This document shows, piece after piece, positions 1-64,000 of a DNA stretch of 64,000 bases. The notes beneath the pieces are model-generated. The model searched no databases. It was not told the DNA's origin and worked only from the letters and a program-made list of their open reading frames with translations. How positions within the stretch are numbered: the first letter of the stretch is position 1; every line of letters starts with the position of its first letter. Source of the stretch: Hydrogenobacter sp. T-2 (GTDB taxonomy: Bacteria > Aquificota > Aquificia > Aquificales > Aquificaceae); NCBI RefSeq assembly GCF_033971325.1, contig NZ_CP117180.1:1608472-1672471 (forward strand). The letters run 5' to 3'. Both the position numbers and the translations under genes were made by a program.

Positions 1-666
1 GCCACAGATACCTCTGTGCTTTCTGGCACATATCCAGAAACCTGTCAAAGAAGATATGGCTCAAAACCCCTGCTTAGTGCGGAGTTTTACCACGAGGTAG
101 GCTTACGCATCCTCATAAAAAAGGTAGTAGAAGAAGGTGCAAAGATGGACTACGCTCTAAAGCCAGTGTTTTCCTATTCCTACAGGCATTATATGAGAGC
201 CTTCTTCATAAAGGACATAGGACCAAAAAGGACCAACGCTCTTATAAGACAAATAGGCTTTTTGCTCTACTGCGATAGGTGTCTATACAGAGAGGGTGTG
301 CAGGTGGAAGACATAAGGCATGAGTGTCCTCACTGCAAGAATAGACTTTTGGTTGCAGGACCTCTTTGGCTTGGAAACCTCTGGGATGAGGAGCTTGTCC
401 AAAGGTTATGGGAAACGAGAGGCATGGTAGAAATCTCAGAAAACACCAATAAGCTCTTAAAAAGAATAAAAGATGAGTCAAAAGCTCAAACCTTGGGCTT
501 TTATACTATCTCTTCCATATGCAAAACCTTTCGCATAGGACAAGCACCCACTATAGAAAGGTTTTTAGAGGTCTTTGAAGGCACAAGAACACATTTTAGC
601 CCCGAGGGTTTTAGAACATTACTTAGCCACGAAGAGGTGCTAAAAAGAGCCCATGAGCTATTATAG
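1..666 (+). CDS. trm1: tRNA (guanine-N2)-dimethyltransferase Trm1, C-terminal part
   Basis: The reading frame is open from base 1, so the gene starts upstream of the window and only the last 221 codons are present. Trm1 dimethylates G26 of tRNA with S-adenosylmethionine. The visible part begins with the Trm1 stretch ending SGTYPETCQRRYG, followed by the C-terminal domain with a probable zinc site made of two CxxC pairs (CDRC and CPHC, about 20 residues apart). Trm1 is normally archaeal or eukaryotic; the enzyme of Aquifex aeolicus is a known bacterial exception that also modifies G27, so this supports an Aquificales origin. Its stop overlaps the next gene by 14 bases. Family call is strong; the catalytic domain cannot be inspected here. 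Confidence 0.88.
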   Translation, partial: ATDTSVLSGTYPETCQRRYGSKPLLSAEFYHEVGLRILIKKVVEEGAKMDYALKPVFSYSYRHYMRAFFIKDIGPKRTNALIRQIGFLLYCDRCLYREGVQVEDIRHECPHCKNRLLVAGPLWLGNLWDEELVQRLWETRGMVEISENTNKLLKRIKDESKAQTLGFYTISSICKTFRIGQAPTIERFLEVFEGTRTHFSPEGFRTLLSHEEVLKRAHELL

Positions 667-1192
667 AGAACTTAAGGACTTTATACTGCAGATAAAGGGA
701 GACTTTTTTCTTTCGCCAAGAGATAGGTGGTTTTTGAAGTTTCTTGAAGAGGAAGGCTACCCCCTTGAAGTAGTGAAAGAAGGTATAAAAAGGTTTTTCC
801 TTTTCCATCCTCCAAATAGAGCCTCAAAGCTACCACTTTTTATGAGCTTTGAGCAGATACAAAAACTGAAAAGGTTCTATATCAAGAAAACTTCACAAGG
901 TCTGGACTGGAAGGAAAGGTTTCTCAAAAAACTAAGGCTTGCGGAAGAGATTTTAGGAAGAAAGATACAAGTAAAAATGCCAGAGGATATGCAAAGTGCG
1001 GAGGAAATCCTACAAAGCCTTTCTTCTGAAATAGCCAAAAAATTGTGGGATGAACTAAGCAGGGAGCAAAAAGCAAGCCTTATGAAGAAGTTTGCAAGTT
1101 TTAAGCAAGACCAAGAGCTCTTTAAGGCTATGATAAAAAGGGAACTCTTCAAGGAGAAGGGTATAAAGAGTTTATCTTTGTTCGTGGATTGA
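653..1192 (+). CDS. Hypothetical protein, 179 aa
   Basis: I do not recognise this protein. It is soluble, Lys/Glu/Phe/Leu-rich and probably mostly helical, with no signal peptide, membrane segment or known motif. It starts inside the last 14 bases of trm1, so the two are likely translated as a coupled pair, and it converges with trpE, overlapping that gene's 3' end by 21 bases. Length, codon use and coupling support a real gene; function is unknown. Confidence 0.6.
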   Translation: MSYYRELKDFILQIKGDFFLSPRDRWFLKFLEEEGYPLEVVKEGIKRFFLFHPPNRASKLPLFMSFEQIQKLKRFYIKKTSQGLDWKERFLKKLRLAEEILGRKIQVKMPEDMQSAEEILQSLSSEIAKKLWDELSREQKASLMKKFASFKQDQELFKAMIKRELFKEKGIKSLSLFVD

Positions 1193-2659
1193 CTCAGCCA
1201 TAGCTACAGCCTTCATAAGAGCTTTTGCCTTATTTACAGTTTCTAACCACTCCTTTTCTGGGTCAGAGTCCGCCACTATGCCTGCACCCGCTTGAAGAAA
1301 AACCTGGTCCTTTAGTAGCACCGCAGTTCTTATGGCAATTGCCATATCCATATTTCCTTCAAAGGATATATAACCCACCGCCCCTGCGTATATGCTTCTT
1401 CTTTCCCTTTCAAGCTCCTCTATTATCTGCATGGCTCTAACCTTGGGTGCACCAGACACTGTCCCCGCAGGAAATAGAGCCTTCAAAACGTCCACCGCAG
1501 AAAGACCATCCTTTAGCTCACCTATTACATCGCTCACCATATGCGTAACATGAGAATACCTTTCTACCCTCATAAAGCCCTCTACCCTTACGCTTCCTGG
1601 CTTGCTTACACGTCCCACATCGTTTCTTGCCAGGTCTACAAGCATTAAGTGTTCCGCCCTTTCCTTCTCATCTTGCAGGAGCTCCCTCTCAAGAGCCAAG
1701 TCCTCCTCGGGAGTTTCTCCCCTCCTTCTTGTCCCCGCTATGGGTCTTGTTTCTATCCTGCTCCCCTCAAGCCTTACCAAGACCTCTGGAGAAGAGCCTA
1801 TTACCTTTAGGTCTCCAAAGTCCATGTAATACATATAGGGTGATGGGTTTAGAAATCTCAAAGACCTGTATATGCCCTCTGGCTCTCCAGAAAAGACCTT
1901 ACTAAACCTTTGAGACAAAACCACCTGCACTATATCTCCCTGCTCCACATACTCCTTTGCCCTTTTTACCAAACTCATAAACTCCTCTTTTGTGTAGTTT
2001 GAACGCCATTCTTTGAAGTCTATAGCTCTCTGAGGAAAGTGCATAGGATAGACGCAAGTAGTGAAAATCCTTTCTTTTATGTCTTCTATGAGCCCTTTTG
2101 CCCTTTCATATTCTTTTGATATGTCCCTATCTGCATGCAAAGGCACTATAACCTTCAAACTACCGCTTAGGTTGTCATGCACCACCACCACATCACTAAG
2201 GATAAAGAAAAGGTCAAAAACCTCAAGAGTGTCTGGCTTTTTGTCCTCTATAGGCTCGTAGCACTTTATAATGTCGTAGCCCACATAACCTGCAAAGCCT
2301 CCCCAGAACCTTGGAAGAGATGGGTCATGATAGGCTTTAAAGCTCTTGAGTAGGTGGTCTATGGGTCTCAGTGGGTCCTTTTCCTCAAATAGCTTGACCC
2401 TTCCCCCTTCGTATAGGTATGCTATACCGCTCTTCCAAGCGTAATGGAAAGTGTTTGCAAGTATCACAAAAGAATACCTGCCCCATTTGCTCCCACCCTC
2501 CGCACTTTCCAACAGCAGGCTATACTTCCAACCTTCCTTTAGCTTAAGGTATACAGATAGAGGCGTTTCCGTGTCCGCCATAAACTCTGCGTATATGGGT
2601 ATTACCTTGTAGTCCTTTGACAGCCTATATACCTGTTCTTCATTTAGGTTTAGGTTCAT
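1172..2659 (-). CDS. trpE: Anthranilate synthase component I
   Basis: Catalyses chorismate plus ammonia (from the TrpG glutaminase) to anthranilate, the first committed step of tryptophan synthesis. The 495-aa length is typical. The N-terminal regulatory region has the LLESAE motif that forms the tryptophan feedback site (about residue 50); the C-terminal chorismate-binding half has the conserved GTVSGAPKVRAM, YAGAVGYI and QAGAGIVADSDPEKE blocks. These separate it from PabB only moderately, but the LLESAE segment favours TrpE. No trpG or other trp gene lies beside it, which fits the dispersed trp genes of Aquificales. A TATAAT box lies 18 bases upstream of the start. Confidence 0.92.
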   Translation of the reverse strand: MNLNLNEEQVYRLSKDYKVIPIYAEFMADTETPLSVYLKLKEGWKYSLLLESAEGGSKWGRYSFVILANTFHYAWKSGIAYLYEGGRVKLFEEKDPLRPIDHLLKSFKAYHDPSLPRFWGGFAGYVGYDIIKCYEPIEDKKPDTLEVFDLFFILSDVVVVHDNLSGSLKVIVPLHADRDISKEYERAKGLIEDIKERIFTTCVYPMHFPQRAIDFKEWRSNYTKEEFMSLVKRAKEYVEQGDIVQVVLSQRFSKVFSGEPEGIYRSLRFLNPSPYMYYMDFGDLKVIGSSPEVLVRLEGSRIETRPIAGTRRRGETPEEDLALERELLQDEKERAEHLMLVDLARNDVGRVSKPGSVRVEGFMRVERYSHVTHMVSDVIGELKDGLSAVDVLKALFPAGTVSGAPKVRAMQIIEELERERRSIYAGAVGYISFEGNMDMAIAIRTAVLLKDQVFLQAGAGIVADSDPEKEWLETVNKAKALMKAVAMAESIHEQR

Positions 2660-2676
2660 CTTTTAGCTAAGGATTT

Positions 2677-2682
2677 ATTATA
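2677..2682 (-). promoter_or_regulatory. Candidate -10 box of trpE
   Basis: On the minus strand the sequence reads TATAAT 18 bases before the trpE start, giving a short predicted leader of about 10 bases. No convincing -35 hexamer is seen at the usual distance. Confidence 0.4.
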
Positions 2683-2726
2683 GCACTTCTGGGCTGTTTT
2701 TAATCTCTTGAAAAAGCATATTCACA

Positions 2727-2745
2727 TAACCCGCAAGTTGGGTTA
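2727..2745. promoter_or_regulatory. Inverted repeat upstream of the CBM48 gene
   Basis: TAACCC and GGGTTA form a 6-bp inverted repeat around a 7-base centre GCAAGTT, 26 bases before the CBM48 start. The same GCAAGTT word is repeated in the inverted repeats near 59.58 and 60.66 kb. It could be an operator or a small hairpin; the role is unknown. Confidence 0.3.
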
Positions 2746-2770
2746 AACTAAATCCTAAAGGAGGTGAACA

Positions 2771-3058
2771 ATGGTAAAAAAGAGCTACCAACAAGGTAAA
2801 AACATATGTGTGGTAAGCTTTTATATCAAAAGAGACGATGCACAAAGCGTGGATCTTGTGGGCGAGTGGAATGATTGGAAACCAGAGCCTATGCAAAGGA
2901 AGAAGGATGGGACTTTTTGGATAAGCAAGAGACTAAAGACTGGCAGGAGCTACCGGTTTAAATACCTTATTGACGGACAATACTGGGAAAACGAGCTGTC
3001 CGCAGACCAGCAGGTTCCTAACTCCTTTGGCACCACAGACAGCCTGATTATTGTTTGA
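2771..3058 (+). CDS. Stand-alone CBM48 / glycogen-binding domain protein
   Basis: A 95-aa protein that is essentially one carbohydrate-binding module of the isoamylase-N/AMPK-beta type (CBM48). Supporting features are the VDLVGEWNDWKP strand-turn with its sugar-stacking Trp residues, GTFWISKRL, and YRFKYLIDGQYWENE near the middle, ending in a short strand. There is no attached catalytic domain. It has a very strong ribosome binding site (AAAGGAGGTGA, 6 bases before ATG). Its partner is not evident from its neighbours trpE and gap; it may tether something to glycogen or sense glucan. Family call is good, role is inferred. Confidence 0.8.
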   Translation: MVKKSYQQGKNICVVSFYIKRDDAQSVDLVGEWNDWKPEPMQRKKDGTFWISKRLKTGRSYRFKYLIDGQYWENELSADQQVPNSFGTTDSLIIV

Positions 3059-3095
3059 GCGTGATAAACCACTTAGCTGTGGAAAGCTCCTTTGG

Positions 3096-3101
3096 TATAA
3101 T
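3096..3101 (+). promoter_or_regulatory. -10 box of gap; predicted near-leaderless mRNA
   Basis: TATAAT ends 10 bases before the gap ATG, so transcription should start only about 3-5 bases before the codon. There is no Shine-Dalgarno sequence in between. Confidence 0.5.
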
Positions 3102-3105
3102 TTAA

Positions 3106-4110
<1,005 letters not shown>

Positions 4111-4130
4111 CCAAATCTCAAGGTTTGGTT

Positions 4131-4136
4131 TATAAT
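4131..4136 (+). promoter_or_regulatory. Candidate -10 box of the tRNA-Pro/tRNA-Arg unit
   Basis: TATAAT lies 11 bases before the 5' end of tRNA-Pro. The -35 region is poor (TAGCCA at best). Confidence 0.4.
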
Positions 4137-4147
4137 TATACTTTCCA

Positions 4148-4220
4148 CGGGGTGTAGCTCAGGTGGGAGAGCGTTGGCTTTGGGAGCCAAAGGTCGCAGG
4201 TTCAAGTCCTGCCACCCCGA
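4148..4220 (+). tRNA. tRNA-Pro (anticodon TGG)
   Basis: A 73-base cloverleaf: acceptor CGGGGTG paired with CACCCCG, D arm GCTC/GAGC, anticodon stem TTGGC/GCCAA with loop TTTGGGA giving TGG, and a normal T arm with GGTTCAAGTCC. CCA is not encoded. It directly abuts tRNA-Arg. Confidence 0.95.
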
Positions 4221-4294
4221 GGGTCCGTAGCTCAGCTGGACAGAGCAAGGGATTTCTAATCCCTAGGTCGGGGGTTCGAGTCCCTCCGGACCCG
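4221..4294 (+). tRNA. tRNA-Arg (anticodon TCT)
   Basis: A 74-base cloverleaf: acceptor GGGTCCG/CGGACCC with discriminator G, anticodon stem AGGGA/TCCCT and loop TTTCTAA giving TCT, T loop TTCGAGT. CCA is not encoded. It starts on the base after tRNA-Pro, so the two are cut from one precursor. The following hydrolase frame begins at the very next base. Confidence 0.95.
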
Positions 4295-4906
4295 CTTTTC
4301 TTCCTTCATGGATGGGGTTTTAGCTCAAAGGTTTTGAAGGGTATTCCTTCTGTAGACCTTCCCTTTCACGGCAAAAGCCAGCTTAGATATGAAAATCTTC
4401 AAAGTCTTGTAAGGGATATGGCTCTAAGGATTCCAAGGGATTCTATTCTCATAGGCTGGTCTCTTGGTGCAAGTCTTTCTCTGCTTATGGCTTATATGTT
4501 TCCAGAAAAGTTCAGAGGGCTTGTGCTTATAGGTGGTAGCGCGTGCTTTGGTTGTTTATGGGACAAGAAAAACCTTAGAGGATTTCTCATAAGGCTTGAA
4601 AGAGAAGGAGAGAAGTTTCTCAAAGAGTTCAGGAGTTTATCCTATCCAAAAGCCTTTGAAGACCACATTGACCTACAGGGAGCAAAGACACTTCTCAAAG
4701 ACTACATGGAGCTTGACATAAGGCACATACTACCACACATAAAACAAAGGGTCATTATCCTACACGGCACGCAGGACCCTATAACTCCTCTTTCTTCTGC
4801 ACTTACACTTTACAATATGTTAAAAGGAGCTAAATTAATAACCTTCTTAGGAGGACATTTCCCAGAAGATGAAAGTCTTATCTTTGAGGTTCTCAAGAGC
4901 CTGTGA
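4295..4906 (+). CDS. bioH: BioH-like alpha/beta hydrolase without a canonical start
   Basis: Probably the esterase that removes the methyl group from pimeloyl-ACP methyl ester, because it sits directly upstream of, and overlaps, bioC. Visible: FLHGWGFSS (oxyanion-hole loop, close to the LLHGWG of BioH), nucleophile elbow GWSLGAS, acid GTQDPITP and the C-terminal GGHFPEDE His. The protein must include FLHGWG, yet no ATG, GTG or TTG lies between tRNA-Arg and that motif; the frame stays open backwards through both tRNAs to a GTG at 4163. The first downstream options (TTG at 4334, ATG at 4418) would delete the motif. The start given is the first codon after tRNA-Arg and is a placeholder. Family good, exact role moderate. 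Confidence 0.7.
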   Translation, partial: LFFLHGWGFSSKVLKGIPSVDLPFHGKSQLRYENLQSLVRDMALRIPRDSILIGWSLGASLSLLMAYMFPEKFRGLVLIGGSACFGCLWDKKNLRGFLIRLEREGEKFLKEFRSLSYPKAFEDHIDLQGAKTLLKDYMELDIRHILPHIKQRVIILHGTQDPITPLSSALTLYNMLKGAKLITFLGGHFPEDESLIFEVLKSL

Positions 4907-5525
4907 TAGCTACGAGGAATGGGCACTCCCTCAGAAATACTCCGCACAAAGACTAAAAGCTCTTGAAAAGATAGAAGGTTCCGCTCTTGACATTGGCTGT
5001 GGGACTGGTATTCTCAGCGAAGGGCTTGATAATGTGGTTGGTATAGACATAGCCTTTGGCATGGCTAAGGCATACAAAGAGAAGTTTGGCAATGTAGTGC
5101 TCGGAGATGCCCATTACCTGCCTTTCAAGGACAAGAGCTTTGACTACGTAATAAGTAATTTTGCCCTTCATTGGACCGACTTAAAAAGGACCATACCCGA
5201 AGCTATCAGGGTTTGTAAAAAGTGCTTTTTATGTGCCATCCCCGTAGATGGAAGTCTGCCTCAGTTTGGCTTTCCCTTCCCAAAGGTAGAAGAGGTATTA
5301 AGCCTTCTTGAAGGTAAGGTTAAGTTAAGACACCTTTTCCTTGAAGATGTCCCTATACCCTTCAGCGGGTGGGATTTGATAAAGTTTTTCCATTATACGG
5401 GTTCTTCCTTTAACCCAACCGCCAAAGGTGGTATAATCTCAAGAAAGAGGATTGAAAGTATGATTTATGAAATTGACAAAGCAGTCTTTAGGGTTCTATT
5501 CTTTTCTTGTGAGGTTGGTAAATGA
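4869..5525 (+). CDS. bioC: Malonyl-ACP O-methyltransferase
   Basis: Methylates malonyl-ACP with S-adenosylmethionine so that fatty acid synthesis can build the pimeloyl chain of biotin. The 218-aa class I methyltransferase has motif I LDIGCGTGILSEG (about residue 40), the acidic VVGIDIAFGM, and NFALHWTDL, typical of BioC (SNFALQW-like). The start with FSRACDSYEEWALPQ matches the BioC N-terminus. It overlaps the BioH-like gene by 38 bases and htrA by 4 (ATGA), so the three are likely cotranscribed. bioA lies far away at 54 kb. Confidence 0.85.
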   Translation: MKVLSLRFSRACDSYEEWALPQKYSAQRLKALEKIEGSALDIGCGTGILSEGLDNVVGIDIAFGMAKAYKEKFGNVVLGDAHYLPFKDKSFDYVISNFALHWTDLKRTIPEAIRVCKKCFLCAIPVDGSLPQFGFPFPKVEEVLSLLEGKVKLRHLFLEDVPIPFSGWDLIKFFHYTGSSFNPTAKGGIISRKRIESMIYEIDKAVFRVLFFSCEVGK

Positions 5526-6934
5526 GGAGGAGGAAAATGGTGCTTTTTACTGCTCTTTTTATGAGCCTTCTGCTTATCTTAGGCTGTAAGGCACAGCAGG
5601 TTCAGAAGGTAGACACACCACCTCAACAACAGAATAAACCCGTAGTTTCCTCTCAGGTGCTTTCTCAATTTGAAGAAGAGCTAACCGCTATAGTGGAGGC
5701 GGTATCACCTTCTGTGGTAACCATATTTGCCACTCAAGAAGTGTCTGGTATTGAAACGCCTTTTCCCTTCCCCTTTCAGATACCACCTCAGGAGAGAAGG
5801 TCTTTGGGTTCTGGTGTGATAATAGACTATAAGAATGGTAAGCTCTATATACTCACAAACAGCCACGTGGTTCAAAACGCAAGGGCTATAAGGGTCAGGT
5901 TTGACAGACATACGGAAAAGAGAGCAAGGATAGTAGGCACAGACCCCAAGACGGATGTGGCAGTGATAGAAGTGGATGACAAGGATATTCCAAACCCAGA
6001 GAGCAGGATAGCAAAGCTTGGTGACTCAGACAAACTAAAGGTTGGCCAGTTGGCTATAGCCATTGGAAACCCCTACGGGCTTGAAAGGACGGTAACGGTG
6101 GGTGTTATATCTGCCTTGAGAAGGACAATAGGCATAACCCAATACGAGAGCTTTATTCAAACGGACGCTGCCATAAACCCGGGAAACTCTGGAGGTCCTT
6201 TGGTAAACATAAGGGGTGAAGTTATAGGTATAAACACCGCCATATTAGCTGAAGGTCAAGGGCTTGGCTTCGCCATACCTATAAACTTAGCCAAATGGGT
6301 CGCAGACCAGCTAATAGCTAAGGGTAAAGTTACGAGGGGTTGGCTTGGCGTAGTTATACAGGATATAACTCCCGAGATGGCAGAAAGCCTTGGAGTAAAA
6401 GAAGGTGTGATAATAGCCCAGATAATGCCCGGAAGTCCTGCAGACAAGGTAGGTCTTAAGGTAGGTGATATAGTGGTTGAAGTTGATGGTCAGAAGGTAA
6501 GCGAAGTGAGAGAGCTTCAGTTCAAGATAATGAGGACGGAGCCGGGCAAAGAGATAAACCTGAAAGTGGTAAGAGATGGTAAGGAGACAAGCCTTAAGAT
6601 AAGGGTAGGGGAAATGCCAGAGGATAGACAAGTAGGAGAGGCTGAGCAGGGTCAGGCGGACTTGGGTCTTGTGCTGAGAGACCTGACGCAGGAAGAAGAG
6701 ACAAGGCTCGGAGTTAAAGGAGTTCTTGTGGTAAGGGTTGCCCCCAACAGTCTTGCCATGCAGAGCGGTATAGCCCCAGGAGATGTTATACTTAGAGTTG
6801 GCAACAGACCTGTATCTAATGTGAGAGAATTCCAACAGAGCATAGAAGCCCTCAGACAGGCAGGCAGAGAGAGTGCACTATTACTTATAAGAAGAAGAGG
6901 CAACAATCTCTTTATTGTTCTGAGGTTAAGATGA
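5522..6934 (+). CDS. HtrA/DegP-type periplasmic serine protease, lipoprotein
   Basis: An envelope quality-control protease of the Do/HtrA family. It has a signal peptide ending in lipobox LILGC with acylated Cys22, then the trypsin-like domain with catalytic His115 (TNSHVV), Asp145 (KTDVAVIEV) and Ser223 (NPGNSGGP), followed by two PDZ domains (about residues 275-365 and 385-470). The 470-aa length is usual. A lipid anchor is less common than a soluble or transmembrane form. The start overlaps bioC (ATGA) and the end overlaps the sigma factor gene by 4 bases, suggesting one transcription unit joining envelope stress and a sigma factor. Confidence 0.93.
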   Translation: MRRRKMVLFTALFMSLLLILGCKAQQVQKVDTPPQQQNKPVVSSQVLSQFEEELTAIVEAVSPSVVTIFATQEVSGIETPFPFPFQIPPQERRSLGSGVIIDYKNGKLYILTNSHVVQNARAIRVRFDRHTEKRARIVGTDPKTDVAVIEVDDKDIPNPESRIAKLGDSDKLKVGQLAIAIGNPYGLERTVTVGVISALRRTIGITQYESFIQTDAAINPGNSGGPLVNIRGEVIGINTAILAEGQGLGFAIPINLAKWVADQLIAKGKVTRGWLGVVIQDITPEMAESLGVKEGVIIAQIMPGSPADKVGLKVGDIVVEVDGQKVSEVRELQFKIMRTEPGKEINLKVVRDGKETSLKIRVGEMPEDRQVGEAEQGQADLGLVLRDLTQEEETRLGVKGVLVVRVAPNSLAMQSGIAPGDVILRVGNRPVSNVREFQQSIEALRQAGRESALLLIRRRGNNLFIVLRLR

Positions 6935-7866
6935 TGATACCAGATACTGAACAGGAAATAATAAACCAGTATCTTAAAAAGGTATCCAAGATACCCCTCC
7001 TCACTCCTGAGGAGGAGAAAGAAATCGCAAGGAGGGCAAAGGAAGGAGACCAGCAGGCTTTTAGAAGGCTTGTGGAGTCAAATCTTAGGTTCGTAATAAG
7101 TATAGCAAAGCAATATTTAGGCTATGGTCTCCCTCTTTCTGAGCTCATCGCTGCGGGCAACCACGGGCTTATAGAGGCAGCAAAAAGGTTTGACCCAGAT
7201 AGAGGTGTGAAGTTCATATCTTATGCGGTTTGGTGGATAAGGCAGGCTATAATGCAAGCACTTTCTCAGCAGACGGGAGCTGTGAGGATTCCCATAAAAC
7301 AGTCCCATCTTATAAACCGCATAAGCAGTATATACAGCAGGCTATATAGAGAGCTTGAAAAAGAGCCAACCTCTGAGGAGATAGCCTACGAATACACCAA
7401 AGAGGTGCTTTATAAAGAGTTGGAAAAGGAGCTTGGACGAGAACCTACGGAGGAGGAGATAGATAAAAAGATTAGAAAAGAAGGCTACAAGATAAGCCCA
7501 GAGGAGGTAGACAAATGCCTTCAACTTTGCAGAGTTCCCTTGTCTTTGGACGCTCCTGTTGGTGAGAACGAGGACACCTTCTTTGTGGACTTTCTCAGTC
7601 AGCATGGCACTGCTGATGTAGAAGAGAGAATAATAAGCGAGGTGTTAGAGAAGGAAATAGATGACCTTTTGGACAAACTTCCAGAGAAAGAGAGAAGGGT
7701 TATAGAGTTAAGGTTTGGTCTAAGGGGCGAAGAGCCAAGGACTCTAAGAGAAATAGGAGATATCTTGCAAATTTCCAGAGAAAGGGTGCGTCAGTTAGAG
7801 ACAAGGGCACTCAGAAAGCTCAGAAACATGGCTATGAAAAGACACCTCAAAGATTTTCTAAGCTGA
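6931..7866 (+). CDS. Group 2 (RpoS/RpoD-like) sigma-70 factor
   Basis: A 311-aa alternative sigma factor. Region 1.2 (TEQEIINQYLKKVSKIPLLT), region 2 with VESNLRFVISIAKQYLGYGLPLSELIAAGN and the -10-binding FISYAVWWIRQAIMQAL, region 3, and region 4 with PEKERRVIELRFGL and the helix-turn-helix LREIGDILQISRERVRQLE are all present. The long region 1.1 and non-conserved insert of the main RpoD are missing, and an acidic, charged stretch (about residues 150-190) lies between regions 2 and 3. Aquifex has one such RpoS-like factor. The overlap with htrA suggests a stress-linked role; that is inference. Confidence 0.88.
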   Translation: MMIPDTEQEIINQYLKKVSKIPLLTPEEEKEIARRAKEGDQQAFRRLVESNLRFVISIAKQYLGYGLPLSELIAAGNHGLIEAAKRFDPDRGVKFISYAVWWIRQAIMQALSQQTGAVRIPIKQSHLINRISSIYSRLYRELEKEPTSEEIAYEYTKEVLYKELEKELGREPTEEEIDKKIRKEGYKISPEEVDKCLQLCRVPLSLDAPVGENEDTFFVDFLSQHGTADVEERIISEVLEKEIDDLLDKLPEKERRVIELRFGLRGEEPRTLREIGDILQISRERVRQLETRALRKLRNMAMKRHLKDFLS

Positions 7867-8729
7867 TGGTCTCGGGTCTTCTCCTCGTAGATAAGCCGAA
7901 GGGTCCCACATCTGCTGAGGTTCTTGAAGGCATAAAAAGACGCTTTAAGGTGAAGGTAGGGCATGCTGGCACTCTTGACCCTATAGCTACTGGGCTGTTG
8001 ATAGTTCTTGTTGGCGAAGGGACCAAGTTCTCTCAGTTCTTTACTGGGCTTGATAAAGCCTACAGGACAATGGCAAAGCTGGGTGAGATAACAGATACCT
8101 ATGACGCAGAGGGTGATATTATTCAGTCAAGACCAGTGGAAGTTTCCTGCCAAGATATAGAGGCTGTGTTAAAGACTTTTACAGGAAAACTCCTTCAAAA
8201 ACCTCCACCCTTTTCAGCAAAGAGGATAGGTGGCAAAAGGGCTTACGAGCTTGCAAGAAAGGGTTTAAAGGTTGATATAAAGCCTGTAGAGATTCATGTG
8301 TATAAGGCTGAGCTCTTAGAATGCAAACTACCCTTCGTGGAGCTCCTCTTTGAGGTCTCCTCTGGTACCTACATAAGAAGCCTTATTCATGACCTTGGAC
8401 TGAAGCTGTCTTGCGGTGCACACGTGGTGGAGTTAAGAAGGTTAAGGATAGGTGGTTTCAATGTGGAAATGGCTATATCCTACAACAGACTTTTATCCTT
8501 GGAGGACCCTTCTGGACTTTTAATCCCAGTGGGAGAGGCACTAAGTTTTATGCCAAAAATAACCCTTGAGGGTGGACTTTCAAGAAGAATAAAGCATGGC
8601 TCTGCCATAAGGCTAAAGGAAAACCTAGAGAAGACCTTTGTGAGACTCTACGAAGGCGATACCTTCATAGGAGTGGGTCTTATTGAAGGCAATACCCTCA
8701 GACCCTACAGGCTTATGCAAGGGCTTTGA
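7866..8729 (+). CDS. truB: tRNA pseudouridine-55 synthase
   Basis: Converts U55 in the T loop of tRNAs to pseudouridine. The 287-aa protein starts with [13 protein letters not shown] and carries [14 protein letters not shown] with catalytic Asp38, then [14 protein letters not shown] and [14 protein letters not shown]. The C-terminal part resembles a short PUA-like tail. The start shares one base with the stop of the sigma factor gene (TGATG), so translation is probably coupled; the end runs 17 bases into prfA on the other strand. Confidence 0.95.
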
Positions 8730-9785
8730 GTTTTTCTTCTATATAATGCTCCACCAAAGCCTCTATGAGTTCGTCCAGCTTGCCCTCAAGCACATCTCCA
8801 AGTCTGTATAGGGTTAGGTTTATTCTGTGGTCTGTAATTCTATTTTGTGGAAAGTTGTAGGTTCTTATCTTTTCACTTCTTTCTCCTGTGCCTACTTGCT
8901 GTCTTCTTTCTTTTGAAATTTCCTCTTCCTTTTGCCTCTCGTAGAAGTCCTTTAGCCTTGCATAGAGAATTTTGAGAGCTTTTTGCCTGTTTTGAAACTG
9001 AGACCTCTCGTCTTGACAGGATACGGTTATGCCGGTAGGAAGATGGGTTATTCTTACTGCGGTTTCTGTGGTGTTTACATACTGACCGCCTGCACCACTC
9101 GCCCTAAAGGTTTCTATTTTTAGGTCCTTTGGGTCTATTTGAATCTCCGTCTCGTCCGTCTCTGGGAGGACTGCCACCGTTGCAGTGGAAGTGTGTATCC
9201 TTCCTCCCGCTTCGGTTATTGGCACTCTCTGGACTCTGTGGACTCCGCTCTCAAACTTAAGCCTTGAATATACACCCTCACCCTCAATAAGGACAGACAC
9301 TTCCTTGTAGCCTCCAAGACCCGTCCTATTGGTAGAAAGAAGGCTAAACCTCCAACCCTTTTCCTCCGCATACTTTTGATACATGTTAAGAAGGTCTGCC
9401 ACGAAGAGCGCTGCCTCTTCACCACCTACGCCCGCCCTTATCTCCAATATAACGTTTTTGCTGTCCCTTGGGTCCTTAGGAAGCAAGAGGACTCTTATGT
9501 GTTTTTCTGTCTTCTCTAACTCCTGCGTAAGTCTTTCTATCTCTTCTTTTGCGAGGTCTTTTAGCTCTTCGTTTTTCAAAAGCTCTTTTGCCTGCTCAAG
9601 GTCAGAGAGCAGTTTTCTATACTCTTTGTATGCCTTATAAACTTCTTCTATATCCTTTAGCTCTTTTCCAAGTTTCGTGAGCTTTTCCCTGTCTGAGACT
9701 ACCTCTGGACTGCTAAGCTGATACTGTAGCTCCAAATACTTTTGCTCTATGGATTTTAACCTTTCCTCAAGCTCAGGGCTTAGCA

Positions 9786-9786
<1 letters not shown>
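8713..9786 (-). CDS. prfA: Peptide chain release factor 1
   Basis: Recognises UAA and UAG and triggers peptide release on the ribosome. The 357-aa protein has the catalytic GGQ loop ([10 protein letters not shown], about residue 230) and the RF1-type recognition segment [24 protein letters not shown], which lacks the SPF tripeptide of RF2. Compare prfB at 39.5 kb, which has SPF. Its start touches the stop of rpmE, forming a minus-strand unit alaS-rpmE-prfA. Confidence 0.96.
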
Positions 9787-12601
<2,815 letters not shown>

Positions 12602-12634
12602 CTACAGGCAAGCTCTTGGGTTATATTTATTAGC

Positions 12635-13327
12635 ATGGGTTATGTTATCAACACCATAGAAGACCTTGAGAGGATACTCAGAGAAAATCCAGAGTGGCGT
12701 GAGAGAATAAGAAGTCTAATACTGGAAGAGGAACTAAGAAGGCTTCCTGCAAGGTTTGAAAGGTTTGTAGAAGAAGAGTTCAGACCACTGAAGGCGGACG
12801 TGGAGGTGCTGAAGGAAGATATGAAAGTGGTCAAGAGCGATGTGGAAGTGCTAAAGAGCGATGTGGAGATTCTCAAGAAAGACGTCGCTATCCTTAAGAT
12901 AGATGTGGCAAAGCTAAGAGGAGAAAGTTTTGAAAGAAAGGTTAGAGAAAACGCACCTGCCTTCCTTGGTAGAGTTATAAGAAGACTAAGACCTATAGAC
13001 AAGTTTACCCTTGCGGACATACTGGACGATGCTATAGATAGTGGTCTTATAGACGAAGACATGAAAGACTTTGCTCTAAAGGTTGACTTTGCTGGCAAAG
13101 GAAGGCTCAAGGAAACTGGAAAGGAGGTTCATGTAGCCCTTGAGGCAACTTTGACTCTTTATCCAGAGGATGTGGAAAAGGTCTTCAAGAGGGCTATGAT
13201 AATCTCAAAGGCGGTAGGACAAGAAACCATTCCTGTGGTAGTTTATCTAAACGCAAAGGAGGAAGCCCTTTCCCTCGCAGAAGAGATAGGCGTTTTGGCA
13301 GTAAAGACTGTGGCGGAAGAAGCCTAA
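12635..13327 (+). CDS. Coiled-coil protein, possible PD-(D/E)XK-like C-terminal domain
   Basis: A 230-aa soluble protein of unknown role. ATG at 12635 is preferred over earlier in-frame codons because the upstream codons lie in the alaS promoter area. Residues 30-90 form a coiled coil with clear heptads (VEVLKEDMKVVKSDVEVLKSDV and on), seven-residue units repeated about five times. The C-terminal half (FADKG-like VDFAGKGRLK, VHVALEATLTLY, IPVVVYL) looks like the restriction-endonuclease-like domain of the coiled-coil proteins common in thermophilic archaea and Aquificales (DUF3782-like). That domain call is tentative. It ends 4 bases inside the convergent acyl-CoA synthetase fusion. Confidence 0.6.
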   Translation: MGYVINTIEDLERILRENPEWRERIRSLILEEELRRLPARFERFVEEEFRPLKADVEVLKEDMKVVKSDVEVLKSDVEILKKDVAILKIDVAKLRGESFERKVRENAPAFLGRVIRRLRPIDKFTLADILDDAIDSGLIDEDMKDFALKVDFAGKGRLKETGKEVHVALEATLTLYPEDVEKVFKRAMIISKAVGQETIPVVVYLNAKEEALSLAEEIGVLAVKTVAEEA

Positions 13328-15807
13328 GAGAGTAGTCTTTCAATTTCCTTTCTTGTCTCTTCTACGATTTCTTCGTAGCTCTTTCCTTGAGGTTTTATAG
13401 GCTTTCCGAAGACCACCTCTATCTTTGCAGGTTTTGGAAACTTATCGTATAGAGACAGGGATTGGTAAGTCCCTTTTATAGCGGTAGGCACCACAGGAAC
13501 CTCAAGCTCCTTGCTAAGTATGGCAAAGCCCTTTCTAAAGGGTAGAAGTTTTCCATCCCTCGTCCTTGCTCCTTCTGGAAAGATAACCACTACCTTACCA
13601 AGCCTCAAAGCCCATGCGGTTTTTTGAAGAGACTCTTTTAGCCTTTTGTCCAAGTTAACCGTTATCACATGGGCAAGCCTGCCAAAAACTGCACTCAAAG
13701 GATTTCTAAAGTATTCTTCCGCTCCAAGGAAGTAGGTTTTGAGGGCTATATCTTGTGGCAGTGCACAAGCCAATACAAAACCATCTAAATAGCTGGCATG
13801 ATTTGGTGCAATTATAAAAGGTGGTTCAGGCAAGTTTTCAAGCCCATGAACCTCAAGGCGGTTGTATAGTTTAAAAAAGGTCTTGAGAATTAACCTGCCC
13901 GTGCTAAAGGCAAAAGTATACTCTTTTAACTGGTATGGCTTTCCTTTGAGGAGTATATCCTTCCAATGGACTTCTGAAAGCTCAAGTTTCTCCTTCCCTT
14001 CAGATACAAGCCTTACCACATCCTGCACCCTGGGATTGTTTATTAGGTCTTCTTCCCACAGGGAGACCCCAAAGGTAGATTCAAGAAAGCTCAGAAACTC
14101 CACCTTTCCTAAGGAGTCTAATCCAAGGTCAAGCTCAAGATGGTGGTATCCTTTTACTTCTCTTTGAGTTAGCCCTCGTAAAAAGGACCTTATAGTCTGA
14201 CCCTCTTGAGTGTTCATTATATGGTCTTCCTGTCCCTCTTTGCTATAGGATTCTGTGGACTGATATATCTGAGGAAGTAAAAACCTCCTTAGTTTTCCAA
14301 GTCTTGTCTTTGGAAGCTCTTCCTTCACCACCCTAAACCCTGTTATCCTTTTCCATTCTGGAAGTTTCTGGTTTACCCGGTCTATGACCTGCCAGCGGAC
14401 AAACTCCTCTATGTTAACAATACCCTCTTTCCTCAAAGTTTCAAAGTCTGGCAGGACAAGAGCCTTTACTGTTCCATCCACCTCAAGCACCGCTACTTCC
14501 CTTATAGCCCTTCCCTCTCTCATTATCAGAGCTTCCAGCTCTTCAGGGTTTACCTTCTTCCCACCAGAAAGCACAAGAATCTCTTTTTTTCTGCCTGTTA
14601 TGTATAGATAGCCCTCCTTGTCAAGGTATCCAAGGTCTCCAGTGAGAAGCCAACCGTCCTTGAAAGCCCTCTGTGTCTCCTCTGGTTTTTTGTAATAGCC
14701 CTGCATTACGTTCACACCGCGCACAAGCACCTCTCCCTCTTCGCTAATCTTTACATAAACCTCCTCTATTGGCAGTCCTACAGAGCCGAGTTTAGGCTTT
14801 TGAGGCGGATTAAAGGAGACTATTGGAGACGTTTCTGTAAGACCGTAGCCTTCAAGGATGGTAAAGCCAAGCCTGTTTAGGTCAAGGGCTATTTCAAGAG
14901 GAAGTTTTGCCCCTCCGCTTACCATGTATTTTATCTTCCCTCCCAAAGCTCTGTGAGCCTTCACAAAGACCAGCTTCCTGAGACCTCTTGTCATGTAGGG
15001 TGAGAGCATAAAGAGTAGCCTACCTATAGCGTTGGCTCTTAGACCTTCCATCATTCTTTGATGTAAGAGCTGATAAAGCCTTGGAACACCTACAAGGATT
15101 GTAATCTTGTGTTCTCTTAAGGCTTTGAGGAGTTCTTCTGAGCTTAGTTTTTCTATGAAGACCACCGTTGCACCAAGATACAAAGGCACAAGCAAAGTAA
15201 CCATAAGAGGATAGGAATGATGAAATGGCAAAAGGGCAAGAGTTCTGTCTTCTTTTCCTGCCACACCCACCTTCTCTATAGCCCTTATGTTAGAAAGCAG
15301 GTTCTTAAAGCTAAGCATAACACCCTTTGGCTGTCCAGTAGTGCCAGAGGTGTAAAGAATTAGGGCGGTTTCGCTCAAGCTCCTACTCATGGACTTTCCA
15401 TGAGGTTTTGGAAGTATCAGAGCATCAAAGTTGTAAAAAAGAGGCTCTATTCCAGACCTTTGAAGGGCTTTTTTGACAGAGCTTTCCGTTTGCTGTGAAC
15501 AAAAAACTACTGCAGGTTCTGTTTCTTTTAGGATGTATAGTATTTCGTCCACACTTGACATAAAGTCCACAGGAACTACCACCCCTCCCCTTTGCCACGC
15601 ACCGTAGAGGGCATAAACCCACTCAGGTCTGTTTTCGGAGCATACAAGAACCCTCTCACCGGGTAGGATATCCACAAGGGTTGCGAAGGAAGAGATATTT
15701 TCTATAAGCTCGCTGTAGCTTATGCTTTGTTTACCCTTCACAAGAGCGGTTTTGCGGTGGTCTTCCAACTCTGGAAGAATTACCCCCTCCTCCAGCAACA
15801 GCTTCAT
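13324..15807 (-). CDS. Fused acyl-CoA/ACP synthetase, carrier domain and PlsC acyltransferase
   Basis: An 827-aa three-part fusion. Residues 1-510: AMP-forming acyl-activating enzyme with the P-loop LILYTSGTTGQPKGV, GYGLTETSPIVSFN and TGDLGYLDKEGYLYITGR. Residues about 530-610: an acyl-carrier-like domain with the phosphopantetheine Ser in LDLGLDSLGKVEF. Residues about 620-827: 1-acylglycerol-3-phosphate acyltransferase with NHASYLDGF (NHx4D) and FPEGARTRDG. One protein could activate a fatty acid, hold it on its own carrier arm and transfer it to lysophospholipid, like Aas of E. coli with domains in another order and with an added carrier. The yajC stop lies just 9 bases upstream. Confidence 0.88.
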   Translation of the reverse strand: MKLLLEEGVILPELEDHRKTALVKGKQSISYSELIENISSFATLVDILPGERVLVCSENRPEWVYALYGAWQRGGVVVPVDFMSSVDEILYILKETEPAVVFCSQQTESSVKKALQRSGIEPLFYNFDALILPKPHGKSMSRSLSETALILYTSGTTGQPKGVMLSFKNLLSNIRAIEKVGVAGKEDRTLALLPFHHSYPLMVTLLVPLYLGATVVFIEKLSSEELLKALREHKITILVGVPRLYQLLHQRMMEGLRANAIGRLLFMLSPYMTRGLRKLVFVKAHRALGGKIKYMVSGGAKLPLEIALDLNRLGFTILEGYGLTETSPIVSFNPPQKPKLGSVGLPIEEVYVKISEEGEVLVRGVNVMQGYYKKPEETQRAFKDGWLLTGDLGYLDKEGYLYITGRKKEILVLSGGKKVNPEELEALIMREGRAIREVAVLEVDGTVKALVLPDFETLRKEGIVNIEEFVRWQVIDRVNQKLPEWKRITGFRVVKEELPKTRLGKLRRFLLPQIYQSTESYSKEGQEDHIMNTQEGQTIRSFLRGLTQREVKGYHHLELDLGLDSLGKVEFLSFLESTFGVSLWEEDLINNPRVQDVVRLVSEGKEKLELSEVHWKDILLKGKPYQLKEYTFAFSTGRLILKTFFKLYNRLEVHGLENLPEPPFIIAPNHASYLDGFVLACALPQDIALKTYFLGAEEYFRNPLSAVFGRLAHVITVNLDKRLKESLQKTAWALRLGKVVVIFPEGARTRDGKLLPFRKGFAILSKELEVPVVPTAIKGTYQSLSLYDKFPKPAKIEVVFGKPIKPQGKSYEEIVEETRKEIERLLS

Positions 15808-15816
15808 AGAAAAAAT

Positions 15817-16158
15817 TTATTCTTCCTTCTCTCTTTCTTCTTTCTTGTAGCCTGGCTGGTAGTGAGATATGGCTTCCTTTGTGAAGGTTATCCTTGTGTT
15901 GGCATCCACCTTAAGAGTTATTGTATCGTCCCCTATCTCCACCACCGTGCCCCATATACCGCCTGTGGTTACAACCCTATCACCCTTTTTGAGGTTTGCC
16001 AAAAATTCTTGATGCCTTTTCCTTGCCTTGCTCTGCGGTCTTATGAGGAGAAAGTAAAAAAGAGCAAAAAGGGCTATAAAGAATATAAGTTGGAAAAGGA
16101 GTGCTCCTACTGGGCTTGAACCGTGTCCTGTTTGCTGTGCAAAGGCTATGTCTATCAT
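15817..16158 (-). CDS. yajC: Preprotein translocase subunit YajC
   Basis: A small inner-membrane accessory protein of the SecDF-YajC complex. The 113-aa protein has one hydrophobic segment (FQLIFFIALFALFYFLLIRPQ, residues about 23-43) followed by the family hallmark RPQxKxxKxHQEFL, and the cytosolic KKGDRVVTTGGIWGTVVEI. secD and secF are not in the window. An ATG only 10 bases from the LytM gene suggests a shared minus-strand transcript. Confidence 0.93.
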   Translation of the reverse strand: MIDIAFAQQTGHGSSPVGALLFQLIFFIALFALFYFLLIRPQSKARKRHQEFLANLKKGDRVVTTGGIWGTVVEIGDDTITLKVDANTRITFTKEAISHYQPGYKKEEREKEE

Positions 16159-16167
16159 AATAGTTTA

Positions 16168-16728
16168 TTATATCATAAGCTCAAAGTTTACTGGTCTTCC
16201 CTCTTGGTCTCTAACCTCAAAGAGGATACCGCAACTATCCCCAGAGTTCCCTACCCTACCCAAAGGCTGTCCCCTTTTTACCGTCTCTCCTCTCTTTACC
16301 AGCGAACCGCCTGCCCTTGCATACACATACACATAGCCATCTCCTGAGTCTACCATAACCACCCAACCCATATTCCTTATGTCATCCCCAGCATACAAAA
16401 CTCTACCGTTGCTCACAGACCTAAAAAACTCATCGCAGGAAGTGGTAATAAAATATCCTCTTTCGGTGCGTGCAATTTTACCCCTCACAGGCATAGCAAC
16501 TCTGAGAGTTCCTCCTTGAGGTTTCAAAGGCTGTGGGCTTTGTGCTTCTTTTGGAGTTTCTCCTTGAGGTTTTGTAGTAGGCTCTCCCCTTTGCTGAGTA
16601 GTTGGCTTTGTTTCTTGAGGACTTTGTGTCTTTCTAACCTCCCTTTGAGGACTTTTGTCCCTTATCTCAATCTGCACTATGCCACAGGCACTAAGGAATG
16701 TAAGTAAGAGAAAGACTATAGGCTTCAT
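16168..16728 (-). CDS. LytM/M23-like envelope lipoprotein with degenerate metal site
   Basis: A 186-aa protein with a signal peptide and lipobox LSAC (Cys15), a Pro/Gln/Thr-rich linker (residues 20-70), and a C-terminal LytM fold (NGRVLYAGDD, WVVMVDSGDGYVYVYA, GQPLGRVGNSGD, LFEVRDQEGRPVN). The zinc ligands of active M23 peptidases are gone: the last HxH is replaced around ILFEVR and the H/D pair is not visible. It therefore resembles the EnvC/NlpD type that activates amidases rather than cutting peptidoglycan. A paralogue with LysM domains lies at 25.9 kb. It overlaps nnr by 38 bases. Confidence 0.8.
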   Translation of the reverse strand: MKPIVFLLLTFLSACGIVQIEIRDKSPQREVRKTQSPQETKPTTQQRGEPTTKPQGETPKEAQSPQPLKPQGGTLRVAMPVRGKIARTERGYFITTSCDEFFRSVSNGRVLYAGDDIRNMGWVVMVDSGDGYVYVYARAGGSLVKRGETVKRGQPLGRVGNSGDSCGILFEVRDQEGRPVNFELMI

Positions 16729-18214
16729 TCTCTATTAGATTATAGGCACTTGGAAGCTCTTCCACAAGGTCAAGGGCTCTTAGACTTTCTCTGTGTCTCT
16801 TGCTTTCCGCTATCTCACCTGCAAGACCGTGCAAGAAAACACCCAACTTCAAAGCTTCCTCTGTTGGTATACCTCTTCCAAGAAACGTGGTAAGGACGCC
16901 TGCAAGCACATCACCCACACCACCCTTTGCCATGGCAGGCGTGCCTCTTGTGGAAAGGAAAACTCTACCCTCTGGAGTAGCTATAACAGTCCTTGAGGAC
17001 TTAAGAACCAGATAGCAGGCATACTTTACCGCAAACTCTTGAGCCACCTCTAAGAAGTTTTCCAAGATGTGGTTTTTTTCAAGACCTGTTAACCTTTGGA
17101 ACTCACCCACATGCGGAGTAAGCACCGTTGTGCCTTCTCTTTCTTTCAAGACTTCTACTCCCAAGTCCGCAAGGTTGTTTAGAGCATCCGCATCCAAAAG
17201 CAAAGGCTTTTTAACATGCAAGAGGAGCTCCTTTATTATCTGTCGTCCCTCCTCATACCTATCCATACCCATACCTAAGCCAATGGCAGAAAACCTCTCT
17301 TGAATTTCTAAAACCTGCTTTATAGCCTCAAGGGAAAGCCTCTTTTGACCCTTTAGAGGAATGCTCATCTCTTCCACAAGGCTTGTTTCAAAGATGTGGT
17401 TTAGACCCTCTGGCACGCCCACGCTCACAAGCCCAGCACCCGCCCTTGTGGAGGCTTTGGCACTCATAATAACCGCACCCGTCTTTCCTACGCTCCCACC
17501 CACCAAAAGCACATGACCCATAAGCCCCTTGTGAGCGTTTGCAGGTCTATTAGGCACTTTTACCCTTGTGAGTAGCTCTGTTTTTATGTCCTGTGCAAGC
17601 CACTGAGGTATGCCAATATTTGCCACATATAGCTTTCCACAGCGTAGGCTAACAGGATGCAAAAGATGACAAGGCTTTGGAAATTGAAAGGTTATGGTAA
17701 TAGTTCCTCTCACTGATGGCTCGTATTCCTTTGGACTATCCGCAGAAAGCCCAGAGGGAATGTCTACGCAAACCACAGGAAGCCCGCTCTTGTTTATAAG
17801 CTCTATCCACCTTATGGCTTCACCCCTAACGGGAGGCTCAAAGCCCGTGCCAAAGAGAGCATCCACCACAAGGTCAAATTCAGAAAAGCTAACCTCCCTT
17901 GCTGGCTCAAGCCCAAGCCTTCTCAAAATCTCAAGTTGAAGCCTTGCATCCCCCTTTAGGTCTTCACCAAGTGCAAGCACATAAGAAACCCTATAGCCCA
18001 GCAGATGCAAATGCCTCGCTACCACAAGCCCATCGCCCCCATTGTTTCCCTTGCCTGCAACCACCAAAACCCTCTTGGCACTTGGAAACTCCCTTCTTAT
18101 GACCTCCACCACCGAAAGCCCCGCCTTTTCCATAAGCAAGAGAGAGGGAATACCCAGCTCCTCTATAGCCCTTCTGTCTATCTCCTGCATCTGCTTGGCT
18201 TTGACTATTTTCAT
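16691..18214 (-). CDS. nnr: Bifunctional NAD(P)H-hydrate epimerase/dehydratase
   Basis: Repairs heat-damaged nicotinamide cofactors: the N-terminal YjeF domain (residues 1-210; GKGNNGGDGLVVARHL, DALFGTGF, VVCVDIPSGLS) epimerises NAD(P)HX and the C-terminal ADP-dependent dehydratase (residues 225-500; GHVLLVGGSVGKTGA, GMGMDRYEEG, LTPHVGEFQRL, GTPAMAKGGVGDVLAG) restores NAD(P)H. The 507-aa length is standard. Such damage is heat-driven, so the gene fits a thermophile. Confidence 0.95.
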   Translation of the reverse strand: MKIVKAKQMQEIDRRAIEELGIPSLLLMEKAGLSVVEVIRREFPSAKRVLVVAGKGNNGGDGLVVARHLHLLGYRVSYVLALGEDLKGDARLQLEILRRLGLEPAREVSFSEFDLVVDALFGTGFEPPVRGEAIRWIELINKSGLPVVCVDIPSGLSADSPKEYEPSVRGTITITFQFPKPCHLLHPVSLRCGKLYVANIGIPQWLAQDIKTELLTRVKVPNRPANAHKGLMGHVLLVGGSVGKTGAVIMSAKASTRAGAGLVSVGVPEGLNHIFETSLVEEMSIPLKGQKRLSLEAIKQVLEIQERFSAIGLGMGMDRYEEGRQIIKELLLHVKKPLLLDADALNNLADLGVEVLKEREGTTVLTPHVGEFQRLTGLEKNHILENFLEVAQEFAVKYACYLVLKSSRTVIATPEGRVFLSTRGTPAMAKGGVGDVLAGVLTTFLGRGIPTEEALKLGVFLHGLAGEIAESKRHRESLRALDLVEELPSAYNLIENEAYSLSLTYIP

Positions 18215-19284
18215 TTCCTTTTCTGTGAACCCTTCTTGGGAGCTTGCTCTTGCTGTTGAGGAGTTTCTTCTTGCTTTTGAGAATCCTTAGCCTCAGCCAC
18301 AAGCCTTTTAACACCGTCCCAGCTTTTTGCCTCCTCTACCGCCTTTAAAAGCTCACTGTCCCCTTTAGAAATCTCCTCAATGTAAGCCCTAAGCTCAGGT
18401 CTAATTAGCAAAATGGCAGATATGTATTCTATAGCATTAGAATTGTTATATCCCATTCTCTTACCAAGCTCATAAGCCATGTAAGCATACTCAAGAGATT
18501 TTTTGTAGTCTCTCATATCAAAGTAGAGGTAGGTAAAGTAATTGTATCCCACAAATTCCCAATAGCTATCTCCCACTCTTTTAACCCTCTCCAAGCCCTC
18601 AGAAAGCAATTCCTCTGCAAGTTTGTAGTTTTTCATTTTCCTATAAATATTCCCAAGGTTTAGCATCCTTCTACCAGCACCATGAAAGTCTCCGCTCTTT
18701 TCCGCAAGCTCTATTGCCTGTTTTAAATACCTCTCCGCATTTTTGTAGTCTCCAAGTTTGTCATAGACAATTCCTATGTTATTCAAGGTTGGAGCTTTTT
18801 CTCTTGGGTCATCCTTTAGGTTCAAAGACCTCATATAGTATTCAAGGGCTTTTTGGTAGTCGCCTTTGTTCTCGTATATAAGAGCTATGTTATTGAGTGC
18901 TATTGCCTCTCCCCTTCTATCCCCCATCTTTCTTGAAAGGCTCAAGTGTCTCATATGATACATAAGAGCAGTGTCAAGGTCTCCAAGTCTACTGTAAACC
19001 AGCCCCAAGCGGTTGTAAGCGGTTGAAAGCTCTTCGTCGTTCCTTGCCAGTCTTTCCAAAGCCTGTGCATGCTCCAGAGATTTCTGAAAGTCTCCAACTT
19101 CGTAGTAAGCCCTTGTCAAGCACAAGTGAGCCCAGTAGCTATTGGGATTTCTTCTGATTAGCTCCTGTCCTACTTGCACTGCCCTTGAGTAGTCTCCGGC
19201 ATTTACAAGGCTTCTACATAGCTCTTCGTTAATGGCAAAGGCACTGCTCCACACAAAAAGCAAGGCAAAAAGCAGTTTTTTCAT
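18211..19284 (-). CDS. Exported TPR-repeat protein
   Basis: The start at 19284 puts a signal peptide (MKKLLFALLFVWSSAFA) first and an AAGGAAG ribosome binding site before it; the longer frame to 19311 would bury both. About seven tetratricopeptide repeats of 34-40 residues follow (A.NNIALIYENKGDYQKALEYY is typical), then a charged Gln/Lys-rich tail. TPRs make protein contacts; no enzymatic domain is seen. Location is probably periplasmic. The stop overlaps the nnr start by four bases. Confidence 0.82.
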   Translation of the reverse strand: MKKLLFALLFVWSSAFAINEELCRSLVNAGDYSRAVQVGQELIRRNPNSYWAHLCLTRAYYEVGDFQKSLEHAQALERLARNDEELSTAYNRLGLVYSRLGDLDTALMYHMRHLSLSRKMGDRRGEAIALNNIALIYENKGDYQKALEYYMRSLNLKDDPREKAPTLNNIGIVYDKLGDYKNAERYLKQAIELAEKSGDFHGAGRRMLNLGNIYRKMKNYKLAEELLSEGLERVKRVGDSYWEFVGYNYFTYLYFDMRDYKKSLEYAYMAYELGKRMGYNNSNAIEYISAILLIRPELRAYIEEISKGDSELLKAVEEAKSWDGVKRLVAEAKDSQKQEETPQQQEQAPKKGSQKRK

Positions 19285-19297
19285 GGCTTGACTTCCT

Positions 19298-19999
19298 TTA
19301 TAAAGTTTCACCTAAAAATGTTAATACAAAAGGATTTTCCCTAAGACTTATATCCTTCTCAATAGCCTTCCTGAGAACCTCTTTGTCCTTTTCCTCAAAA
19401 GTTTTTAGCACCTTTGCATGGCTACCTATTGGAAAATATTCATCAAAGGCATTGTAAATATCCAAAAAGAACCTTGCTCTGTCTCCACTTTCCAACCTTT
19501 CAACAAAAGGAACAATCAAATCATCAATCCTAAAATCTTCATAATAGCCATCCGCTACTTCTTTACAGAAATCCACAAGAGACTTCCATACACTATCCTT
19601 GTCAGTATTTTGCACTATATACAGCCACTCATCCTCATCAAAACTCAAAAATCCAGTGTTTTCAAGCTCCCTCAAAAGGTTTTTCATAAAAGTCTTAAGG
19701 TTTGGTTCTTTTCGCCTCTTTCCCTCCCCTTTATGCAACAAAAGAGCAACCGCATGCTTACAAAACTCCCCATAAGGACAAGTGCAGTTTGTATATAAAT
19801 CACCATCCAAGTAAACCACTTCCACGCTGTAAAGCTCATTACCATAAACCTCACCATAAAGGTAGTTAGGATTTAAAAACTCCTTATTTACCACCAGCCC
19901 CTGTTTTGCATAGTTAATTCCCCTCTTTACCACACGCTCATCAAAATACTCCTCAATTAACTCTAAAAGCTCCTCCTCTTTTATATCCTTAAGAGACAT
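19298..19999 (-). CDS. SWIM zinc-finger protein
   Basis: A 233-aa cytosolic protein with a SWIM motif, CTCPYGEFCKHAVALLL (CxCx6CxH, residues about 73-89), a zinc-binding module thought to contact DNA or protein. The rest is acidic and helical with no domain I recognise. It overlaps the downstream end of the next minus-strand gene by 11 bases. SWIM proteins are often found with SWI2/SNF2 helicases, but none is here. Confidence 0.75.
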   Translation of the reverse strand: MSLKDIKEEELLELIEEYFDERVVKRGINYAKQGLVVNKEFLNPNYLYGEVYGNELYSVEVVYLDGDLYTNCTCPYGEFCKHAVALLLHKGEGKRRKEPNLKTFMKNLLRELENTGFLSFDEDEWLYIVQNTDKDSVWKSLVDFCKEVADGYYEDFRIDDLIVPFVERLESGDRARFFLDIYNAFDEYFPIGSHAKVLKTFEEKDKEVLRKAIEKDISLRENPFVLTFLGETL

Positions 20000-20558
20000 A
20001 GCCCGCCCAATAGTATACTATAAGCCTCTTTTGGGTTTTGAGGTCTCTTTTTTTGAAAACCTCTTGGTCGCTCTGGTCTGCCCTTTTGGAAAGTGGCACA
20101 TGCTCGTAGATGAGAATTGTTTCAAAAAAGCGGTCTGTAAGAGTTATTCTCAATTCTCCAAAATCCCATTCTATATTTTCATCTATTCCTCTACTTACTT
20201 GTGTTGGATCCCCATATTTTAGCTTTAGATGTTTATACAGCACTTCAAAATCACCACTATACATATTAAATGGAAAAATGTAGTCTATCTTAAAGAGCTT
20301 GCCTTCAAAAAACCAAAAGGTAGCACTTTGCAAGCCGTCCACAGGCAAGCCTTTTACCCCTACCCCCTCAATATTAGGGCTTACTATATCACCCTTTATT
20401 ATCCTATAGCCACTATCCACAACCCTTCCACCCTCTTTTTTTATCACTTGCAGGGTCTCTTCCTTTGTAGACACTCCCAGCTTTAAGCCAAAGGGCTCTG
20501 GCGTATTCTGAGCCATCACAAGGCTAACAAAAGCCAAAAGCAAAAGGAGAAACTTCAT
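19989..20558 (-). CDS. Hypothetical exported protein
   Basis: A 189-aa protein with a clear signal peptide (MKFLLLLLAFVSLVMA) and a mature part beginning NTPEPFGLKLGVSTKEE, a pattern seen in small periplasmic proteins that compare substrate-like repeats, but I cannot name a family. It contains GDPTQVSRGIDENIEWDFG, a motif like those of TIGR-type exported proteins with a Lys-Tyr-Gly-x-Pro element (LKLKYGDPT). Its start has a GGAGG site. Function unknown. Confidence 0.65.
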   Translation of the reverse strand: MKFLLLLLAFVSLVMAQNTPEPFGLKLGVSTKEETLQVIKKEGGRVVDSGYRIIKGDIVSPNIEGVGVKGLPVDGLQSATFWFFEGKLFKIDYIFPFNMYSGDFEVLYKHLKLKYGDPTQVSRGIDENIEWDFGELRITLTDRFFETILIYEHVPLSKRADQSDQEVFKKRDLKTQKRLIVYYWAGYVS

Positions 20559-20621
20559 AGCCTACCTCCTGTGAGTTTCTACAAAGAATATTAAACCCTC
20601 CATTAGGCTAAATTTCTGACA

Positions 20622-21194
20622 CTACTCCCTCCACCTTCTGTATAGGTTATGCTCTATCCTCAGACTATCAAGCACTTTACCCACCACAAAGTCTACAAGC
20701 TCTTGCAGGCTTTTGGGTCTGTGATAAAAACCCGGGCTTGCGGGCATGACTATTGCACCTGCTTGTGAAACTTCAAGCATGTTTTTAAGATGAATCAAAG
20801 AGTAGGGTGCTTCTCTTACCAACAAAACAAGAGGAACTCTTTCCTTTAGTGCAACTTCGCATACTCTGTGGATAAGGTTTTGGTTAGTCCCACAGGCTAC
20901 ATGAGAGAGGGTGCTCATGGAGCAGGGTGCTACCACCACACCCCTATAAAAGATAAGCCTTGAGCCACTGGCTACTGGATTGGCTATGTCCTTTTCTGGA
21001 ATGAGCCTTACCTTTGGAAACTCCCTGAGTATCTCTGCCTTGGTTAGGTCAAGCTCTTGCTTTAGAACCACCCAGCCAGAAGAGGAGACTATAAGGTCTA
21101 TCTCAAAGTCCATTGAACTTAGAACCTGTAAGAGCCTATAGCCATATATGGCACCGCTTGCTCCTGTAATGCATACTACTATCTTGTTTGACAT
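20622..21194 (-). CDS. ubiX: Flavin prenyltransferase UbiX
   Basis: Makes the prenylated FMN cofactor used by UbiD-type decarboxylases. The 190-aa protein opens with VCITGASGAIYGYRLLQVL and contains PCSMSTLSHVACGTNQNLIHR and LLVREAPYSLIHLKNM, all family signatures. No ubiD lies next to it. Its start is 38 bases from the divergent accC start, so both promoters share a very small space. Confidence 0.93.
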   Translation of the reverse strand: MSNKIVVCITGASGAIYGYRLLQVLSSMDFEIDLIVSSSGWVVLKQELDLTKAEILREFPKVRLIPEKDIANPVASGSRLIFYRGVVVAPCSMSTLSHVACGTNQNLIHRVCEVALKERVPLVLLVREAPYSLIHLKNMLEVSQAGAIVMPASPGFYHRPKSLQELVDFVVGKVLDSLRIEHNLYRRWRE

Positions 21195-21232
21195 GTGAAA
21201 ATTGTATAGCCTTTGTGTGTAAAATAGTCTTG

Positions 21233-22564
21233 ATGCAAAGCCTTCTTATAGCCAATAGAGGTGAGATAGCGGTTAGAGTTATAAGAACCGCCAAAGAAAT
21301 GGGCATAAGGACTATAGCCATATACTCAGAAGCGGATGCAAACAGCATGCACGTAAAACTTGCAGACAAAGGCATATGCATAGGACCTCCAGAACCCTCA
21401 AAGAGCTATTTAGACACGCCCAGAATAATGTCTGCCCTTGAGGTCTCGGGTGCAGATGCGGTCCACCCGGGATACGGCTTTTTGTCAGAAAACCCCAAGT
21501 TTGCAGAAATAGTTAGGGCGAGTGGTAAGATCTTTGTGGGTCCTTCTGCGGAAACCCTTGAACTAATCGGTGATAAAGTAAAGGCAAAAGAGGTGGCAAA
21601 AAAGGTTGGACTTCCCCTTGTGCCGGGAAGCGATGGACCTGTGGACTTTCAGAAGGCTCTTGAGGTGGCAAGCAAGATAGGTTATCCAATAGTTATAAAA
21701 GCCGCCGCAGGTGGAGGAGGAAGAGGCATAAGAGTTATAAACAACGAAAAGGAGCTAAGGGAGAAATTACCTTTAGCCATGCAGGAGGCACAAGTAGCCT
21801 TTGGAGATGGAAGAGTATACATTGAAAAGTATCTCATAAACCCCAAACACATAGAAATCCAAGTCCTTGCAGACAAATATGGAAAGGTGCTTACCCTCGG
21901 AGAAAGGGAGTGCTCCATCCAAAGAAGACATCAAAAACTCATAGAAGAAGCTCCAAGTTCTTATCTTACAGAAGAAAAGAGAAGAGAAATGGAAGAACTT
22001 GTGGCTGAATTTTGCAGAGAGATAGGATATGAGGGTGCAGGCACGGTGGAATTTCTTGTAGACCAAGAGGGCAACTTCTATTTTATGGAGATGAACGGAC
22101 GCATACAGGTAGAGCATCCTGTCACGGAGATAGTCTATGGCATAGACTTGGTAGAGTGGCAGATAAGAATAGCAAGGGGTGAAAAATTAAACATACAAAA
22201 GCCAGAAAGAAGAGGCTACGCCATAGAGTGTAGAATAAATGCGGAGGACCCAAATACCTTTTTACCCTCTCCTGGCATGGTAGAAGAGTTATATCTCCCA
22301 GGAGGCTATGGTGTTAGGGTAGACACTCACCTATACTGTGGCTACTCTGTGCCACCCTATTATGACTCTCTCCTTGCCAAGCTCATATGCTGGGGGCAAA
22401 CAAGAGAAGAGGCTATAAAGAGGTCTATAAGAGCCCTTGAGGAGTTTAGAATATCTGGCAGTGGACTAAAGACCAACATAGAATTTCACAAGAGGGTTCT
22501 CTCCAGTAGAGAATTCCAACAGGGAAAACATCACATAAGGTTTGTAGAAGAGCTTATGATATGA
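21233..22564 (+). CDS. accC: Biotin carboxylase (acetyl-CoA carboxylase type)
   Basis: Carboxylates biotin on its carrier protein using ATP and bicarbonate. The start at 21233 gives MQSLLIANRGEIAVRVIR, the standard N-terminus; the frame extends 15 codons further without support. Seen: ATP-grasp glycine loop KAAAGGGGRGIR, EKYLINPKHIEIQVL, and MNGRIQVEHPVTE. The 443-aa length fits AccC. Hydrogenobacter also has a related 2-oxoglutarate carboxylase subunit (CfiB); the sequence looks closer to AccC, but I cannot exclude a pyruvate or 2-oxoglutarate carboxylase role. It overlaps holB by four bases. Confidence 0.88.
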   Translation: MQSLLIANRGEIAVRVIRTAKEMGIRTIAIYSEADANSMHVKLADKGICIGPPEPSKSYLDTPRIMSALEVSGADAVHPGYGFLSENPKFAEIVRASGKIFVGPSAETLELIGDKVKAKEVAKKVGLPLVPGSDGPVDFQKALEVASKIGYPIVIKAAAGGGGRGIRVINNEKELREKLPLAMQEAQVAFGDGRVYIEKYLINPKHIEIQVLADKYGKVLTLGERECSIQRRHQKLIEEAPSSYLTEEKRREMEELVAEFCREIGYEGAGTVEFLVDQEGNFYFMEMNGRIQVEHPVTEIVYGIDLVEWQIRIARGEKLNIQKPERRGYAIECRINAEDPNTFLPSPGMVEELYLPGGYGVRVDTHLYCGYSVPPYYDSLLAKLICWGQTREEAIKRSIRALEEFRISGSGLKTNIEFHKRVLSSREFQQGKHHIRFVEELMI

Positions 22565-23505
22565 GGGAGAGGTTCAGACAATTCTTAAGTAGACTCTTTT
22601 ACCAAAGACGTGTGCCAGCATCACTTCTAATGTATGGAAAGGAAGGCATAGGAAAAAGGGATATAGCCTTTGAATTTGCAAGTTCCCTTTTGTGTCTACA
22701 AGAAAAATACCCACCCTGTGGAGAGTGTGAGTCTTGCTTCCATATGAAGGACTTTAAAGAGAAAAAGGAAGAGGAGTTAGCCTTCTACGGAGAGGACAAG
22801 AGAGGTAAAAAGGTTTATCTCTACCTCCAAGGAGACCACCCAGACTTTATATACCTCAAGCCAGAAAAGGCTGAGATAAAGATAGACCAAATAAGAGGCG
22901 TTAAGGACTTTGTATATCTTAAACCCGCCCTATCTAAAAGAAAGGTAGTTCTTATAGAGCCTGCGGATGCTATGAACATGCAGGCACAGAATGCCCTTTT
23001 GAAGGTTCTTGAAGAGCCTCCCGAGGATACCCATTTTCTCTTGGTAGCCAACAAGCTCCAAAAAATACTGCCTACCATAAAATCCCGCAGCTTTCTCCTT
23101 GAAGTTCCACCGTTGAGCGAAGAAGAATTGAAAGAAAAAACAGGAATAGATGACCCACTAATCCTTGAACTTTCTGAAGGAAGCCTTGAGATAGCTCTGA
23201 AGTTAAAGGAGGACATAGAGCTAATAAACACCGCAAAGGCTTTGCTTGAAGGCGATATACTTACACTATACAAAAAAGCCCTTGAGGTAGAAAACTGGGA
23301 ATATGAGAGACAAGCCTTGCTTTTGAAAGTTATCATAAGCCTGCTTCACAAAAAATATTTGGAAACAAGGCAAGAGGTTTACCAGCAATCTCTTGACAAA
23401 GCGTCCATGGGGTTAGAATATTTAAGCAAAGGTATAAGGTTGAGCCTTTTGCTTTTTCAGCTTAGAGGAGGTGTGAATAATGTCTTACATAAAGGCAAAG
23501 TTTAA
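22561..23505 (+). CDS. holB: DNA polymerase III delta-prime subunit
   Basis: A clamp-loader subunit. The 314-aa protein has a P-loop-like MYGKEGIGKRDIAFEFA, a four-Cys zinc module (CLQEKYPPCGECESC), then QIRGVKDFVYLKPALSKRKVVLIEPADAMNMQAQNALLKVLEEPP, where the Leu-Lys-x-Leu-Glu-Glu-Pro-Pro block is shared by DnaX and HolB. Placement directly before ricT repeats the holB-yaaT order of many bacteria. It overlaps ricT by 26 bases. Confidence 0.9.
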   Translation: MRERFRQFLSRLFYQRRVPASLLMYGKEGIGKRDIAFEFASSLLCLQEKYPPCGECESCFHMKDFKEKKEEELAFYGEDKRGKKVYLYLQGDHPDFIYLKPEKAEIKIDQIRGVKDFVYLKPALSKRKVVLIEPADAMNMQAQNALLKVLEEPPEDTHFLLVANKLQKILPTIKSRSFLLEVPPLSEEELKEKTGIDDPLILELSEGSLEIALKLKEDIELINTAKALLEGDILTLYKKALEVENWEYERQALLLKVIISLLHKKYLETRQEVYQQSLDKASMGLEYLSKGIRLSLLLFQLRGGVNNVLHKGKV

Positions 23506-24346
23506 GGATACCAATAAGGTGCTTCAGGTTGAAGGTGTATGGGAAAAGGATGTATCCCGGGGCGAGCTTCTTGTAGTTCAATCAGAAAAGGGAGAGGAGG
23601 TGGTAAGGGTGCTTGGCACTTCAAAGGAGCCCTCTTCTTATAGAGCCATATTCCTTAGAAAGGCAAAAAGAGAAGACATACAGAGGATGGAAGAAAACGA
23701 AGAGAAAGCCAAGGAGGCAATGGCAGTATGCAAAAAGAAGATAATTGAACATGGGCTTGACATGAAGCTCATAAAGACCTACATACCCTTAGACAAGAGT
23801 AAGATATTCTTCTACTATACTTCCGACCATAGGGTAGACTTTAGGAACCTTGTCAGAGACCTTGCAAAGATATTCAAAAAAAGGATAGAGATGAGGCAGG
23901 TGGGAGTGAGAGACGCGGTGCAGATGCTCGGATGGGTTGGTGCATGCGGAGATATGCCTTGCTGTATAAGATTTCAGGAAGAGTTCCAGTCTGTGTCTTT
24001 ACGCGATATAGAGGAGCAAAACCTCCCCCTATCGCCTCAGAAGTTTACAGGTCCTTGCGGAAGACTTATGTGTTGTTTGGTCTTTGAAAGGGAAAACTAC
24101 CTCATAAAGTCCATACTACCCGAGGCAGGAAGTGAACTTTGCTACGGAGGCAAAGTCTACAAAGTTCTGCATGTTGACCCCATAAAGTGGAAGATAAGTC
24201 TTGTCTCAGAAGATTCAAAAAAGGAGATAGACTTAGAAGACGTATTGCCGGGGGGCTACGAAAAGGCTCTCAAACACTGCCAAACTTGTGGCGGTTGTTG
24301 TAGAAGGGCTTCTGTGGAAAATGAGGCTTTTGCAGGAATTGAGTAG
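23480..24346 (+). CDS. ricT: PSP1-domain protein RicT (YaaT)
   Basis: A 288-aa PSP1 C-terminal-domain protein. In Bacillus, RicT (YaaT) works with RicA and RicF in RNA processing and signalling. Conserved Cys groups are visible: GACGDMPCCIRF, GPCGRLMCCLVFE and C-terminal HCQTCGGCC, likely Fe-S or metal ligands. The start at 23480 follows a GGAGG site. It lies downstream of holB as in other phyla and overlaps the radical SAM gene. Confidence 0.87.
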   Translation: MSYIKAKFKDTNKVLQVEGVWEKDVSRGELLVVQSEKGEEVVRVLGTSKEPSSYRAIFLRKAKREDIQRMEENEEKAKEAMAVCKKKIIEHGLDMKLIKTYIPLDKSKIFFYYTSDHRVDFRNLVRDLAKIFKKRIEMRQVGVRDAVQMLGWVGACGDMPCCIRFQEEFQSVSLRDIEEQNLPLSPQKFTGPCGRLMCCLVFERENYLIKSILPEAGSELCYGGKVYKVLHVDPIKWKISLVSEDSKKEIDLEDVLPGGYEKALKHCQTCGGCCRRASVENEAFAGIE

Positions 24347-25142
24347 TAATCTTAACAGGCTGTTTCTCCTTGAGCTTCATGACGGAAGTAGGGTTGAAGC
24401 AGTCTACTATAGAGGTGATACCCTCTGTATATCCACTCAAGTGGGTTGTGCAATAGGCTGTCCCTTTTGCCTTTCAGGTAAGGGTGGGCTTTTGAGAAAC
24501 CTTTCTGCGGAGGAGATAATACTGCAATATGAACTTTTGAAAGATAGGCTTGAAATAAGAGGTATAGCCTTTGCGGGTATAGGTGAGCCTCTTATGAACT
24601 GGGAAGCGGTAAAGAAAGCCTTCTGGCACTTTAAGGCTTTGGGCTTGAGGGTGAGCTTCTACACAACAGGATACCCAGTTAAAAAACTTAGAGAGCTTTT
24701 AGCCTTACCTCATAGAGGAGTTAGCATATCTGTGCATTCTGTGAAAGAAGAAACAAGGAAAAGACTGCTTCCTTATGCTGGTAGTTTGGAAGATCTTATA
24801 CAAACCTTAAGAGAAGAGCTTTCCAGTATGTCTTTGAGGAAGAGGAAAAAGATAAGCCTCGCTTACTTGCTTCTTAAAGGAGTAAACGATACGGAAGAGG
24901 AGCTGAAGGATTTTGCCATGCTTGTAAAATCCTTGGGAGTGAGTGCCACATTGTTGAGGTATAACCAAACAGTAGGCAAATTCAAGGATGTGGAGGACTG
25001 GGAGTATGAGAGAGCCTTTCTACTTTTGAAATCTTATGGCATAAGGGTTACGCTCTCCAACAGATTTAGAAAAGACCCTCTTGGAGGATGCGGGACGCTT
25101 GTAGCAAACAGAAACCCTACAATGTGTTTAGAAGGTCTCTAA
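24321..25142 (+). CDS. RlmN/Cfr-like radical SAM protein, short
   Basis: A radical S-adenosylmethionine enzyme of the 23S rRNA/tRNA adenine-C2 methyltransferase group. Seen: the cluster motif CAIGCPFCLSGKGGL (CxxxCxxC), RGIAFAGIGEPLMNW, SISVHSVKEETRKRLLP, and LGGCGTLVAN with the C-terminal Cys that acts in RlmN. At 273 aa it lacks the N-terminal helical domain of standard RlmN (about 350 aa). ATG at 24321 is preferred to the GTG at 24288, which would extend further into ricT. Substrate is uncertain. Confidence 0.75.
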   Translation: MRLLQELSSNLNRLFLLELHDGSRVEAVYYRGDTLCISTQVGCAIGCPFCLSGKGGLLRNLSAEEIILQYELLKDRLEIRGIAFAGIGEPLMNWEAVKKAFWHFKALGLRVSFYTTGYPVKKLRELLALPHRGVSISVHSVKEETRKRLLPYAGSLEDLIQTLREELSSMSLRKRKKISLAYLLLKGVNDTEEELKDFAMLVKSLGVSATLLRYNQTVGKFKDVEDWEYERAFLLLKSYGIRVTLSNRFRKDPLGGCGTLVANRNPTMCLEGL

Positions 25143-25539
25143 TAATCTCTTCGTGAACCTCCTCGCTAAGTTCATCACCCTTTACCGCACAGTAGAGGGG
25201 CATTACCTGAACCTTAGCTACACCTTGCCTTAGCATTCCTATCTTTTCCGCTGCGGATTTTGAGAGGTCTATTATTCTGCTCCTTTTGGCTGGTCCCCTA
25301 TCTGTTACTACCACAACTACTTCTTCCCCATTACTGAGGTTCTTAACCAGTAGATAGGTTCCAAGGGGGTAATCTCTTGACGCTGCGGTAAACTTGTGCT
25401 TATTGAAAACCTCTCCTGAGCTTGTTTTCCTACCATGAAACTTTCCACCATACCAGCTTGCATAGCCCTCTTGAACCTTACAGTCCTGAGCGAGGGCAAA
25501 GGAAAAAAATAGCAAGGCTGTAAGTATGGCTGTTTTCAT
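25117..25539 (-). CDS. rlpA: RlpA-like double-psi beta-barrel exported protein
   Basis: A 140-aa protein with a signal peptide (MKTAILTALLFFSFALAQ) and one RlpA domain: EGYASWYGGKFHGRKTSSGE, TAASRDYPLGTYLLVKNL, and VTDRGPAKRSRIIDLSKSAAEKIGM. RlpA proteins are septal lytic transglycosylases acting on naked glycan; the conserved Asp in VTDRGP and the RIIDLS segment are kept. There is no SPOR domain, so septal targeting by that route is absent. Its 3' end overlaps the rlmN-like gene. Confidence 0.88.
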   Translation of the reverse strand: MKTAILTALLFFSFALAQDCKVQEGYASWYGGKFHGRKTSSGEVFNKHKFTAASRDYPLGTYLLVKNLSNGEEVVVVVTDRGPAKRSRIIDLSKSAAEKIGMLRQGVAKVQVMPLYCAVKGDELSEEVHEEIIRDLLNTL

Positions 25540-25616
25540 GAAAATACCTCCTGTAGGTTGTAGTTCTTTAATGATACTACATATCCTTTTGACTTTTCAA
25601 CTGAGTTTTTCTGATG

Positions 25617-25622
25617 TAAAAT
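25617..25622 (+). promoter_or_regulatory. -10 box of acyP; predicted leaderless mRNA
   Basis: TAAAAT preceded by TGATG (extended -10-like) ends 7 bases before the acyP ATG, so the transcript is expected to start at or next to the codon. Confidence 0.4.
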
Positions 25623-25629
25623 TCTATAG

Positions 25630-25902
25630 ATGATAGCTCTAAAAATATATGTAAGTGGTATAGTGCAAGGTGTAGGTTATAGGGCTTTTACAAAAAGGAT
25701 TGCTCAGAGTTATGGTCTTACTGGTTGGGTTAAAAACTTGCCCGATGGAAGGGTTGAGGTTTTTGTTCAGGGAGATAAGGAGGTGGTATGGGAGTTTTTG
25801 AAACAACTTTGGGAGGGTCCTCCTGCGGGAAGAGTTGACCGCATGGAGATCCTCAAGGAGGTGCCAAGCCATGAGGAAAGGGATTTTACTATTAGGTATT
25901 AG
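25630..25902 (+). CDS. acyP: Acylphosphatase
   Basis: Hydrolyses acyl phosphates. The 90-aa protein has the complete motif YVSGIVQGVGYRAFTKRIAQ, with the catalytic Arg, and GWVKNLPDGRVEVFVQG with the catalytic Asn. It overlaps the LysM gene by 32 bases, where that gene's SD (GGAGG) lies within acyP. Confidence 0.93.
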   Translation: MIALKIYVSGIVQGVGYRAFTKRIAQSYGLTGWVKNLPDGRVEVFVQGDKEVVWEFLKQLWEGPPAGRVDRMEILKEVPSHEERDFTIRY

Positions 25903-27283
25903 TCTTAGCTTTTCCTTTGCCCTGGAATGTAAAAACTATAGGGTAAAAGAAGGGGACACTCTGGAAAGGATAGCCAGGAGAGAGGGAATAGATATAAACA
26001 CCCTAAAGTCTGCCAACAGAGGTATTGATGAGAGAAGGCTAAGAGTTGGTCAAACAATATGCATACCAGTAAAAGCCACACAAGTAAGGTCTACAGAAAA
26101 ATACGCCATATATGAGGTAAAGAGAGGAGATACTCTACAGAGGATAGCAAATAGCTTTGGTGTTGATGTAAAAACTCTTAAGGAATTTAATAACTTGAAA
26201 GATGATAGAATTGTGGAAGGTCAGAAGATAAGGATTCCTGCAAGAACAAGTGCTAATAGAATAGAAGGATCTACAATAGAAAATCATGATATCTACACAG
26301 TAAGAAGAGGTGGAAGGCTTGAGCATGTGGCACAAGCGACAGGTGTCCCTCTTAGAGATTTAGAAAGGCTCAATCCAGAGTTAAGGGGTAAATGGCTTCC
26401 TGCAGGCACAAAGGTGAGAGTGCCTAAGGGTAGCTTGCAAGCAAAAACAGAAGGGAGAGAAAGCCCAGGAGAAAAGTATGAGATTTATACCGTTAAAAGA
26501 GGTGGAAGGCTTGAGCATGTGGCACAGGCGACAGGTGTCCCTCTTAGAGATTTAGAAAGGCTCAATCCAGAGTTAAGGGGTAAATGGCTTCCTGCAGGCA
26601 CAAAAGTAAAAGTGCCTGTAAGAGAAAGGCAATTGGCGGAGGCAAGAAGGAGGCAAGAAAATTATGATATATATAAAGTTAGGAGAGGAGGCAGACTTAG
26701 CGATGTTTCTAGGGTGACAGGCGTTCCGCTTAGGGAATTGGAAAGATTAAACCCAGAGCTAAAGGGTAAATTTTTAAGGGCTGGGACAGAGGTAAAAATT
26801 CCTAAGAGAGAAACCCTAACCGCAGAAGGACCAACACAGGATAGAAGACAGCAGGTCAGTAGGAGAGAGGAAAGGGCTGTATTAGCAGAGCCAGAGAGGG
26901 AGACGCCTACCATCTTAGCACCAAGAAATCTAAATATACCAATACCTGTTGAAGGTAAGGTTGTCAAAGTGCCAAAAGGTATAGAAATCTCTGCACCCTG
27001 CTCATCACCTGTAAGAGCTGTTGAAGAAGGCAGAGTAATTTATAGCGGAGGTGACCTACAGGCTTATGGAAATATGGTCATAGTTGAGCATGAAAACTTT
27101 ATATCCCTGTATGCCTACAACGAGACAAATCTCGTTAGAAGAGGAGAGAGAGTAAGCAGGGGACAGGTTATAGCTAAAGTGGGCAAGAAAAACAACTCTG
27201 AAGAGTGCATACTAAGGTTTGAGCTGAGAAATAAGGAGGGTGTCCCCCTCGACCCAACAGAATACATTAGAGACCTTCAGTAA
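25871..27283 (+). CDS. LysM-repeat protein with degenerate LytM (M23) domain
   Basis: An exported 470-aa cell-wall protein. The start at 25871 gives a signal peptide (MRKGILLLGISLSFSFA) with a GGAGG site 10 bases before it. Then come five LysM domains (two typical ones near residues 20-120, then three modified copies sharing GGRL..V...TGVPLR.LERLNPEL.GK), a charged linker, and a C-terminal LytM domain (ISAPCSSPVRAVEEGRVIYSGG, GNMVIVEHENFISLYAYN, ILRFELRNKEGVPLDP). The HxH of active M23 enzymes is missing (LRFEL), so it should bind rather than cut peptidoglycan, as NlpD does. It converges with upp. Confidence 0.85.
   Translation: MRKGILLLGISLSFSFALECKNYRVKEGDTLERIARREGIDINTLKSANRGIDERRLRVGQTICIPVKATQVRSTEKYAIYEVKRGDTLQRIANSFGVDVKTLKEFNNLKDDRIVEGQKIRIPARTSANRIEGSTIENHDIYTVRRGGRLEHVAQATGVPLRDLERLNPELRGKWLPAGTKVRVPKGSLQAKTEGRESPGEKYEIYTVKRGGRLEHVAQATGVPLRDLERLNPELRGKWLPAGTKVKVPVRERQLAEARRRQENYDIYKVRRGGRLSDVSRVTGVPLRELERLNPELKGKFLRAGTEVKIPKRETLTAEGPTQDRRQQVSRREERAVLAEPERETPTILAPRNLNIPIPVEGKVVKVPKGIEISAPCSSPVRAVEEGRVIYSGGDLQAYGNMVIVEHENFISLYAYNETNLVRRGERVSRGQVIAKVGKKNNSEECILRFELRNKEGVPLDPTEYIRDLQ
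26305..26604 (+). repeat. 108-bp direct repeat inside the LysM gene
   Basis: Bases 26305-26412 and 26497-26604 agree at 107 of 108 positions by my reading, offset by 192 bases, while the sequence between them differs. A third copy near 26.69 kb is similar only at the protein level. This marks a recent duplication or gene conversion of a LysM module. Confidence 0.88.
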
Positions 27284-27893
27284 AGAGCCTATCACCTATA
27301 TCTCCAACTCCTGGGACTATGTAGCCTGCGGGGTTTAGACCCTCATCTATGTTAAGAATAAAAAGGTCAACATCCGGATGTTCTGAAATTATCCTTTCAA
27401 CTCCTTCAGGTGAGGCAACAAGGTTTAGAGATATGAGTCTTTTGGGCTTCAGAGGTTTTAATTCACTCAGGGCAAGGTTAAGAGTGCCTCCCGTCGCTAA
27501 CATGGGGTCAAGCAAAACCACACATTTGCCTTCCAAGGATGGCAGTCTTTTGTAAAAGAGCTCTGCCTCTAAGTTTTGCTCCTTCCTTTTTATAGCTAAG
27601 AACCCTACCCCTGCACCCGGCAATGCCTGTAGAGCACCATTTAACAGAGGAAGACCAGCTCTAAGTATGCAAACAAACACAAAATCCTCTTCTTCCACAA
27701 ACTCAAAATCCCCAACACCTGTAGGTGTCTCAATTCTTTCTACTCTTATAGGGATATCTTCAAATATTAGAGGCATGCTCATAAGGGCTATTTCCTCAAG
27801 AAGAGTTCTTAACTTATCTGGTGGAGTTTGTTTTTGCCTCACAATATTTAGCTTGTGCTTTAGTAATGGATTGTTAAGAACCCTCAGTGCCAT
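27267..27893 (-). CDS. upp: Uracil phosphoribosyltransferase
   Basis: Makes UMP from uracil and PRPP (pyrimidine salvage). The 208-aa protein has the PRPP loop VVLLDPMLATGGTLNLAL and the C-terminal uracil-binding GYIVPGVGDIGDRLF. It is the last gene of a minus-strand run dapA, DUF4149, rusA, upp with overlaps of 8, 4 and 20 bases. Confidence 0.96.
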   Translation of the reverse strand: MALRVLNNPLLKHKLNIVRQKQTPPDKLRTLLEEIALMSMPLIFEDIPIRVERIETPTGVGDFEFVEEEDFVFVCILRAGLPLLNGALQALPGAGVGFLAIKRKEQNLEAELFYKRLPSLEGKCVVLLDPMLATGGTLNLALSELKPLKPKRLISLNLVASPEGVERIISEHPDVDLFILNIDEGLNPAGYIVPGVGDIGDRLFTEGL

Positions 27894-28248
27894 AATTAAA
27901 TTCTCCCAATCTTATTATGGTCCCTTGCAGACCTTTTACAACTTTCTTTATAGTTCTTACCTCGTATATCTGACTGTCGTTTTTTATCACGCCACCCCTT
28001 TCTAAGATATCCCACAGGCTTTTTAGCATATTGTCTATGTCTCTTCTCCTATGGTTAGGAAGCACAAGCTCCACATAAACTGACAGTTTACCTTCTAATG
28101 GCTCTCCTTTGTATTGCTCCCTTATCTCCCACAAAGCACTAACTTCCCAGTTTTTTACCCTTGGAGGTTTGAACACTCTGCCACCTCTTCTCCTTATATA
28201 CCTATTGCTCTTAGGCACTGGAAGCATGGAAAGTCTCAATTCTATCAT
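27874..28248 (-). CDS. rusA: RusA-type Holliday junction resolvase
   Basis: Resolves four-way DNA junctions. The start at 28248 forms an ATGA overlap with the stop of the upstream membrane-protein gene and gives 124 aa; a longer frame to 28326 only reads through that gene. Seen: LPVPKSNRY at the N-terminus, the acidic cluster HRRRDIDNMLKSLWDILE and GVIKNDSQI, which carry the metal-binding Asp residues of RusA. RusA is prophage-borne in E. coli, but a chromosomal copy is known in Aquifex aeolicus, and no phage genes surround this one. Confidence 0.88.
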   Translation of the reverse strand: MIELRLSMLPVPKSNRYIRRRGGRVFKPPRVKNWEVSALWEIREQYKGEPLEGKLSVYVELVLPNHRRRDIDNMLKSLWDILERGGVIKNDSQIYEVRTIKKVVKGLQGTIIRLGEFNYGTEGS

Positions 28249-28637
28249 TTTCTCATAAGAACTATGCATATAAGAAGCGTAAGGAAAAGGCTCAGTAAAT
28301 TCATACCCATGGATATACCATGCCACTTCATAAAGGCTTGATAGTCTACCATCTTTAGATTATGAGCGGTGGGAAGCACGTAAAAGATATGGAGTGCATG
28401 GGTTAAAGCGTTTACAAGAGCCAATCCGAATATTAGCTTACCGTATTTAAAGCCAAGTATTAAGGTAATAAGAGAAACTACAAGCCCAAGGCTAAAGTAT
28501 ACAGGGAAAACCTTCTCCACCACCACACCCGCCTGTTCTTTTTGAAGCACCTTAAAAAGAGTGGGAGCAATAAAGAAACTAAAGAAAGAGCCAAGCCCAA
28601 GGTATAGGGAGTTTATAAATAGCAAAAACTTAAGCAT
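28245..28637 (-). CDS. DUF4149/TMEM205-like membrane protein
   Basis: A 130-aa inner-membrane protein with four hydrophobic segments (about residues 3-28, 45-62, 66-88 and 108-128). FFIAPTLFKVL near the N-terminus and the KWHGISMGMNLLSL His near the last helix fit the DUF4149/TMEM205-like family. Function unknown. It overlaps dapA by 8 bases and rusA by 4. Confidence 0.75.
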   Translation of the reverse strand: MLKFLLFINSLYLGLGSFFSFFIAPTLFKVLQKEQAGVVVEKVFPVYFSLGLVVSLITLILGFKYGKLIFGLALVNALTHALHIFYVLPTAHNLKMVDYQAFMKWHGISMGMNLLSLFLTLLICIVLMRK

Positions 28638-29520
28638 CTCTAACCACGGGAAGTTTGTATTTTTTAAGAGTTTGTATGAGCTTTTCTTCGTTTTCTGGCT
28701 TCATGGGACAAAGGGGAAGCCTGAACTCCTTTTCACACATTCCAAGAGCCCAGCAGGCGGTCTTTACAGGAATGGGATTCGTCTCTATAAAGAGCACTTT
28801 AAAGAGGTCAAAAAGGTAATAGTGCAGTTCCCTTGCCTTTTGAAAATCACCCTTTAGAGCATAGTCCACAAGGGCTTTCACTTCTCTCGGCATTATATTG
28901 TTGGCAACAGATACTACACCCTTTGCACCCAAAGCCATCATGGGTAAAGTAAGGGAATCGTCTCCAGATAGTATGGTAAAGTTTTCTCCTAAGAGCCTTT
29001 TTAGTTCAGAAATCCTGTCCATGCTTGGTGTAGACTCCTTTGAGCCTATTATGTTGGGACAGTCCTTTACAAGCCTGTATATTGTCTCTGGGGATATTTC
29101 CACTCCAGTCCTTGAAGGTATATTGTAGAGAATTATTGGAATGTCCACCTCATCCGCTACAGTTTTGAAGTGTTGGTATAGTCCCTCTTGGGTAGGTTTG
29201 TTGTAGTAGGGGACTACAAGAAGACAGGCATCCGCACCCACCCTTTTTGCATGAGATGTGAGCTCTATGGCTTCATGAGTGGCGTTTGCACCCGTGCCTG
29301 CAATTACCTTTATCCTTCCGTTAGCATACTTGACCGCATGCTCCACTACCCTCTCATGCTCTTCAAAGGTAAGAGTAGGAGACTCTCCAGTTGTCCCGCA
29401 CACTAAAATAGCATCCGTGTGGTTGTTTACATGAAAGTCTATTAGGCTCTCAAGGGCTTTAAAATCAACCTCTCCGTCCTTAAAGGGTGTTATGAGAGCG
29501 ACGATTGAACCTTGAAACAT
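28630..29520 (-). CDS. dapA: 4-Hydroxy-tetrahydrodipicolinate synthase
   Basis: Condenses pyruvate with aspartate semialdehyde in lysine/diaminopimelate synthesis. The 296-aa TIM barrel has VCGTTGESPTL, VPYYNKPTQEGLY (Tyr of the catalytic triad), YNIPSRTGVE and GSKESTPSMD, where Lys forms the Schiff base. lysC, the first enzyme of the same pathway, is at 35 kb. Confidence 0.96.
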   Translation of the reverse strand: MFQGSIVALITPFKDGEVDFKALESLIDFHVNNHTDAILVCGTTGESPTLTFEEHERVVEHAVKYANGRIKVIAGTGANATHEAIELTSHAKRVGADACLLVVPYYNKPTQEGLYQHFKTVADEVDIPIILYNIPSRTGVEISPETIYRLVKDCPNIIGSKESTPSMDRISELKRLLGENFTILSGDDSLTLPMMALGAKGVVSVANNIMPREVKALVDYALKGDFQKARELHYYLFDLFKVLFIETNPIPVKTACWALGMCEKEFRLPLCPMKPENEEKLIQTLKKYKLPVVRDA

Positions 29521-29554
29521 AAGAAAGATTATAACATATGACTTTTTACAAGAG

Positions 29555-29632
29555 TGGCGGAGCCGACGGGATTTGAACCCGCGCCCTTCGGCTTGACAGG
29601 CCGACGTTCTGACCGGGCTGAACTACGGCTCC
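29555..29632 (-). tRNA. tRNA-Asp (anticodon GTC), CCA encoded
   Basis: On the minus strand a full cloverleaf runs from 29632: acceptor GGAGCCG/CGGCTCC with discriminator G73, anticodon stem TCGGC/GCCGA with loop CTGTCAA giving GTC, T loop TTCAAAT. The three bases after the discriminator (29557-29555) are CCA, unlike the other three tRNA genes here. A TATAAT box lies about 15 bases upstream. Confidence 0.95.
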
Positions 29633-29651
29633 TTTAGAGAGTTATATTATA

Positions 29652-29966
29652 TCACCTTTTGAGTAAAAGTGAAGAGATTTTTTCTATCTCTTTGGCAAGC
29701 TCAAAGTCTCTGTCTGTTACACCATTGGCTTCGTGGGTGGTTAGCTTGACCCTCAGCTTCTTAAAGCTCACCTCTGCGTCTGGATGATGCCAGTGGGCTT
29801 CCGCAAGGCTTGCAATAGCGTTGAAGAGAAAGACCGTTTCCTTCCAGTTCTTGGTTTCAAAGTCTTTTAATATGTATCCCTTTTCATAACGCCAGAGTGG
29901 AAGTTCTTTGAGTTTTTCTTCAATCTCTTGTTGTGAGTAAACTCTCAGTTCTCTCTCGCCTGACAT
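29652..29966 (-). CDS. phhB: Pterin-4a-carbinolamine dehydratase
   Basis: Dehydrates 4a-hydroxytetrahydrobiopterin; in bacteria without phenylalanine hydroxylase it may act in other pterin-dependent steps or in molybdopterin metabolism. The 104-aa protein has AHWHHPDAEVSFKKLRVKLTTHEANGVTDRDFELA, the complete DCoH/PhhB signature with the His pair. It overlaps fur by 22 bases. Confidence 0.93.
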   Translation of the reverse strand: MSGERELRVYSQQEIEEKLKELPLWRYEKGYILKDFETKNWKETVFLFNAIASLAEAHWHHPDAEVSFKKLRVKLTTHEANGVTDRDFELAKEIEKISSLLLKR

Positions 29967-30373
29967 TTAGGGCATACTCCGTATATGTGTAGGGAATACT
30001 TGTGAACTCTGTAGCCTTCCATGTATGCGGGTGGTGTCCAATCTATGCAAAACTCCACATCTCTTATGGCTCCACACTGGGTGCATATAAGGTGATGATG
30101 GTCGCTTACATTAGCGTCATATCTTACAGAACCACCCCAATACGCAACCTTTTTCACGAACCCGAGCTCTTCCAAGGTTTCTACAGTTCTGTATACGGTA
30201 GCAAGAGACACAAAGGGATACTTCTTCTTTATCTCGTTGTATATCTCCTCAACTGTGGGGTGGTCATCCCTGCTTAGTAATACTTCATAAACTGCCACCC
30301 TTTGGGGCGTAATCTTTAGCCCCATGTTTTTGCACGCCTCTATAAACTCTTGAAGTTTCTCTTCCTTAAGCAT
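29945..30373 (-). CDS. fur: Fur/PerR family metal-responsive repressor
   Basis: A 142-aa winged-helix DNA-binding protein. The helix-turn-helix part is LKITPQRVAVYEVLLSRDDHPTVEEIY and VSLATVYRTVETLEELGFV; the dimer/metal part has SDHHHLICTQCGAIRDVEF with a CxxC, and a second CxxC (CPKC) near the end, forming the structural zinc site. Fur and PerR cannot be separated from this. The start is 20 bases from the divergent DUF192 gene, with an AT-rich symmetric box between them that may be its own operator. Confidence 0.9.
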   Translation of the reverse strand: MLKEEKLQEFIEACKNMGLKITPQRVAVYEVLLSRDDHPTVEEIYNEIKKKYPFVSLATVYRTVETLEELGFVKKVAYWGGSVRYDANVSDHHHLICTQCGAIRDVEFCIDWTPPAYMEGYRVHKYSLHIYGVCPKCQAREN

Positions 30374-30378
30374 GGTTA

Positions 30379-30384
30379 TATAAT
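30379..30384 (+). promoter_or_regulatory. -10 box for the DUF192 gene; predicted leaderless mRNA
   Basis: TATAAT lies in the 20-bp gap between fur and the divergent DUF192 gene and ends 9 bases before its ATG. The surrounding TTATATAATATAA is nearly symmetric, so it could serve both directions or be a Fur-type site. Confidence 0.4.
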
Positions 30385-30393
30385 ATAAACCAG

Positions 30394-30771
30394 ATGCTAA
30401 TAATTTTCAATATCATCCTGTTCCTTTTAGTCTCTCTTTCTCAGGGGCAAGTGCGTGAATGCAGGCTTCTTGTGGCGGACACACCAGAAAAACATGAAAG
30501 AGGGCTCATGCATATAAGGTCTCTTGTAGGTTATGACGGAATGGTTTTTCTTTACAAGGACAGAGCCATAAGGCATTTCTGGAACAAAAACACCTATCTT
30601 GAGCTTTATGTTTACTGGATTGACCGAGATAAACTGGTAGGCAAGTCCTATTTACCTCCTGAGGAGAAGGCAGGCCCGGTCATAGTGTCTTCTCCAAAGC
30701 CTGTGGATACGGTGGTGGAGCTTCTAAAGGGAAGAACCTGCACCTACAAAAACATATTGCTATCACCTTAG
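30394..30771 (+). CDS. DUF192 exported protein
   Basis: A 125-aa protein with a signal peptide ([18 protein letters not shown]) and the DUF192 fold: [45 protein letters not shown] and [10 protein letters not shown]. The central FWNKNT replaces the more usual FWMKNT. Such proteins are small periplasmic beta-barrels of unknown role. Confidence 0.85.
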
Positions 30772-31842
30772 TTTGAGAGTGGCAAGGGCGAGAATACCCA
30801 AAAGGAGAGACACAATCCACATCCTTACCACGATCTTTGGCTCTGGAACTCCAGAGAGCTCAAGATGATGATGAAAAGGAGCCATCTTAAAGAGCCTTTT
30901 GCCTTTTGTGAGCTTAAAGTAGACAACCTGAAGTATAACAGAAAGAGTCTCAAGGACAAAAATACCCCCTGCAATAGGAAGTAAAAGCTCGGACTTGGAC
31001 ACTAAGGCCATCACACCAAGCCCAGCACCCAAAGCCAAAGCTCCCACATCTCCCATAAAAAGTTGAGCTGGAAAGGCATTAAACCACAAAAAGCCAAGCC
31101 CTGCACCTAATATGGCAAAGCATAAAACTGTAAGGTCTCCTGCGTAGGGAACATAGGGAATATTCAGATAGTTGGCAATGTCCATATGACCTACCGCATA
31201 GGCTATTATACCCACACTTGCAGCGGTAGTCATCACAGGACCTATAGCAAGACCATCAAGCCCGTCTGTAAGGTTTACTGCGTTAGAAGTGGCAACTATA
31301 ACCAGCATACCGAAGGGAATGTATAAGAACCCAAGGTCTATCTGAAGATTTTTGAATAGAGGAAAGTATAGCTTTGTGTCAACGCCACTGTATAGGTATA
31401 TAAGGGTTGATGTCAGCCCAGCAACAAGAACCTGTGCCAAGAATTTTTGCTTGGCGGATATGCCTTTTTTGTTCCTTAGCTTAACAAAGTCGTCCCAGAA
31501 GCCTATTAGAGCAAAACCCAGTATACAAAAAGCGATAACCCAAAAATAGATAAGGTCAAGCCTCATAAGAAGCAAAGAAGTCAAAAGAACAGAAAGGACT
31601 ATGATAATGCCACCCATAGTGGGAACATATTTTTTTACAAGATGCCCCTCTGGCGTGTATTCTCTTATGTAGCCCTTGAATAGCCTTTGAATGGCTTTCA
31701 TCTTTCTCATAAAGATAGGTGTTAGGATAAGGGTAATGGAAAAGGCAATAAAGACTGCCAAAAAGGAACGAAAGGTTATGTATTTAAACACATTGAAGGC
31801 AAAGAGGTAATCTCTTAGATATAAGGCTATGTGGTAAAGCAT
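30763..31842 (-). CDS. mraY: Phospho-MurNAc-pentapeptide transferase MraY
   Basis: Makes lipid I by transferring phospho-MurNAc-pentapeptide to undecaprenyl phosphate in the inner membrane. The 359-aa protein has about ten transmembrane segments, the catalytic [13 protein letters not shown] (Asp pair), [15 protein letters not shown], and [12 protein letters not shown] near the C-terminus. PTMGGIIIV is the usual cytosolic loop. It overlaps the DUF192 gene's 3' end and is isolated from other mur genes. Confidence 0.97.
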
Positions 31843-31843
31843 C

Positions 31844-32416
31844 TCAGCACCTGTTTCTACTCAAAAGTCTATCAAGTATTATAGCTACTGCGTTTCTCAC
31901 CGATAAATGGTTCCAATCTCCTGCACCATATACGGGTTCAAGGATGTAGTCAAAGGTATTCATAAGAGACGGTGGGATGCCATAACCCGTGCCAAAAACT
32001 ATAAGAAAATCCTTCTCTCTTTTGTGAATTTCCTCTGAAAGCCAGCGATAAGAAACTGTATTAGTATAGGTTCTTGCATCCGTGCCTACTATTATAGGTC
32101 TTCTGCCCCTTTGTGCTTGCAGGTCTTCAAGGACTTCGTCAAAGGTATAACACAGCTTTACCATTTTTACCACTTCATTTCTTGTAGGGTTAGTCCTTAG
32201 ACCTTCTTGTGAGAGCCAATATTCAATCTGCTTTTTTATTATGTATCTTTGACCGTCCACAGGTTGAACTATGTAGTAGGTGTTTATCTCGTATGCCCTT
32301 GCGGGGCGAGCTATATCATGAAGGTCCATGGTGGTGAAGGAAGTAATAATCGTCCTACCCTCTCTGTCCATTGCAGGATAGTGAAGAAGTGCTATAAATA
32401 CGTTGTGGTTTATCAT
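31844..32416 (-). CDS. SPOUT-class RNA methyltransferase
   Basis: A 190-aa SpoU/TrmD-fold protein; it starts with [20 protein letters not shown], carries [16 protein letters not shown], and has the trefoil-knot SAM loops [17 protein letters not shown] and [27 protein letters not shown]. The Asn-Ser-Val-Arg-like NHLSVRNA segment matches motif 3 of the class. Substrate (rRNA or tRNA) is unknown. It stops 2 bases before the mraY start. Confidence 0.82.
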
Positions 32417-32433
32417 AAATTCCTTATTATAGC

Positions 32434-33216
32434 ATGTGGGTTTTGTATCGCCGTGGTGGTCTTGGAGATACCCTTTTAACCTTTCCTATCCTTGAGCTTC
32501 TAAAAAGGTCTGGAAGAAAGGTCTGGGTGGTAGGAAACACGGACTACTTCGTTATTGCCAAAGAGGTAGGTTGGGCGGATATGGTAAGTTCGGAAATGCC
32601 AAAGACTGAGTTTAAAGGAAAGATTTTGATATCCTATGAGGGAAATGTGAAACCTTTTCCAGAAAAGAGAATGTGGATAGTGGAGCACTACCTTCAGAGC
32701 TTGTCCTTAAGAGGAGAGTTTTCAAAGGTTTTGCCTCTTGAGCCTGCAGAGAAAAGCCCCCTCAAAGGTTGTGCGGTGCTTCACCCCTCAAGTGGTTCAT
32801 GGAAGAAAAACCCATCCCTTGAGCTTTTTTTCAGGATTGAGCATTTCCTAAAAAAGGAAGGCTACAAAACCATCTATCTCATAGGTGAAGCGGATAGCTG
32901 GCTAAAGGACCATATAAAAAGCTACTTTGAGAGCTACTCACCCCTTGAGATAGCAAAGGCACTAAGGGCTGCTCTGTTTTTTGTAGGTCTTGACAGCGGA
33001 CTTTCTCATCTCGCCAGCTATTGTGGAATCCCTACCTTTATCTTTTATGGTCCTACAGACCCTATTGTCTGGAAACCTATAGGAGAAAGAATTTTCCAAA
33101 TAAGCCTTGAGCTTCCCTGTAGTCCATGTTTTCCAGAAGTTTGCGAAGAAAGAAGCTGTTTCCACGCAAAAGCACTTTTTGCTAAGTTTCTGAGAACCTT
33201 TAATGCTTTAAGTTGA
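32434..33216 (+). CDS. Glycosyltransferase family 9 (heptosyltransferase-like)
   Basis: A GT-B fold transferase probably adding a sugar to lipopolysaccharide core. The 260-aa protein starts MWVLYRRGGLGDTLLTFPIL (RxGGLGDxLL, the family N-terminus), and later has VLHPSSGSWKKN and FVGLDSGLSHLASYCGIPTFIFYGPTDP with the donor-binding HLA. At 260 aa it is shorter than WaaC/WaaF (about 320-350). The HldE kinase at 34.3 kb fits a role in heptose core assembly. Confidence 0.87.
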   Translation: MWVLYRRGGLGDTLLTFPILELLKRSGRKVWVVGNTDYFVIAKEVGWADMVSSEMPKTEFKGKILISYEGNVKPFPEKRMWIVEHYLQSLSLRGEFSKVLPLEPAEKSPLKGCAVLHPSSGSWKKNPSLELFFRIEHFLKKEGYKTIYLIGEADSWLKDHIKSYFESYSPLEIAKALRAALFFVGLDSGLSHLASYCGIPTFIFYGPTDPIVWKPIGERIFQISLELPCSPCFPEVCEERSCFHAKALFAKFLRTFNALS

Positions 33217-33247
33217 CTTTCTCAAGACATGGTTATATGATTTATCT

Positions 33248-33961
33248 ATGACCTTTGAGCTTGTTATAGGAATAATAACCGTAGTCGGTGCGGTAGTGGG
33301 AGTGGGCGTTTTTCTTATGATGCACATAGACAAGAGGCTTGATGACTTTGCGTCAAAACTTTTAGAGATTAAGGAAGATGTAAGGCTTTTAAGACAAGAG
33401 CTAAATGACCACAAAATTGATACCACGAGAAGGTTTGAGGAGGTAAAAGGGGACATAAGACTTTTAAGACAGGAGCTGAATGAACATAAAGCAGATACCG
33501 CAAGAAGGTTTGAAGAAGTAAAGGAAGACATAAAACTTTTAAGACAAGAACTGAACGAACATAAGCTGGAAACCGCAAGAAGGTTTGAAGAGGTAAGGGA
33601 AGACATAAAATTTGTAAAGGCGGAAGCGGATAAGAAGTTTGAACTTCTGAGACAAGAACTCAACGAATACAAAACCGATACTGCAAGAAGATTTGAGGAG
33701 GTAAGGGAAGACATAAAACTTCTAAGACAGGAACTGAATGAGCATAAAGCCGATACAGCAAGAAAGTTTGAAGAAGTAAAGGAAGAACTAAGGGACTTGA
33801 GGCAGGAAACAAGGTCGCTTAGAAATGAGTTTTCCTTCAAGATCGAAGAGCAAAGGCAGGAAGTAAGAGAGCTCAAGGCAGATATAAGGGAAGTAAGGCA
33901 GGTTCTCTTTAGAGTCCTTGATGTCCCTTATACTGGAGGTAAAGAAGAAGGGCATCAATAG
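33248..33961 (+). CDS. Membrane-anchored coiled-coil protein with 25-residue repeats
   Basis: A 237-aa protein with one N-terminal membrane segment (LVIGIITVVGAVVGVGVFLMM) and a long coiled coil. Residues about 45-190 repeat a 25-residue unit with the core LLRQELNEHK and RRFEEV(K/R)ED five times, interrupted once by a shifted unit (FVKAEADKKFE). The minus strand of the repeats gives a false long ORF. Likely a scaffold or chemoreceptor-like rod; no enzymatic domain. It overlaps yraN by 7 bases. Confidence 0.7.
   Translation: MTFELVIGIITVVGAVVGVGVFLMMHIDKRLDDFASKLLEIKEDVRLLRQELNDHKIDTTRRFEEVKGDIRLLRQELNEHKADTARRFEEVKEDIKLLRQELNEHKLETARRFEEVREDIKFVKAEADKKFELLRQELNEYKTDTARRFEEVREDIKLLRQELNEHKADTARKFEEVKEELRDLRQETRSLRNEFSFKIEEQRQEVRELKADIREVRQVLFRVLDVPYTGGKEEGHQ
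33360..33780 (+). repeat. 75-bp tandem repeats coding the coiled coil
   Basis: About five diverged 75-bp units, each with AGACA(A/G)GA(A/G)CT-type starts, encode the 25-residue rod. They match the protein repeat and differ at third positions, so they are older than the LysM repeat at 26.3 kb. Confidence 0.7.
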
Positions 33962-34284
33962 AGCTCCACACCCTTTATATGTTCAATTTCTCCATTCCTT
34001 ATAACTATCACATCAAGCCTGTAGTCTTCCGATGGATATTTATGGAGATAGTGTTCTATGCATCTAAGTAGTCTCTCCATCTTTTTTCTATCCACTCTCT
34101 CCGCTGGGTCTCCAAAGTCTGTGGTTTTACCTCCTTTTACCTCTACAAAGACTACCGTATCACCATCAAGGGCAATAATGTCTATTTCACCAACCCTGCA
34201 GTGGTAGTTTCTGTGAATAACCTTGTAGCCTATGCCTTCAAGGTATTTTACCGCAAGCTCTTCAAACTCTGCACCCTTCCTCAA
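33955..34284 (-). CDS. yraN: YraN/UPF0102 endonuclease-like protein
   Basis: A 109-aa restriction-like fold: [35 protein letters not shown] then VVFVEVKGGK gives the E-D-ExK catalytic set. Its job is unclear; homologues are linked to Holliday junction processing and transformation. It overlaps the HldE kinase gene by 23 bases and the coiled-coil gene by 7. Confidence 0.92.
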   Translation of the reverse strand: MRKGAEFEELAVKYLEGIGYKVIHRNYHCRVGEIDIIALDGDTVVFVEVKGGKTTDFGDPAERVDRKKMERLLRCIEHYLHKYPSEDYRLDVIVIRNGEIEHIKGVELY

Positions 34285-35206
34285 GGCTTTGGAGTATCTC
34301 CTCTGGCTTTACCACTGCAGTGCCAAGCTTTCCTACCACTATACCAGCACAGAGGTTGGCAAGCTCGCAGGCACTATCCCAGTCCACACCCGCAAGGGCA
34401 CAGGCGGTAAGCACCGCAATCACAGTATCGCCTGCACCAGAGACGTCGTAAACCTGTTTAGCCTTTGCAGGAAAAACCTTAAATTCCTTTTCAAAGAGAG
34501 CCATACCCCTCGCACCGAGGGTTATAACAAGGGTCTCAAGCCTTAGCTCCCTCTTTAGTCCCCAGCCAAGTCTCTGAAGGCTTTCCTCAGAAAACATACT
34601 CCTCGCTTCCTTTTCGTTGGGCGTCATTAAGTTTGCTCCTATGTAGAGCCTTTTGTTTTGAGGTCTTGGGTCAACAGAGAAGAATACTCCTTTCTCTTTG
34701 ACTCTATCCATAACATCCCTGCAAACCACCCCCTTAGCGTAATCGGATACCACTATGCCATCCACATTTAAGTCCATCTTTTGAAGAACTTCTTCAAGAG
34801 GTCTGCCTTCAAGAGGTTTTCTGCTTTCGCTGTCTATCCTCAAAAGTTGTTGAGAAAGGGCTACTATGCGCGCCTTTTCTGTGGTAGGTCTTTGTGGGTC
34901 TTCCACAAGCAAGTCTTCTACGCTTGCTTCTTTTAGCAGTCCTTTTATTATGTGCCTTCCGTAGTCTTGTCCCACCACGCCAAGTAGGTAAGTTTTTACA
35001 CCAAGACTTGCCAAGTTATTGGCTACGTTTCCCGCACCACCCAACCTAAATTCTTCCCTCTGGACTTCCACCACTGGCACTGGAGCTTCTGGAGATATTC
35101 TTTCCACCTTTCCGAAGACATATCTGTCAAGTATCACGTCCCCCACCACAAGTATCTTTAAACTTTTGAACCTCTCAAGGATCTCTCTGACCCTTTCAGG
35201 GCTCAT
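34262..35206 (-). CDS. rfaE1: D-glycero-beta-D-manno-heptose-7-phosphate kinase (RfaE domain I)
   Basis: Phosphorylates heptose 7-phosphate on the way to ADP-heptose for lipopolysaccharide core. The 314-aa ribokinase-family protein has [25 protein letters not shown], and the catalytic [19 protein letters not shown] (Asp base). The C-terminal nucleotidyltransferase domain of bifunctional HldE is absent, so a separate adenylyltransferase must exist. It overlaps lysC by 11 bases. Confidence 0.9.
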
Positions 35207-36434
35207 TGACCACCTTTACTTCTTCGCCCTCTTCTATGAACGCCTGATGTAGCTCCCTAACTGCTAACTCTCCGTATTTGTCCTCTATAAGGCAGGATAT
35301 CTTTATCTCAGAGGTAGATATAGCCATTATGTTTATACCGTTTTTGTAGAGAACTTCAAACATCTTTGCAGCGGTCCCATATGAACTCCTCATGCCTATG
35401 CCTACCACAGAGACCTTTGCTATTCTGTCATCTCTGACCACTTCCTTTGCTCCTATGCTTTGGGCAACCTTTCTGACTATCTCTTCCGCCTTTGGTGCAT
35501 CTGACTTGTTTACCGTAAAGGACATATCCGTATAACCTTCGTGAGATACATTTTGCACAATCATATCTACCACTATATGTGCATCACCAAGGGCTTTGAA
35601 TATGCTGTAGGCTATGCCCGGTTTGTCTGGCACACGCACCACGGTTATTCTTGACTCGTTTCTTTCAAGGGTTATGGCTCTTACTACGCTTTTCTCCATT
35701 ACTTCCTCCTCTGGGACTATCCATGTCCCTTCGCTGTCAATAAAAGAACTTCTTACATGTATCCTTACACCATACTTCATAGCAAATTCTATACTCCTTG
35801 CCTGCATAACCTTTGCGCCCAAGGATGCCATCTCAAGCATCTCTTCATAAGATATGACGGGTATCTTTTTGGCATTTGGCACTATCCTTGGGTCTGCGGT
35901 AAAAACTCCCTCCACGTCCGTAAATATTTCACAGTCCGCGCCAAGAGCATAGGCAAGTGCAACCGCAGAGAGGTCTGAACCACCTCTACCAAGAGTGGTT
36001 ATCTCCCAATCTTCTGTCACACCCTGAAAGCCAGCTACCACAGGCGCGTAGCCTTCTTGAAGTAGGTTTTTTAGCCTCTGGACACCTATTTTCTGTATCC
36101 TTGCCTTTGTGTGAATCTTGTCGGTAATTATCGGCACTTGCCAACCACAAAGGCTTACCGCAGGGACGCCTAATTTCTGCAAGGTCATGGCAAAGAGGGC
36201 TATAGCCTGCTGTTCGCCTGTGGATATTAGCATATCAACTTCACGCTCAGAAGGCATAGCTTCCACCTGCTTTGCGAGGTTTATGAGCCTGTCCGTTTCC
36301 CCAGCCATGGCAGAGGAGACCACTACCACCTTGTAGCCCTCCCTTAACTTTTCAACCACCCTTTTTGCAGAGTTGTATATCCTTTCAAGGCTTCCTACAG
36401 AAGTTCCACCAAATTTGACTACCAAGATTTTCAT
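35196..36434 (-). CDS. lysC: Aspartate kinase
   Basis: Phosphorylates aspartate, the first step to lysine, threonine and methionine. The 412-aa protein starts [11 protein letters not shown] and has the kinase blocks GFQGVT and [14 protein letters not shown], and two C-terminal ACT domains (residues about 265-412) ending with [33 protein letters not shown], as in the monofunctional feedback-regulated type. Faced by sfsA across a 150-bp divergent gap that holds the putative RNA at 36.5 kb. Confidence 0.96.
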
Positions 36435-36456
36435 CCATACTATTTTATACTACCCC

Positions 36457-36484
36457 TTGACAAAGAGAAAAATTTTCGTATAAT
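36457..36484 (+). promoter_or_regulatory. Consensus sigma-70 promoter
   Basis: TTGACA at 36457-36462 and TATAAT at 36479-36484, 16 bases apart: both hexamers perfect. Start of transcription is expected near 36491. Confidence 0.85.
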
Positions 36485-36490
36485 AATACC

Positions 36491-36579
36491 TATACAGATA
36501 AAGAAGTTAGGGGAAGTTAGAAACTCCCTCCCCCTCCCTCCCCTAATTGTTTTGCCCCACCGCCCGGTGGGGCCTTTCT
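36491..36579 (+). ncRNA. Candidate small RNA or attenuator leader with C-rich loop
   Basis: Downstream of a perfect promoter lies about 90 bases without an ORF. Hairpin 1 pairs TTAGGGGA (36507-36514) with TCCCCTAA (36539-36546) and exposes a 24-base loop rich in CUCCC and CCUCC, words complementary to Shine-Dalgarno sequences. Hairpin 2 is a strong GC stem, followed by CTTTCT. Either this is a stand-alone sRNA or the regulated leader of sfsA; most other transcripts in the window look leaderless, so a 90-base leader stands out. No known riboswitch motif recognised. Confidence 0.55.
36554..36579 (+). terminator. Rho-independent-like terminator before sfsA
   Basis: GCCCCACCG (36554-36562) pairs with CGGTGGGGC (36565-36573), a perfect 9-bp match, followed by CTTTCT. 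The U tract is short, so termination may be partial. The 3' arm holds GGTGGGG, the only possible weak SD for sfsA. Confidence 0.6.
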
Positions 36580-36584
36580 AAAAA

Positions 36585-37229
36585 ATGAGGTTTCCGGAGC
36601 TTAAGAAAGCAAAGTTTATAAAAAGGCTTAACAGGTTTGTGGGTCTTGTGTCTCTTGAAGATAAGGTCCACAGTGCCTATATAAGAAACACGGGAAGACT
36701 AAGGGAGCTTTTGTCAGAAGGCAACGAGGTTTACGTGGCAAAGAGAGAAAGTGGAAAACATCCCTTTGAGATAGTGCTCGCAAGGATGGGTCAAAACCTT
36801 GTATGCATAGATTCTCATATAACTCCCAAGCTGTATGCGGAGTATGTGAACCTGCCCTTGTCCTTTGAGCCTCGCTTTGACAACAAGAGGTTTGACCTTT
36901 TGGTGGAAGGAAGACCCGTTGAGGTAAAGTCGGTAAACCTTGTAGAGGGAGAAACCGCACTTTTCCCAGATGCTCCCACGAAAAGAGGAAAAGAGCACAT
37001 AGAAAAGCTCATAGAACTATCAAAGGAAGGCTACAAGCCACTCGTGGTCTTTGTAGTCCAAAGAGAAGATGCAAGAGTATTCTCCCCAAACTGGAGGGTG
37101 GACCCAGAATTTTCTAAAGCACTACTGGACTACTTTCAACTTGGACTTGAAATAAGAGCCTACAAGTGCACAGTAAGCCTTGAAGAGATTAAATTAAAAG
37201 AGGAGATACCCGTGGAGGTTTTGCCATGA
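36585..37229 (+). CDS. sfsA: Sugar fermentation stimulation protein homologue SfsA
   Basis: A 214-aa SfsA-family protein (N-terminal OB-like part, C-terminal nuclease-like fold): HSAYIRNTGRLRELL, RFDLLVEGRPVEVKSVNLVE (ExK-like), and ALFPDAPTKRGKEHIEKL. Its role is unclear: DNA binding and a nuclease fold have been suggested. It begins 6 bases after the hairpin, has no good SD, and overlaps pncA by four bases. Confidence 0.9.
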   Translation: MRFPELKKAKFIKRLNRFVGLVSLEDKVHSAYIRNTGRLRELLSEGNEVYVAKRESGKHPFEIVLARMGQNLVCIDSHITPKLYAEYVNLPLSFEPRFDNKRFDLLVEGRPVEVKSVNLVEGETALFPDAPTKRGKEHIEKLIELSKEGYKPLVVFVVQREDARVFSPNWRVDPEFSKALLDYFQLGLEIRAYKCTVSLEEIKLKEEIPVEVLP

Positions 37230-37810
37230 AGATAAGGCTGACTGTCAAGGATGCCCTCATTGTGGTAGATATGCAAAGAGACTTTATGCCAGGGGGTGCT
37301 CTACCAGTGCAGGAAGGAGACAAGATAGTCCCAAGACTTAACCAATACATAAGGCTGTTTTTTGAAAGAGGTCTGCCCGTGTTTTTTACGAGGGATTGGC
37401 ATCCCCCAAACCATATATCCTTCAAAGACCAAGGAGGAGTTTGGCCCCCACATTGCGTCCAAGACACAGAAGGTGCAAAGTTTCACCCAGACCTATACAT
37501 ACCTCCAGACAATCGCTTTATAATCTCAAAGGGAACAAGCAAAGACTTTGATGCCTACTCTGGCTTTCAGGGAACAATGCTGGACCAACTTTTAAAGGAA
37601 AGAGGTATAAGGAGGGTCTTTGTGGGTGGTGTTGCCACAGACTATTGTGTGAAAAACACGGTGCTTGGTGCCATAAACCTGGGATATGAGGCATTTTTGC
37701 TACTTGATGGTATAAAGGGTGTGGATGTAAAACAGGGAGACTCCGAAAGGGCTATAGAAGATATGCTTGGTGCGGGTGCGATAGGTGTGGAGTATGAAGA
37801 AGTAAGATGA
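37226..37810 (+). CDS. pncA: Nicotinamidase
   Basis: Deamidates nicotinamide to nicotinate for NAD salvage. The 194-aa isochorismatase-family protein has LIVVDMQRDFMPGGALPV (Asp), FFTRDWHPPNHISF (metal-binding Asp/His), and VGGVATDYCVKNTVLGA with the nucleophile Cys. WPPHCVQDTEGAKF is the substrate strand typical of PncA. It overlaps both neighbours by four bases (ATGA). Confidence 0.95.
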   Translation: MKIRLTVKDALIVVDMQRDFMPGGALPVQEGDKIVPRLNQYIRLFFERGLPVFFTRDWHPPNHISFKDQGGVWPPHCVQDTEGAKFHPDLYIPPDNRFIISKGTSKDFDAYSGFQGTMLDQLLKERGIRRVFVGGVATDYCVKNTVLGAINLGYEAFLLLDGIKGVDVKQGDSERAIEDMLGAGAIGVEYEEVR

Positions 37811-38169
37811 TAAGATGGAAAAAGATGGGAGTATTAATACTCACAAATCTTTCCTGTGTTCCTGCCATAGACTACGAAAAGGCACAACCATATCCAATAT
37901 ATATAAGGGAAACAAAAATAGAGGACTTGGTTTTCAAATCGGGAGATATCAGGAAAAAGGCTACTTTTGTGGTTATAAATAGCACGAAGCATAACTGTCA
38001 ACTTATATGTGTTGAATATGGAGCTGGTGGAAGAAAAATAGAAAAAACCTGCACCAAAATAGGAAACTACCCTCCTTCCAAATCCTTAACTATTACAGCA
38101 TTCGCACCGAAGATAAACCCTCCATATTCAGCGTGGTGTTATACCAATGTGGTTCCCCTGAATAGGTAA
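37807..38169 (+). CDS. Hypothetical exported or lipoprotein, 120 aa
   Basis: No family recognised. The start has two Lys and a hydrophobic stretch ending LTNLSC (possible lipobox Cys17), then a beta-rich part with four more Cys residues. It overlaps pncA by four bases (ATGA), so it is probably cotranslated with sfsA-pncA. It converges with hpt with a 2-base gap. Confidence 0.6.
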   Translation: MIRWKKMGVLILTNLSCVPAIDYEKAQPYPIYIRETKIEDLVFKSGDIRKKATFVVINSTKHNCQLICVEYGAGGRKIEKTCTKIGNYPPSKSLTITAFAPKINPPYSAWCYTNVVPLNR

Positions 38170-38171
38170 AA

Positions 38172-38696
38172 CTACTCTACCGCATATATGCCTCTTAGGT
38201 TTCTTCCCTCTTCGTCCCAATCAAGCCCATAACCTACAAGGAAGAGGTTTGGCACTTCAAAGCCCACAAAGTCTGCGTTGAAGTTTACTTTTCTTCTTTC
38301 CTTCTTATCAAGCAAAACACAGGTTTTTATCTCCCTTGCTCCTTTTAGTTCCAAAAGCCTGTAGACCTCTGCAAGAGTGTAGCCCGTGTCTAATATATCA
38401 TCCACGAGTAAAACCCTTAGACCCTCTATATCTCTGTCTAAGTCTTTGACCACCTTTACATGACCTTGACTTTCCTGCATAGAGCCATAGCTGGAGACCC
38501 ACATAAAGTCCACCTGCACGGGGATATCAAAAGCCCTAATGAGGTCTGCGGTAAAGACAAAAGCACCCTTTAAAAGACCCACCACCAAAAAGGGTTCACC
38601 AAAATAGTCTTGTATCTCCTTGGCAAGCCCTTTTATCCTGTTGGCTATCTCCTCTTCACTTACCAACAGCCTCAGAGGTCTTCCCTTTATTTTCAT
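38172..38696 (-). CDS. hpt: Hypoxanthine phosphoribosyltransferase
   Basis: Purine salvage: hypoxanthine/guanine plus PRPP to IMP/GMP. The 174-aa protein has VVGLLKGAFVF, the flexible loop DFMWVSSYG, and the PRPP motif VLLVDDILDTGYTL with the two Asp. FEVPNLFLVGYGLDWDEEGRNL is the base-binding end. Its start overlaps the end of rimI by 41 bases. Confidence 0.95.
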   Translation of the reverse strand: MKIKGRPLRLLVSEEEIANRIKGLAKEIQDYFGEPFLVVGLLKGAFVFTADLIRAFDIPVQVDFMWVSSYGSMQESQGHVKVVKDLDRDIEGLRVLLVDDILDTGYTLAEVYRLLELKGAREIKTCVLLDKKERRKVNFNADFVGFEVPNLFLVGYGLDWDEEGRNLRGIYAVE

Positions 38697-39132
38697 CTTT
38701 TACCTCCAACTCAAGCACCATTTGAAGGGCGTTTTCACCGTCAGAGTAATACTTTTTCCTTTCTGAAACTATTTTAAAACCCAAAGACTGATAAAGTCTG
38801 ATAGCCCTTATGTTAGACCGTCTCACATCCAGCAAAAAACGCTCCGCTTTTCCACTAAGGTAGTCTATAAGAAAACCCATAAGCCTTTTGCCGTAGCCTC
38901 TGCCCCATCGGTCTTTCCTTATAGCTATGGACATTAGAGTGGCATCCTCAAAGATTTTCCACACAACCGCATAGCCTACTATTTTTCCGTCCTCCTCAAG
39001 CACAAACTTATAGGAATGTTTAAGTTCAAACTCTCTCTCAAAAGCCTTTCTGCTCCATGCGTCAGAATTAAAACACTCTTGATTTATACTCAGCACTTCC
39101 TCTATGTCTTCTGATTTCATCTCCCTTATCAT
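38656..39132 (-). CDS. rimI: GNAT acetyltransferase (RimI-like)
   Basis: Acetyl-CoA-dependent N-acetyltransferase; RimI modifies the N-terminal Ala of ribosomal protein S18, but the substrate here is inferred. ATG at 39132 forms an ATGA overlap with the Rossmann gene and starts MIREMKSEDIEEVL; the frame to 39171 is shadow. Seen: IVGYAVVWKIFEDATLMSIAIRKDRWGRGYGKRLMG (R/Q-x-x-G-x-G/A CoA loop) and the DVRRSNIRAIRLYQSLGFK block of RimI. Confidence 0.88.
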   Translation of the reverse strand: MIREMKSEDIEEVLSINQECFNSDAWSRKAFEREFELKHSYKFVLEEDGKIVGYAVVWKIFEDATLMSIAIRKDRWGRGYGKRLMGFLIDYLSGKAERFLLDVRRSNIRAIRLYQSLGFKIVSERKKYYSDGENALQMVLELEVKDENKGKTSEAVGK

Positions 39133-39497
39133 CTGGTATACTCTTTTGCACCCTCCGTTATAAGGCTCCATATAAGGTAAGCAACGGGCTCTGGAACTAT
39201 AACCGTCTTTTTGTTTCCAGTTTTTACTAGTACTTCATGAAGGTCGCTTTTTACTACCGCATCACCCGTAAGCTCAAAGAGCACATCGATACTATCTTCA
39301 AGGGACTCCAACATACTCCTTGCATCTCTGAAGTAGGCTATGCCCTTCTCCTTGGCAAGTTTTACGCTCTGTAGGTCTTCTTTTGGCTCTGCCACCGCTA
39401 TAACCCTTACATTGTCTGACCGCACACTCAAAAGGGCATCAAGAAACTGACTTCCTACCCTTCCAAGACCTGCTATGGCTACACTTATCCTCCGCAT
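39129..39497 (-). CDS. Short NAD-binding Rossmann protein
   Basis: A 122-aa single-domain dinucleotide-binding protein: VAIAGLGRVGSQFLDALL (GxGxxG) and VIAVAEPKEDLQSV, with a later VLFELTGDAVV, resembling the N-terminal halves of homoserine or aspartate dehydrogenase. There is no catalytic half, and no frameshift leads to one. It may be an NAD-sensing partner or a relic. It forms ATGA with rimI. Confidence 0.7.
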   Translation of the reverse strand: MRRISVAIAGLGRVGSQFLDALLSVRSDNVRVIAVAEPKEDLQSVKLAKEKGIAYFRDARSMLESLEDSIDVLFELTGDAVVKSDLHEVLVKTGNKKTVIVPEPVAYLIWSLITEGAKEYTR

Positions 39498-39528
39498 TTT
39501 TTACCTCCACAAAGGCTTCATTTGAGAT

Positions 39529-39534
39529 TATATT
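39529..39534 (+). promoter_or_regulatory. -10 box of prfB; predicted leaderless mRNA
   Basis: TATATT ends 8 bases before the prfB ATG; no SD is present. Confidence 0.4.
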
Positions 39535-39542
39535 AAATTCTT

Positions 39543-40658
39543 ATGATAGCGGAGACAAAAGAAAAGTTGGAAGAGCTAAAGGCGAAGTTTGAGGACTTAA
39601 AATCTACCTTGGACCCTCAAGTCTTGAAAGAGGAGTTAGAAGCAATAGATAAAAAAATGGCTAACGCAGATTTCTGGGAAGATACCGAAGGGGCAAAGAG
39701 CCTTACTCAAAGAAGAAGGTGGCTTGAGGAGAACATAAGGGAGCTTGAAGAAATACAAAAGGTCCTCCAAGACGTGGAGGAAATACTCCAGATTACACCA
39801 GAAGAAGACTTAGAAACTCTCCAGATGCTAAGGGAGGAGTTAGAGAGGATAGAAAAGCCCATAAGGGACTTGGAGATAAAGGCTTTTCTCTCCGATGAGA
39901 TGGATTCAAAGAACGCTTACCTGACAATTCAAGCAGGTGCTGGTGGCACGGAAGCCTGCGATTGGGCGAATATGCTACTCCGAATGTATAAACGCTGGGC
40001 GGAAAGGCATGGCTACGAGGTTGAAGTGATAGATATAAACCCAGACGATGTGGCGGGAATAAAAAGTGCAACTCTTCTAATAAAAGGTCCATACGCCTAC
40101 GGATACCTCAAAGGTGAGCACGGGGTCCATAGGCTTGTGAGGATATCTCCCTTTGATGCTAACGCAAGAAGACACACATCCTTCGCCAGCGTGAGCGTAA
40201 CTCCACAGATAGATGAGACTATAAACATAGAGATAAGGGAAGAGGATATTGAGATGGAAACCTTCAGAGCAAGTGGTGCGGGAGGTCAATATGTAAACAA
40301 GACAGACACTGCGGTGAGGCTCAGGCACAAGCCAACAGGCATAGTGGTATCCTGCCAGCAAGAGAGGTCTCAGCTCCAGAACAGGCTGAAAGCCCTTGAG
40401 CTTCTCAAGGCTAAGCTCTACCAGCTTGAACTTCAAAAACTTGAGGAAAAAAAGAAAGCCCTTGAGGGTGAAAAAACAGACATAGGCTGGGGCTATCAGA
40501 TAAGGTCCTATATATTCCAACCCTACCAGCTTGTGAAGGACCTTAGAACTGGTCTTGAGATAGGCAATGTCTCGGAGGTAATGGAGGGCGACATAGACCC
40601 CTTTATAGAGGAGTATCTCAGATGGAAGGCAAAGGAAAAGGCAGGAGCTACCTCTTAA
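39543..40658 (+). CDS. prfB: Peptide chain release factor 2
   Basis: Recognises UGA and UAA. The 371-aa protein has the SPF tripeptide ([19 protein letters not shown]) and [12 protein letters not shown] with GGQ. The frame is continuous from the ATG: the programmed +1 frameshift with an internal UGA, used by many bacteria to autoregulate RF2, is absent here. Its end overlaps the hydrogenase operon by 37 bases. Confidence 0.96.
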
Positions 40659-41728
40659 GCCTTGAGGGGATTAGGGAGCTATTTGAAGCATTAAAGGATG
40701 GCTACATAGTCTTGGCTCCTAAGCTAAGGGATGGGCTTATTGCCCTCTCTGAGGTCCAGAGCCTTGAGGAGCTACCTCTTGGCTATAGGAACATAGAAGC
40801 ACCTGGCTTTTGCGTGATAGAAAAGGTAGAGGGCTACTTTACCTACACGCACCCTTATAACTCCTTTAAAAGTTTTTTACATCCCACGGAGCTTCCGCTC
40901 ATTAGAGTGAGGAAAGAAAGAGAAGATTTGAATTTTCAAACCCTTGTGCCAGAGGAAAAGGCTATGTGCCTCTTTGATATAAGAGCCTGTGATTTATCTG
41001 CTCTTAAAGTGCTTGACACAGTCTTTCTTTACAAAAACCCCCATCCTGACCCCTATTATGCAAGTTTGAGAGAGGGTCTTTTCGTGCTTGCGGTAAACTG
41101 TTCTTATGCCACTTCAACCTGTTTTTGCACCACTATGGAGACGGGTCCAGAGGTAAAAGAAGGATACGACCTGCTTATCACGGAGCTTTCTGAAGGCTTT
41201 TTAACAGAGGTAGGCTCAGAGAAGGGTAAAAGGATAATAGAAAAGGTAAAGGATAAAAGAGAGGCGGAAGGTAAGCATTTTGAAGAGAAGAGAAAGATAC
41301 TTGAAAAAACAGAGCTTACGATGAAGAGGGCTTTTCAGACGGAAGGTCTCACAAAAAGGCTATATGAAAGAATGGATGCGAAATACTGGGAGCATATAGA
41401 AAAACGCTGTGTTGCCTGCACCTCTTGCACTCAAGCGTGCCCTACCTGTTTTTGCTTTGATATCATTGAAAGAAACAACCTTGAGTTAGAGGAAAGTCTA
41501 AGGGTAAGGGTCTGGGACTCTTGCTTTTCACCCTCTTTTGCCACAGTCCACCGCTTCAATCTAAGACAGAGCGTCCACTCAAGATACAGACAGTGGCTCA
41601 TGCATAAGTTTGCCTATTGGGTAGGCCAGTTTGACTGTTTTGGTTGTGTGGGTTGTGGAAGGTGCATAACATGGTGTCCAGTAGGTATAGACATAAGGGA
41701 GGAGGTAAGAAGAATTGCCTACGCTTGA
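40622..41728 (+). CDS. hydB: NiFe hydrogenase/sulfhydrogenase beta (iron-sulfur) subunit
   Basis: The electron-transfer subunit of a group 3b type cytosolic hydrogenase. The 368-aa protein has a C-terminal ferredoxin-like part with two clusters ([14 protein letters not shown] and [17 protein letters not shown]) and [18 protein letters not shown] plus [15 protein letters not shown] in the middle, features of HydB/AsrA-type subunits. The start (ATG 40622) lies within prfB. First gene of a four-gene operon. Confidence 0.87.
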
Positions 41729-42515
41729 GAACCCCTACCTTTTGAAGGCAGGAAGGGTGGAGAAAGTGATAAAGGAGTGTGATGGAGTTTATACCTTTCA
41801 TGTAAGGACTCAAGAGCCTGCCTATCCAGGGCAGTATAACATGCTATACGCCTTTGGTGTGGGAGAAGCACCTATCACAATAGCCAGCATGGAAGAAGGC
41901 TACATAGTCCACACAGTGAGAGCGGTGGGTGATGTAACAAGACATATAGACCAGCTAAGGGAAGGAGACTACCTCTATTGGAGGGGTCCATATGGCAATC
42001 GCTGGGAGATAGAAAGGGCTTATAACAAGACCCTCCTTATAATCTCGGGAGGTCTTGGTCTTGCAGCAACAAGATGGGTCTTTGAAGAGGCTCTCAACAA
42101 ACCCATTAAGAGACTTGTTCATCTTTACGGTTCAAAGGACTACGATAGCCTTCTTTACAGATACCTTTATGAAAACTGGAGCTCAAAGGTGGAGTTTTAC
42201 ATAACCCTCGGCAAACCAGACCCAAGATGGAAGGGAAGGGTAGGTCTTATAACGGAAATATTGAAGGACTTGGAGCTTGACAAGGACACGGTGGTTTTTG
42301 CCTGCGGACCGGACCCTATGGTAAAGGCTTGCGTGAAGATTCTTGAGGAAAAGGGTTTGCTTCTGGAAAACCTTTACGCGTCTTTGGAAAGACATATGAA
42401 ATGTTCTGTTGGAACCTGTGGACACTGCATGATAGGTCCATACTTTGTTTGCAAGGATGGTCCCATATTCCGGTATGACCTCATAAGAGAATACTTTGAG
42501 AGGAAAGAGGTATGA
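41715..42515 (+). CDS. hydG: Hydrogenase gamma subunit (FAD/NAD(P), 2Fe-2S)
   Basis: Transfers electrons between the Fe-S chain and NAD(P). The 266-aa ferredoxin-NADP-reductase-like protein has the FAD/NAD parts (YLYWRGPYGNRW, LLIISGGLGLAATRWVFEEAL, FACGPDPMVKAC) and a C-terminal 2Fe-2S motif CSVGTCGHCMIGPYFVC. Start is TTG at 41715, 14 bases inside hydB. The product family is shared with dihydroorotate dehydrogenase subunits, but context decides. Confidence 0.88.
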   Translation: MPTLENPYLLKAGRVEKVIKECDGVYTFHVRTQEPAYPGQYNMLYAFGVGEAPITIASMEEGYIVHTVRAVGDVTRHIDQLREGDYLYWRGPYGNRWEIERAYNKTLLIISGGLGLAATRWVFEEALNKPIKRLVHLYGSKDYDSLLYRYLYENWSSKVEFYITLGKPDPRWKGRVGLITEILKDLELDKDTVVFACGPDPMVKACVKILEEKGLLLENLYASLERHMKCSVGTCGHCMIGPYFVCKDGPIFRYDLIREYFERKEV

Positions 42516-43255
42516 GGGTAGGTGTTTTCAAGTTTTCTTCCTGCGATGGCTGTCAGCTCGCCTTTTTTGAGCTTGAGGAGGAACTCTTAAGGCTTTCTGA
42601 AAGGCTTGAGATACAATACTTCCTTGAAGCATCCTCTAAGAACACATGGGACTACTTTGACCTTGCCTTCGTGGAAGGCTCCATATCCACCCCAGAGGAG
42701 GAGGAAAGGATAAGGAGGATAAGAGAGAGCTCAAGGTCTCTTGTAGCCATAGGTGCTTGTGCGGTTTCTGGAGGCATTCAATCCGCAAGGAACTTTGAAA
42801 ACTTTTCAGAGGTATACTTTTCAGTGTATTCTGGAAGATACGAAGTGAACCCCCTTTCAAAACCTCTCTCTGACTTTGTAAAGGTAGACTTGGAAATAAG
42901 AGGTTGTCCCATAAACAAGGAAGCCTTAAGGGAAGTGCTTATAGCCCTTCTGCAAGGCAAAAGCCCACAACTCCCATCTTATCCTGTTTGTTTGGAGTGC
43001 AAAAGGAAGGGTAATCCCTGCGTGGTGGTAGCCAAAGGGCTCATCTGTCTTGGACCAATAACCGTGGCGGGTTGTGGAGCTCTCTGTCCCACTTTTGAAA
43101 GAGGTTGTTATGGCTGTTATGGTCCTGTGGAGAAACCAAACCTGCAAGCACTCCTTGAAGGCTACAGTAGGCTAAGGGTATCTCAAGAACTTCTAAAGGA
43201 GCTTTTGAGGATTTCCTTCAATGGTTACAATAAAAGCATAAGGGAATGGCTATGA
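42512..43255 (+). CDS. hydD: NiFe hydrogenase small (delta) subunit
   Basis: Carries the proximal Fe-S clusters next to the NiFe subunit. The 247-aa protein has SSCDGCQLAFFELE, GACAVSGGIQSARN, RGCPINKEAL, and a C-terminal part with CLECKRKGNPCVVVA and AGCGALCPTFERGCYGCYGP, the signature of the group 3 small subunits. There is no Tat signal, so the enzyme is cytosolic. It overlaps both neighbours. Confidence 0.93.
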   Translation: MRVGVFKFSSCDGCQLAFFELEEELLRLSERLEIQYFLEASSKNTWDYFDLAFVEGSISTPEEEERIRRIRESSRSLVAIGACAVSGGIQSARNFENFSEVYFSVYSGRYEVNPLSKPLSDFVKVDLEIRGCPINKEALREVLIALLQGKSPQLPSYPVCLECKRKGNPCVVVAKGLICLGPITVAGCGALCPTFERGCYGCYGPVEKPNLQALLEGYSRLRVSQELLKELLRISFNGYNKSIREWL

Positions 43256-44541
43256 AGGTTCAGATAGAAGCCCTCACAAGGGTAGAGGGAGAAGGTAGCC
43301 TTGAGGTGTTTTTAAGGGATGGAAAACCAGAAAGTCTAAGGCTTTCAATATACGAGCCACCAAGGTTCATAGAAGGTATACTCAAAGGAAAGCCTTACCA
43401 AGTTATACCAGACATTACCGCACGCATATGTGGAATATGCCCCATCGCTTATCAGATGAGCGGTGCTCAGGCTATAGAGGACGCCTTCTGCGTCAAAATA
43501 CCAGAAGATATAGAAGAAATTAGAAGGCTAATGTATTTTGGAGAGTGGGTTCAGAGCCACGCATTGCACGTATTTTTCCTACATCTTCCCGATTTTTTCA
43601 ACGTCCCATCAATTATTGAGCTTTCCAAAATAGACAAGGGTCTTGTGCTTGCAGGGATGGAGATAAAAAGGGCAGGGAGCCTTATAATCCAAGCTCTCGG
43701 AGGAAGAACTTCTCATCCAGTTTCTGTTGTCCCAGGTGGCTTTAGTGCTCTTCCCGAGAGCCTTTCGGAGCTAAAGGAGACCCTTGAAAAGGCTCTTGAA
43801 AAAGCTCTATGGACTGTGGAAAAACTAAAGGCTCTTACTTTTCCAGACTTTGAACTCAAGGAGGTTTTATTTGTCTCTCTCATAGAGGAGGATTATCCAA
43901 TACTTAAGGGAGATATCTATCTTGAAGGCGTAAGGGTTAGTCCAAGAGAGTTCAAGAGTGTCTTTGTAGAGTTTGAAGTCCCCTATTCCACCGCCAAGCA
44001 TGCCATGACAAAGGATGGAAGGGTTTACTTGGTAGGTCCTATAGCTCGTTTTAACAACGCCTTTGAAAAGCTCTCACCACTTGCCATAGAGACCGCTCAT
44101 AAACTAAGCCTTGAACCCATGGTAAAAAACCCCCACAAAGGCATTTTTGTAAGAATTGTAGAGATAGTCCATGCCCTTGAAAGGTCTATTCGGATAGTGA
44201 AGGACTACAAAAAGCCACAAAAAAGTAAAGTTGAAGTGGTCCCAAAGAGCTCTACTGGTTATGGAGTATCAGAGGCACCAAGAGGCATACTCTGGCATTC
44301 CTATTCCTTTGACAGTGAAGGCAGGATACTAAGTGCGGACATAATCCCGCCTACCTCTCAAAACCAAAGAGCCATAGAGCTTTCCCTTTGGGAGCTTATA
44401 AAGGACAGGGAAAATCTCAAGGAGGATTGGCTTAGAGACCATGCGGAGCCTGTGATAAGGAGCTTTGACCCCTGTATCTCTTGTGCTACGCACTTTCTTA
44501 AGGTAAGCCTCAAAGATGCTGAGAAGTTTACTTTGGCTTGA
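43246..44541 (+). CDS. hydA: NiFe hydrogenase large (alpha) subunit
   Basis: Holds the NiFe active site. The 431-aa protein has L1 ARICGICPIAYQMSGAQAIED, where the first Cys pair binds Ni, and L2 DPCISCATHFLKV with the second pair. The C-terminal tail after the His of CATH is likely removed by a maturation protease, as in other large subunits. No protease or hyp gene lies in the operon. With hydB, hydG and hydD this forms a typical group 3b complex that can oxidise H2 with NAD(P) or run in reverse. Confidence 0.95.
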   Translation: MAMKVQIEALTRVEGEGSLEVFLRDGKPESLRLSIYEPPRFIEGILKGKPYQVIPDITARICGICPIAYQMSGAQAIEDAFCVKIPEDIEEIRRLMYFGEWVQSHALHVFFLHLPDFFNVPSIIELSKIDKGLVLAGMEIKRAGSLIIQALGGRTSHPVSVVPGGFSALPESLSELKETLEKALEKALWTVEKLKALTFPDFELKEVLFVSLIEEDYPILKGDIYLEGVRVSPREFKSVFVEFEVPYSTAKHAMTKDGRVYLVGPIARFNNAFEKLSPLAIETAHKLSLEPMVKNPHKGIFVRIVEIVHALERSIRIVKDYKKPQKSKVEVVPKSSTGYGVSEAPRGILWHSYSFDSEGRILSADIIPPTSQNQRAIELSLWELIKDRENLKEDWLRDHAEPVIRSFDPCISCATHFLKVSLKDAEKFTLA

Positions 44542-45199
44542 GGAGGTCTCTTCCACGCAAGAAGTAGCAAAAAGGGTCTCTGTGGGCACTGTGGTGGTTG
44601 CAAACAGGCAAACTTCTGGTCGTGGAAGGCTTGGAAGACACTGGCACTCTCCAGAGGGTGGGCTGTATTTTAGCTTTTCTATTCCAGCAGGCATAAAAGA
44701 CGAGGCTACTTTACCTCTTGTGATAGCTCACTCGGTGGCTTCTTACCTAAAAGCTCTTGGCTTTATGCCTGCCATAAAGTGGGTCAATGACCTTTATGTG
44801 GGTGGGAAGAAGGTCTGTGGCGTTCTCACAGAAAGGCTAAGGGACAGGATAGTTATAGGTGTGGGAATTAATCTCAACCAAGAGAGCTTTCCAAAGGACC
44901 TTGAAGCCATATCTCTTAGAATGCTTAGTGGTAAGACCTTTAATAAGGTTAGTTTCCTTCTGGAGCTTTTAGGGTTTATTGAGAGGGACATAGAAAAGCT
45001 CAATGCCTTTGGCTTTGTTGCCTTCAAACAAGCCATAGAAGACAGGCTACTTTTCAAGGATAGTGAGGTCATACTTTACACTCCAGAGCCAGTGGTTGGC
45101 ATTTTAAAGGGCATCTCTGAGGAGGGAAGCCTGCTTTTGCTAACTCAAGAAGGTCTCAAGTCTTTTAGTGTAGGAGACCTTACCCTTAGGGCTTTGTGA
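44516..45199 (+). CDS. birA: Biotin-protein ligase
   Basis: Attaches biotin to the carrier protein of acyl-CoA carboxylases. The 227-aa enzyme has NRQTSGRGRLGRHWHSPEGGLYFS (ATP loop), IKWVNDLYVGGKKVCGVL and VIGVGINLNQ. There is no N-terminal DNA-binding domain, so it is a monofunctional ligase. It overlaps hydA by 26 bases, although function links it to accC and bioA rather than to the hydrogenase. Confidence 0.94.
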   Translation: MLRSLLWLEEVSSTQEVAKRVSVGTVVVANRQTSGRGRLGRHWHSPEGGLYFSFSIPAGIKDEATLPLVIAHSVASYLKALGFMPAIKWVNDLYVGGKKVCGVLTERLRDRIVIGVGINLNQESFPKDLEAISLRMLSGKTFNKVSFLLELLGFIERDIEKLNAFGFVAFKQAIEDRLLFKDSEVILYTPEPVVGILKGISEEGSLLLLTQEGLKSFSVGDLTLRAL

Positions 45200-45202
45200 T
45201 GT

Positions 45203-45208
45203 TATACT
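45203..45208 (+). promoter_or_regulatory. -10 box of hisG; predicted leaderless mRNA
   Basis: TATACT ends 7 bases before the hisG ATG. Confidence 0.35.
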
Positions 45209-45215
45209 TTAAGCC

Positions 45216-45839
45216 ATGCTAAAGATTGCTCTACCAAAGGGCAGGCTCTTTGAAGAAAGCCTTGAGCTTTTTCTCAAAAAGGGAATAATACAAGAGGGCT
45301 TTGAAGAGGGAAGAAGGCTAAGCGTAAGGGTTGGAGACTATGAGTTTCTCCTTGTGAAACCCTTTGATGTGCCTGTTTATGTAGAAAACGGCGTAGCGGA
45401 CCTTGGAGTGGTTGGCAGAGATGTCCTACTTGAGAAAAAACCAGACCTGTATGTGCTTTTTGACCTTGGAATAGGCTTTTGTAGGATAGTGGTGGCGGGC
45501 AAGGAAGAAAACAGAGAAAAATACCTCAAGAGCTCCTACATAAAGGTTGCCACCAAATACCCTCGCATAACTCAAGAATTTTTTTCAGAAAAGGGCATAA
45601 AGTGTAAGGTTATACCCTTGAGCGGTTCTGTGGAGCTTGCACCCCTCATTGGACTTTCTGACTTTATTGTGGACTTGGTGCAAACAGGAAGGACTTTGAG
45701 GGAAAACAACCTTGTGGTAATAGAAGAGATAACCACCTCTACCGCCATGCTCGTTTGCAACAGGGCAAGCTATAGAAATAAAAAGGCAGAGGTTTTGAAG
45801 GTTCTTGAGAGGTTTGTGTGTTTGAGTTCTACACGGTAA
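45216..45839 (+). CDS. hisG: ATP phosphoribosyltransferase, short form
   Basis: First step of histidine synthesis. The 207-aa short form (HisG_S, IALPKGRLFEESLELF, VADLGVVGRDVLLE, LVQTGRTLRENNLVV) needs the regulatory subunit HisZ, which is not in the window. The stop codon (45837-45839) lies inside a degenerate CRISPR repeat, so array growth touched the end of this gene. Confidence 0.93.
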   Translation: MLKIALPKGRLFEESLELFLKKGIIQEGFEEGRRLSVRVGDYEFLLVKPFDVPVYVENGVADLGVVGRDVLLEKKPDLYVLFDLGIGFCRIVVAGKEENREKYLKSSYIKVATKYPRITQEFFSEKGIKCKVIPLSGSVELAPLIGLSDFIVDLVQTGRTLRENNLVVIEEITTSTAMLVCNRASYRNKKAEVLKVLERFVCLSSTR

Positions 45840-46151
45840 ATAGGCAACTTAGAGAGGTGTTTCAACTCCACACGGTGGATTAGCAACTGAGGAAGGTGAG
45901 GCTGTATATAGGTTATTATTCTGGTTTCAACTCCACACGGTGGATTAGCAACATTCTGTTTATCTGTCTGTTAGCATTAGCCCATGATGAGTTTCAACTC
46001 CACACGGTGGATTAGCAACTGAGGAAGGTGAGGCTGTATATAAGTTATTATTCTGGTTTCAACTCCACACGGTGGATTAGCAACAGGATCTTTATGAGCA
46101 GACCAGGGACGTTAAAGGTCCCGTTTCAACTCCACACGGTGGATTAGCAAC
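45820..46151 (-). CRISPR. Orphan CRISPR array, 5 intact repeats plus 1 degenerate
   Basis: Five identical 29-bp repeats start at 45859, 45924, 45991, 46056 and 46123, with four spacers of 36, 38, 36 and 38 bp. A degenerate copy at 45820-45848 differs at about eight positions and is only 10 bp from the first intact one. Read on the minus strand, the repeat ends in GTTGAAAC, the usual 3' end (5' handle) of type I and III repeats, and the decayed copy then marks the trailer. A consensus promoter sits 21 bases before the first repeat on that strand. No cas genes are within the window, so the array needs machinery encoded elsewhere, perhaps including the type III-linked genes near 61 kb. Confidence 0.93.
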
Positions 46152-46171
46152 CTCAACTCACCACATAAAGA

Positions 46172-46200
46172 ATAATAAGACATATCAAGCATTTTGTCAA
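46172..46200 (-). promoter_or_regulatory. CRISPR leader promoter
   Basis: On the minus strand TTGACA (46200-46195) and TATTAT (46177-46172) are 17 bases apart; transcription should start about 13 bases before the first repeat and run through the array. Confidence 0.7.
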
Positions 46201-46384
46201 GGGGGCACCCCTCTCAAGTGAAGGTGGTTTGCCAGAAGTGTCAGGTCCTGCAAGGTTGAGTGTGGTATTGTCAAATTTAAACCATTGAGAGACAAGGCTT
46301 TGAGGCATATGTCATCAAAACATCAAAGCATCACTACATCTTTATGCTAAAACATAAAAGCATAAGGGCATTAAAATATAAGCT
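46201..46384. other. Non-coding stretch between CRISPR leader and RHH gene
   Basis: AT-rich sequence without a convincing ORF. Apart from the inverted repeat noted at 46342-46365 it has several AAAGCAT/CATCAAA-type words. It may include more of the CRISPR leader; nothing else is seen. Confidence 0.4.
46342..46365. promoter_or_regulatory. Inverted repeat upstream of the RHH gene
   Basis: TTATGCT (46342-46348) and AGCATAA (46359-46365), 7-bp arms with 10 bases between, 20 bases before the RHH ATG. Placement suits an autoregulatory operator for a ribbon-helix-helix protein. Confidence 0.4.
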
Positions 46385-46597
46385 ATGAGAGGTAAGCAGA
46401 GGAAAAGGCAAAAGTTTAAGAGAACCACTATATCTCTACCCTATGACCTCTGGGAAAGCCTGCGTATAGAGAGCATAAAAAGGAATATCTCAATGGGAGA
46501 GCTAATAGCCAAAAAGTTAAAGGAGTTGGAAAAACTCAAAGAAAAGACCGCCATAATGGAAGTTGACGAGGAGAGACTTCTCAAGCCTCTTGAGTGA
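46385..46597 (+). CDS. Ribbon-helix-helix DNA-binding protein
   Basis: A 70-aa basic protein: RTTISLPYDLWESLRIESIKR gives the RHH strand and first helix, followed by MGELIAKKLKELEKLKEK. Such proteins are usually antitoxins or plasmid/array-linked regulators. There is no toxin gene next to it, and the next gene is on the other strand. Regulator or orphan antitoxin; target probably its own promoter. Confidence 0.72.
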   Translation: MRGKQRKRQKFKRTTISLPYDLWESLRIESIKRNISMGELIAKKLKELEKLKEKTAIMEVDEERLLKPLE

Positions 46598-46698
46598 ATA
46601 CTACCCCCTTAACTTCAAAGACCAAAAACCCTATTCAACTGCCAAGATGTCATGGAAGCACAGGCTTCCAAAAACCTATGAAAGGGATTATACACCAT

Positions 46699-47343
46699 TT
46701 ATTCACATTCCGCAAGTGGGTAGCTAAAGGGTGGTAAATTTACCTCTCCATAGGGTGTCCTAAGGGGGTTTTCAAGGAGCTTTTCTATGAGGTTTAGCTT
46801 TTCCTCAAGGCTCTCAATAGGCATGCCATATATCTTTGCCAGCTCCTCAAGCTCTGGTGCTTTTCCAAGTCTTTTGGCTATCTCCCTTGCGATAACATAG
46901 GCTTTTTGGTCTACCTCTGGATAGATGTCCTTTATGTAGGTTAACAGGTCAGAGGAGTAAACCACCACTCTGTGAACCCTTGCCATTGCTTGAACCATCT
47001 GCTCCACCGTGGTCTGCTCGTAGGTGTTCCTTTGTCCCTCTATGCTTAGACCTGCTATGAGTTTACCATTTGTCTCTTGGGCGTGGTATATGCAATAGGT
47101 TTGTGGAACTTCTTCCCAGCCATGCTCCATGGCTACACTAAGGAAAGCTCCCATCGCCTCCTCTCTGCTTTGGAATATATGCAGGAGTTTGTCAAAGTCC
47201 TCATCCCTTATGCTTGCCACGAGGAGAGTGCAATCACCTATGGGTAGCTTTTCAAAGGTTGGAGATATCTCCTGCCAGTCTGAAAAGGGCTCAAGGCTTG
47301 CTGGGTCTTGTGGTAAGTTTCTAAAGAGTTTTTGCACTTTCAT
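46699..47343 (-). CDS. Hypothetical protein, 214 aa
   Basis: No family recognised. A soluble protein with an N-terminal alpha/beta part (FEKLPIGDCTLLVASIRDEDFDKLLHIF) and a C-terminal helical part with a small HTH-like piece (LEELAKIYGMPIESLEEKLNLIEKLLEN). It has a GGAGG site before the ATG and shares a symmetric promoter region with the divergent bpsA. It may be a regulator, but that is not supported. Confidence 0.6.
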   Translation of the reverse strand: MKVQKLFRNLPQDPASLEPFSDWQEISPTFEKLPIGDCTLLVASIRDEDFDKLLHIFQSREEAMGAFLSVAMEHGWEEVPQTYCIYHAQETNGKLIAGLSIEGQRNTYEQTTVEQMVQAMARVHRVVVYSSDLLTYIKDIYPEVDQKAYVIAREIAKRLGKAPELEELAKIYGMPIESLEEKLNLIEKLLENPLRTPYGEVNLPPFSYPLAECE

Positions 47344-47362
47344 AATAGCCTCCGTGTTGTGG

Positions 47363-47371
47363 TATAATTAT
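47363..47371. promoter_or_regulatory. Bidirectional -10 region (TATAATTATA) for bpsA and the 214-aa gene
   Basis: TATAAT at 47363-47368 on plus and TATAAT at 47371-47366 on minus overlap in a palindromic TATAATTATA; transcripts would start about 15-25 bases before the two start codons, each with its own SD. Confidence 0.4.
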
Positions 47372-47403
47372 ACAGCTTAAACTCTTGGAATGGAGGTGGT
47401 ATA

Positions 47404-48471
47404 TTGAGCATCCTTGTGGAGCTTGCCAGTAGGGCAAGGGAATTGGGTGGTGTTAGGGTTTACAAAAAGAACATAGAGCGTGTGCTTTCCGCACTTCTCA
47501 AAAGTGGAGACTTTTGGGAAATAGTGGATATGTCCGACCTGCCTGTGCCTGCAGCCTCTGGCATAATAAAGACCTTGGTGGAAAAGGGTATAGCCTTTAT
47601 AGATGACGAGGAAAACATAAGGCTCACTCAAAAGGGTTTTGACTTGGTGAGAGACCTTGGCATAGAGCCATATGTGGAATATGTGTGCCAAGCCTGTGAG
47701 GGCAGAGGCATTCCCTTTTATGTGGACATAGAGTTTTATAGAGAGTTTCTTCAAATTACAAAGGACAGACCCAATGCCATAAGGGACTACGACCAAGGCT
47801 CTGTCACGCCAGAGACCACGGTGGCAAGGGTGCTCTTTATGGACTCTAGAGGCGACCTAAGAAACAAGGATATTCTTGTCTTGGGTGCAGAGGATGACCT
47901 TACTGGTCTGGCGGTAGCCCTCTCAAGGAAGGCTCGCAGTGTTCTGGTTATAGACATAGATAAGAGATTAATTGACTTTGACAACAGGATTTTCAAAGAG
48001 CTTGGCATAGATAATGCAGAGGCAAGGGTCTGGGACTTGAGAAACCCATTCCCTCAAGAAATATTGGGGCACTATGATGTTTTTGTCTCAGATCCACCAG
48101 AGACCTTGCCTGCCTTTAGAGCTTTTATAGGTAGAGGCATAGCAACCCTTAGAGAGGATGGTGGTGTAGGCTATTTTGGTCTAACTCTTAGAGACTCTTC
48201 TGTTTTTCGTTGGAGAGACTTCCAAGTAGCTTTGACCACAGAGTTTGGCGTAGCCATAACGGATATAGTCCAAGACTTTAACGCCTACATAACTTGGGAC
48301 TACCATGCGGAGACAAAAGCGGCAGAGGTTGCCCCAGTAAAAAGACAGCCTAAGGGAGTATGGTATAGGTCTGCGTGGTATAGAGTGGAGGCACTTCCTG
48401 GCTTCAAAAGGTGGAACGAGCCCATATCTGATGATGTCTTTTATCTTGATGAAGAGGGTTCAACCACTTGA
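47404..48471 (+). CDS. bpsA: N4-bis(aminopropyl)spermidine synthase
   Basis: Adds aminopropyl groups to spermidine to make branched-chain polyamines used by thermophiles to stabilise nucleic acids. The 355-aa protein (old DUF43) has a winged-helix N-terminus, a CQAC pair, DQGSVTPETTVARVL, and the Rossmann part ILVLGAEDDLTGLAVAL, with the substrate segment SDPPETLPAF replacing the usual DP(P/x)E of aminopropyltransferases. Start is TTG with GGAGG nine bases before. A strong thermophile marker. Confidence 0.9.
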   Translation: MSILVELASRARELGGVRVYKKNIERVLSALLKSGDFWEIVDMSDLPVPAASGIIKTLVEKGIAFIDDEENIRLTQKGFDLVRDLGIEPYVEYVCQACEGRGIPFYVDIEFYREFLQITKDRPNAIRDYDQGSVTPETTVARVLFMDSRGDLRNKDILVLGAEDDLTGLAVALSRKARSVLVIDIDKRLIDFDNRIFKELGIDNAEARVWDLRNPFPQEILGHYDVFVSDPPETLPAFRAFIGRGIATLREDGGVGYFGLTLRDSSVFRWRDFQVALTTEFGVAITDIVQDFNAYITWDYHAETKAAEVAPVKRQPKGVWYRSAWYRVEALPGFKRWNEPISDDVFYLDEEGSTT

Positions 48472-48496
48472 CATGAAAGGGATGCTTTGCTATAAT
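48468..48496 (+). promoter_or_regulatory. Consensus promoter of tRNA-Glu
   Basis: TTGACA at 48468-48473 and TATAAT at 48491-48496, 17 bases apart, both perfect; start expected near 48503, seven bases before the tRNA. The -35 overlaps the bpsA stop. Confidence 0.85.
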
Positions 48497-48509
48497 TTAT
48501 AAAGGTTTA

Positions 48510-48585
<76 letters not shown>

Positions 48586-48596
48586 CTTTTAAAAAC

Positions 48597-50978
48597 ATGG
48601 GAAAGAAAAGGGAAGAAAACATCCAAAGGGAATACCAAGCAACAGACATAAAGGCAGTCACTGGTCTTGAGCATGTCCGCTTAAGACCCTCTATGTATAT
48701 AGGAGACATAGGTGAGAGGGGGCTTCATCATCTCATATGGGAAATACTTGACAACGCAGTGGACGAGCATATGGCTGGTTATGCCAGCCACATAAACCTT
48801 ATAATCCATGCGGACGGTTCTATAACGGTAGAGGATGACGGAAGGGGTATACCCGTAGACATTCACCCAGATACGGGTCTTCCTGCGGTTCAGATGGTCT
48901 TTACCATGCTTGGTGCAGGAGGAAAGTTTGACAAAAAGGTCTACAGATACTCTGGGGGTTTGCACGGTGTGGGTGCTTCGGTGGTAAATGCTCTCTCCGA
49001 GTGGCTCATGGTTGAGGTCTACAGGGATGGAAAGATACACAAGCAGGAATACAGAAGAGGAGAGCCACTGTATGAAGTAAAGGTGGTAGGTAATACCACA
49101 AAGCGTGGGACAAAGGTGGTCTTTAAGCCAGACCCAGAGATATTTGAAACTACAAAGATAAAATTTGACATCGTAGAAAGACGCATAAGGGAGTTGGCAT
49201 ATTTAAACCCTGAGTGCACCTTTAGGCTTGTTGACGAAAGAAGTGGAAAAGACTTAACCTACAAGTTTGACAAGGGTATAGAGGATTTGGTGAAGTTTCT
49301 CTGCGGTGGCAAGGAGCAATTGTTTGACCAAGTGATAAGGATAAGGGGTGAGAAAGATGGTGTGGATGTGGATATAGCCTTTACCTATACAAAGGACTAC
49401 AGAGAGTCTGTGGAAACCTTTGTGAATAACATAAAGACCCTTGAGGGTGGAACGCATCTGACAGGCTTTAGGTCTGGTCTTACAAAGGCGGTTATGAAGG
49501 TTTTACCCAATATTAAGCTCCAGAAGGAGCTAAAGGAAACCATAACAGGTGAAGACCTAAGGGAGGGGCTGGTGGCGGTCATATCCTGTAAAGTGCCAGA
49601 GCCTCAGTTTGAAGGACAAACAAAGACAAAACTTGGAAACCAAAATGTAAAGAACATAGTGGAGTCCATAACCTACGAATACCTCTCAGAATACTTTGAC
49701 AAAAACAGAGACATATTTAGGCTTATAGTAGAAAAGGCAGTAGAGGCTGCACTGGCAAGAGAGGCAGCTAAAAAGGCAAAGGAGTTAGTGCGTAGAAAGT
49801 CTCCTCTTGAGGACTCTTCTCTTCCAGGCAAGCTGGCGGACTGCTCAGAAAGAGACCCAAGCAAGTGCGAGATATTCATAGTAGAGGGTGAGTCCGCAGG
49901 AGGCTCTGCCAAGCAGGGAAGAGACAGAAGAACTCAGGCAATCCTGCCTCTTAGAGGAAAAATACTCAACGTGGAAAAGGCAAGGCTTGACAAGGTCTTT
50001 GCTAACGAAGAGGTAAAGACCATAGTTAGCTCTCTTGGCTGTGGTATAGGTGAAGACTTAGACCTTTCAAAGCTCAGGTATCACAAAATAATCCTAATGA
50101 CGGATGCGGACGTGGACGGCTCACACATAAGGACTCTACTTCTTACCTTTTTCTACAGGTATATGCCAAAGTTAATAGACGCAGGACATCTATACATAGC
50201 ACAGCCACCACTTTACAGGATAAAGAAGGGCAAAAGGTCTCAATACGTGAAGGATGACAGAGAGCTTGAAAGCATTCTCCTCAAAACCCTTGAAGAGGAG
50301 GCAGTCCTCATAGACCAAAGTGGGGCAGAATACAGAGGAGAAAACCTCTCGCAGGTCCTAAAGCAGGTAAAGGAAATTGAAGAAGGCTATAGAGCTATGG
50401 CAAGGCTAAAGGGAGAAGAAGTCCTCAAGGCTCTTCTCATTGCAGGTATTACAGAGGAAACTCTAAGGGATTCTTCTCTTCTTGGCGAAAAGGTAAAGGA
50501 GCTTGAGAAACTGCTCTCTGACATGGCTATAGATACCCACTACGATAGGCTTGAGGATGCCTACGAGATAGTTTTCAAAGACAAGATGACTAACAGAAGG
50601 GTTATGGTAGATGTGGACTTTCTCTCTTCTCTGTCCTACAGGTCTCTTCTTGAGGGTTCAAGGGTAAAGTTCCCTGTGAAAATAGTCTACGAAAGGAAGT
50701 CTGTAGAAGTGGAAAGCCCGCAGGACCTTTATTCTAAAGCTATGGAGTTGGTAAAGGAGTCCTTTGAAATACAAAGATATAAGGGTCTTGGGGAGATGAA
50801 CCCAGAACAGCTTTGGGAAACCACCATGAACCCTGCCACAAGAAGACTTCTCAGAGTTAGCATAGAGGATGCAGCAGAGGCGGACAGGATACTCTCCATA
50901 CTCTTGGGAGAAGAGGTAGAGCCAAGAAGAGAGTTTATAGAGGCCTACGCAAGAGAGGTGAGAAACCTTGATATTTAA
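48597..50978 (+). CDS. gyrB: DNA gyrase subunit B
   Basis: The ATPase/TOPRIM subunit of gyrase. At 793 aa it has the GHKL ATPase (RPSMYIGD, EDDGRGIPVDIH, YSGGLHGVGASVVNALS), the TOPRIM domain (EIFIVEGESAGGSAKQGRD, MTDADVDGSHIRTLLLTFFYR), and the C-terminal KGLGEMNPEQLWETTMNP. The start sits 12 bases after tRNA-Glu and has no SD. The end overlaps the UspA gene by 11 bases. Confidence 0.97.
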   Translation: MGKKREENIQREYQATDIKAVTGLEHVRLRPSMYIGDIGERGLHHLIWEILDNAVDEHMAGYASHINLIIHADGSITVEDDGRGIPVDIHPDTGLPAVQMVFTMLGAGGKFDKKVYRYSGGLHGVGASVVNALSEWLMVEVYRDGKIHKQEYRRGEPLYEVKVVGNTTKRGTKVVFKPDPEIFETTKIKFDIVERRIRELAYLNPECTFRLVDERSGKDLTYKFDKGIEDLVKFLCGGKEQLFDQVIRIRGEKDGVDVDIAFTYTKDYRESVETFVNNIKTLEGGTHLTGFRSGLTKAVMKVLPNIKLQKELKETITGEDLREGLVAVISCKVPEPQFEGQTKTKLGNQNVKNIVESITYEYLSEYFDKNRDIFRLIVEKAVEAALAREAAKKAKELVRRKSPLEDSSLPGKLADCSERDPSKCEIFIVEGESAGGSAKQGRDRRTQAILPLRGKILNVEKARLDKVFANEEVKTIVSSLGCGIGEDLDLSKLRYHKIILMTDADVDGSHIRTLLLTFFYRYMPKLIDAGHLYIAQPPLYRIKKGKRSQYVKDDRELESILLKTLEEEAVLIDQSGAEYRGENLSQVLKQVKEIEEGYRAMARLKGEEVLKALLIAGITEETLRDSSLLGEKVKELEKLLSDMAIDTHYDRLEDAYEIVFKDKMTNRRVMVDVDFLSSLSYRSLLEGSRVKFPVKIVYERKSVEVESPQDLYSKAMELVKESFEIQRYKGLGEMNPEQLWETTMNPATRRLLRVSIEDAAEADRILSILLGEEVEPRREFIEAYAREVRNLDI

Positions 50979-51762
50979 GAGGATAGTGGTAGGTATTGAC
51001 GGCTCAAAGCCCGGCTGGACCGCAAAGGACTATGCCTTTGAGCTGGGAGAGAGTCTTCAAGTTCCTGTGGTGGGAGTTCACATAATAGATAACAGACTGC
51101 TTGAGGAGAGCTTTTTAGAGGACTTGGCGGGAGTGCTTGGCTTTACCTACTATCTTGGCATATCTCGGAAGGTAAAAGATTTTTTGGAGGAGCAGGCTAA
51201 TACCCTTATAGAGGAGTTTCTCGCAGAGGGTAGACAAAGGGGTGTAAGGGTTTCCTCTTTTCAAACCATAGGCATACCCTACGAGGAGCTTGTCAAACAG
51301 GCAGACCCAGAGGACTTACTAATTATTGGAAGAAGGGGCAAGCGTCCCATAAAGGGCTTTCTCCTTAGCTCCACCGCAGAGGTAGTCTCAAGAAGGAGCA
51401 AGTCTCCAGTTATGCTTGTTCCTGAAGAGAAAAGGCACATAAGAAACATATGCCTTGCCTACGATGGAGGAGACATTTCAAAAAAAGCCCTTGAGCTTGC
51501 AAAGGAACTCTCTAAGCTCTATGATGCCAGGCTTTACGCACTTTATGTGGGTGATACGCCTCCAGAAAGACCTGAAGGTGTTGAGTTGGAGGTTTTGCAG
51601 GGAATACCAGAGGAAAAGATAGTGAGCCATTGCAACGAGGGAGATGTGGACCTACTGCTTATGGGAGCCTATTCAAAGGGGAAAGTGAGAGAGCTATTTC
51701 TTGGAAGTATAACAAGCTTTGTCCTGCACCATATAAACATACCTCTTCTTTTGGTGAAGTAA
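50968..51762 (+). CDS. Tandem UspA-type universal stress protein
   Basis: A 264-aa protein made of two UspA-like alpha/beta domains: residues 1-150 (VVGIDGSKPGWTAKDYAFEL, IIGRRGKRPIKGFLLSSTAEVVSRRSKSPVMLV) and 155-264 (ICLAYDGGDISKKALELAKEL, LLMGAYSKGKVRELFLGSITSFVLHH). The first keeps the ATP loop GRRGKR..LLSSTAEVV. The start is TTG at 50968 inside gyrB. Role in stress is inferred. Confidence 0.85.
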   Translation: MIFKRIVVGIDGSKPGWTAKDYAFELGESLQVPVVGVHIIDNRLLEESFLEDLAGVLGFTYYLGISRKVKDFLEEQANTLIEEFLAEGRQRGVRVSSFQTIGIPYEELVKQADPEDLLIIGRRGKRPIKGFLLSSTAEVVSRRSKSPVMLVPEEKRHIRNICLAYDGGDISKKALELAKELSKLYDARLYALYVGDTPPERPEGVELEVLQGIPEEKIVSHCNEGDVDLLLMGAYSKGKVRELFLGSITSFVLHHINIPLLLVK

Positions 51763-51763
51763 G

Positions 51764-52435
51764 ATGGGAAAGCTCTATGTGGTTGCCACTCCCATAGGAA
51801 ACTTAAAAGACATTACCCTAAGAGCCCTTGAGGTGCTCCAAAGCGTTAACTTCATAGCCTGCGAAGACACGCGCAGAACTTTGATACTTCTTAACCACTA
51901 CAACATAAAGGACAAAAAACTCATATCCTACTACGAGCCAAAGGAAAGCGTGCAAGTGCCAAAGGTTCTAAAGCTCCTTGAAAAGGAAGACGTTGCCCTT
52001 GTGTCAGACTCTGGCATGCCCTCCATCTCAGACCCAGGATACAGACTAATAAGAGCATGTGTGGAAAAGGGTATACCAGTAGAGGTAATCCCTGGACCCA
52101 GTGCTGTCCTTACTGCCCTTGTAGGCTCTGGTCTTCCAACAGATAGGTTTACCTTTGTAGGCTTTCTGCCAAGGAAAGGGCTTGAAAAGTTCTTTGAGGA
52201 GCTAAAGGTTTACAAGGATAGCACCATAATAGCTTTTGAATCACCCAACAGAGTGGTAAAAAGTCTACAGGTTATGGAGAAGGTATATGGCTCGGAAGTT
52301 CCTCTTTGTGTGGCACGTGAGCTTACAAAGATACACGAGGAGTATATAAGGGGCAAGCTCTCTGAGGTCCTAAAGGATTTGGAAAGTAGGGGAGAAATAA
52401 AGGGAGAGCTGGTAGTGGTGTGGAGGCTATTATAA
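51764..52435 (+). CDS. rsmI: 16S rRNA (cytidine-2'-O)-methyltransferase RsmI
   Basis: Methylates the ribose of C1402 in 16S rRNA. The 223-aa tetrapyrrole-methylase-like protein has VVATPIGNLKDITLRALEVL, ACEDTRRTLILLNHY, LVSDSGMPSISDPGYRL and VIPGPSAVLTALVGSGL. It is shorter than E. coli RsmI (286 aa), lacking the C-terminal part, which is common in this group. Confidence 0.93.
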   Translation: MGKLYVVATPIGNLKDITLRALEVLQSVNFIACEDTRRTLILLNHYNIKDKKLISYYEPKESVQVPKVLKLLEKEDVALVSDSGMPSISDPGYRLIRACVEKGIPVEVIPGPSAVLTALVGSGLPTDRFTFVGFLPRKGLEKFFEELKVYKDSTIIAFESPNRVVKSLQVMEKVYGSEVPLCVARELTKIHEEYIRGKLSEVLKDLESRGEIKGELVVVWRLL

Positions 52436-52436
52436 T
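52431..52436 (+). promoter_or_regulatory. -10 box of the restriction-modification operon
   Basis: TATAAT ends 7 bases before ATG 52444, overlapping the rsmI stop; a leaderless start is expected. Confidence 0.4.
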
Positions 52437-52443
52437 TATTATC

Positions 52444-53298
52444 ATGGTAATGAGGCCTCAAGTTTATCTCTATCATGGGGACTGTCTTGAGGTTCTTAAG
52501 AAAATACCTGACGAAAGCGTTGGCCTTATATTTACTTCACCTCCTTATGCGGATAGAAGGAAAAACACTTACGGCGGAATACATCCAGACAAGTATGTGG
52601 AATGGTTTTTGCCAAGGGCGAGAGAGTTCTACAGAGTCCTTAAAAAGGACGGCTCTTTTGTATTAAACATAAAGGAAAGAGTTGTAAATGGAGAGAGACA
52701 CACCTATGTGATAGAGTTAATTCTTGCTCTTAAGAGGGAAGGGTGGCTATGGATTGAGGAATACGTATGGCATAAGAAGAATTGCTATCCGGGTAAGTGG
52801 CCCAACAGGTTCAGAGATGCTTGGGAAAGGCTCTTGCATTTTACCAAAAGTAAAAGGTTCAAGATGTTTCAGGATGCGGTAAAGGTGCCAATAGGAAGTT
52901 GGGCGGAAAAAAGGCTTTCCAAACTTAGTAAAAATGACCTTATAAGGTTTAACTCAAATACTCGCTCAGGTTTTGGAAAAAGAGTCATAAACTGGCTTGG
53001 CAAGGACTGGGTGTATCCAACAAACGTTCTACACCTGTCTACAGAATGTAGTTTTAAGGGGCATAGTGCGGTGTTTCCAGTGGAACTTCCAGAGTGGTTT
53101 ATAAAACTGTTTACCCAAGAAGGAGACACTGTCCTTGACCCTTTCATGGGAAGTGGAACTACATGTGTGGCAAGTTATAGGCTTGGAAGGAATTGTATAG
53201 GCATAGACATAGTTCCTGAATATGTAAAGCTGGCAGAGGAAAGGTTAACAAAGGAAGCTAATTTTAATCAATTAAACTTGGTAAAGCATGGATATTGA
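52444..53298 (+). CDS. Type II DNA methyltransferase (beta class)
   Basis: A 284-aa site-specific amino-methyltransferase (N4-cytosine or N6-adenine). Motif IV TSPPYADRR (residue 31 on) comes before motif I DPFMGSGTTCVASYRLGRNCIGIDI near the C-terminus, the beta order, with the target-recognition region between them. TSPPY is more typical of N4-cytosine or some N6-adenine enzymes, so the base is not decided. ATG 52444 (or 52450) is preferred over the 52420 GTG. It overlaps the nuclease gene by 11 bases, forming a restriction-modification pair. Confidence 0.9.
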   Translation: MVMRPQVYLYHGDCLEVLKKIPDESVGLIFTSPPYADRRKNTYGGIHPDKYVEWFLPRAREFYRVLKKDGSFVLNIKERVVNGERHTYVIELILALKREGWLWIEEYVWHKKNCYPGKWPNRFRDAWERLLHFTKSKRFKMFQDAVKVPIGSWAEKRLSKLSKNDLIRFNSNTRSGFGKRVINWLGKDWVYPTNVLHLSTECSFKGHSAVFPVELPEWFIKLFTQEGDTVLDPFMGSGTTCVASYRLGRNCIGIDIVPEYVKLAEERLTKEANFNQLNLVKHGY

Positions 53299-54040
53299 GG
53301 TCCTTTTAAAGGATGTAAGGGATTATTGCGAGGAAAATATTGTAAAGTTTCATGAAAAGCGTATCTTAAAACTTGCTCAAGCCAAGCTGACTGATATAAT
53401 TAAGCGTAAAAATCCTTATCTATACAAAGCTAAAGGAATGGAGAATGCTTACGAAATAGTTAAAGGTTTGGTTGACTACTATCTTGCATCTCAGGAGGAG
53501 ACCATATTCGGTAATTGGCTTGAAGAGCTTGCCATATTCGTGTGTAGCAGGGTTTACTGCGGAAGAAAATCCTCGTCTGAAGGCATAGACCTTGAGTTTG
53601 AAAGAGAGGGCGTTAGATACTTTGTTTCCATAAAATCGGGTCCTAATTGGGGCAATAGCTCTCAGATAAAGCAAATGGAAAAACATTTTGAGAAAATAAA
53701 GAGGATTTTACCTAAAGGTATAAAGGCAGAGTTTGTGGAAGGTTGTTGCTATGGAAGATGTGGAGTTATAAACAGGGGCTTTTACTATAAATACTGTGGG
53801 AAAGATTTTTGGGAATTGATAAGCGGTATAGAAGATTTTTACATTCTTGTGGTTGAACCCATAGGATATAAAGCAAAGGAAAAGAACGAAGAATATCAAG
53901 TTGAATACGAAAAGCTATTAAATAGGCTCACTAAGGATTTTTCTAACCTGTTTTGTAGAAAAGATGGTTCAATAAATTGGGAAACCATTTTAAAGTTTAC
54001 ATCCTTAAAGGACTATAAACTCAAGAGAAGAGGGGTTTAA
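53288..54040 (+). CDS. Type II restriction endonuclease, PmeII-like
   Basis: A 250-aa protein following the methyltransferase, thus probably the cognate nuclease. It has a PD-(D/E)XK core: GNWLEELAIFVCSRVYCG (Glu), EGIDLEFEREGVRYFVSIKSGPNWGNSSQ, where the Asp and the later KSG Lys are the catalytic pair, followed by the WGN(S/A) motif typical of the PmeII-like family as I recall it. Residues 150-170 have several Cys (GCCYGRCG). Codon use is lower in GC than neighbours. Recognition site unknown. Confidence 0.75.
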   Translation: MDIEVLLKDVRDYCEENIVKFHEKRILKLAQAKLTDIIKRKNPYLYKAKGMENAYEIVKGLVDYYLASQEETIFGNWLEELAIFVCSRVYCGRKSSSEGIDLEFEREGVRYFVSIKSGPNWGNSSQIKQMEKHFEKIKRILPKGIKAEFVEGCCYGRCGVINRGFYYKYCGKDFWELISGIEDFYILVVEPIGYKAKEKNEEYQVEYEKLLNRLTKDFSNLFCRKDGSINWETILKFTSLKDYKLKRRGV

Positions 54041-54041
54041 G

Positions 54042-55373
54042 ATGGAAAAACTTGAACTTTGGGACAAGGAATACTTTTGGCATCCCTTTACACAGATGAA
54101 GGTCTACAGAGAGGAAGAAAACCTCATCTTTGAAAGGGGAGAGGGTGTGTATCTTTATGATATAAAGGGTAGAAGGTTCATAGATGCCATATCCTCCCTA
54201 TGGTGCAACGTGCACGGACACAACCATCCAAAGCTAAACAAGGCGTTAATTGACCAACTTCAGAAGGTGGCACACACCACAACACTTGGAAGCTCCAATG
54301 TGCCAGCTATCCTCTTGGCTAAAAGGCTCGTGGAAATAGCACCAAAGGGGCTTACAAAGGTCTTTTATTCGGAGGATGGTGCGGAGGCGGTGGAAATTGC
54401 CATAAAGCTGGCATACCAATACTGGGGGAATAAGGGAGAGAAAAGAAAAGCCTTTATTACCCTATCAGAAGCCTATCACGGAGACACGCTGGGTGCGGTT
54501 AGTCTTGGGGGCATAGACCTCTTTCATGGAACATACAAAGACTTACTTTTTGAAAGCATTAAACTTCCATCGCCCTACCTCTTTTGCAAAGAAAAATACG
54601 GAAGGCTTTGCGATGAGTGTAAGCAAGAGCTTTTGAATATGCTTGAGGAAATACTCAAGAGCAGAGAAGATATAGTGGCGGTGAGCTTGGAAGCAGGCAT
54701 TCAAGGTGCAGCGGGCATGCTACCCTTTCCAAGAGGCTTTCTAAGAGGTGTTAGAGAACTCACAAGGAAATACAACACTCTGCTTATAGTGGATGAGGTG
54801 GCAACAGGTTTTGGAAGAACTGGCACTATGTTTTACTGCGAGCAGGAGGAAGTAAGCCCGGACTTTATGTGCCTTGGCAAGGGAATAACGGGTGGATATC
54901 TGCCTCTGGCAGCAACCTTAACCACCGAAGAGGTCTTTAATGCCTTTCTTGGAGAGTTTGGAGAGCTAAAGCACTTTTATCATGGACACACCTACACGGG
55001 CAACAACCTTGCCTGTGCGGTAGCTCTGGCAAACTTAGAGGTCTTTGAAGAGGAGAGAACCCTTGAAAAGCTCCAGCCAAAGATAGAACATCTCAGAAAG
55101 AGGCTTGAAGAGTTTTGGGAACTTAAGCATGTAGGAGACGTGCGTCAGCTTGGCTTTATGGCAGGTATAGAGTTGGTAAAAGATAAAAAAACTGGTGAAA
55201 GGTTTCCTTATGGGGAGAGAACAGGCTTTAAAGTGGGTTATAAATGCAGAGAAAGAGGCGTATTTTTGAGACCTTTGGGGGATGTTATGGTCTTGATGAT
55301 GCCTTTAGTGATTAGTATTGAGGAAATGGACCATGTTTTGGATACCTTGAAGTGGGCTATTGGAAGTTTGTAG
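54042..55373 (+). CDS. bioA: Adenosylmethionine-8-amino-7-oxononanoate aminotransferase
   Basis: Makes 7,8-diaminopelargonate in biotin synthesis. The 443-aa PLP enzyme has FWHPFTQM near the N-terminus, SEDGAEAVEIAIKLAYQYW, LEAGIQGAAGMLPFPRGFL, IVDEVATGFGRTGTMF, and PLP-Lys in CLGKGITGGYLPLAA. It starts one base after the nuclease stop, so it may be read from the RM promoter, an unusual arrangement. Related genes bioC and birA are elsewhere. Confidence 0.95.
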   Translation: MEKLELWDKEYFWHPFTQMKVYREEENLIFERGEGVYLYDIKGRRFIDAISSLWCNVHGHNHPKLNKALIDQLQKVAHTTTLGSSNVPAILLAKRLVEIAPKGLTKVFYSEDGAEAVEIAIKLAYQYWGNKGEKRKAFITLSEAYHGDTLGAVSLGGIDLFHGTYKDLLFESIKLPSPYLFCKEKYGRLCDECKQELLNMLEEILKSREDIVAVSLEAGIQGAAGMLPFPRGFLRGVRELTRKYNTLLIVDEVATGFGRTGTMFYCEQEEVSPDFMCLGKGITGGYLPLAATLTTEEVFNAFLGEFGELKHFYHGHTYTGNNLACAVALANLEVFEEERTLEKLQPKIEHLRKRLEEFWELKHVGDVRQLGFMAGIELVKDKKTGERFPYGERTGFKVGYKCRERGVFLRPLGDVMVLMMPLVISIEEMDHVLDTLKWAIGSL

Positions 55374-55377
55374 TGGT

Positions 55378-55809
55378 TTAGCCTATGGCTTTCAGTTTTA
55401 CTTCTAAAGTTTCCACTTCTATGAATAGCCTCTTTGAAAAACTCACTACATTTTCAAAAATCTCTGCTAATTCATCTGGAATATAGGCGTGGGCTATCTT
55501 GTTCCTCAAAAGCCTTGCGGATATCCATAGCTCCACATCTTGAAGGTATCCAGCTCTTTGGAGTTTCAAAAGCCTATCTCTCAAAGTGGCAGACTTCTCG
55601 CCGTAAAGATACAGCTCAAGAGATACGAAAAAACTCAAAGCGGTCTCCACAAACTTTTCAAACCTAAAGCTCATAGCATCATAACTTTCAAGCTCTTCTG
55701 GCTCATAGCTCTTATTTGGGTCGTAGGGCACATAGCCTTTCACGGAAAACTCCAAGAGTCTTTTGGCTTTAAGTAAGTCTTGGCGACCAGTCTCTGAAAA
55801 TATTGACAT
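55378..55809 (-). CDS. hepT: HepT-like HEPN toxin
   Basis: A 143-aa helical HEPN protein: the RNase motif RX4HXY is complete (RNKIAHAY, residues about 105-115, near LLRNKIAHAY). In the MntA/HepT system MntA blocks HepT by adding AMP to the Tyr of this motif. Its MNT partner lies 1.57 kb upstream on the same strand (57376-57663), with a TnpB element inserted between them. Role as toxin follows from the family and the pairing. Confidence 0.85.
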   Translation of the reverse strand: MSIFSETGRQDLLKAKRLLEFSVKGYVPYDPNKSYEPEELESYDAMSFRFEKFVETALSFFVSLELYLYGEKSATLRDRLLKLQRAGYLQDVELWISARLLRNKIAHAYIPDELAEIFENVVSFSKRLFIEVETLEVKLKAIG

Positions 55810-55883
55810 TTATACCTAATAATGGTAATTTGTTGCTTGATTGTTTCACACACAAACTCACAAACAAAAGCTATAATATCCCT

Positions 55884-57365
55884 ATGTATAGGGCTATTGA
55901 AGTCTCTTGCCCTACCACAAAGAGAAAAAGCACCCTTATAGCTCATGTCCTAAAGCTATACAGAAAAACCGCACAGCTCGTGGCAAACTTCCAGTGGTTT
56001 CTCTTCTTCAAAACTGGCTCCTTTAACAGAAAAGCTAACATAAAACACTTAAACTGCCCACTTTCAGAAAGGTTCAAGTCCACTATCCAATACCATGTGG
56101 TAGTCCCTACACTGGAAAGTTTTATTGCCAATGTCCAAGAAAGGTTCAAAGAGATAGTCTCTGCCTCAACTCTTCCTGAAAAGACAAAAAGAGTTCTCCT
56201 TTATCTCAACTCCAGAAAGGAATGGCTTATTCCAAAAAGTGAGAAAGCCCTGTGGATATACAAAGACAAAAACAAGCATGAGTATGAGATGGTCAAGGAA
56301 GAAAGACTGCTTGCTAAGAAGATATTCAAGCATATTCTCAAAAGCTGGAAAAAGCCAAGTTTTAGAGGTATCTCTATGCTTTTAGACAGCAAGTGTGCCT
56401 TGCTGGAAAGACCAAAGAGAGCAAAAGCCTTTGACCTCTGGATAAGGCTGTCAACTCATGAAAAAAGAAAGCCTATATATCTGCCTGTGAAACTTCATGA
56501 GTATTTTGAGGAAAGAGGTGGAAAGCTAACAAGCATGGTTCAGATAGCAGAGGATGGCAAACTAAGGCTTGTGAAGGAGATAGAGAGGAAGGAGATAGCT
56601 TTCAGTGGAGAGGTAGCCCTTGACTTTGGCATGGAGTGTTTTCTTGTTTCAGACAGAGGAGACCTCTTTGGCAGGAAGTTTTACAGCAAGGTCAGGGAGT
56701 ATGCGGATAAGATAGACAGAATTCAAAGAGAGATACAAAGGAGAGGGAAAAAGCCAACAGAGAGCAGAAGGTATTTAAGACTTCAACGCAGGCTAAGTGA
56801 GTATGTGAAGAATGAGGTAAGGAGGGTAATAAACAGGGTTATAGAGCTATACAGACCACGAAGGCTTGTGCTTGAGAACCTAAGAGGATTTCTGCAAAGG
56901 GTAATAAACAACTTCCCAAAATCAATAAAGCGAGTGCTTATAAGGTTTGGGCTTGGGGAGATAAGGAGGAAGTTAAAGGAGATAAGCGAGGAATATGGCA
57001 TAGAGGTGGTGTATGTAAATCCTGCCTACAGTTCGCAGGCATGTAGTAATTGTGGGTATGTAGACAAAGAAAATAGGAAGGCAAGGAGTGAGTTTGAGTG
57101 TAAGCTATGCAATAGAAAACTCCATGCGGATGTGAATGCAAGCAGGAATCTGCTTAGCCGTGCTAAGTGGAGCTTGCATTTACACCGTATGGAGAAAGCC
57201 CTCACTAAGCAAGTGGAGGTTTTCATAAAAAACTTGTTTAGTGAGCGGTTTAAGTGTCTCTGGAGTAAGGCACTGGGATTGATTGAGAGAAATCCTTACT
57301 TTCAGTCAGTCCCTAAACCCGAGGCGTGGGTAAGTGTCTCTAAAAGGGATGTTTGTCCATGCTAA
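55884..57365 (+). CDS. tnpB: TnpB RNA-guided nuclease
   Basis: Programmable DNA nuclease of IS605-type elements that cuts near a TAM using an omega RNA from the element's right end. The 493-aa protein, starting at ATG 55884 (TATAAT 6 bases before), has a RuvC-like active site with Asp247 (VALDFGME), Glu331 (VLENLRGF), the zinc ribbon CSNC/CKLC, and Asp416 (LHADVNASRN), all intact. The C-terminal tail of about 75 residues after the ribbon overlaps hairpins that may be the omega RNA scaffold. It is likely active. Confidence 0.9.
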   Translation: MYRAIEVSCPTTKRKSTLIAHVLKLYRKTAQLVANFQWFLFFKTGSFNRKANIKHLNCPLSERFKSTIQYHVVVPTLESFIANVQERFKEIVSASTLPEKTKRVLLYLNSRKEWLIPKSEKALWIYKDKNKHEYEMVKEERLLAKKIFKHILKSWKKPSFRGISMLLDSKCALLERPKRAKAFDLWIRLSTHEKRKPIYLPVKLHEYFEERGGKLTSMVQIAEDGKLRLVKEIERKEIAFSGEVALDFGMECFLVSDRGDLFGRKFYSKVREYADKIDRIQREIQRRGKKPTESRRYLRLQRRLSEYVKNEVRRVINRVIELYRPRRLVLENLRGFLQRVINNFPKSIKRVLIRFGLGEIRRKLKEISEEYGIEVVYVNPAYSSQACSNCGYVDKENRKARSEFECKLCNRKLHADVNASRNLLSRAKWSLHLHRMEKALTKQVEVFIKNLFSERFKCLWSKALGLIERNPYFQSVPKPEAWVSVSKRDVCPC

Positions 57366-57372
57366 GGGATAC
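57310..57372 (+). ncRNA. Candidate omega RNA right-end stem-loop
   Basis: Within the end of tnpB, TCCCT (57310-57314) can pair with AGGGA (57345-57349), and ACCC (57317-57320) with GGGT (57328-57331) inside it, just before the element end. The guide would be the bases after 57372. Known TnpB elements place their omega RNA this way; the exact fold is inferred. Confidence 0.4.
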
Positions 57373-57375
57373 TCC

Positions 57376-57663
57376 TCAAAGCTCTTCAAGAGAAATTCTT
57401 TTTGCATTCTTCAAAACCTCTCTATAAAACTCCGTGTCTCTGTATACCAACACATCAATACTCTGGTCGCATTCCAAAAGAAACTTGGTTTGAACCCTTA
57501 GTGCAAGCTCCACTGGGTTTTCAGGGTTTTTGGGAATTAGCAAAATATCTATATCTCCACCCTTCAGGTCTTCTCTCAGCCTTGAACCAAATATATAAAC
57601 CTCCCCTTCAAAGCCTTCCAAAGCCTTCTTAAGGGCTCTTTTTTCTTCCTCTGTCAAACGCAT
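57376..57663 (-). CDS. mntA: MntA-like nucleotidyltransferase antitoxin
   Basis: A 95-aa minimal nucleotidyltransferase: EVYIFGSRLREDLKGGDIDILLIPKN has GSX9DXD, with the third acidic residue in SIDVLVYRD. These proteins AMPylate the HepT toxin. It ends TGA followed by GGAG, a ribosome binding site that now has no gene behind it because the TnpB element split the pair. The short distance between -10 TAGAAT and ATG suggests a leaderless start. Confidence 0.85.
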   Translation of the reverse strand: MRLTEEEKRALKKALEGFEGEVYIFGSRLREDLKGGDIDILLIPKNPENPVELALRVQTKFLLECDQSIDVLVYRDTEFYREVLKNAKRISLEEL

Positions 57664-57676
57664 AATGTTAAATATT

Positions 57677-58579
57677 CTACCCTTTAGACTCTTCGCAAAG
57701 TTTTAAAACTCTTACCCTCTTACCTTCGCTTGTCTCAAAGTCTTTTTGCTCTTCTACCTTTGCTCTCAAAAGGTATCCGAGAGCAAGACTACTTCTCGGA
57801 CTTACAGAAGTTATAATTCCTATATCTTTGTTCTCTGTCCTTATCTTTTCTCCTTCCCTTAGACCTTCTCCTTCAAGGAGTGCCAAAGCCCTCGCAGGTC
57901 TTCCTCTATAATAGACCCTTGCTATGGCTTCTTGACCCACATAACAGCCTTTTGTGAGGCTAATGGCTTCCTTTAAAATACAGGCTTCCAAAGGAGAAAA
58001 ACCTTCCCTTAGTTCCTTTCCAAGTTTTGGAATAAGCCTTTGGATGCGTATGTCCTCGTATTCCTCCTCAGATAGCATATCCTTCGTATCCAATGGAAGT
58101 TCAGAAACTTGACCTATTATCTCATAACCCTCCTCCCTTAGTCTTATAGGATTGCGGGTTAAAAGCATGTTGTCAAGAGATTTCACCTCAAAATCTCCAA
58201 GCTCCACACCAAAACGCTCTCTTATAAACTCCCTTACACCCTCTCCAAATAGGAAAATATGCTCCATATCAAGGGTTTCAAAGTAGACCCTCATAGAAAG
58301 TTTAAGACGGTTAAACTCCTCAATCACATGGCTAACGTCCAAAGGCGTATCAAGAAGGTAGTGGTCTGCGAGCTTGTATACATAAAACTCTCCTATGGGA
58401 AAACCGTTTTGTCTTAGCCAAAGGTTATAGGTGAGTGTGTTTTCCTTCATACCTCTTATATCGTTGCTTAAAAGATTATGCAGAAAGGCGGTATGTTCTT
58501 CTGCCATGCCCTTCGGGAGAAGTTTTCCCTGCTTGCCATAAACTTTTATCTTGCCTCTTTTTAGTCTTATCCAACGCAT
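57677..58579 (-). CDS. ygfZ: YgfZ/GcvT-like folate-binding protein
   Basis: A 300-aa tetrahydrofolate-binding protein that helps Fe-S cluster assembly, related to the GcvT aminomethyltransferase. The hallmark motif KGCYVGQEAIARVYYRGR is present (about residue 215), and AEEHTAFLHNLLSNDIRG is the N-terminal core. Regular length for the family. Confidence 0.9.
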   Translation of the reverse strand: MRWIRLKRGKIKVYGKQGKLLPKGMAEEHTAFLHNLLSNDIRGMKENTLTYNLWLRQNGFPIGEFYVYKLADHYLLDTPLDVSHVIEEFNRLKLSMRVYFETLDMEHIFLFGEGVREFIRERFGVELGDFEVKSLDNMLLTRNPIRLREEGYEIIGQVSELPLDTKDMLSEEEYEDIRIQRLIPKLGKELREGFSPLEACILKEAISLTKGCYVGQEAIARVYYRGRPARALALLEGEGLREGEKIRTENKDIGIITSVSPRSSLALGYLLRAKVEEQKDFETSEGKRVRVLKLCEESKG

Positions 58580-58624
58580 GTTTGAATATTAAAGGAAAGC
58601 TGGTATTTTCTTCAATGACCACTG

Positions 58625-59440
58625 TCAATAGTTGGTAATAATTAACTCATGCTCTCCCTTTCCACGCATATCTCCCTTGCAGTTTATAAACCTTGCTGTG
58701 TTTACAACTTCAATTCTGTAGCCCTTATATAGGTTTTTTATAAAGTCAGTATTGGAGTTTGTCAGCATTAGATAAACTCCTTTCTTGTCCAATTCTACAA
58801 ACAAGTCTCTAAGCCTTATATGGTCTTTTTCTGTGAAATTTTCCTTTGTGTAGTTTGAAAATGTAGAGTAGTAGGGAGGGTCAAAGTAGACAAAGTCTCC
58901 CGCTTTTGCTTTTTTGCATGTTTCTTCAAAATCTCCACACAACACCTCTAAATCACATGACCTTAAAAATTCAGAAACCGCTTTGAGGTTTTCCTCATCC
59001 ACTATTTTGGGATTTTTGTATCTTCCAAAAGGCACATTGAACTCTCCCTTAGAGTTTTCTCTGTATAGTCCATTGTAGCAAGTTTTGTTAAGGTAGATAA
59101 ACCTACTTGCTCTTTTAATGGGGTCAAGGCTTTTGGGGTCTATGGCTCTTATCCTGTAGTAATATTCTGGAGTATTTTTGTGCATCTTTAGGTCTTCTAT
59201 GAGGTCTTCCACGTGATCTTTTATCACAAGATATGCGTTTATTAGCTCTTGATTTATATCTCCAATTATAGCCTTTCGTGGCTGAACTTGGAAAAACAGA
59301 GCACCACCTCCCACAAAAGGCTCTATGTAAGTTTCATAGTTTTTTGGCATATAGGCTACCAGCAAGTTTACTATTTGCCTTTTCCCACCCGCCCATTTTA
59401 CAAAGGGTTTGGGTTTTGTCTTTTTTGTAAAAATTTTCAT
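58625..59440 (-). CDS. Dam-like N6-adenine DNA methyltransferase
   Basis: A 271-aa D12-class (alpha) methyltransferase: PFVKWAGGKRQIVNLL, IEPFVGGGALFF (SAM motif), GDINQELINAY, and VYFDPPYYSTFSNYTKENF with the catalytic DPPY. It is an orphan with no nuclease beside it. A relic of a ParA-like gene ends 2 bases before its ATG, so it may have been inserted there by recombination. Confidence 0.93.
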   Translation of the reverse strand: MKIFTKKTKPKPFVKWAGGKRQIVNLLVAYMPKNYETYIEPFVGGGALFFQVQPRKAIIGDINQELINAYLVIKDHVEDLIEDLKMHKNTPEYYYRIRAIDPKSLDPIKRASRFIYLNKTCYNGLYRENSKGEFNVPFGRYKNPKIVDEENLKAVSEFLRSCDLEVLCGDFEETCKKAKAGDFVYFDPPYYSTFSNYTKENFTEKDHIRLRDLFVELDKKGVYLMLTNSNTDFIKNLYKGYRIEVVNTARFINCKGDMRGKGEHELIITNY

Positions 59441-59442
59441 GA

Positions 59443-59526
59443 TTAACCACCCTTGAGAGTGGCAATGCTAATAATTTTGTATATCTCCTCTCCTCTTTTA
59501 ATAGCGTCAAGTTTGAGGAGTCGCAT
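59443..59526 (-). pseudogene. N-terminal relic of a ParA-like ATPase
   Basis: A 27-codon frame directly upstream of the Dam-like gene. It ends IYKIISIATLKGG then TAA, and ParA/Soj proteins read K-I-I-A/S-x-x-x-x-K-G-G-V-G-K-T at this point, so the frame stops just before the P-loop VGKT. It probably represents the 5' end of a partition-type gene cut by the Dam segment. Very short, so a chance match is possible. Confidence 0.4.
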
Positions 59527-59546
59527 GGAGAGGTTTTCTTTCTAGC

Positions 59547-59568
59547 CATAATATGGACATAATATGGA
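59547..59568. repeat. Tandem 11-bp repeat CATAATATGGA x2
   Basis: Two exact direct copies, 21 bases upstream of the ParA-like relic start on the minus strand. They may be an operator for a partition or RHH-type regulator; they sit beside the left inverted repeat of the Rpn element. Confidence 0.5.
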
Positions 59569-59576
59569 TTATATTA

Positions 59577-59596
59577 TAACGCAAGTTGCAAGTTAT
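59577..59596. repeat. Left 20-bp inverted repeat of the Rpn segment
   Basis: Matches the reverse complement of 60656-60675 at 19 of 20 positions. It includes the tandem word GCAAGTT twice. Flanks the Rpn-like gene together with the right copy. Confidence 0.6.
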
Positions 59597-59654
59597 AGGG
59601 GATTTATAACCTTGAGCTCACCATAAGGGATACGATGAGAAAGTTTTTTGATGA

Positions 59655-59660
59655 TATAAT
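59655..59660 (+). promoter_or_regulatory. -10 box of the Rpn-like gene; predicted leaderless mRNA
   Basis: TATAAT ends 6 bases before the GTG start, so the transcript should begin on or next to the start codon; no SD. Confidence 0.45.
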
Positions 59661-59666
59661 CTCTCT

Positions 59667-60581
59667 GTGCCCTCAAAAGATATAACTCTCAAAGACATCT
59701 TTGAAGAAGTCCCCCATAGGCTCAGCAAAATCCTCTCTCCAGCCCCTATCAAAGAGCTATTGCCAACATCTCTACCATCCACAGAGCTAAGAGTGGACTT
59801 CTTGGCAAGACTTGAAGATGAAAGCATCCTACATATGGAGTTCCAATCCTTTAACGATACAAACATGCCTTGGAGAATGCTCCGCTACTATACCGCCATA
59901 GCAGAAAAATACAAAACACACAACATAAAACAGCTTGTGGTGTATGTGGGAAATGAAAAGCTCAGGATGAAGTCCTCTCTCAAGATTAAGAACTTAGTCT
60001 TTAGGTATGAAATACTTGACATAAGGCAGATAGACTGCAAGGTGCTTTTGGAAAGCCCAGACCCTATGGATAGGCTATTGGCATGTTTATGTAAGGTAGA
60101 GGATGAGGTATATCTCATAGAGAAACTCATAAAGACAATGGAAAGCATGAACGAAGAAGAGAGAAAAGACTACCTTTTGAAAGCCTTGACACTAACAGAG
60201 CTAAGACCTAACTTAAGGATAAGGTTGACAGAGGAGGTAAAGCCTATGCCTATAGTGGTTAGACCAGAGGATATAAAACTGCCAAAGAAAAAACTGAGAA
60301 AGGATATTCTGTATAGACTTGGGCTTGAAGAGGGTAAAAAAGAGGGTGAGATTATTGGTATTGAAAAGGGTAAAAAGATTGGACTTGAAGAAGGGTTTTT
60401 AAAAGCATTGCAGGATACAGTGTTGACCCTTATAAGGAGTAGGCTTGGACGAGTTCCTGAAGGTGTGGAAGTAAGGGTGAAGGGCATAAGGGACAGGGAA
60501 TATTTAAATGCCTTGATAGAGAAGTTAATAAACTCTGGAGATGTTTTGGAGCTTTTGAGGGAAGAGAGACTTTTGAGTTGA
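59667..60581 (+). CDS. Rpn/PDDEXK-type recombination-promoting nuclease
   Basis: A 304-aa protein of the PD-(D/E)XK putative transposase/Rpn family: LRVDFLARLEDESILHMEFQSFND gives the D...ExQ active-site variant seen in that family, followed by MLRYYTAIAEKY and a C-terminal Lys/Glu-rich repeat region with GxExG(K/E)-like turns (GLEEGKKEGEIIGIEKGKK). The Rpn proteins promote RecA-independent recombination or act in phage defence. Start is GTG at 59667. The gene is enclosed by a 20-bp inverted repeat, so it may be mobile. Confidence 0.78.
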   Translation: MPSKDITLKDIFEEVPHRLSKILSPAPIKELLPTSLPSTELRVDFLARLEDESILHMEFQSFNDTNMPWRMLRYYTAIAEKYKTHNIKQLVVYVGNEKLRMKSSLKIKNLVFRYEILDIRQIDCKVLLESPDPMDRLLACLCKVEDEVYLIEKLIKTMESMNEEERKDYLLKALTLTELRPNLRIRLTEEVKPMPIVVRPEDIKLPKKKLRKDILYRLGLEEGKKEGEIIGIEKGKKIGLEEGFLKALQDTVLTLIRSRLGRVPEGVEVRVKGIRDREYLNALIEKLINSGDVLELLREERLLS

Positions 60582-60655
60582 GTTGTAATTGACAGAAAAG
60601 CACTATAGACAGCTTATTTAGGAAAGTATGCTTATGAGAGGTATCTAACTTTATA

Positions 60656-60675
60656 ATAACTTGCAACTTGGGTTA
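60656..60675. repeat. Right 20-bp inverted repeat of the Rpn segment
   Basis: The reverse-complement partner of 59577-59596 with one mismatch. It reads CTTGCAACTTGGGTTA in its second half, similar to GCAAGTTGGGTTA at 2733-2745. Confidence 0.6.
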
Positions 60676-60696
60676 TTATAATGAAAAGTCTAAAAC

Positions 60697-60807
60697 CTAA
60701 AACCCAACACCAACCCCTACAGGCAAGTCTGCGTCTCCACCTCCTCCACCGCAGGAGAAGGCAAAAAGTGCAAGGGCTGAAAGTCCTGCTATGGCACTTC
60801 TCTTCAT
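60697..60807 (-). CDS. 36-aa lipoprotein-like small protein (short or truncated)
   Basis: Too short for routine gene calling but with a strong AAGGAGGTG site 5 bases before the ATG. The peptide starts MKRSAIAGLSALALFAF, continues with SC and five Gly (possible lipid-attached Cys, although the -3 residue is Ala rather than Leu), then a Gly-Val tail and stops. It may be a tiny secreted lipoprotein or the leftover 5' end of a longer one cut by the Rpn segment. Divergent from the CARF operon. Confidence 0.6.
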   Translation of the reverse strand: MKRSAIAGLSALALFAFSCGGGGGDADLPVGVGVGF

Positions 60808-60857
60808 CTTGACACCTCCTTAGGTTTTTTGCTATTTACTACATACAACCCCCATCT

Positions 60858-60873
60858 TGTCAGAAATCTGACA
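60858..60873. promoter_or_regulatory. 16-bp palindrome between the divergent promoters
   Basis: TGTCAGA AA TCTGACA, perfect 7-bp arms, in the 90-bp gap between the small lipoprotein gene and the CARF operon and 10 bases before the operon's -10 (TATATT, 60884-60889). The position would let a bound dimer block the operon or its neighbour. A binding protein is not identified. Confidence 0.5.
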
Positions 60874-60897
60874 CCGAGACCTATATATTTATGAATT

Positions 60898-61644
60898 GTG
60901 AGAACCGCAGAAGTTCAAAAAAACCTAAGGCAACTTTTGGGAGACATAAAAAGTAAAGAAGGTTTGGGTATAGTCTTGTTAGTAGCCATCTTTTATGGCT
61001 GGTTTCCAGATAGCATAAAAGACCTCTTAAGTGAGCTATTACCGGGTAAGTGGGTGTCTCTCAGCCTTTTGGCTTCGTCCATAGTCATTCTCCTAATACT
61101 CTACTGGCTTTTAAAACGTTTAATCAGCAAAATAGCGGGGATTAAATACGAGGTGGAAACCTATGACCAGCAGGAGCTGAAGAAAGTGAAGGTGTTAATG
61201 ATGGGGTTAAGTATGCCTCGTCAAGACCCGATACAAGGTCATAATTGGAGTCAGCAGGAATTTTTGTTAAAAAAGTGTTTAGAGCAAGGTGCTAAGTTAA
61301 AGAAAATTGTGGTAATTCCTTCTTTGGAAAGTGCAAAACACTCTAAGGATTTTGTTGAGTATATGCGGACAAGGGTGGATATAGAACATGATCTTTTTGA
61401 ATTTAACGAGGCGGTAGACTATGAGGATATGTTGAACCTACAAAGAATCTTTAACAAAGCAATAGAAAGCCTCAAGGCACAGGGCTACAAGGAAAAGGAA
61501 ATCTTAATAGACATAACCGCTGGGACTAAAACCTTTAGCATGGTAGCCTCTTCTTTGACTTTTGACAATGATATTCGCATGTGCTATGTAAACAACAAAA
61601 AGCAGGTGGTTATCTTTGATATGGTAGCTGTCAAAGAAGAGTAG
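60898..61644 (+). CDS. Two-helix membrane protein with CARF/SAVED-like sensor
   Basis: A 248-aa protein with two N-terminal transmembrane helices (residues about 22-38 and 50-72) and a soluble C-terminal Rossmann-like part with KVKVLMMGLSMPRQD at its first strand and ILIDITAGTKTFSMVASSL (Asp205; DxTxGTK), the hallmark of cyclic-oligonucleotide-binding CARF/SAVED domains. It resembles TM-CARF effectors of type III CRISPR systems, in which cyclic oligoadenylate binding opens or rearranges a membrane assembly. Start is GTG with TATATT 8 bases before. First gene of the operon. Family moderate, ligand inferred. Confidence 0.7.
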   Translation: MRTAEVQKNLRQLLGDIKSKEGLGIVLLVAIFYGWFPDSIKDLLSELLPGKWVSLSLLASSIVILLILYWLLKRLISKIAGIKYEVETYDQQELKKVKVLMMGLSMPRQDPIQGHNWSQQEFLLKKCLEQGAKLKKIVVIPSLESAKHSKDFVEYMRTRVDIEHDLFEFNEAVDYEDMLNLQRIFNKAIESLKAQGYKEKEILIDITAGTKTFSMVASSLTFDNDIRMCYVNNKKQVVIFDMVAVKEE

Positions 61645-61646
61645 GC

Positions 61647-61652
61647 TATAAT
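61647..61652 (+). promoter_or_regulatory. Internal -10 box before the 150-aa gene
   Basis: TATAAT ends 11 bases before ATG 61664, in the 19-base gap after the CARF gene; it would allow separate, nearly leaderless transcription of the downstream genes. Confidence 0.4.
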
Positions 61653-61663
61653 CTTAATAATAA

Positions 61664-62116
61664 ATGGAAAAGCTCAAAGGTTTTGAGAAACTCTTTGAGA
61701 AAAAGTTAGGCGACGAAGAGAAAATTGTGGCTTCTGGGGAGAGGTTCTTGGGGGTTTTTACCGATGAGACACTATCAAGGCTTGAAGACCTTCTCAGGTT
61801 AGACCTTGGAGTATACAAGGCAAGAAAGAAAAGACCTTTTATAGGAAGGCTTGAAAGAGACTTTTACCTTATTGTCTTTCTAACTACAAAAACCTACTCA
61901 AAACGCAGGGTAGACCTCAGCCTTTGCTATAGGGGTAAAAACAAAGCATGTCAAAACCTTGATGTAGAGTGCTTTATTCTAAAGGACAGAAACAGACAAG
62001 AGGTGCTTGCCTATATGGTGCATAAGGATAGGTTTAGAGAGTTTAAATACGAATTTTGTGGCACGTGTAGAGACCTTGAGTTTCTTGATAGCTTAAGAAG
62101 GAAGTATTTTAGATGA
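61664..62116 (+). CDS. Unknown 150-aa Cys-rich protein of the CARF/Calp cluster
   Basis: No family recognised. Basic, with a helical N-terminus and a beta-rich middle (FIGRLERDFYLIVFLTTKTY) followed by six Cys in the second half (including CGTC at residue 137), which may bind metal. It overlaps the sigma-like gene by four bases (ATGA), so it belongs to the same operon. Confidence 0.55.
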   Translation: MEKLKGFEKLFEKKLGDEEKIVASGERFLGVFTDETLSRLEDLLRLDLGVYKARKKRPFIGRLERDFYLIVFLTTKTYSKRRVDLSLCYRGKNKACQNLDVECFILKDRNRQEVLAYMVHKDRFREFKYEFCGTCRDLEFLDSLRRKYFR

Positions 62117-62778
62117 GGGACTACAAACAACTTATCTCTGGCTTTTTGTATGGTGGTGTAAAGGAAGAGAACTATATGAAAAAGCTAATAAGGTCCTCAT
62201 TGAGCCAGTATATGGATGCCTTGCTAAGGAGAAAATTCGGAGATGACTACGAGGAGGAAGTCCTATCTGAGTTGAGGCTTAGGCTAATAAACAACAAAGA
62301 CTATCTGCAGAGGTTAGAGTATATAAACCTGCATTATCTGAAAACGCTTATAAGAAACTTCTTAGTAGACATTATAAACGGTGAAAGGATAGAGGTTTAC
62401 AGTCTTCAGAAACAGGTTTTTGAAGAGGAGGAAGCAAAGCCTGTGGTCTACGAAGATAAACTTAGAGATACAAGACATCACTTTGCGGAAGTGGAGGGTA
62501 GCACGCTTTTTGAGGCACTTATGAAAAATCTCAAAGACGGGGATATGGTAGTGCTATGCTATTACTTTTATAAGTATCTATATAACTCGGAGATAGAACT
62601 GAGGGATATTTCTAAGGATAACATATATAAGAGGTGGGAAAGGCTACGGAAGGGTAAACTTAAGGAGATTTTAGGTGATGCCTCTCCAGAGGAGATAAGG
62701 GCGATGGTGGAAAGGTTTTTGTCAGAGGTTTGTCAAAAAAGGGGTTATATATGTAATGAAAGAGGAGACGTGCCATGA
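62113..62778 (+). CDS. Diverged sigma-70-like protein (CalpS-like)
   Basis: A 221-aa protein read as an ECF-like sigma factor: residues about 45-92 resemble region 2 (DDYEEEVLSELRLRLINN, then YLKTLIRNFLVDIINGER) and about 135-190 resemble region 4 with an HTH (LRDISKDNIYKRWERLRKGKLKEIL). Similarity is weak and no region 3.0 is seen. Its neighbours (MazF-like and Lon-like genes) match the CalpS-CalpT-CalpL trio of Sulfurihydrogenibium, where CalpS is an ECF sigma held by CalpT. ATGA overlaps on both sides. Call is tentative alone and stronger with context. Confidence 0.6.
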   Translation: MRDYKQLISGFLYGGVKEENYMKKLIRSSLSQYMDALLRRKFGDDYEEEVLSELRLRLINNKDYLQRLEYINLHYLKTLIRNFLVDIINGERIEVYSLQKQVFEEEEAKPVVYEDKLRDTRHHFAEVEGSTLFEALMKNLKDGDMVVLCYYFYKYLYNSEIELRDISKDNIYKRWERLRKGKLKEILGDASPEEIRAMVERFLSEVCQKRGYICNERGDVP

Positions 62779-63548
62779 GTTTGGAATTGGAGCTTTTGGA
62801 GATATACGAGAAGAACTTGAAGGAAGGGAGCGATGAGCTTCTGGAAGTTCCTCATAAAAAGGAACCAAAAGTGGGGCAGATTAGGGAGCTCTGGTCTGTG
62901 CCTGTGGAGAGGTTTGTTATTTTGCAAGAAGTCCAAGAGGGTCTATACAAAACAGTTCCTCTCACTTCCTATTTGCAGGTTTTACCTAACTCCACGCCTA
63001 TTTACGAGCTAAGGTCTCGTGGGCTCAAACTGGGTGTGGTTCCAGTATGGGATTATTTAAGAAGGGAGCTTATAGAAAACTACAGTCAGGTCATAGGTTC
63101 ACTGCCTGAAGAGGAGCTAAGCAAAATAGAAGAATACCTATCAAGGGAAAAGGAGCTAAAGTTTGCCACGAGAAGGTTCATCAAACTCAATTCTAAGCGT
63201 TGGGCAAAGTGGACCATGTATTCACTGCTGGCTCAGGCGGAGCTTGCAGAAAGGGAAGAGGCACAGGTTATAAGGCTTTCACCAGATACAGAAAAGGCTC
63301 TTGAAGAGATACGCACTTATGCTTTCGCAGCGGATAATAGATACTTCAAGGTAGGGAATTTCTTTGTGGTTTTGGAGGAGGGTTTGCTAAGGCTATACTT
63401 GCCTATAGAGTTTGTGGGTAAGGTTGTTAGGGTGCTTTTGGGTTCTGTGGTGGTCTTTGAGGGTGAGGTGGAGTCTCCAAGGTTGGAGATTCTTGGAAAC
63501 TTCTTTGGAATAAACATTCCGGAGGAATTAAAGGTTGTGGAACTTTAG
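62775..63548 (+). CDS. MazF-like protein (CalpT-like)
   Basis: A 257-aa protein. Residues about 30-115 look like a MazF/PemK SH3-type barrel (VGQIRELWSVPVERFVIL then YKTVPLTSYLQVLP) with a following helix. The C-terminal 130 residues (beta-rich, RLYLPIEFVGKVVRVLLG) have no known domain and would be the part that holds a sigma factor in CalpT. In the described system CalpT is a MazF homologue cut by CalpL to free CalpS. It sits between the sigma-like and Lon-like genes and overlaps both. Toxin residues of MazF are not obvious. Confidence 0.65.
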   Translation: MSLELELLEIYEKNLKEGSDELLEVPHKKEPKVGQIRELWSVPVERFVILQEVQEGLYKTVPLTSYLQVLPNSTPIYELRSRGLKLGVVPVWDYLRRELIENYSQVIGSLPEEELSKIEEYLSREKELKFATRRFIKLNSKRWAKWTMYSLLAQAELAEREEAQVIRLSPDTEKALEEIRTYAFAADNRYFKVGNFFVVLEEGLLRLYLPIEFVGKVVRVLLGSVVVFEGEVESPRLEILGNFFGINIPEELKVVEL

Positions 63549-64000
63549 CCTTTTCAAGGAAGAAGACCTTATAGAGTTTCTCCATAGGGGAGATTTGGAA
63601 GAAGTCCTTGTAGACCTTATAAGGCAGTGGGATTATTTAAGCCCTGGGGTGCATTTTGCTCTGGTAAAGCATCTACGCCTTTCTGAAAGGTATTTTGATG
63701 AGGAAAAACTTGCCAAGGCTTTGGGTATAAAAAAGGCGTCCGCAAAGACACTTTTGGAAAATCCCTATGTGGAGTTTGAGTTTCCTGCGGTCTCTGAAAG
63801 AGATGGCAAGCTAATAAGGGGTCTGGCAATAAAGGATACACCAGAGGTCTTTTGCAACCTACCAGAAAAGAAAAGGTATATCACTCCAGTGGTGGAATAT
63901 CTGCGTTCCAAAGGCTTTGTGTCTGGGTCTGTTAGTGTTATCTTTGACAGTGAGTTTGTGGGAAATAGCTTTCAACTTTCTTTGACCTTGGCTTTGTGTA
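63535..64000 (+). CDS. Lon-like protease, N-terminal part (CalpL-like)
   Basis: Partial, running off the window. It starts with TTG at 63535, with GGAGG nine bases earlier and a 14-base overlap with the MazF-like gene. The 155 visible residues have a helical N-terminus, then beta strands and VGNSFQLSLTLAL with Ser145 in the position of the Lon catalytic Ser, just before the helix that follows it in S16 peptidases. In CalpL the Lon domain is at the N-terminus with Ser152 as nucleophile, followed by SAVED. The Lys and the SAVED domain should lie in the next kilobase beyond the window. Confidence 0.6.
   Translation, partial: MWNFSLFKEEDLIEFLHRGDLEEVLVDLIRQWDYLSPGVHFALVKHLRLSERYFDEEKLAKALGIKKASAKTLLENPYVEFEFPAVSERDGKLIRGLAIKDTPEVFCNLPEKKRYITPVVEYLRSKGFVSGSVSVIFDSEFVGNSFQLSLTLALC

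Follow-up and report, generated by a model that had tools for sequence, protein, structure and literature searches.

In Firmicutes, the C-rich-seed small RNAs (sRNAs) LhrC, RoxS/RsaE, and FsrA have unpaired C/U-rich seeds that cover Shine-Dalgarno (SD) regions. In Sinorhizobium, the anti-SD seeds of NfeR1, which belongs to alpha-r14, silence ntrB via the translation start region (PMC10746234). Small RNAs with anti-SD-like seeds, the general kind of molecule discussed here, are already known. For Aquifex aeolicus, Lechner et al. (2014) list the ncRNA candidates n68 (989704-989840, plus strand; earlier Aae-65) and n75 (1168974-1169071, minus strand), the latter also detected on Northern blots in both polarities (PMC4227106). 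Each is an orphan candidate in its own right in that list, the counts of species that share them are low (4/2 and 3/3), and the main text assigns them no family, motif, or function and draws no relation between them (PMC4227106). The locus considered here lies in a 64,000-nucleotide stretch of the genome of Hydrogenobacter sp. T-2 (the window), in which positions are counted from the first letter.

A free-standing small-RNA gene ahead of sfsA

A first-pass annotation of the window had pointed to a TTGACA-16-TATAAT promoter and, just ahead of sfsA, a GC terminator, and both are present. The sigma-70 promoter (36457-36484, plus strand) is a 12/12 match, with the -35 box TTGACA at 36457-36462, the -10 box TATAAT at 36479-36484, and a spacer of 16 nt. 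It had been called the best promoter of the window, a rank that it shares, as exactly two 12/12 sigma-70 promoters occur in the window and the other (48468-48496) lies ahead of a tRNA at 48510. The predicted sRNA is ~90 nt long (36492-36581, plus strand); its start, 8 nt past the -10 box, was placed by analogy with the mapped 5' boundary of n68 (PMC4227106).

Within the predicted RNA, all on the plus strand, the 5' arm GUUAGGGG (36506-36513) forms a helix with CCCCUAAU (36540-36547) that leaves ~26 nt between the arms and is found only in the window's genus. The CU-only tract CUCCCUCCCCCUCCCUCCCC (36524-36543), a putative anti-SD pairing region that is near-invariant among homologues, leads into the U-rich linker UAAUUGUUUU (36544-36553), a possible Hfq contact, and then into the terminator hairpin GCCCCACC-GCCC-GGUGGGGC with its tail CUUUCUAA (36554-36581). 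The stem-loop itself occupies 36554-36573 with a 4-nt loop, and the U tract of the tail, CTTTCTAA, is weak. The minimum free energy fold of 36490-36584 has a value of -30.5 kcal/mol (z = -2.77), and 1 of 200 shuffled sequences was equally stable. The downstream neighbor sfsA (36585-37229, plus strand; Pfam SfsA, 1.3e-36) is outside the RNA, its ATG falling 11 nt past the terminator stem and ~5 nt past the last T of the tail.

Because it has its own promoter, its own terminator, and neighbors that change between lineages, the interval 36457-36581 is confirmed as a free-standing small-RNA gene. The annotation's sRNA reading is strongly supported by these elements, by conservation that is independent of the neighboring genes, and by the published A. 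aeolicus transcripts. Its remark that most other genes here are leaderless did not hold up: by a permissive count, 46 of the 70 open reading frames have an SD-like match of at least 4 nt near a candidate start.

The two copies in A. aeolicus VF5 (989729-989816, plus strand, and 1168991-1169079, minus strand) overlap n68 and n75, respectively, on the same strand, in a coordinate frame that was verified by the presence of tmRNA and SRP RNA at the positions given by Lechner et al. The 5' boundary of n68 lies 8 nt past the last base of a TATAAT (989696), and this distance from the -10 box fits a true start site. Two orphan transcripts thereby become one family. The second Aquifex paralogue (n75 type, GCCCCUCCCUCCCCCCACCUCCCUCCACC; loci L136-L140) always lies with thrS on one side and a metallophosphatase-like gene on the other, and its tract is different from the main tract and is itself conserved.

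Distribution and conservation in Aquificota

A BLAST search with 145 bases gave matches in most members of Aquificaceae, the family of the window. The annotation had proposed a covariance search in relatives, and this search recovered the family with its terminator structure conserved. Model R1 matches 55 of 64 Aquificaceae genomes (E <= 2.4e-5), including all single-contig genomes searched; the nine genomes without a clear match are draft assemblies. R1 matches Hydrogenothermaceae too, in at least 24 genomes and with E down to 9e-14. Family f5, presumably Desulfurobacteriaceae, has the RNA in ~19 of 22 genomes, as found with model R2 and inspection by eye. R2 was trained on Aquificaceae and Hydrogenothermaceae alone, so that f5 is outside its training set; its probable chance matches begin at about E = 1e-6 to 1e-5, and only sequences inspected by eye were counted. 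The main f5 form, seen by eye in 16 genomes, has TTGACA, TATTAT within a palindrome, ACACCCCCUAUCCCCCUCCCUCCUCCCC, and a GC hairpin; a second, tRNA-adjacent form was seen in four genomes.

When 84,980 species genomes were scanned for the exact motif, all matches fell in Aquificota, and a search of viral contigs gave none. One matching contig (L063, RFFP01000015.1) is titled "Acidobacteria bacterium J001" and carries the Aquificaceae sRNA together with sfsA; it is probably mislabelled. Matches in families f2 and f4 and at L121, L123, L129, L131-L134, and L273 were judged to be due to chance. None of the Rfam 15 covariance models gave a gathering-level match at the window site, and for five homologue loci nothing was returned up to E = 1. 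As judged from the genomes, the family is conserved across Aquificota, apparently as one sRNA family through most of the phylum. Within the sources searched, nothing earlier appears to describe the family or its spread in Aquificota, the use of one long CU tract, or a relation of n68 to n75.

The promoter, the tract, and the terminator are the parts that are kept. TTGACA is present in 41 of the 43 Aquificaceae homologues having upstream sequence, and the best promoter score is at least 9/12 in all of them; in the homologues, the promoter also keeps a matching spacing to the RNA. Across three families, the core of the tract, CCCUCCCU, hardly varies. Alignment A1 includes rows that the exact-motif scan supplied and whose tract is invariant by selection, which does not apply to the other rows; in loci found by similarity, the tract is nearly letter-perfect save for added UCCC units and one 1-nt deletion. 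The linker is U-rich in all Aquificaceae homologues. The terminator keeps eight of eight pairs in 42/42 Aquificaceae sequences, with five of the eight changed on both sides, and its covariation of 0.463 exceeds that of shuffled (0.099) and slid controls (0.078 at most). In the joint alignment, seven of the eight stem pairs change on both sides and 100% are paired, although this alignment was fitted to the structure and is therefore biased toward pairing. With promoter, tract, and covarying terminator kept in dozens of species, the signal is beyond chance.

The hairpin with a C-rich loop that the annotation had described does fold in the window genome, but its stem is not conserved: across the family, 50.7% of cells in the helix enclosing the tract are paired. 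In many other genera, a GGGAG word pairs with the first CUCCC, and in Aquifex a longer hairpin is found at this position. A conserved alternative helix was sought in the family alignment, and none was found. The 5' stem was thus ruled out as a conserved structure; it is lineage-specific, and the constant feature is an accessible CU tract. In Hydrogenothermaceae, the -10 box mostly ends 4-8 nt ahead of the tract, and transcription is expected to begin with the tract itself, giving an RNA of ~53-59 nt made up of the CU tract, the linker, and a terminator with a T run. Because this RNA would begin at the tract, the tract and not the 5' stem is likely to be the working part. In some Hydrogenothermaceae, AUCACCUCC was considered as a possible mimic of the 16S tail.

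Several other promoters and copies were observed. A Hydrogenothermaceae paralogue (L120, L124, L247, L249, and L251; GCAUCCCCCUCCCUCCCCCUCC) has no TTGACA and instead carries the palindrome ATGATN4ATCAT upstream of a -10-like box, at approximately the position of a class II FNR/CRP-type activator, in three genera and at two different loci. In the f5 promoters (L252-L270), the -10 box lies within the conserved near-palindrome AACTATTATTAATAG, possibly an operator; as a regulon marker this palindrome was rejected, as its other matches in the genomes lie away from promoters. A C-rich RNA variant occurs at L125, L128, L262, and L274 (genomes G133, G128, G134, and G135), and at the first three of these loci it sits directly behind an apparent tRNA 3' end and is perhaps a tRNA-linked sRNA. 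A counterpart of the sRNA promoter, with 86% identity over 36 nt (L002, G000:C1:1388147-1388182), precedes a rubrerythrin-like gene and recurs across the genus (L277, L278, L281-L284, L286, L287, and L289), so that shared regulation is possible. A shared operator was considered for this promoter and rejected: the similarity is in the -35 box, spacer, and -10 box, and no operator was established.

Proposed function and alternative explanations

We consider it probable that the RNA is a trans-encoded regulatory sRNA, whose CU tract pairs with the G-rich SD regions of putative target mRNAs. RNA polymerase would start ~8 nt past the strong sigma-70 promoter, and transcription would stop at the GC hairpin to give an RNA of ~90 nt, or of ~53-59 nt in Hydrogenothermaceae. 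The CU-only tract, left exposed, would then pair with G-rich mRNA, most likely with the GGAGGG or GGGAGG form of the SD sequence, and in a limited set of mRNAs this pairing would block ribosome binding, perhaps with the assistance of Hfq bound to the tail and to the U-rich linker. Base pairing, repression, Hfq dependence, and targets are all what we infer here; translational repression by SD pairing is the best-supported guess given the complementarity of the tract, the precedent of NfeR1, and the presence of Hfq. GGAGG is the SD motif of Aquificales (Lechner et al., PMC4227106). Hfq is encoded in all eight genomes tested, and the A. aeolicus protein has been crystallized with U-rich RNA (PMC5379935). 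In each of these eight Aquificota genomes, two genes pass the Pfam cutoff for the Hfq domain, for example at G000:C1:1586146-1586334 and 792565-792741.

The annotation's suggestion that the CU words cover SD sites fits the complementarity but finds no echo in a count of sites: in four genomes, GGGAGGG-N3-10-ATG is not enriched, with 95 places compared with 118 for the reversed pattern. Long sites (GGGRGGGRGG) are few in the seven genomes searched and mostly lie inside or antisense to coding sequence, and no gene with such a site recurs across genera; neither do ten-nt complementary sites. The mRNA of one A. aeolicus gene is a weak candidate target. It carries GGGAGGGAGG 7 nt ahead of the AUG, for which the SD duplex is -23.4 kcal/mol. 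GGAGGG or GGGAGG is present in 7 of 10 of its orthologues compared with ~2 of 70 window genes, a contrast to be read with the facts that the gene was picked post hoc for its extreme A. aeolicus site and that the orthologues are related to each other. From its sequence, the gene reads as cyclopropane-fatty-acid-synthase-like (cfa-like), the sole Pfam-type match, made with an approximate query, being DUF7884 at the N terminus.

A long, low-complexity tract that is near-invariant while the SD word is not enriched could also be explained if the tract titrated a pyrimidine-binding protein and did not pair with mRNA at all. Rho and ribosomal protein S1 bind pyrimidines and, along with Hfq, would be examples of such a protein, and the tolerance of extra UCCC units is in keeping with titration. 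Genomes usually hold one copy of the gene, however, and this lack of a copy-number excess is one reason that we find a protein-binding decoy unlikely.

The annotation had also offered an attenuator of sfsA-pncA, in which the hairpin would act in cis as a leader. In its favor, sfsA begins right past the terminator in the window's genus and several related genera, and in the window's genus it has no other visible promoter. As a general explanation it fails, since sfsA is downstream only in some genera of Aquificaceae. Genes other than sfsA are found there in genomes of Aquifex, Hydrogenothermaceae, f5, g6, and the Hydrogenobaculum-like group. The downstream gene in Hydrogenothermaceae encodes a rhomboid protease, at a locus behind cbb3 oxidase genes, and that of the second Aquifex copy is the metallophosphatase-like gene. 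In g11, an ABC-transporter ATPase is downstream, and in g6 the neighbor is a convergent thymidylate kinase. Except where Pfam was used, as for SfsA, these names were read from the sequences. Because the neighbors differ between lineages, the RNA cannot be a conserved leader of sfsA, and the convergent gene in g6 and the lack of a conserved alternative helix also leave a cis-acting role very unlikely. Regardless, read-through from the sRNA promoter into sfsA is possible in the genera that have this gene downstream and may feed sfsA, for which no other promoter is visible.

Two further explanations carry almost no weight. A DNA-level element, with the G-rich template strand forming a G-quadruplex, is extremely improbable: the tract complement fits a four-run G3 consensus in Aquificaceae and f5, but most Hydrogenothermaceae tracts do not, yet they keep promoter and terminator. 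That the locus encodes a small proline-rich peptide is harder still to believe, for although the window and some relatives have an open frame over the tract to a UAA in the tail, the tract has indels (a 1-nt deletion in L021 and 4-nt insertions in L024, L027, and L039), the window has no start codon between promoter and tract, and all codon positions are equally invariant.

Significance and comparison with known sRNAs

Aquificota, commonly assigned a deep position among bacteria, live at up to ~95 °C, and to our knowledge little is known of sRNA regulation in this phylum. A seed that stays nearly unchanged through most of the phylum provides a defined object for its study and leads one to ask how a C/U-only seed achieves specificity at high temperature. 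More tentatively, and with some doubt on our part, an ancestral Aquificota sRNA might be central to post-transcriptional regulation at temperatures reaching the hyperthermophilic range. Its generic anti-SD tract would be placed, in different copies, under different controls (sigma-70, an FNR-like TGATN4ATCA, the f5 -10 palindrome, or linkage to a tRNA) as part of a phylum-wide anti-SD network.

Among described sRNAs, those with C-rich seeds in Firmicutes differ from the Aquificota RNA in lineage and architecture. The alpha-r14 or "cuckoo" sRNAs (PMC10746234, PMC3927594) are like it in having an ultraconserved, unpaired pyrimidine anti-SD word, stems that diverge around it, and trans-encoded genes. 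They belong to a different phylum, however, and the Aquificota RNA is without an Rfam match. The arrangement of the seeds differs as well: NfeR1 has three hairpins, each with the loop CCUCCUCCC, whereas the Aquificota RNA has one tract of 16-25 nt and one conserved terminator hairpin.
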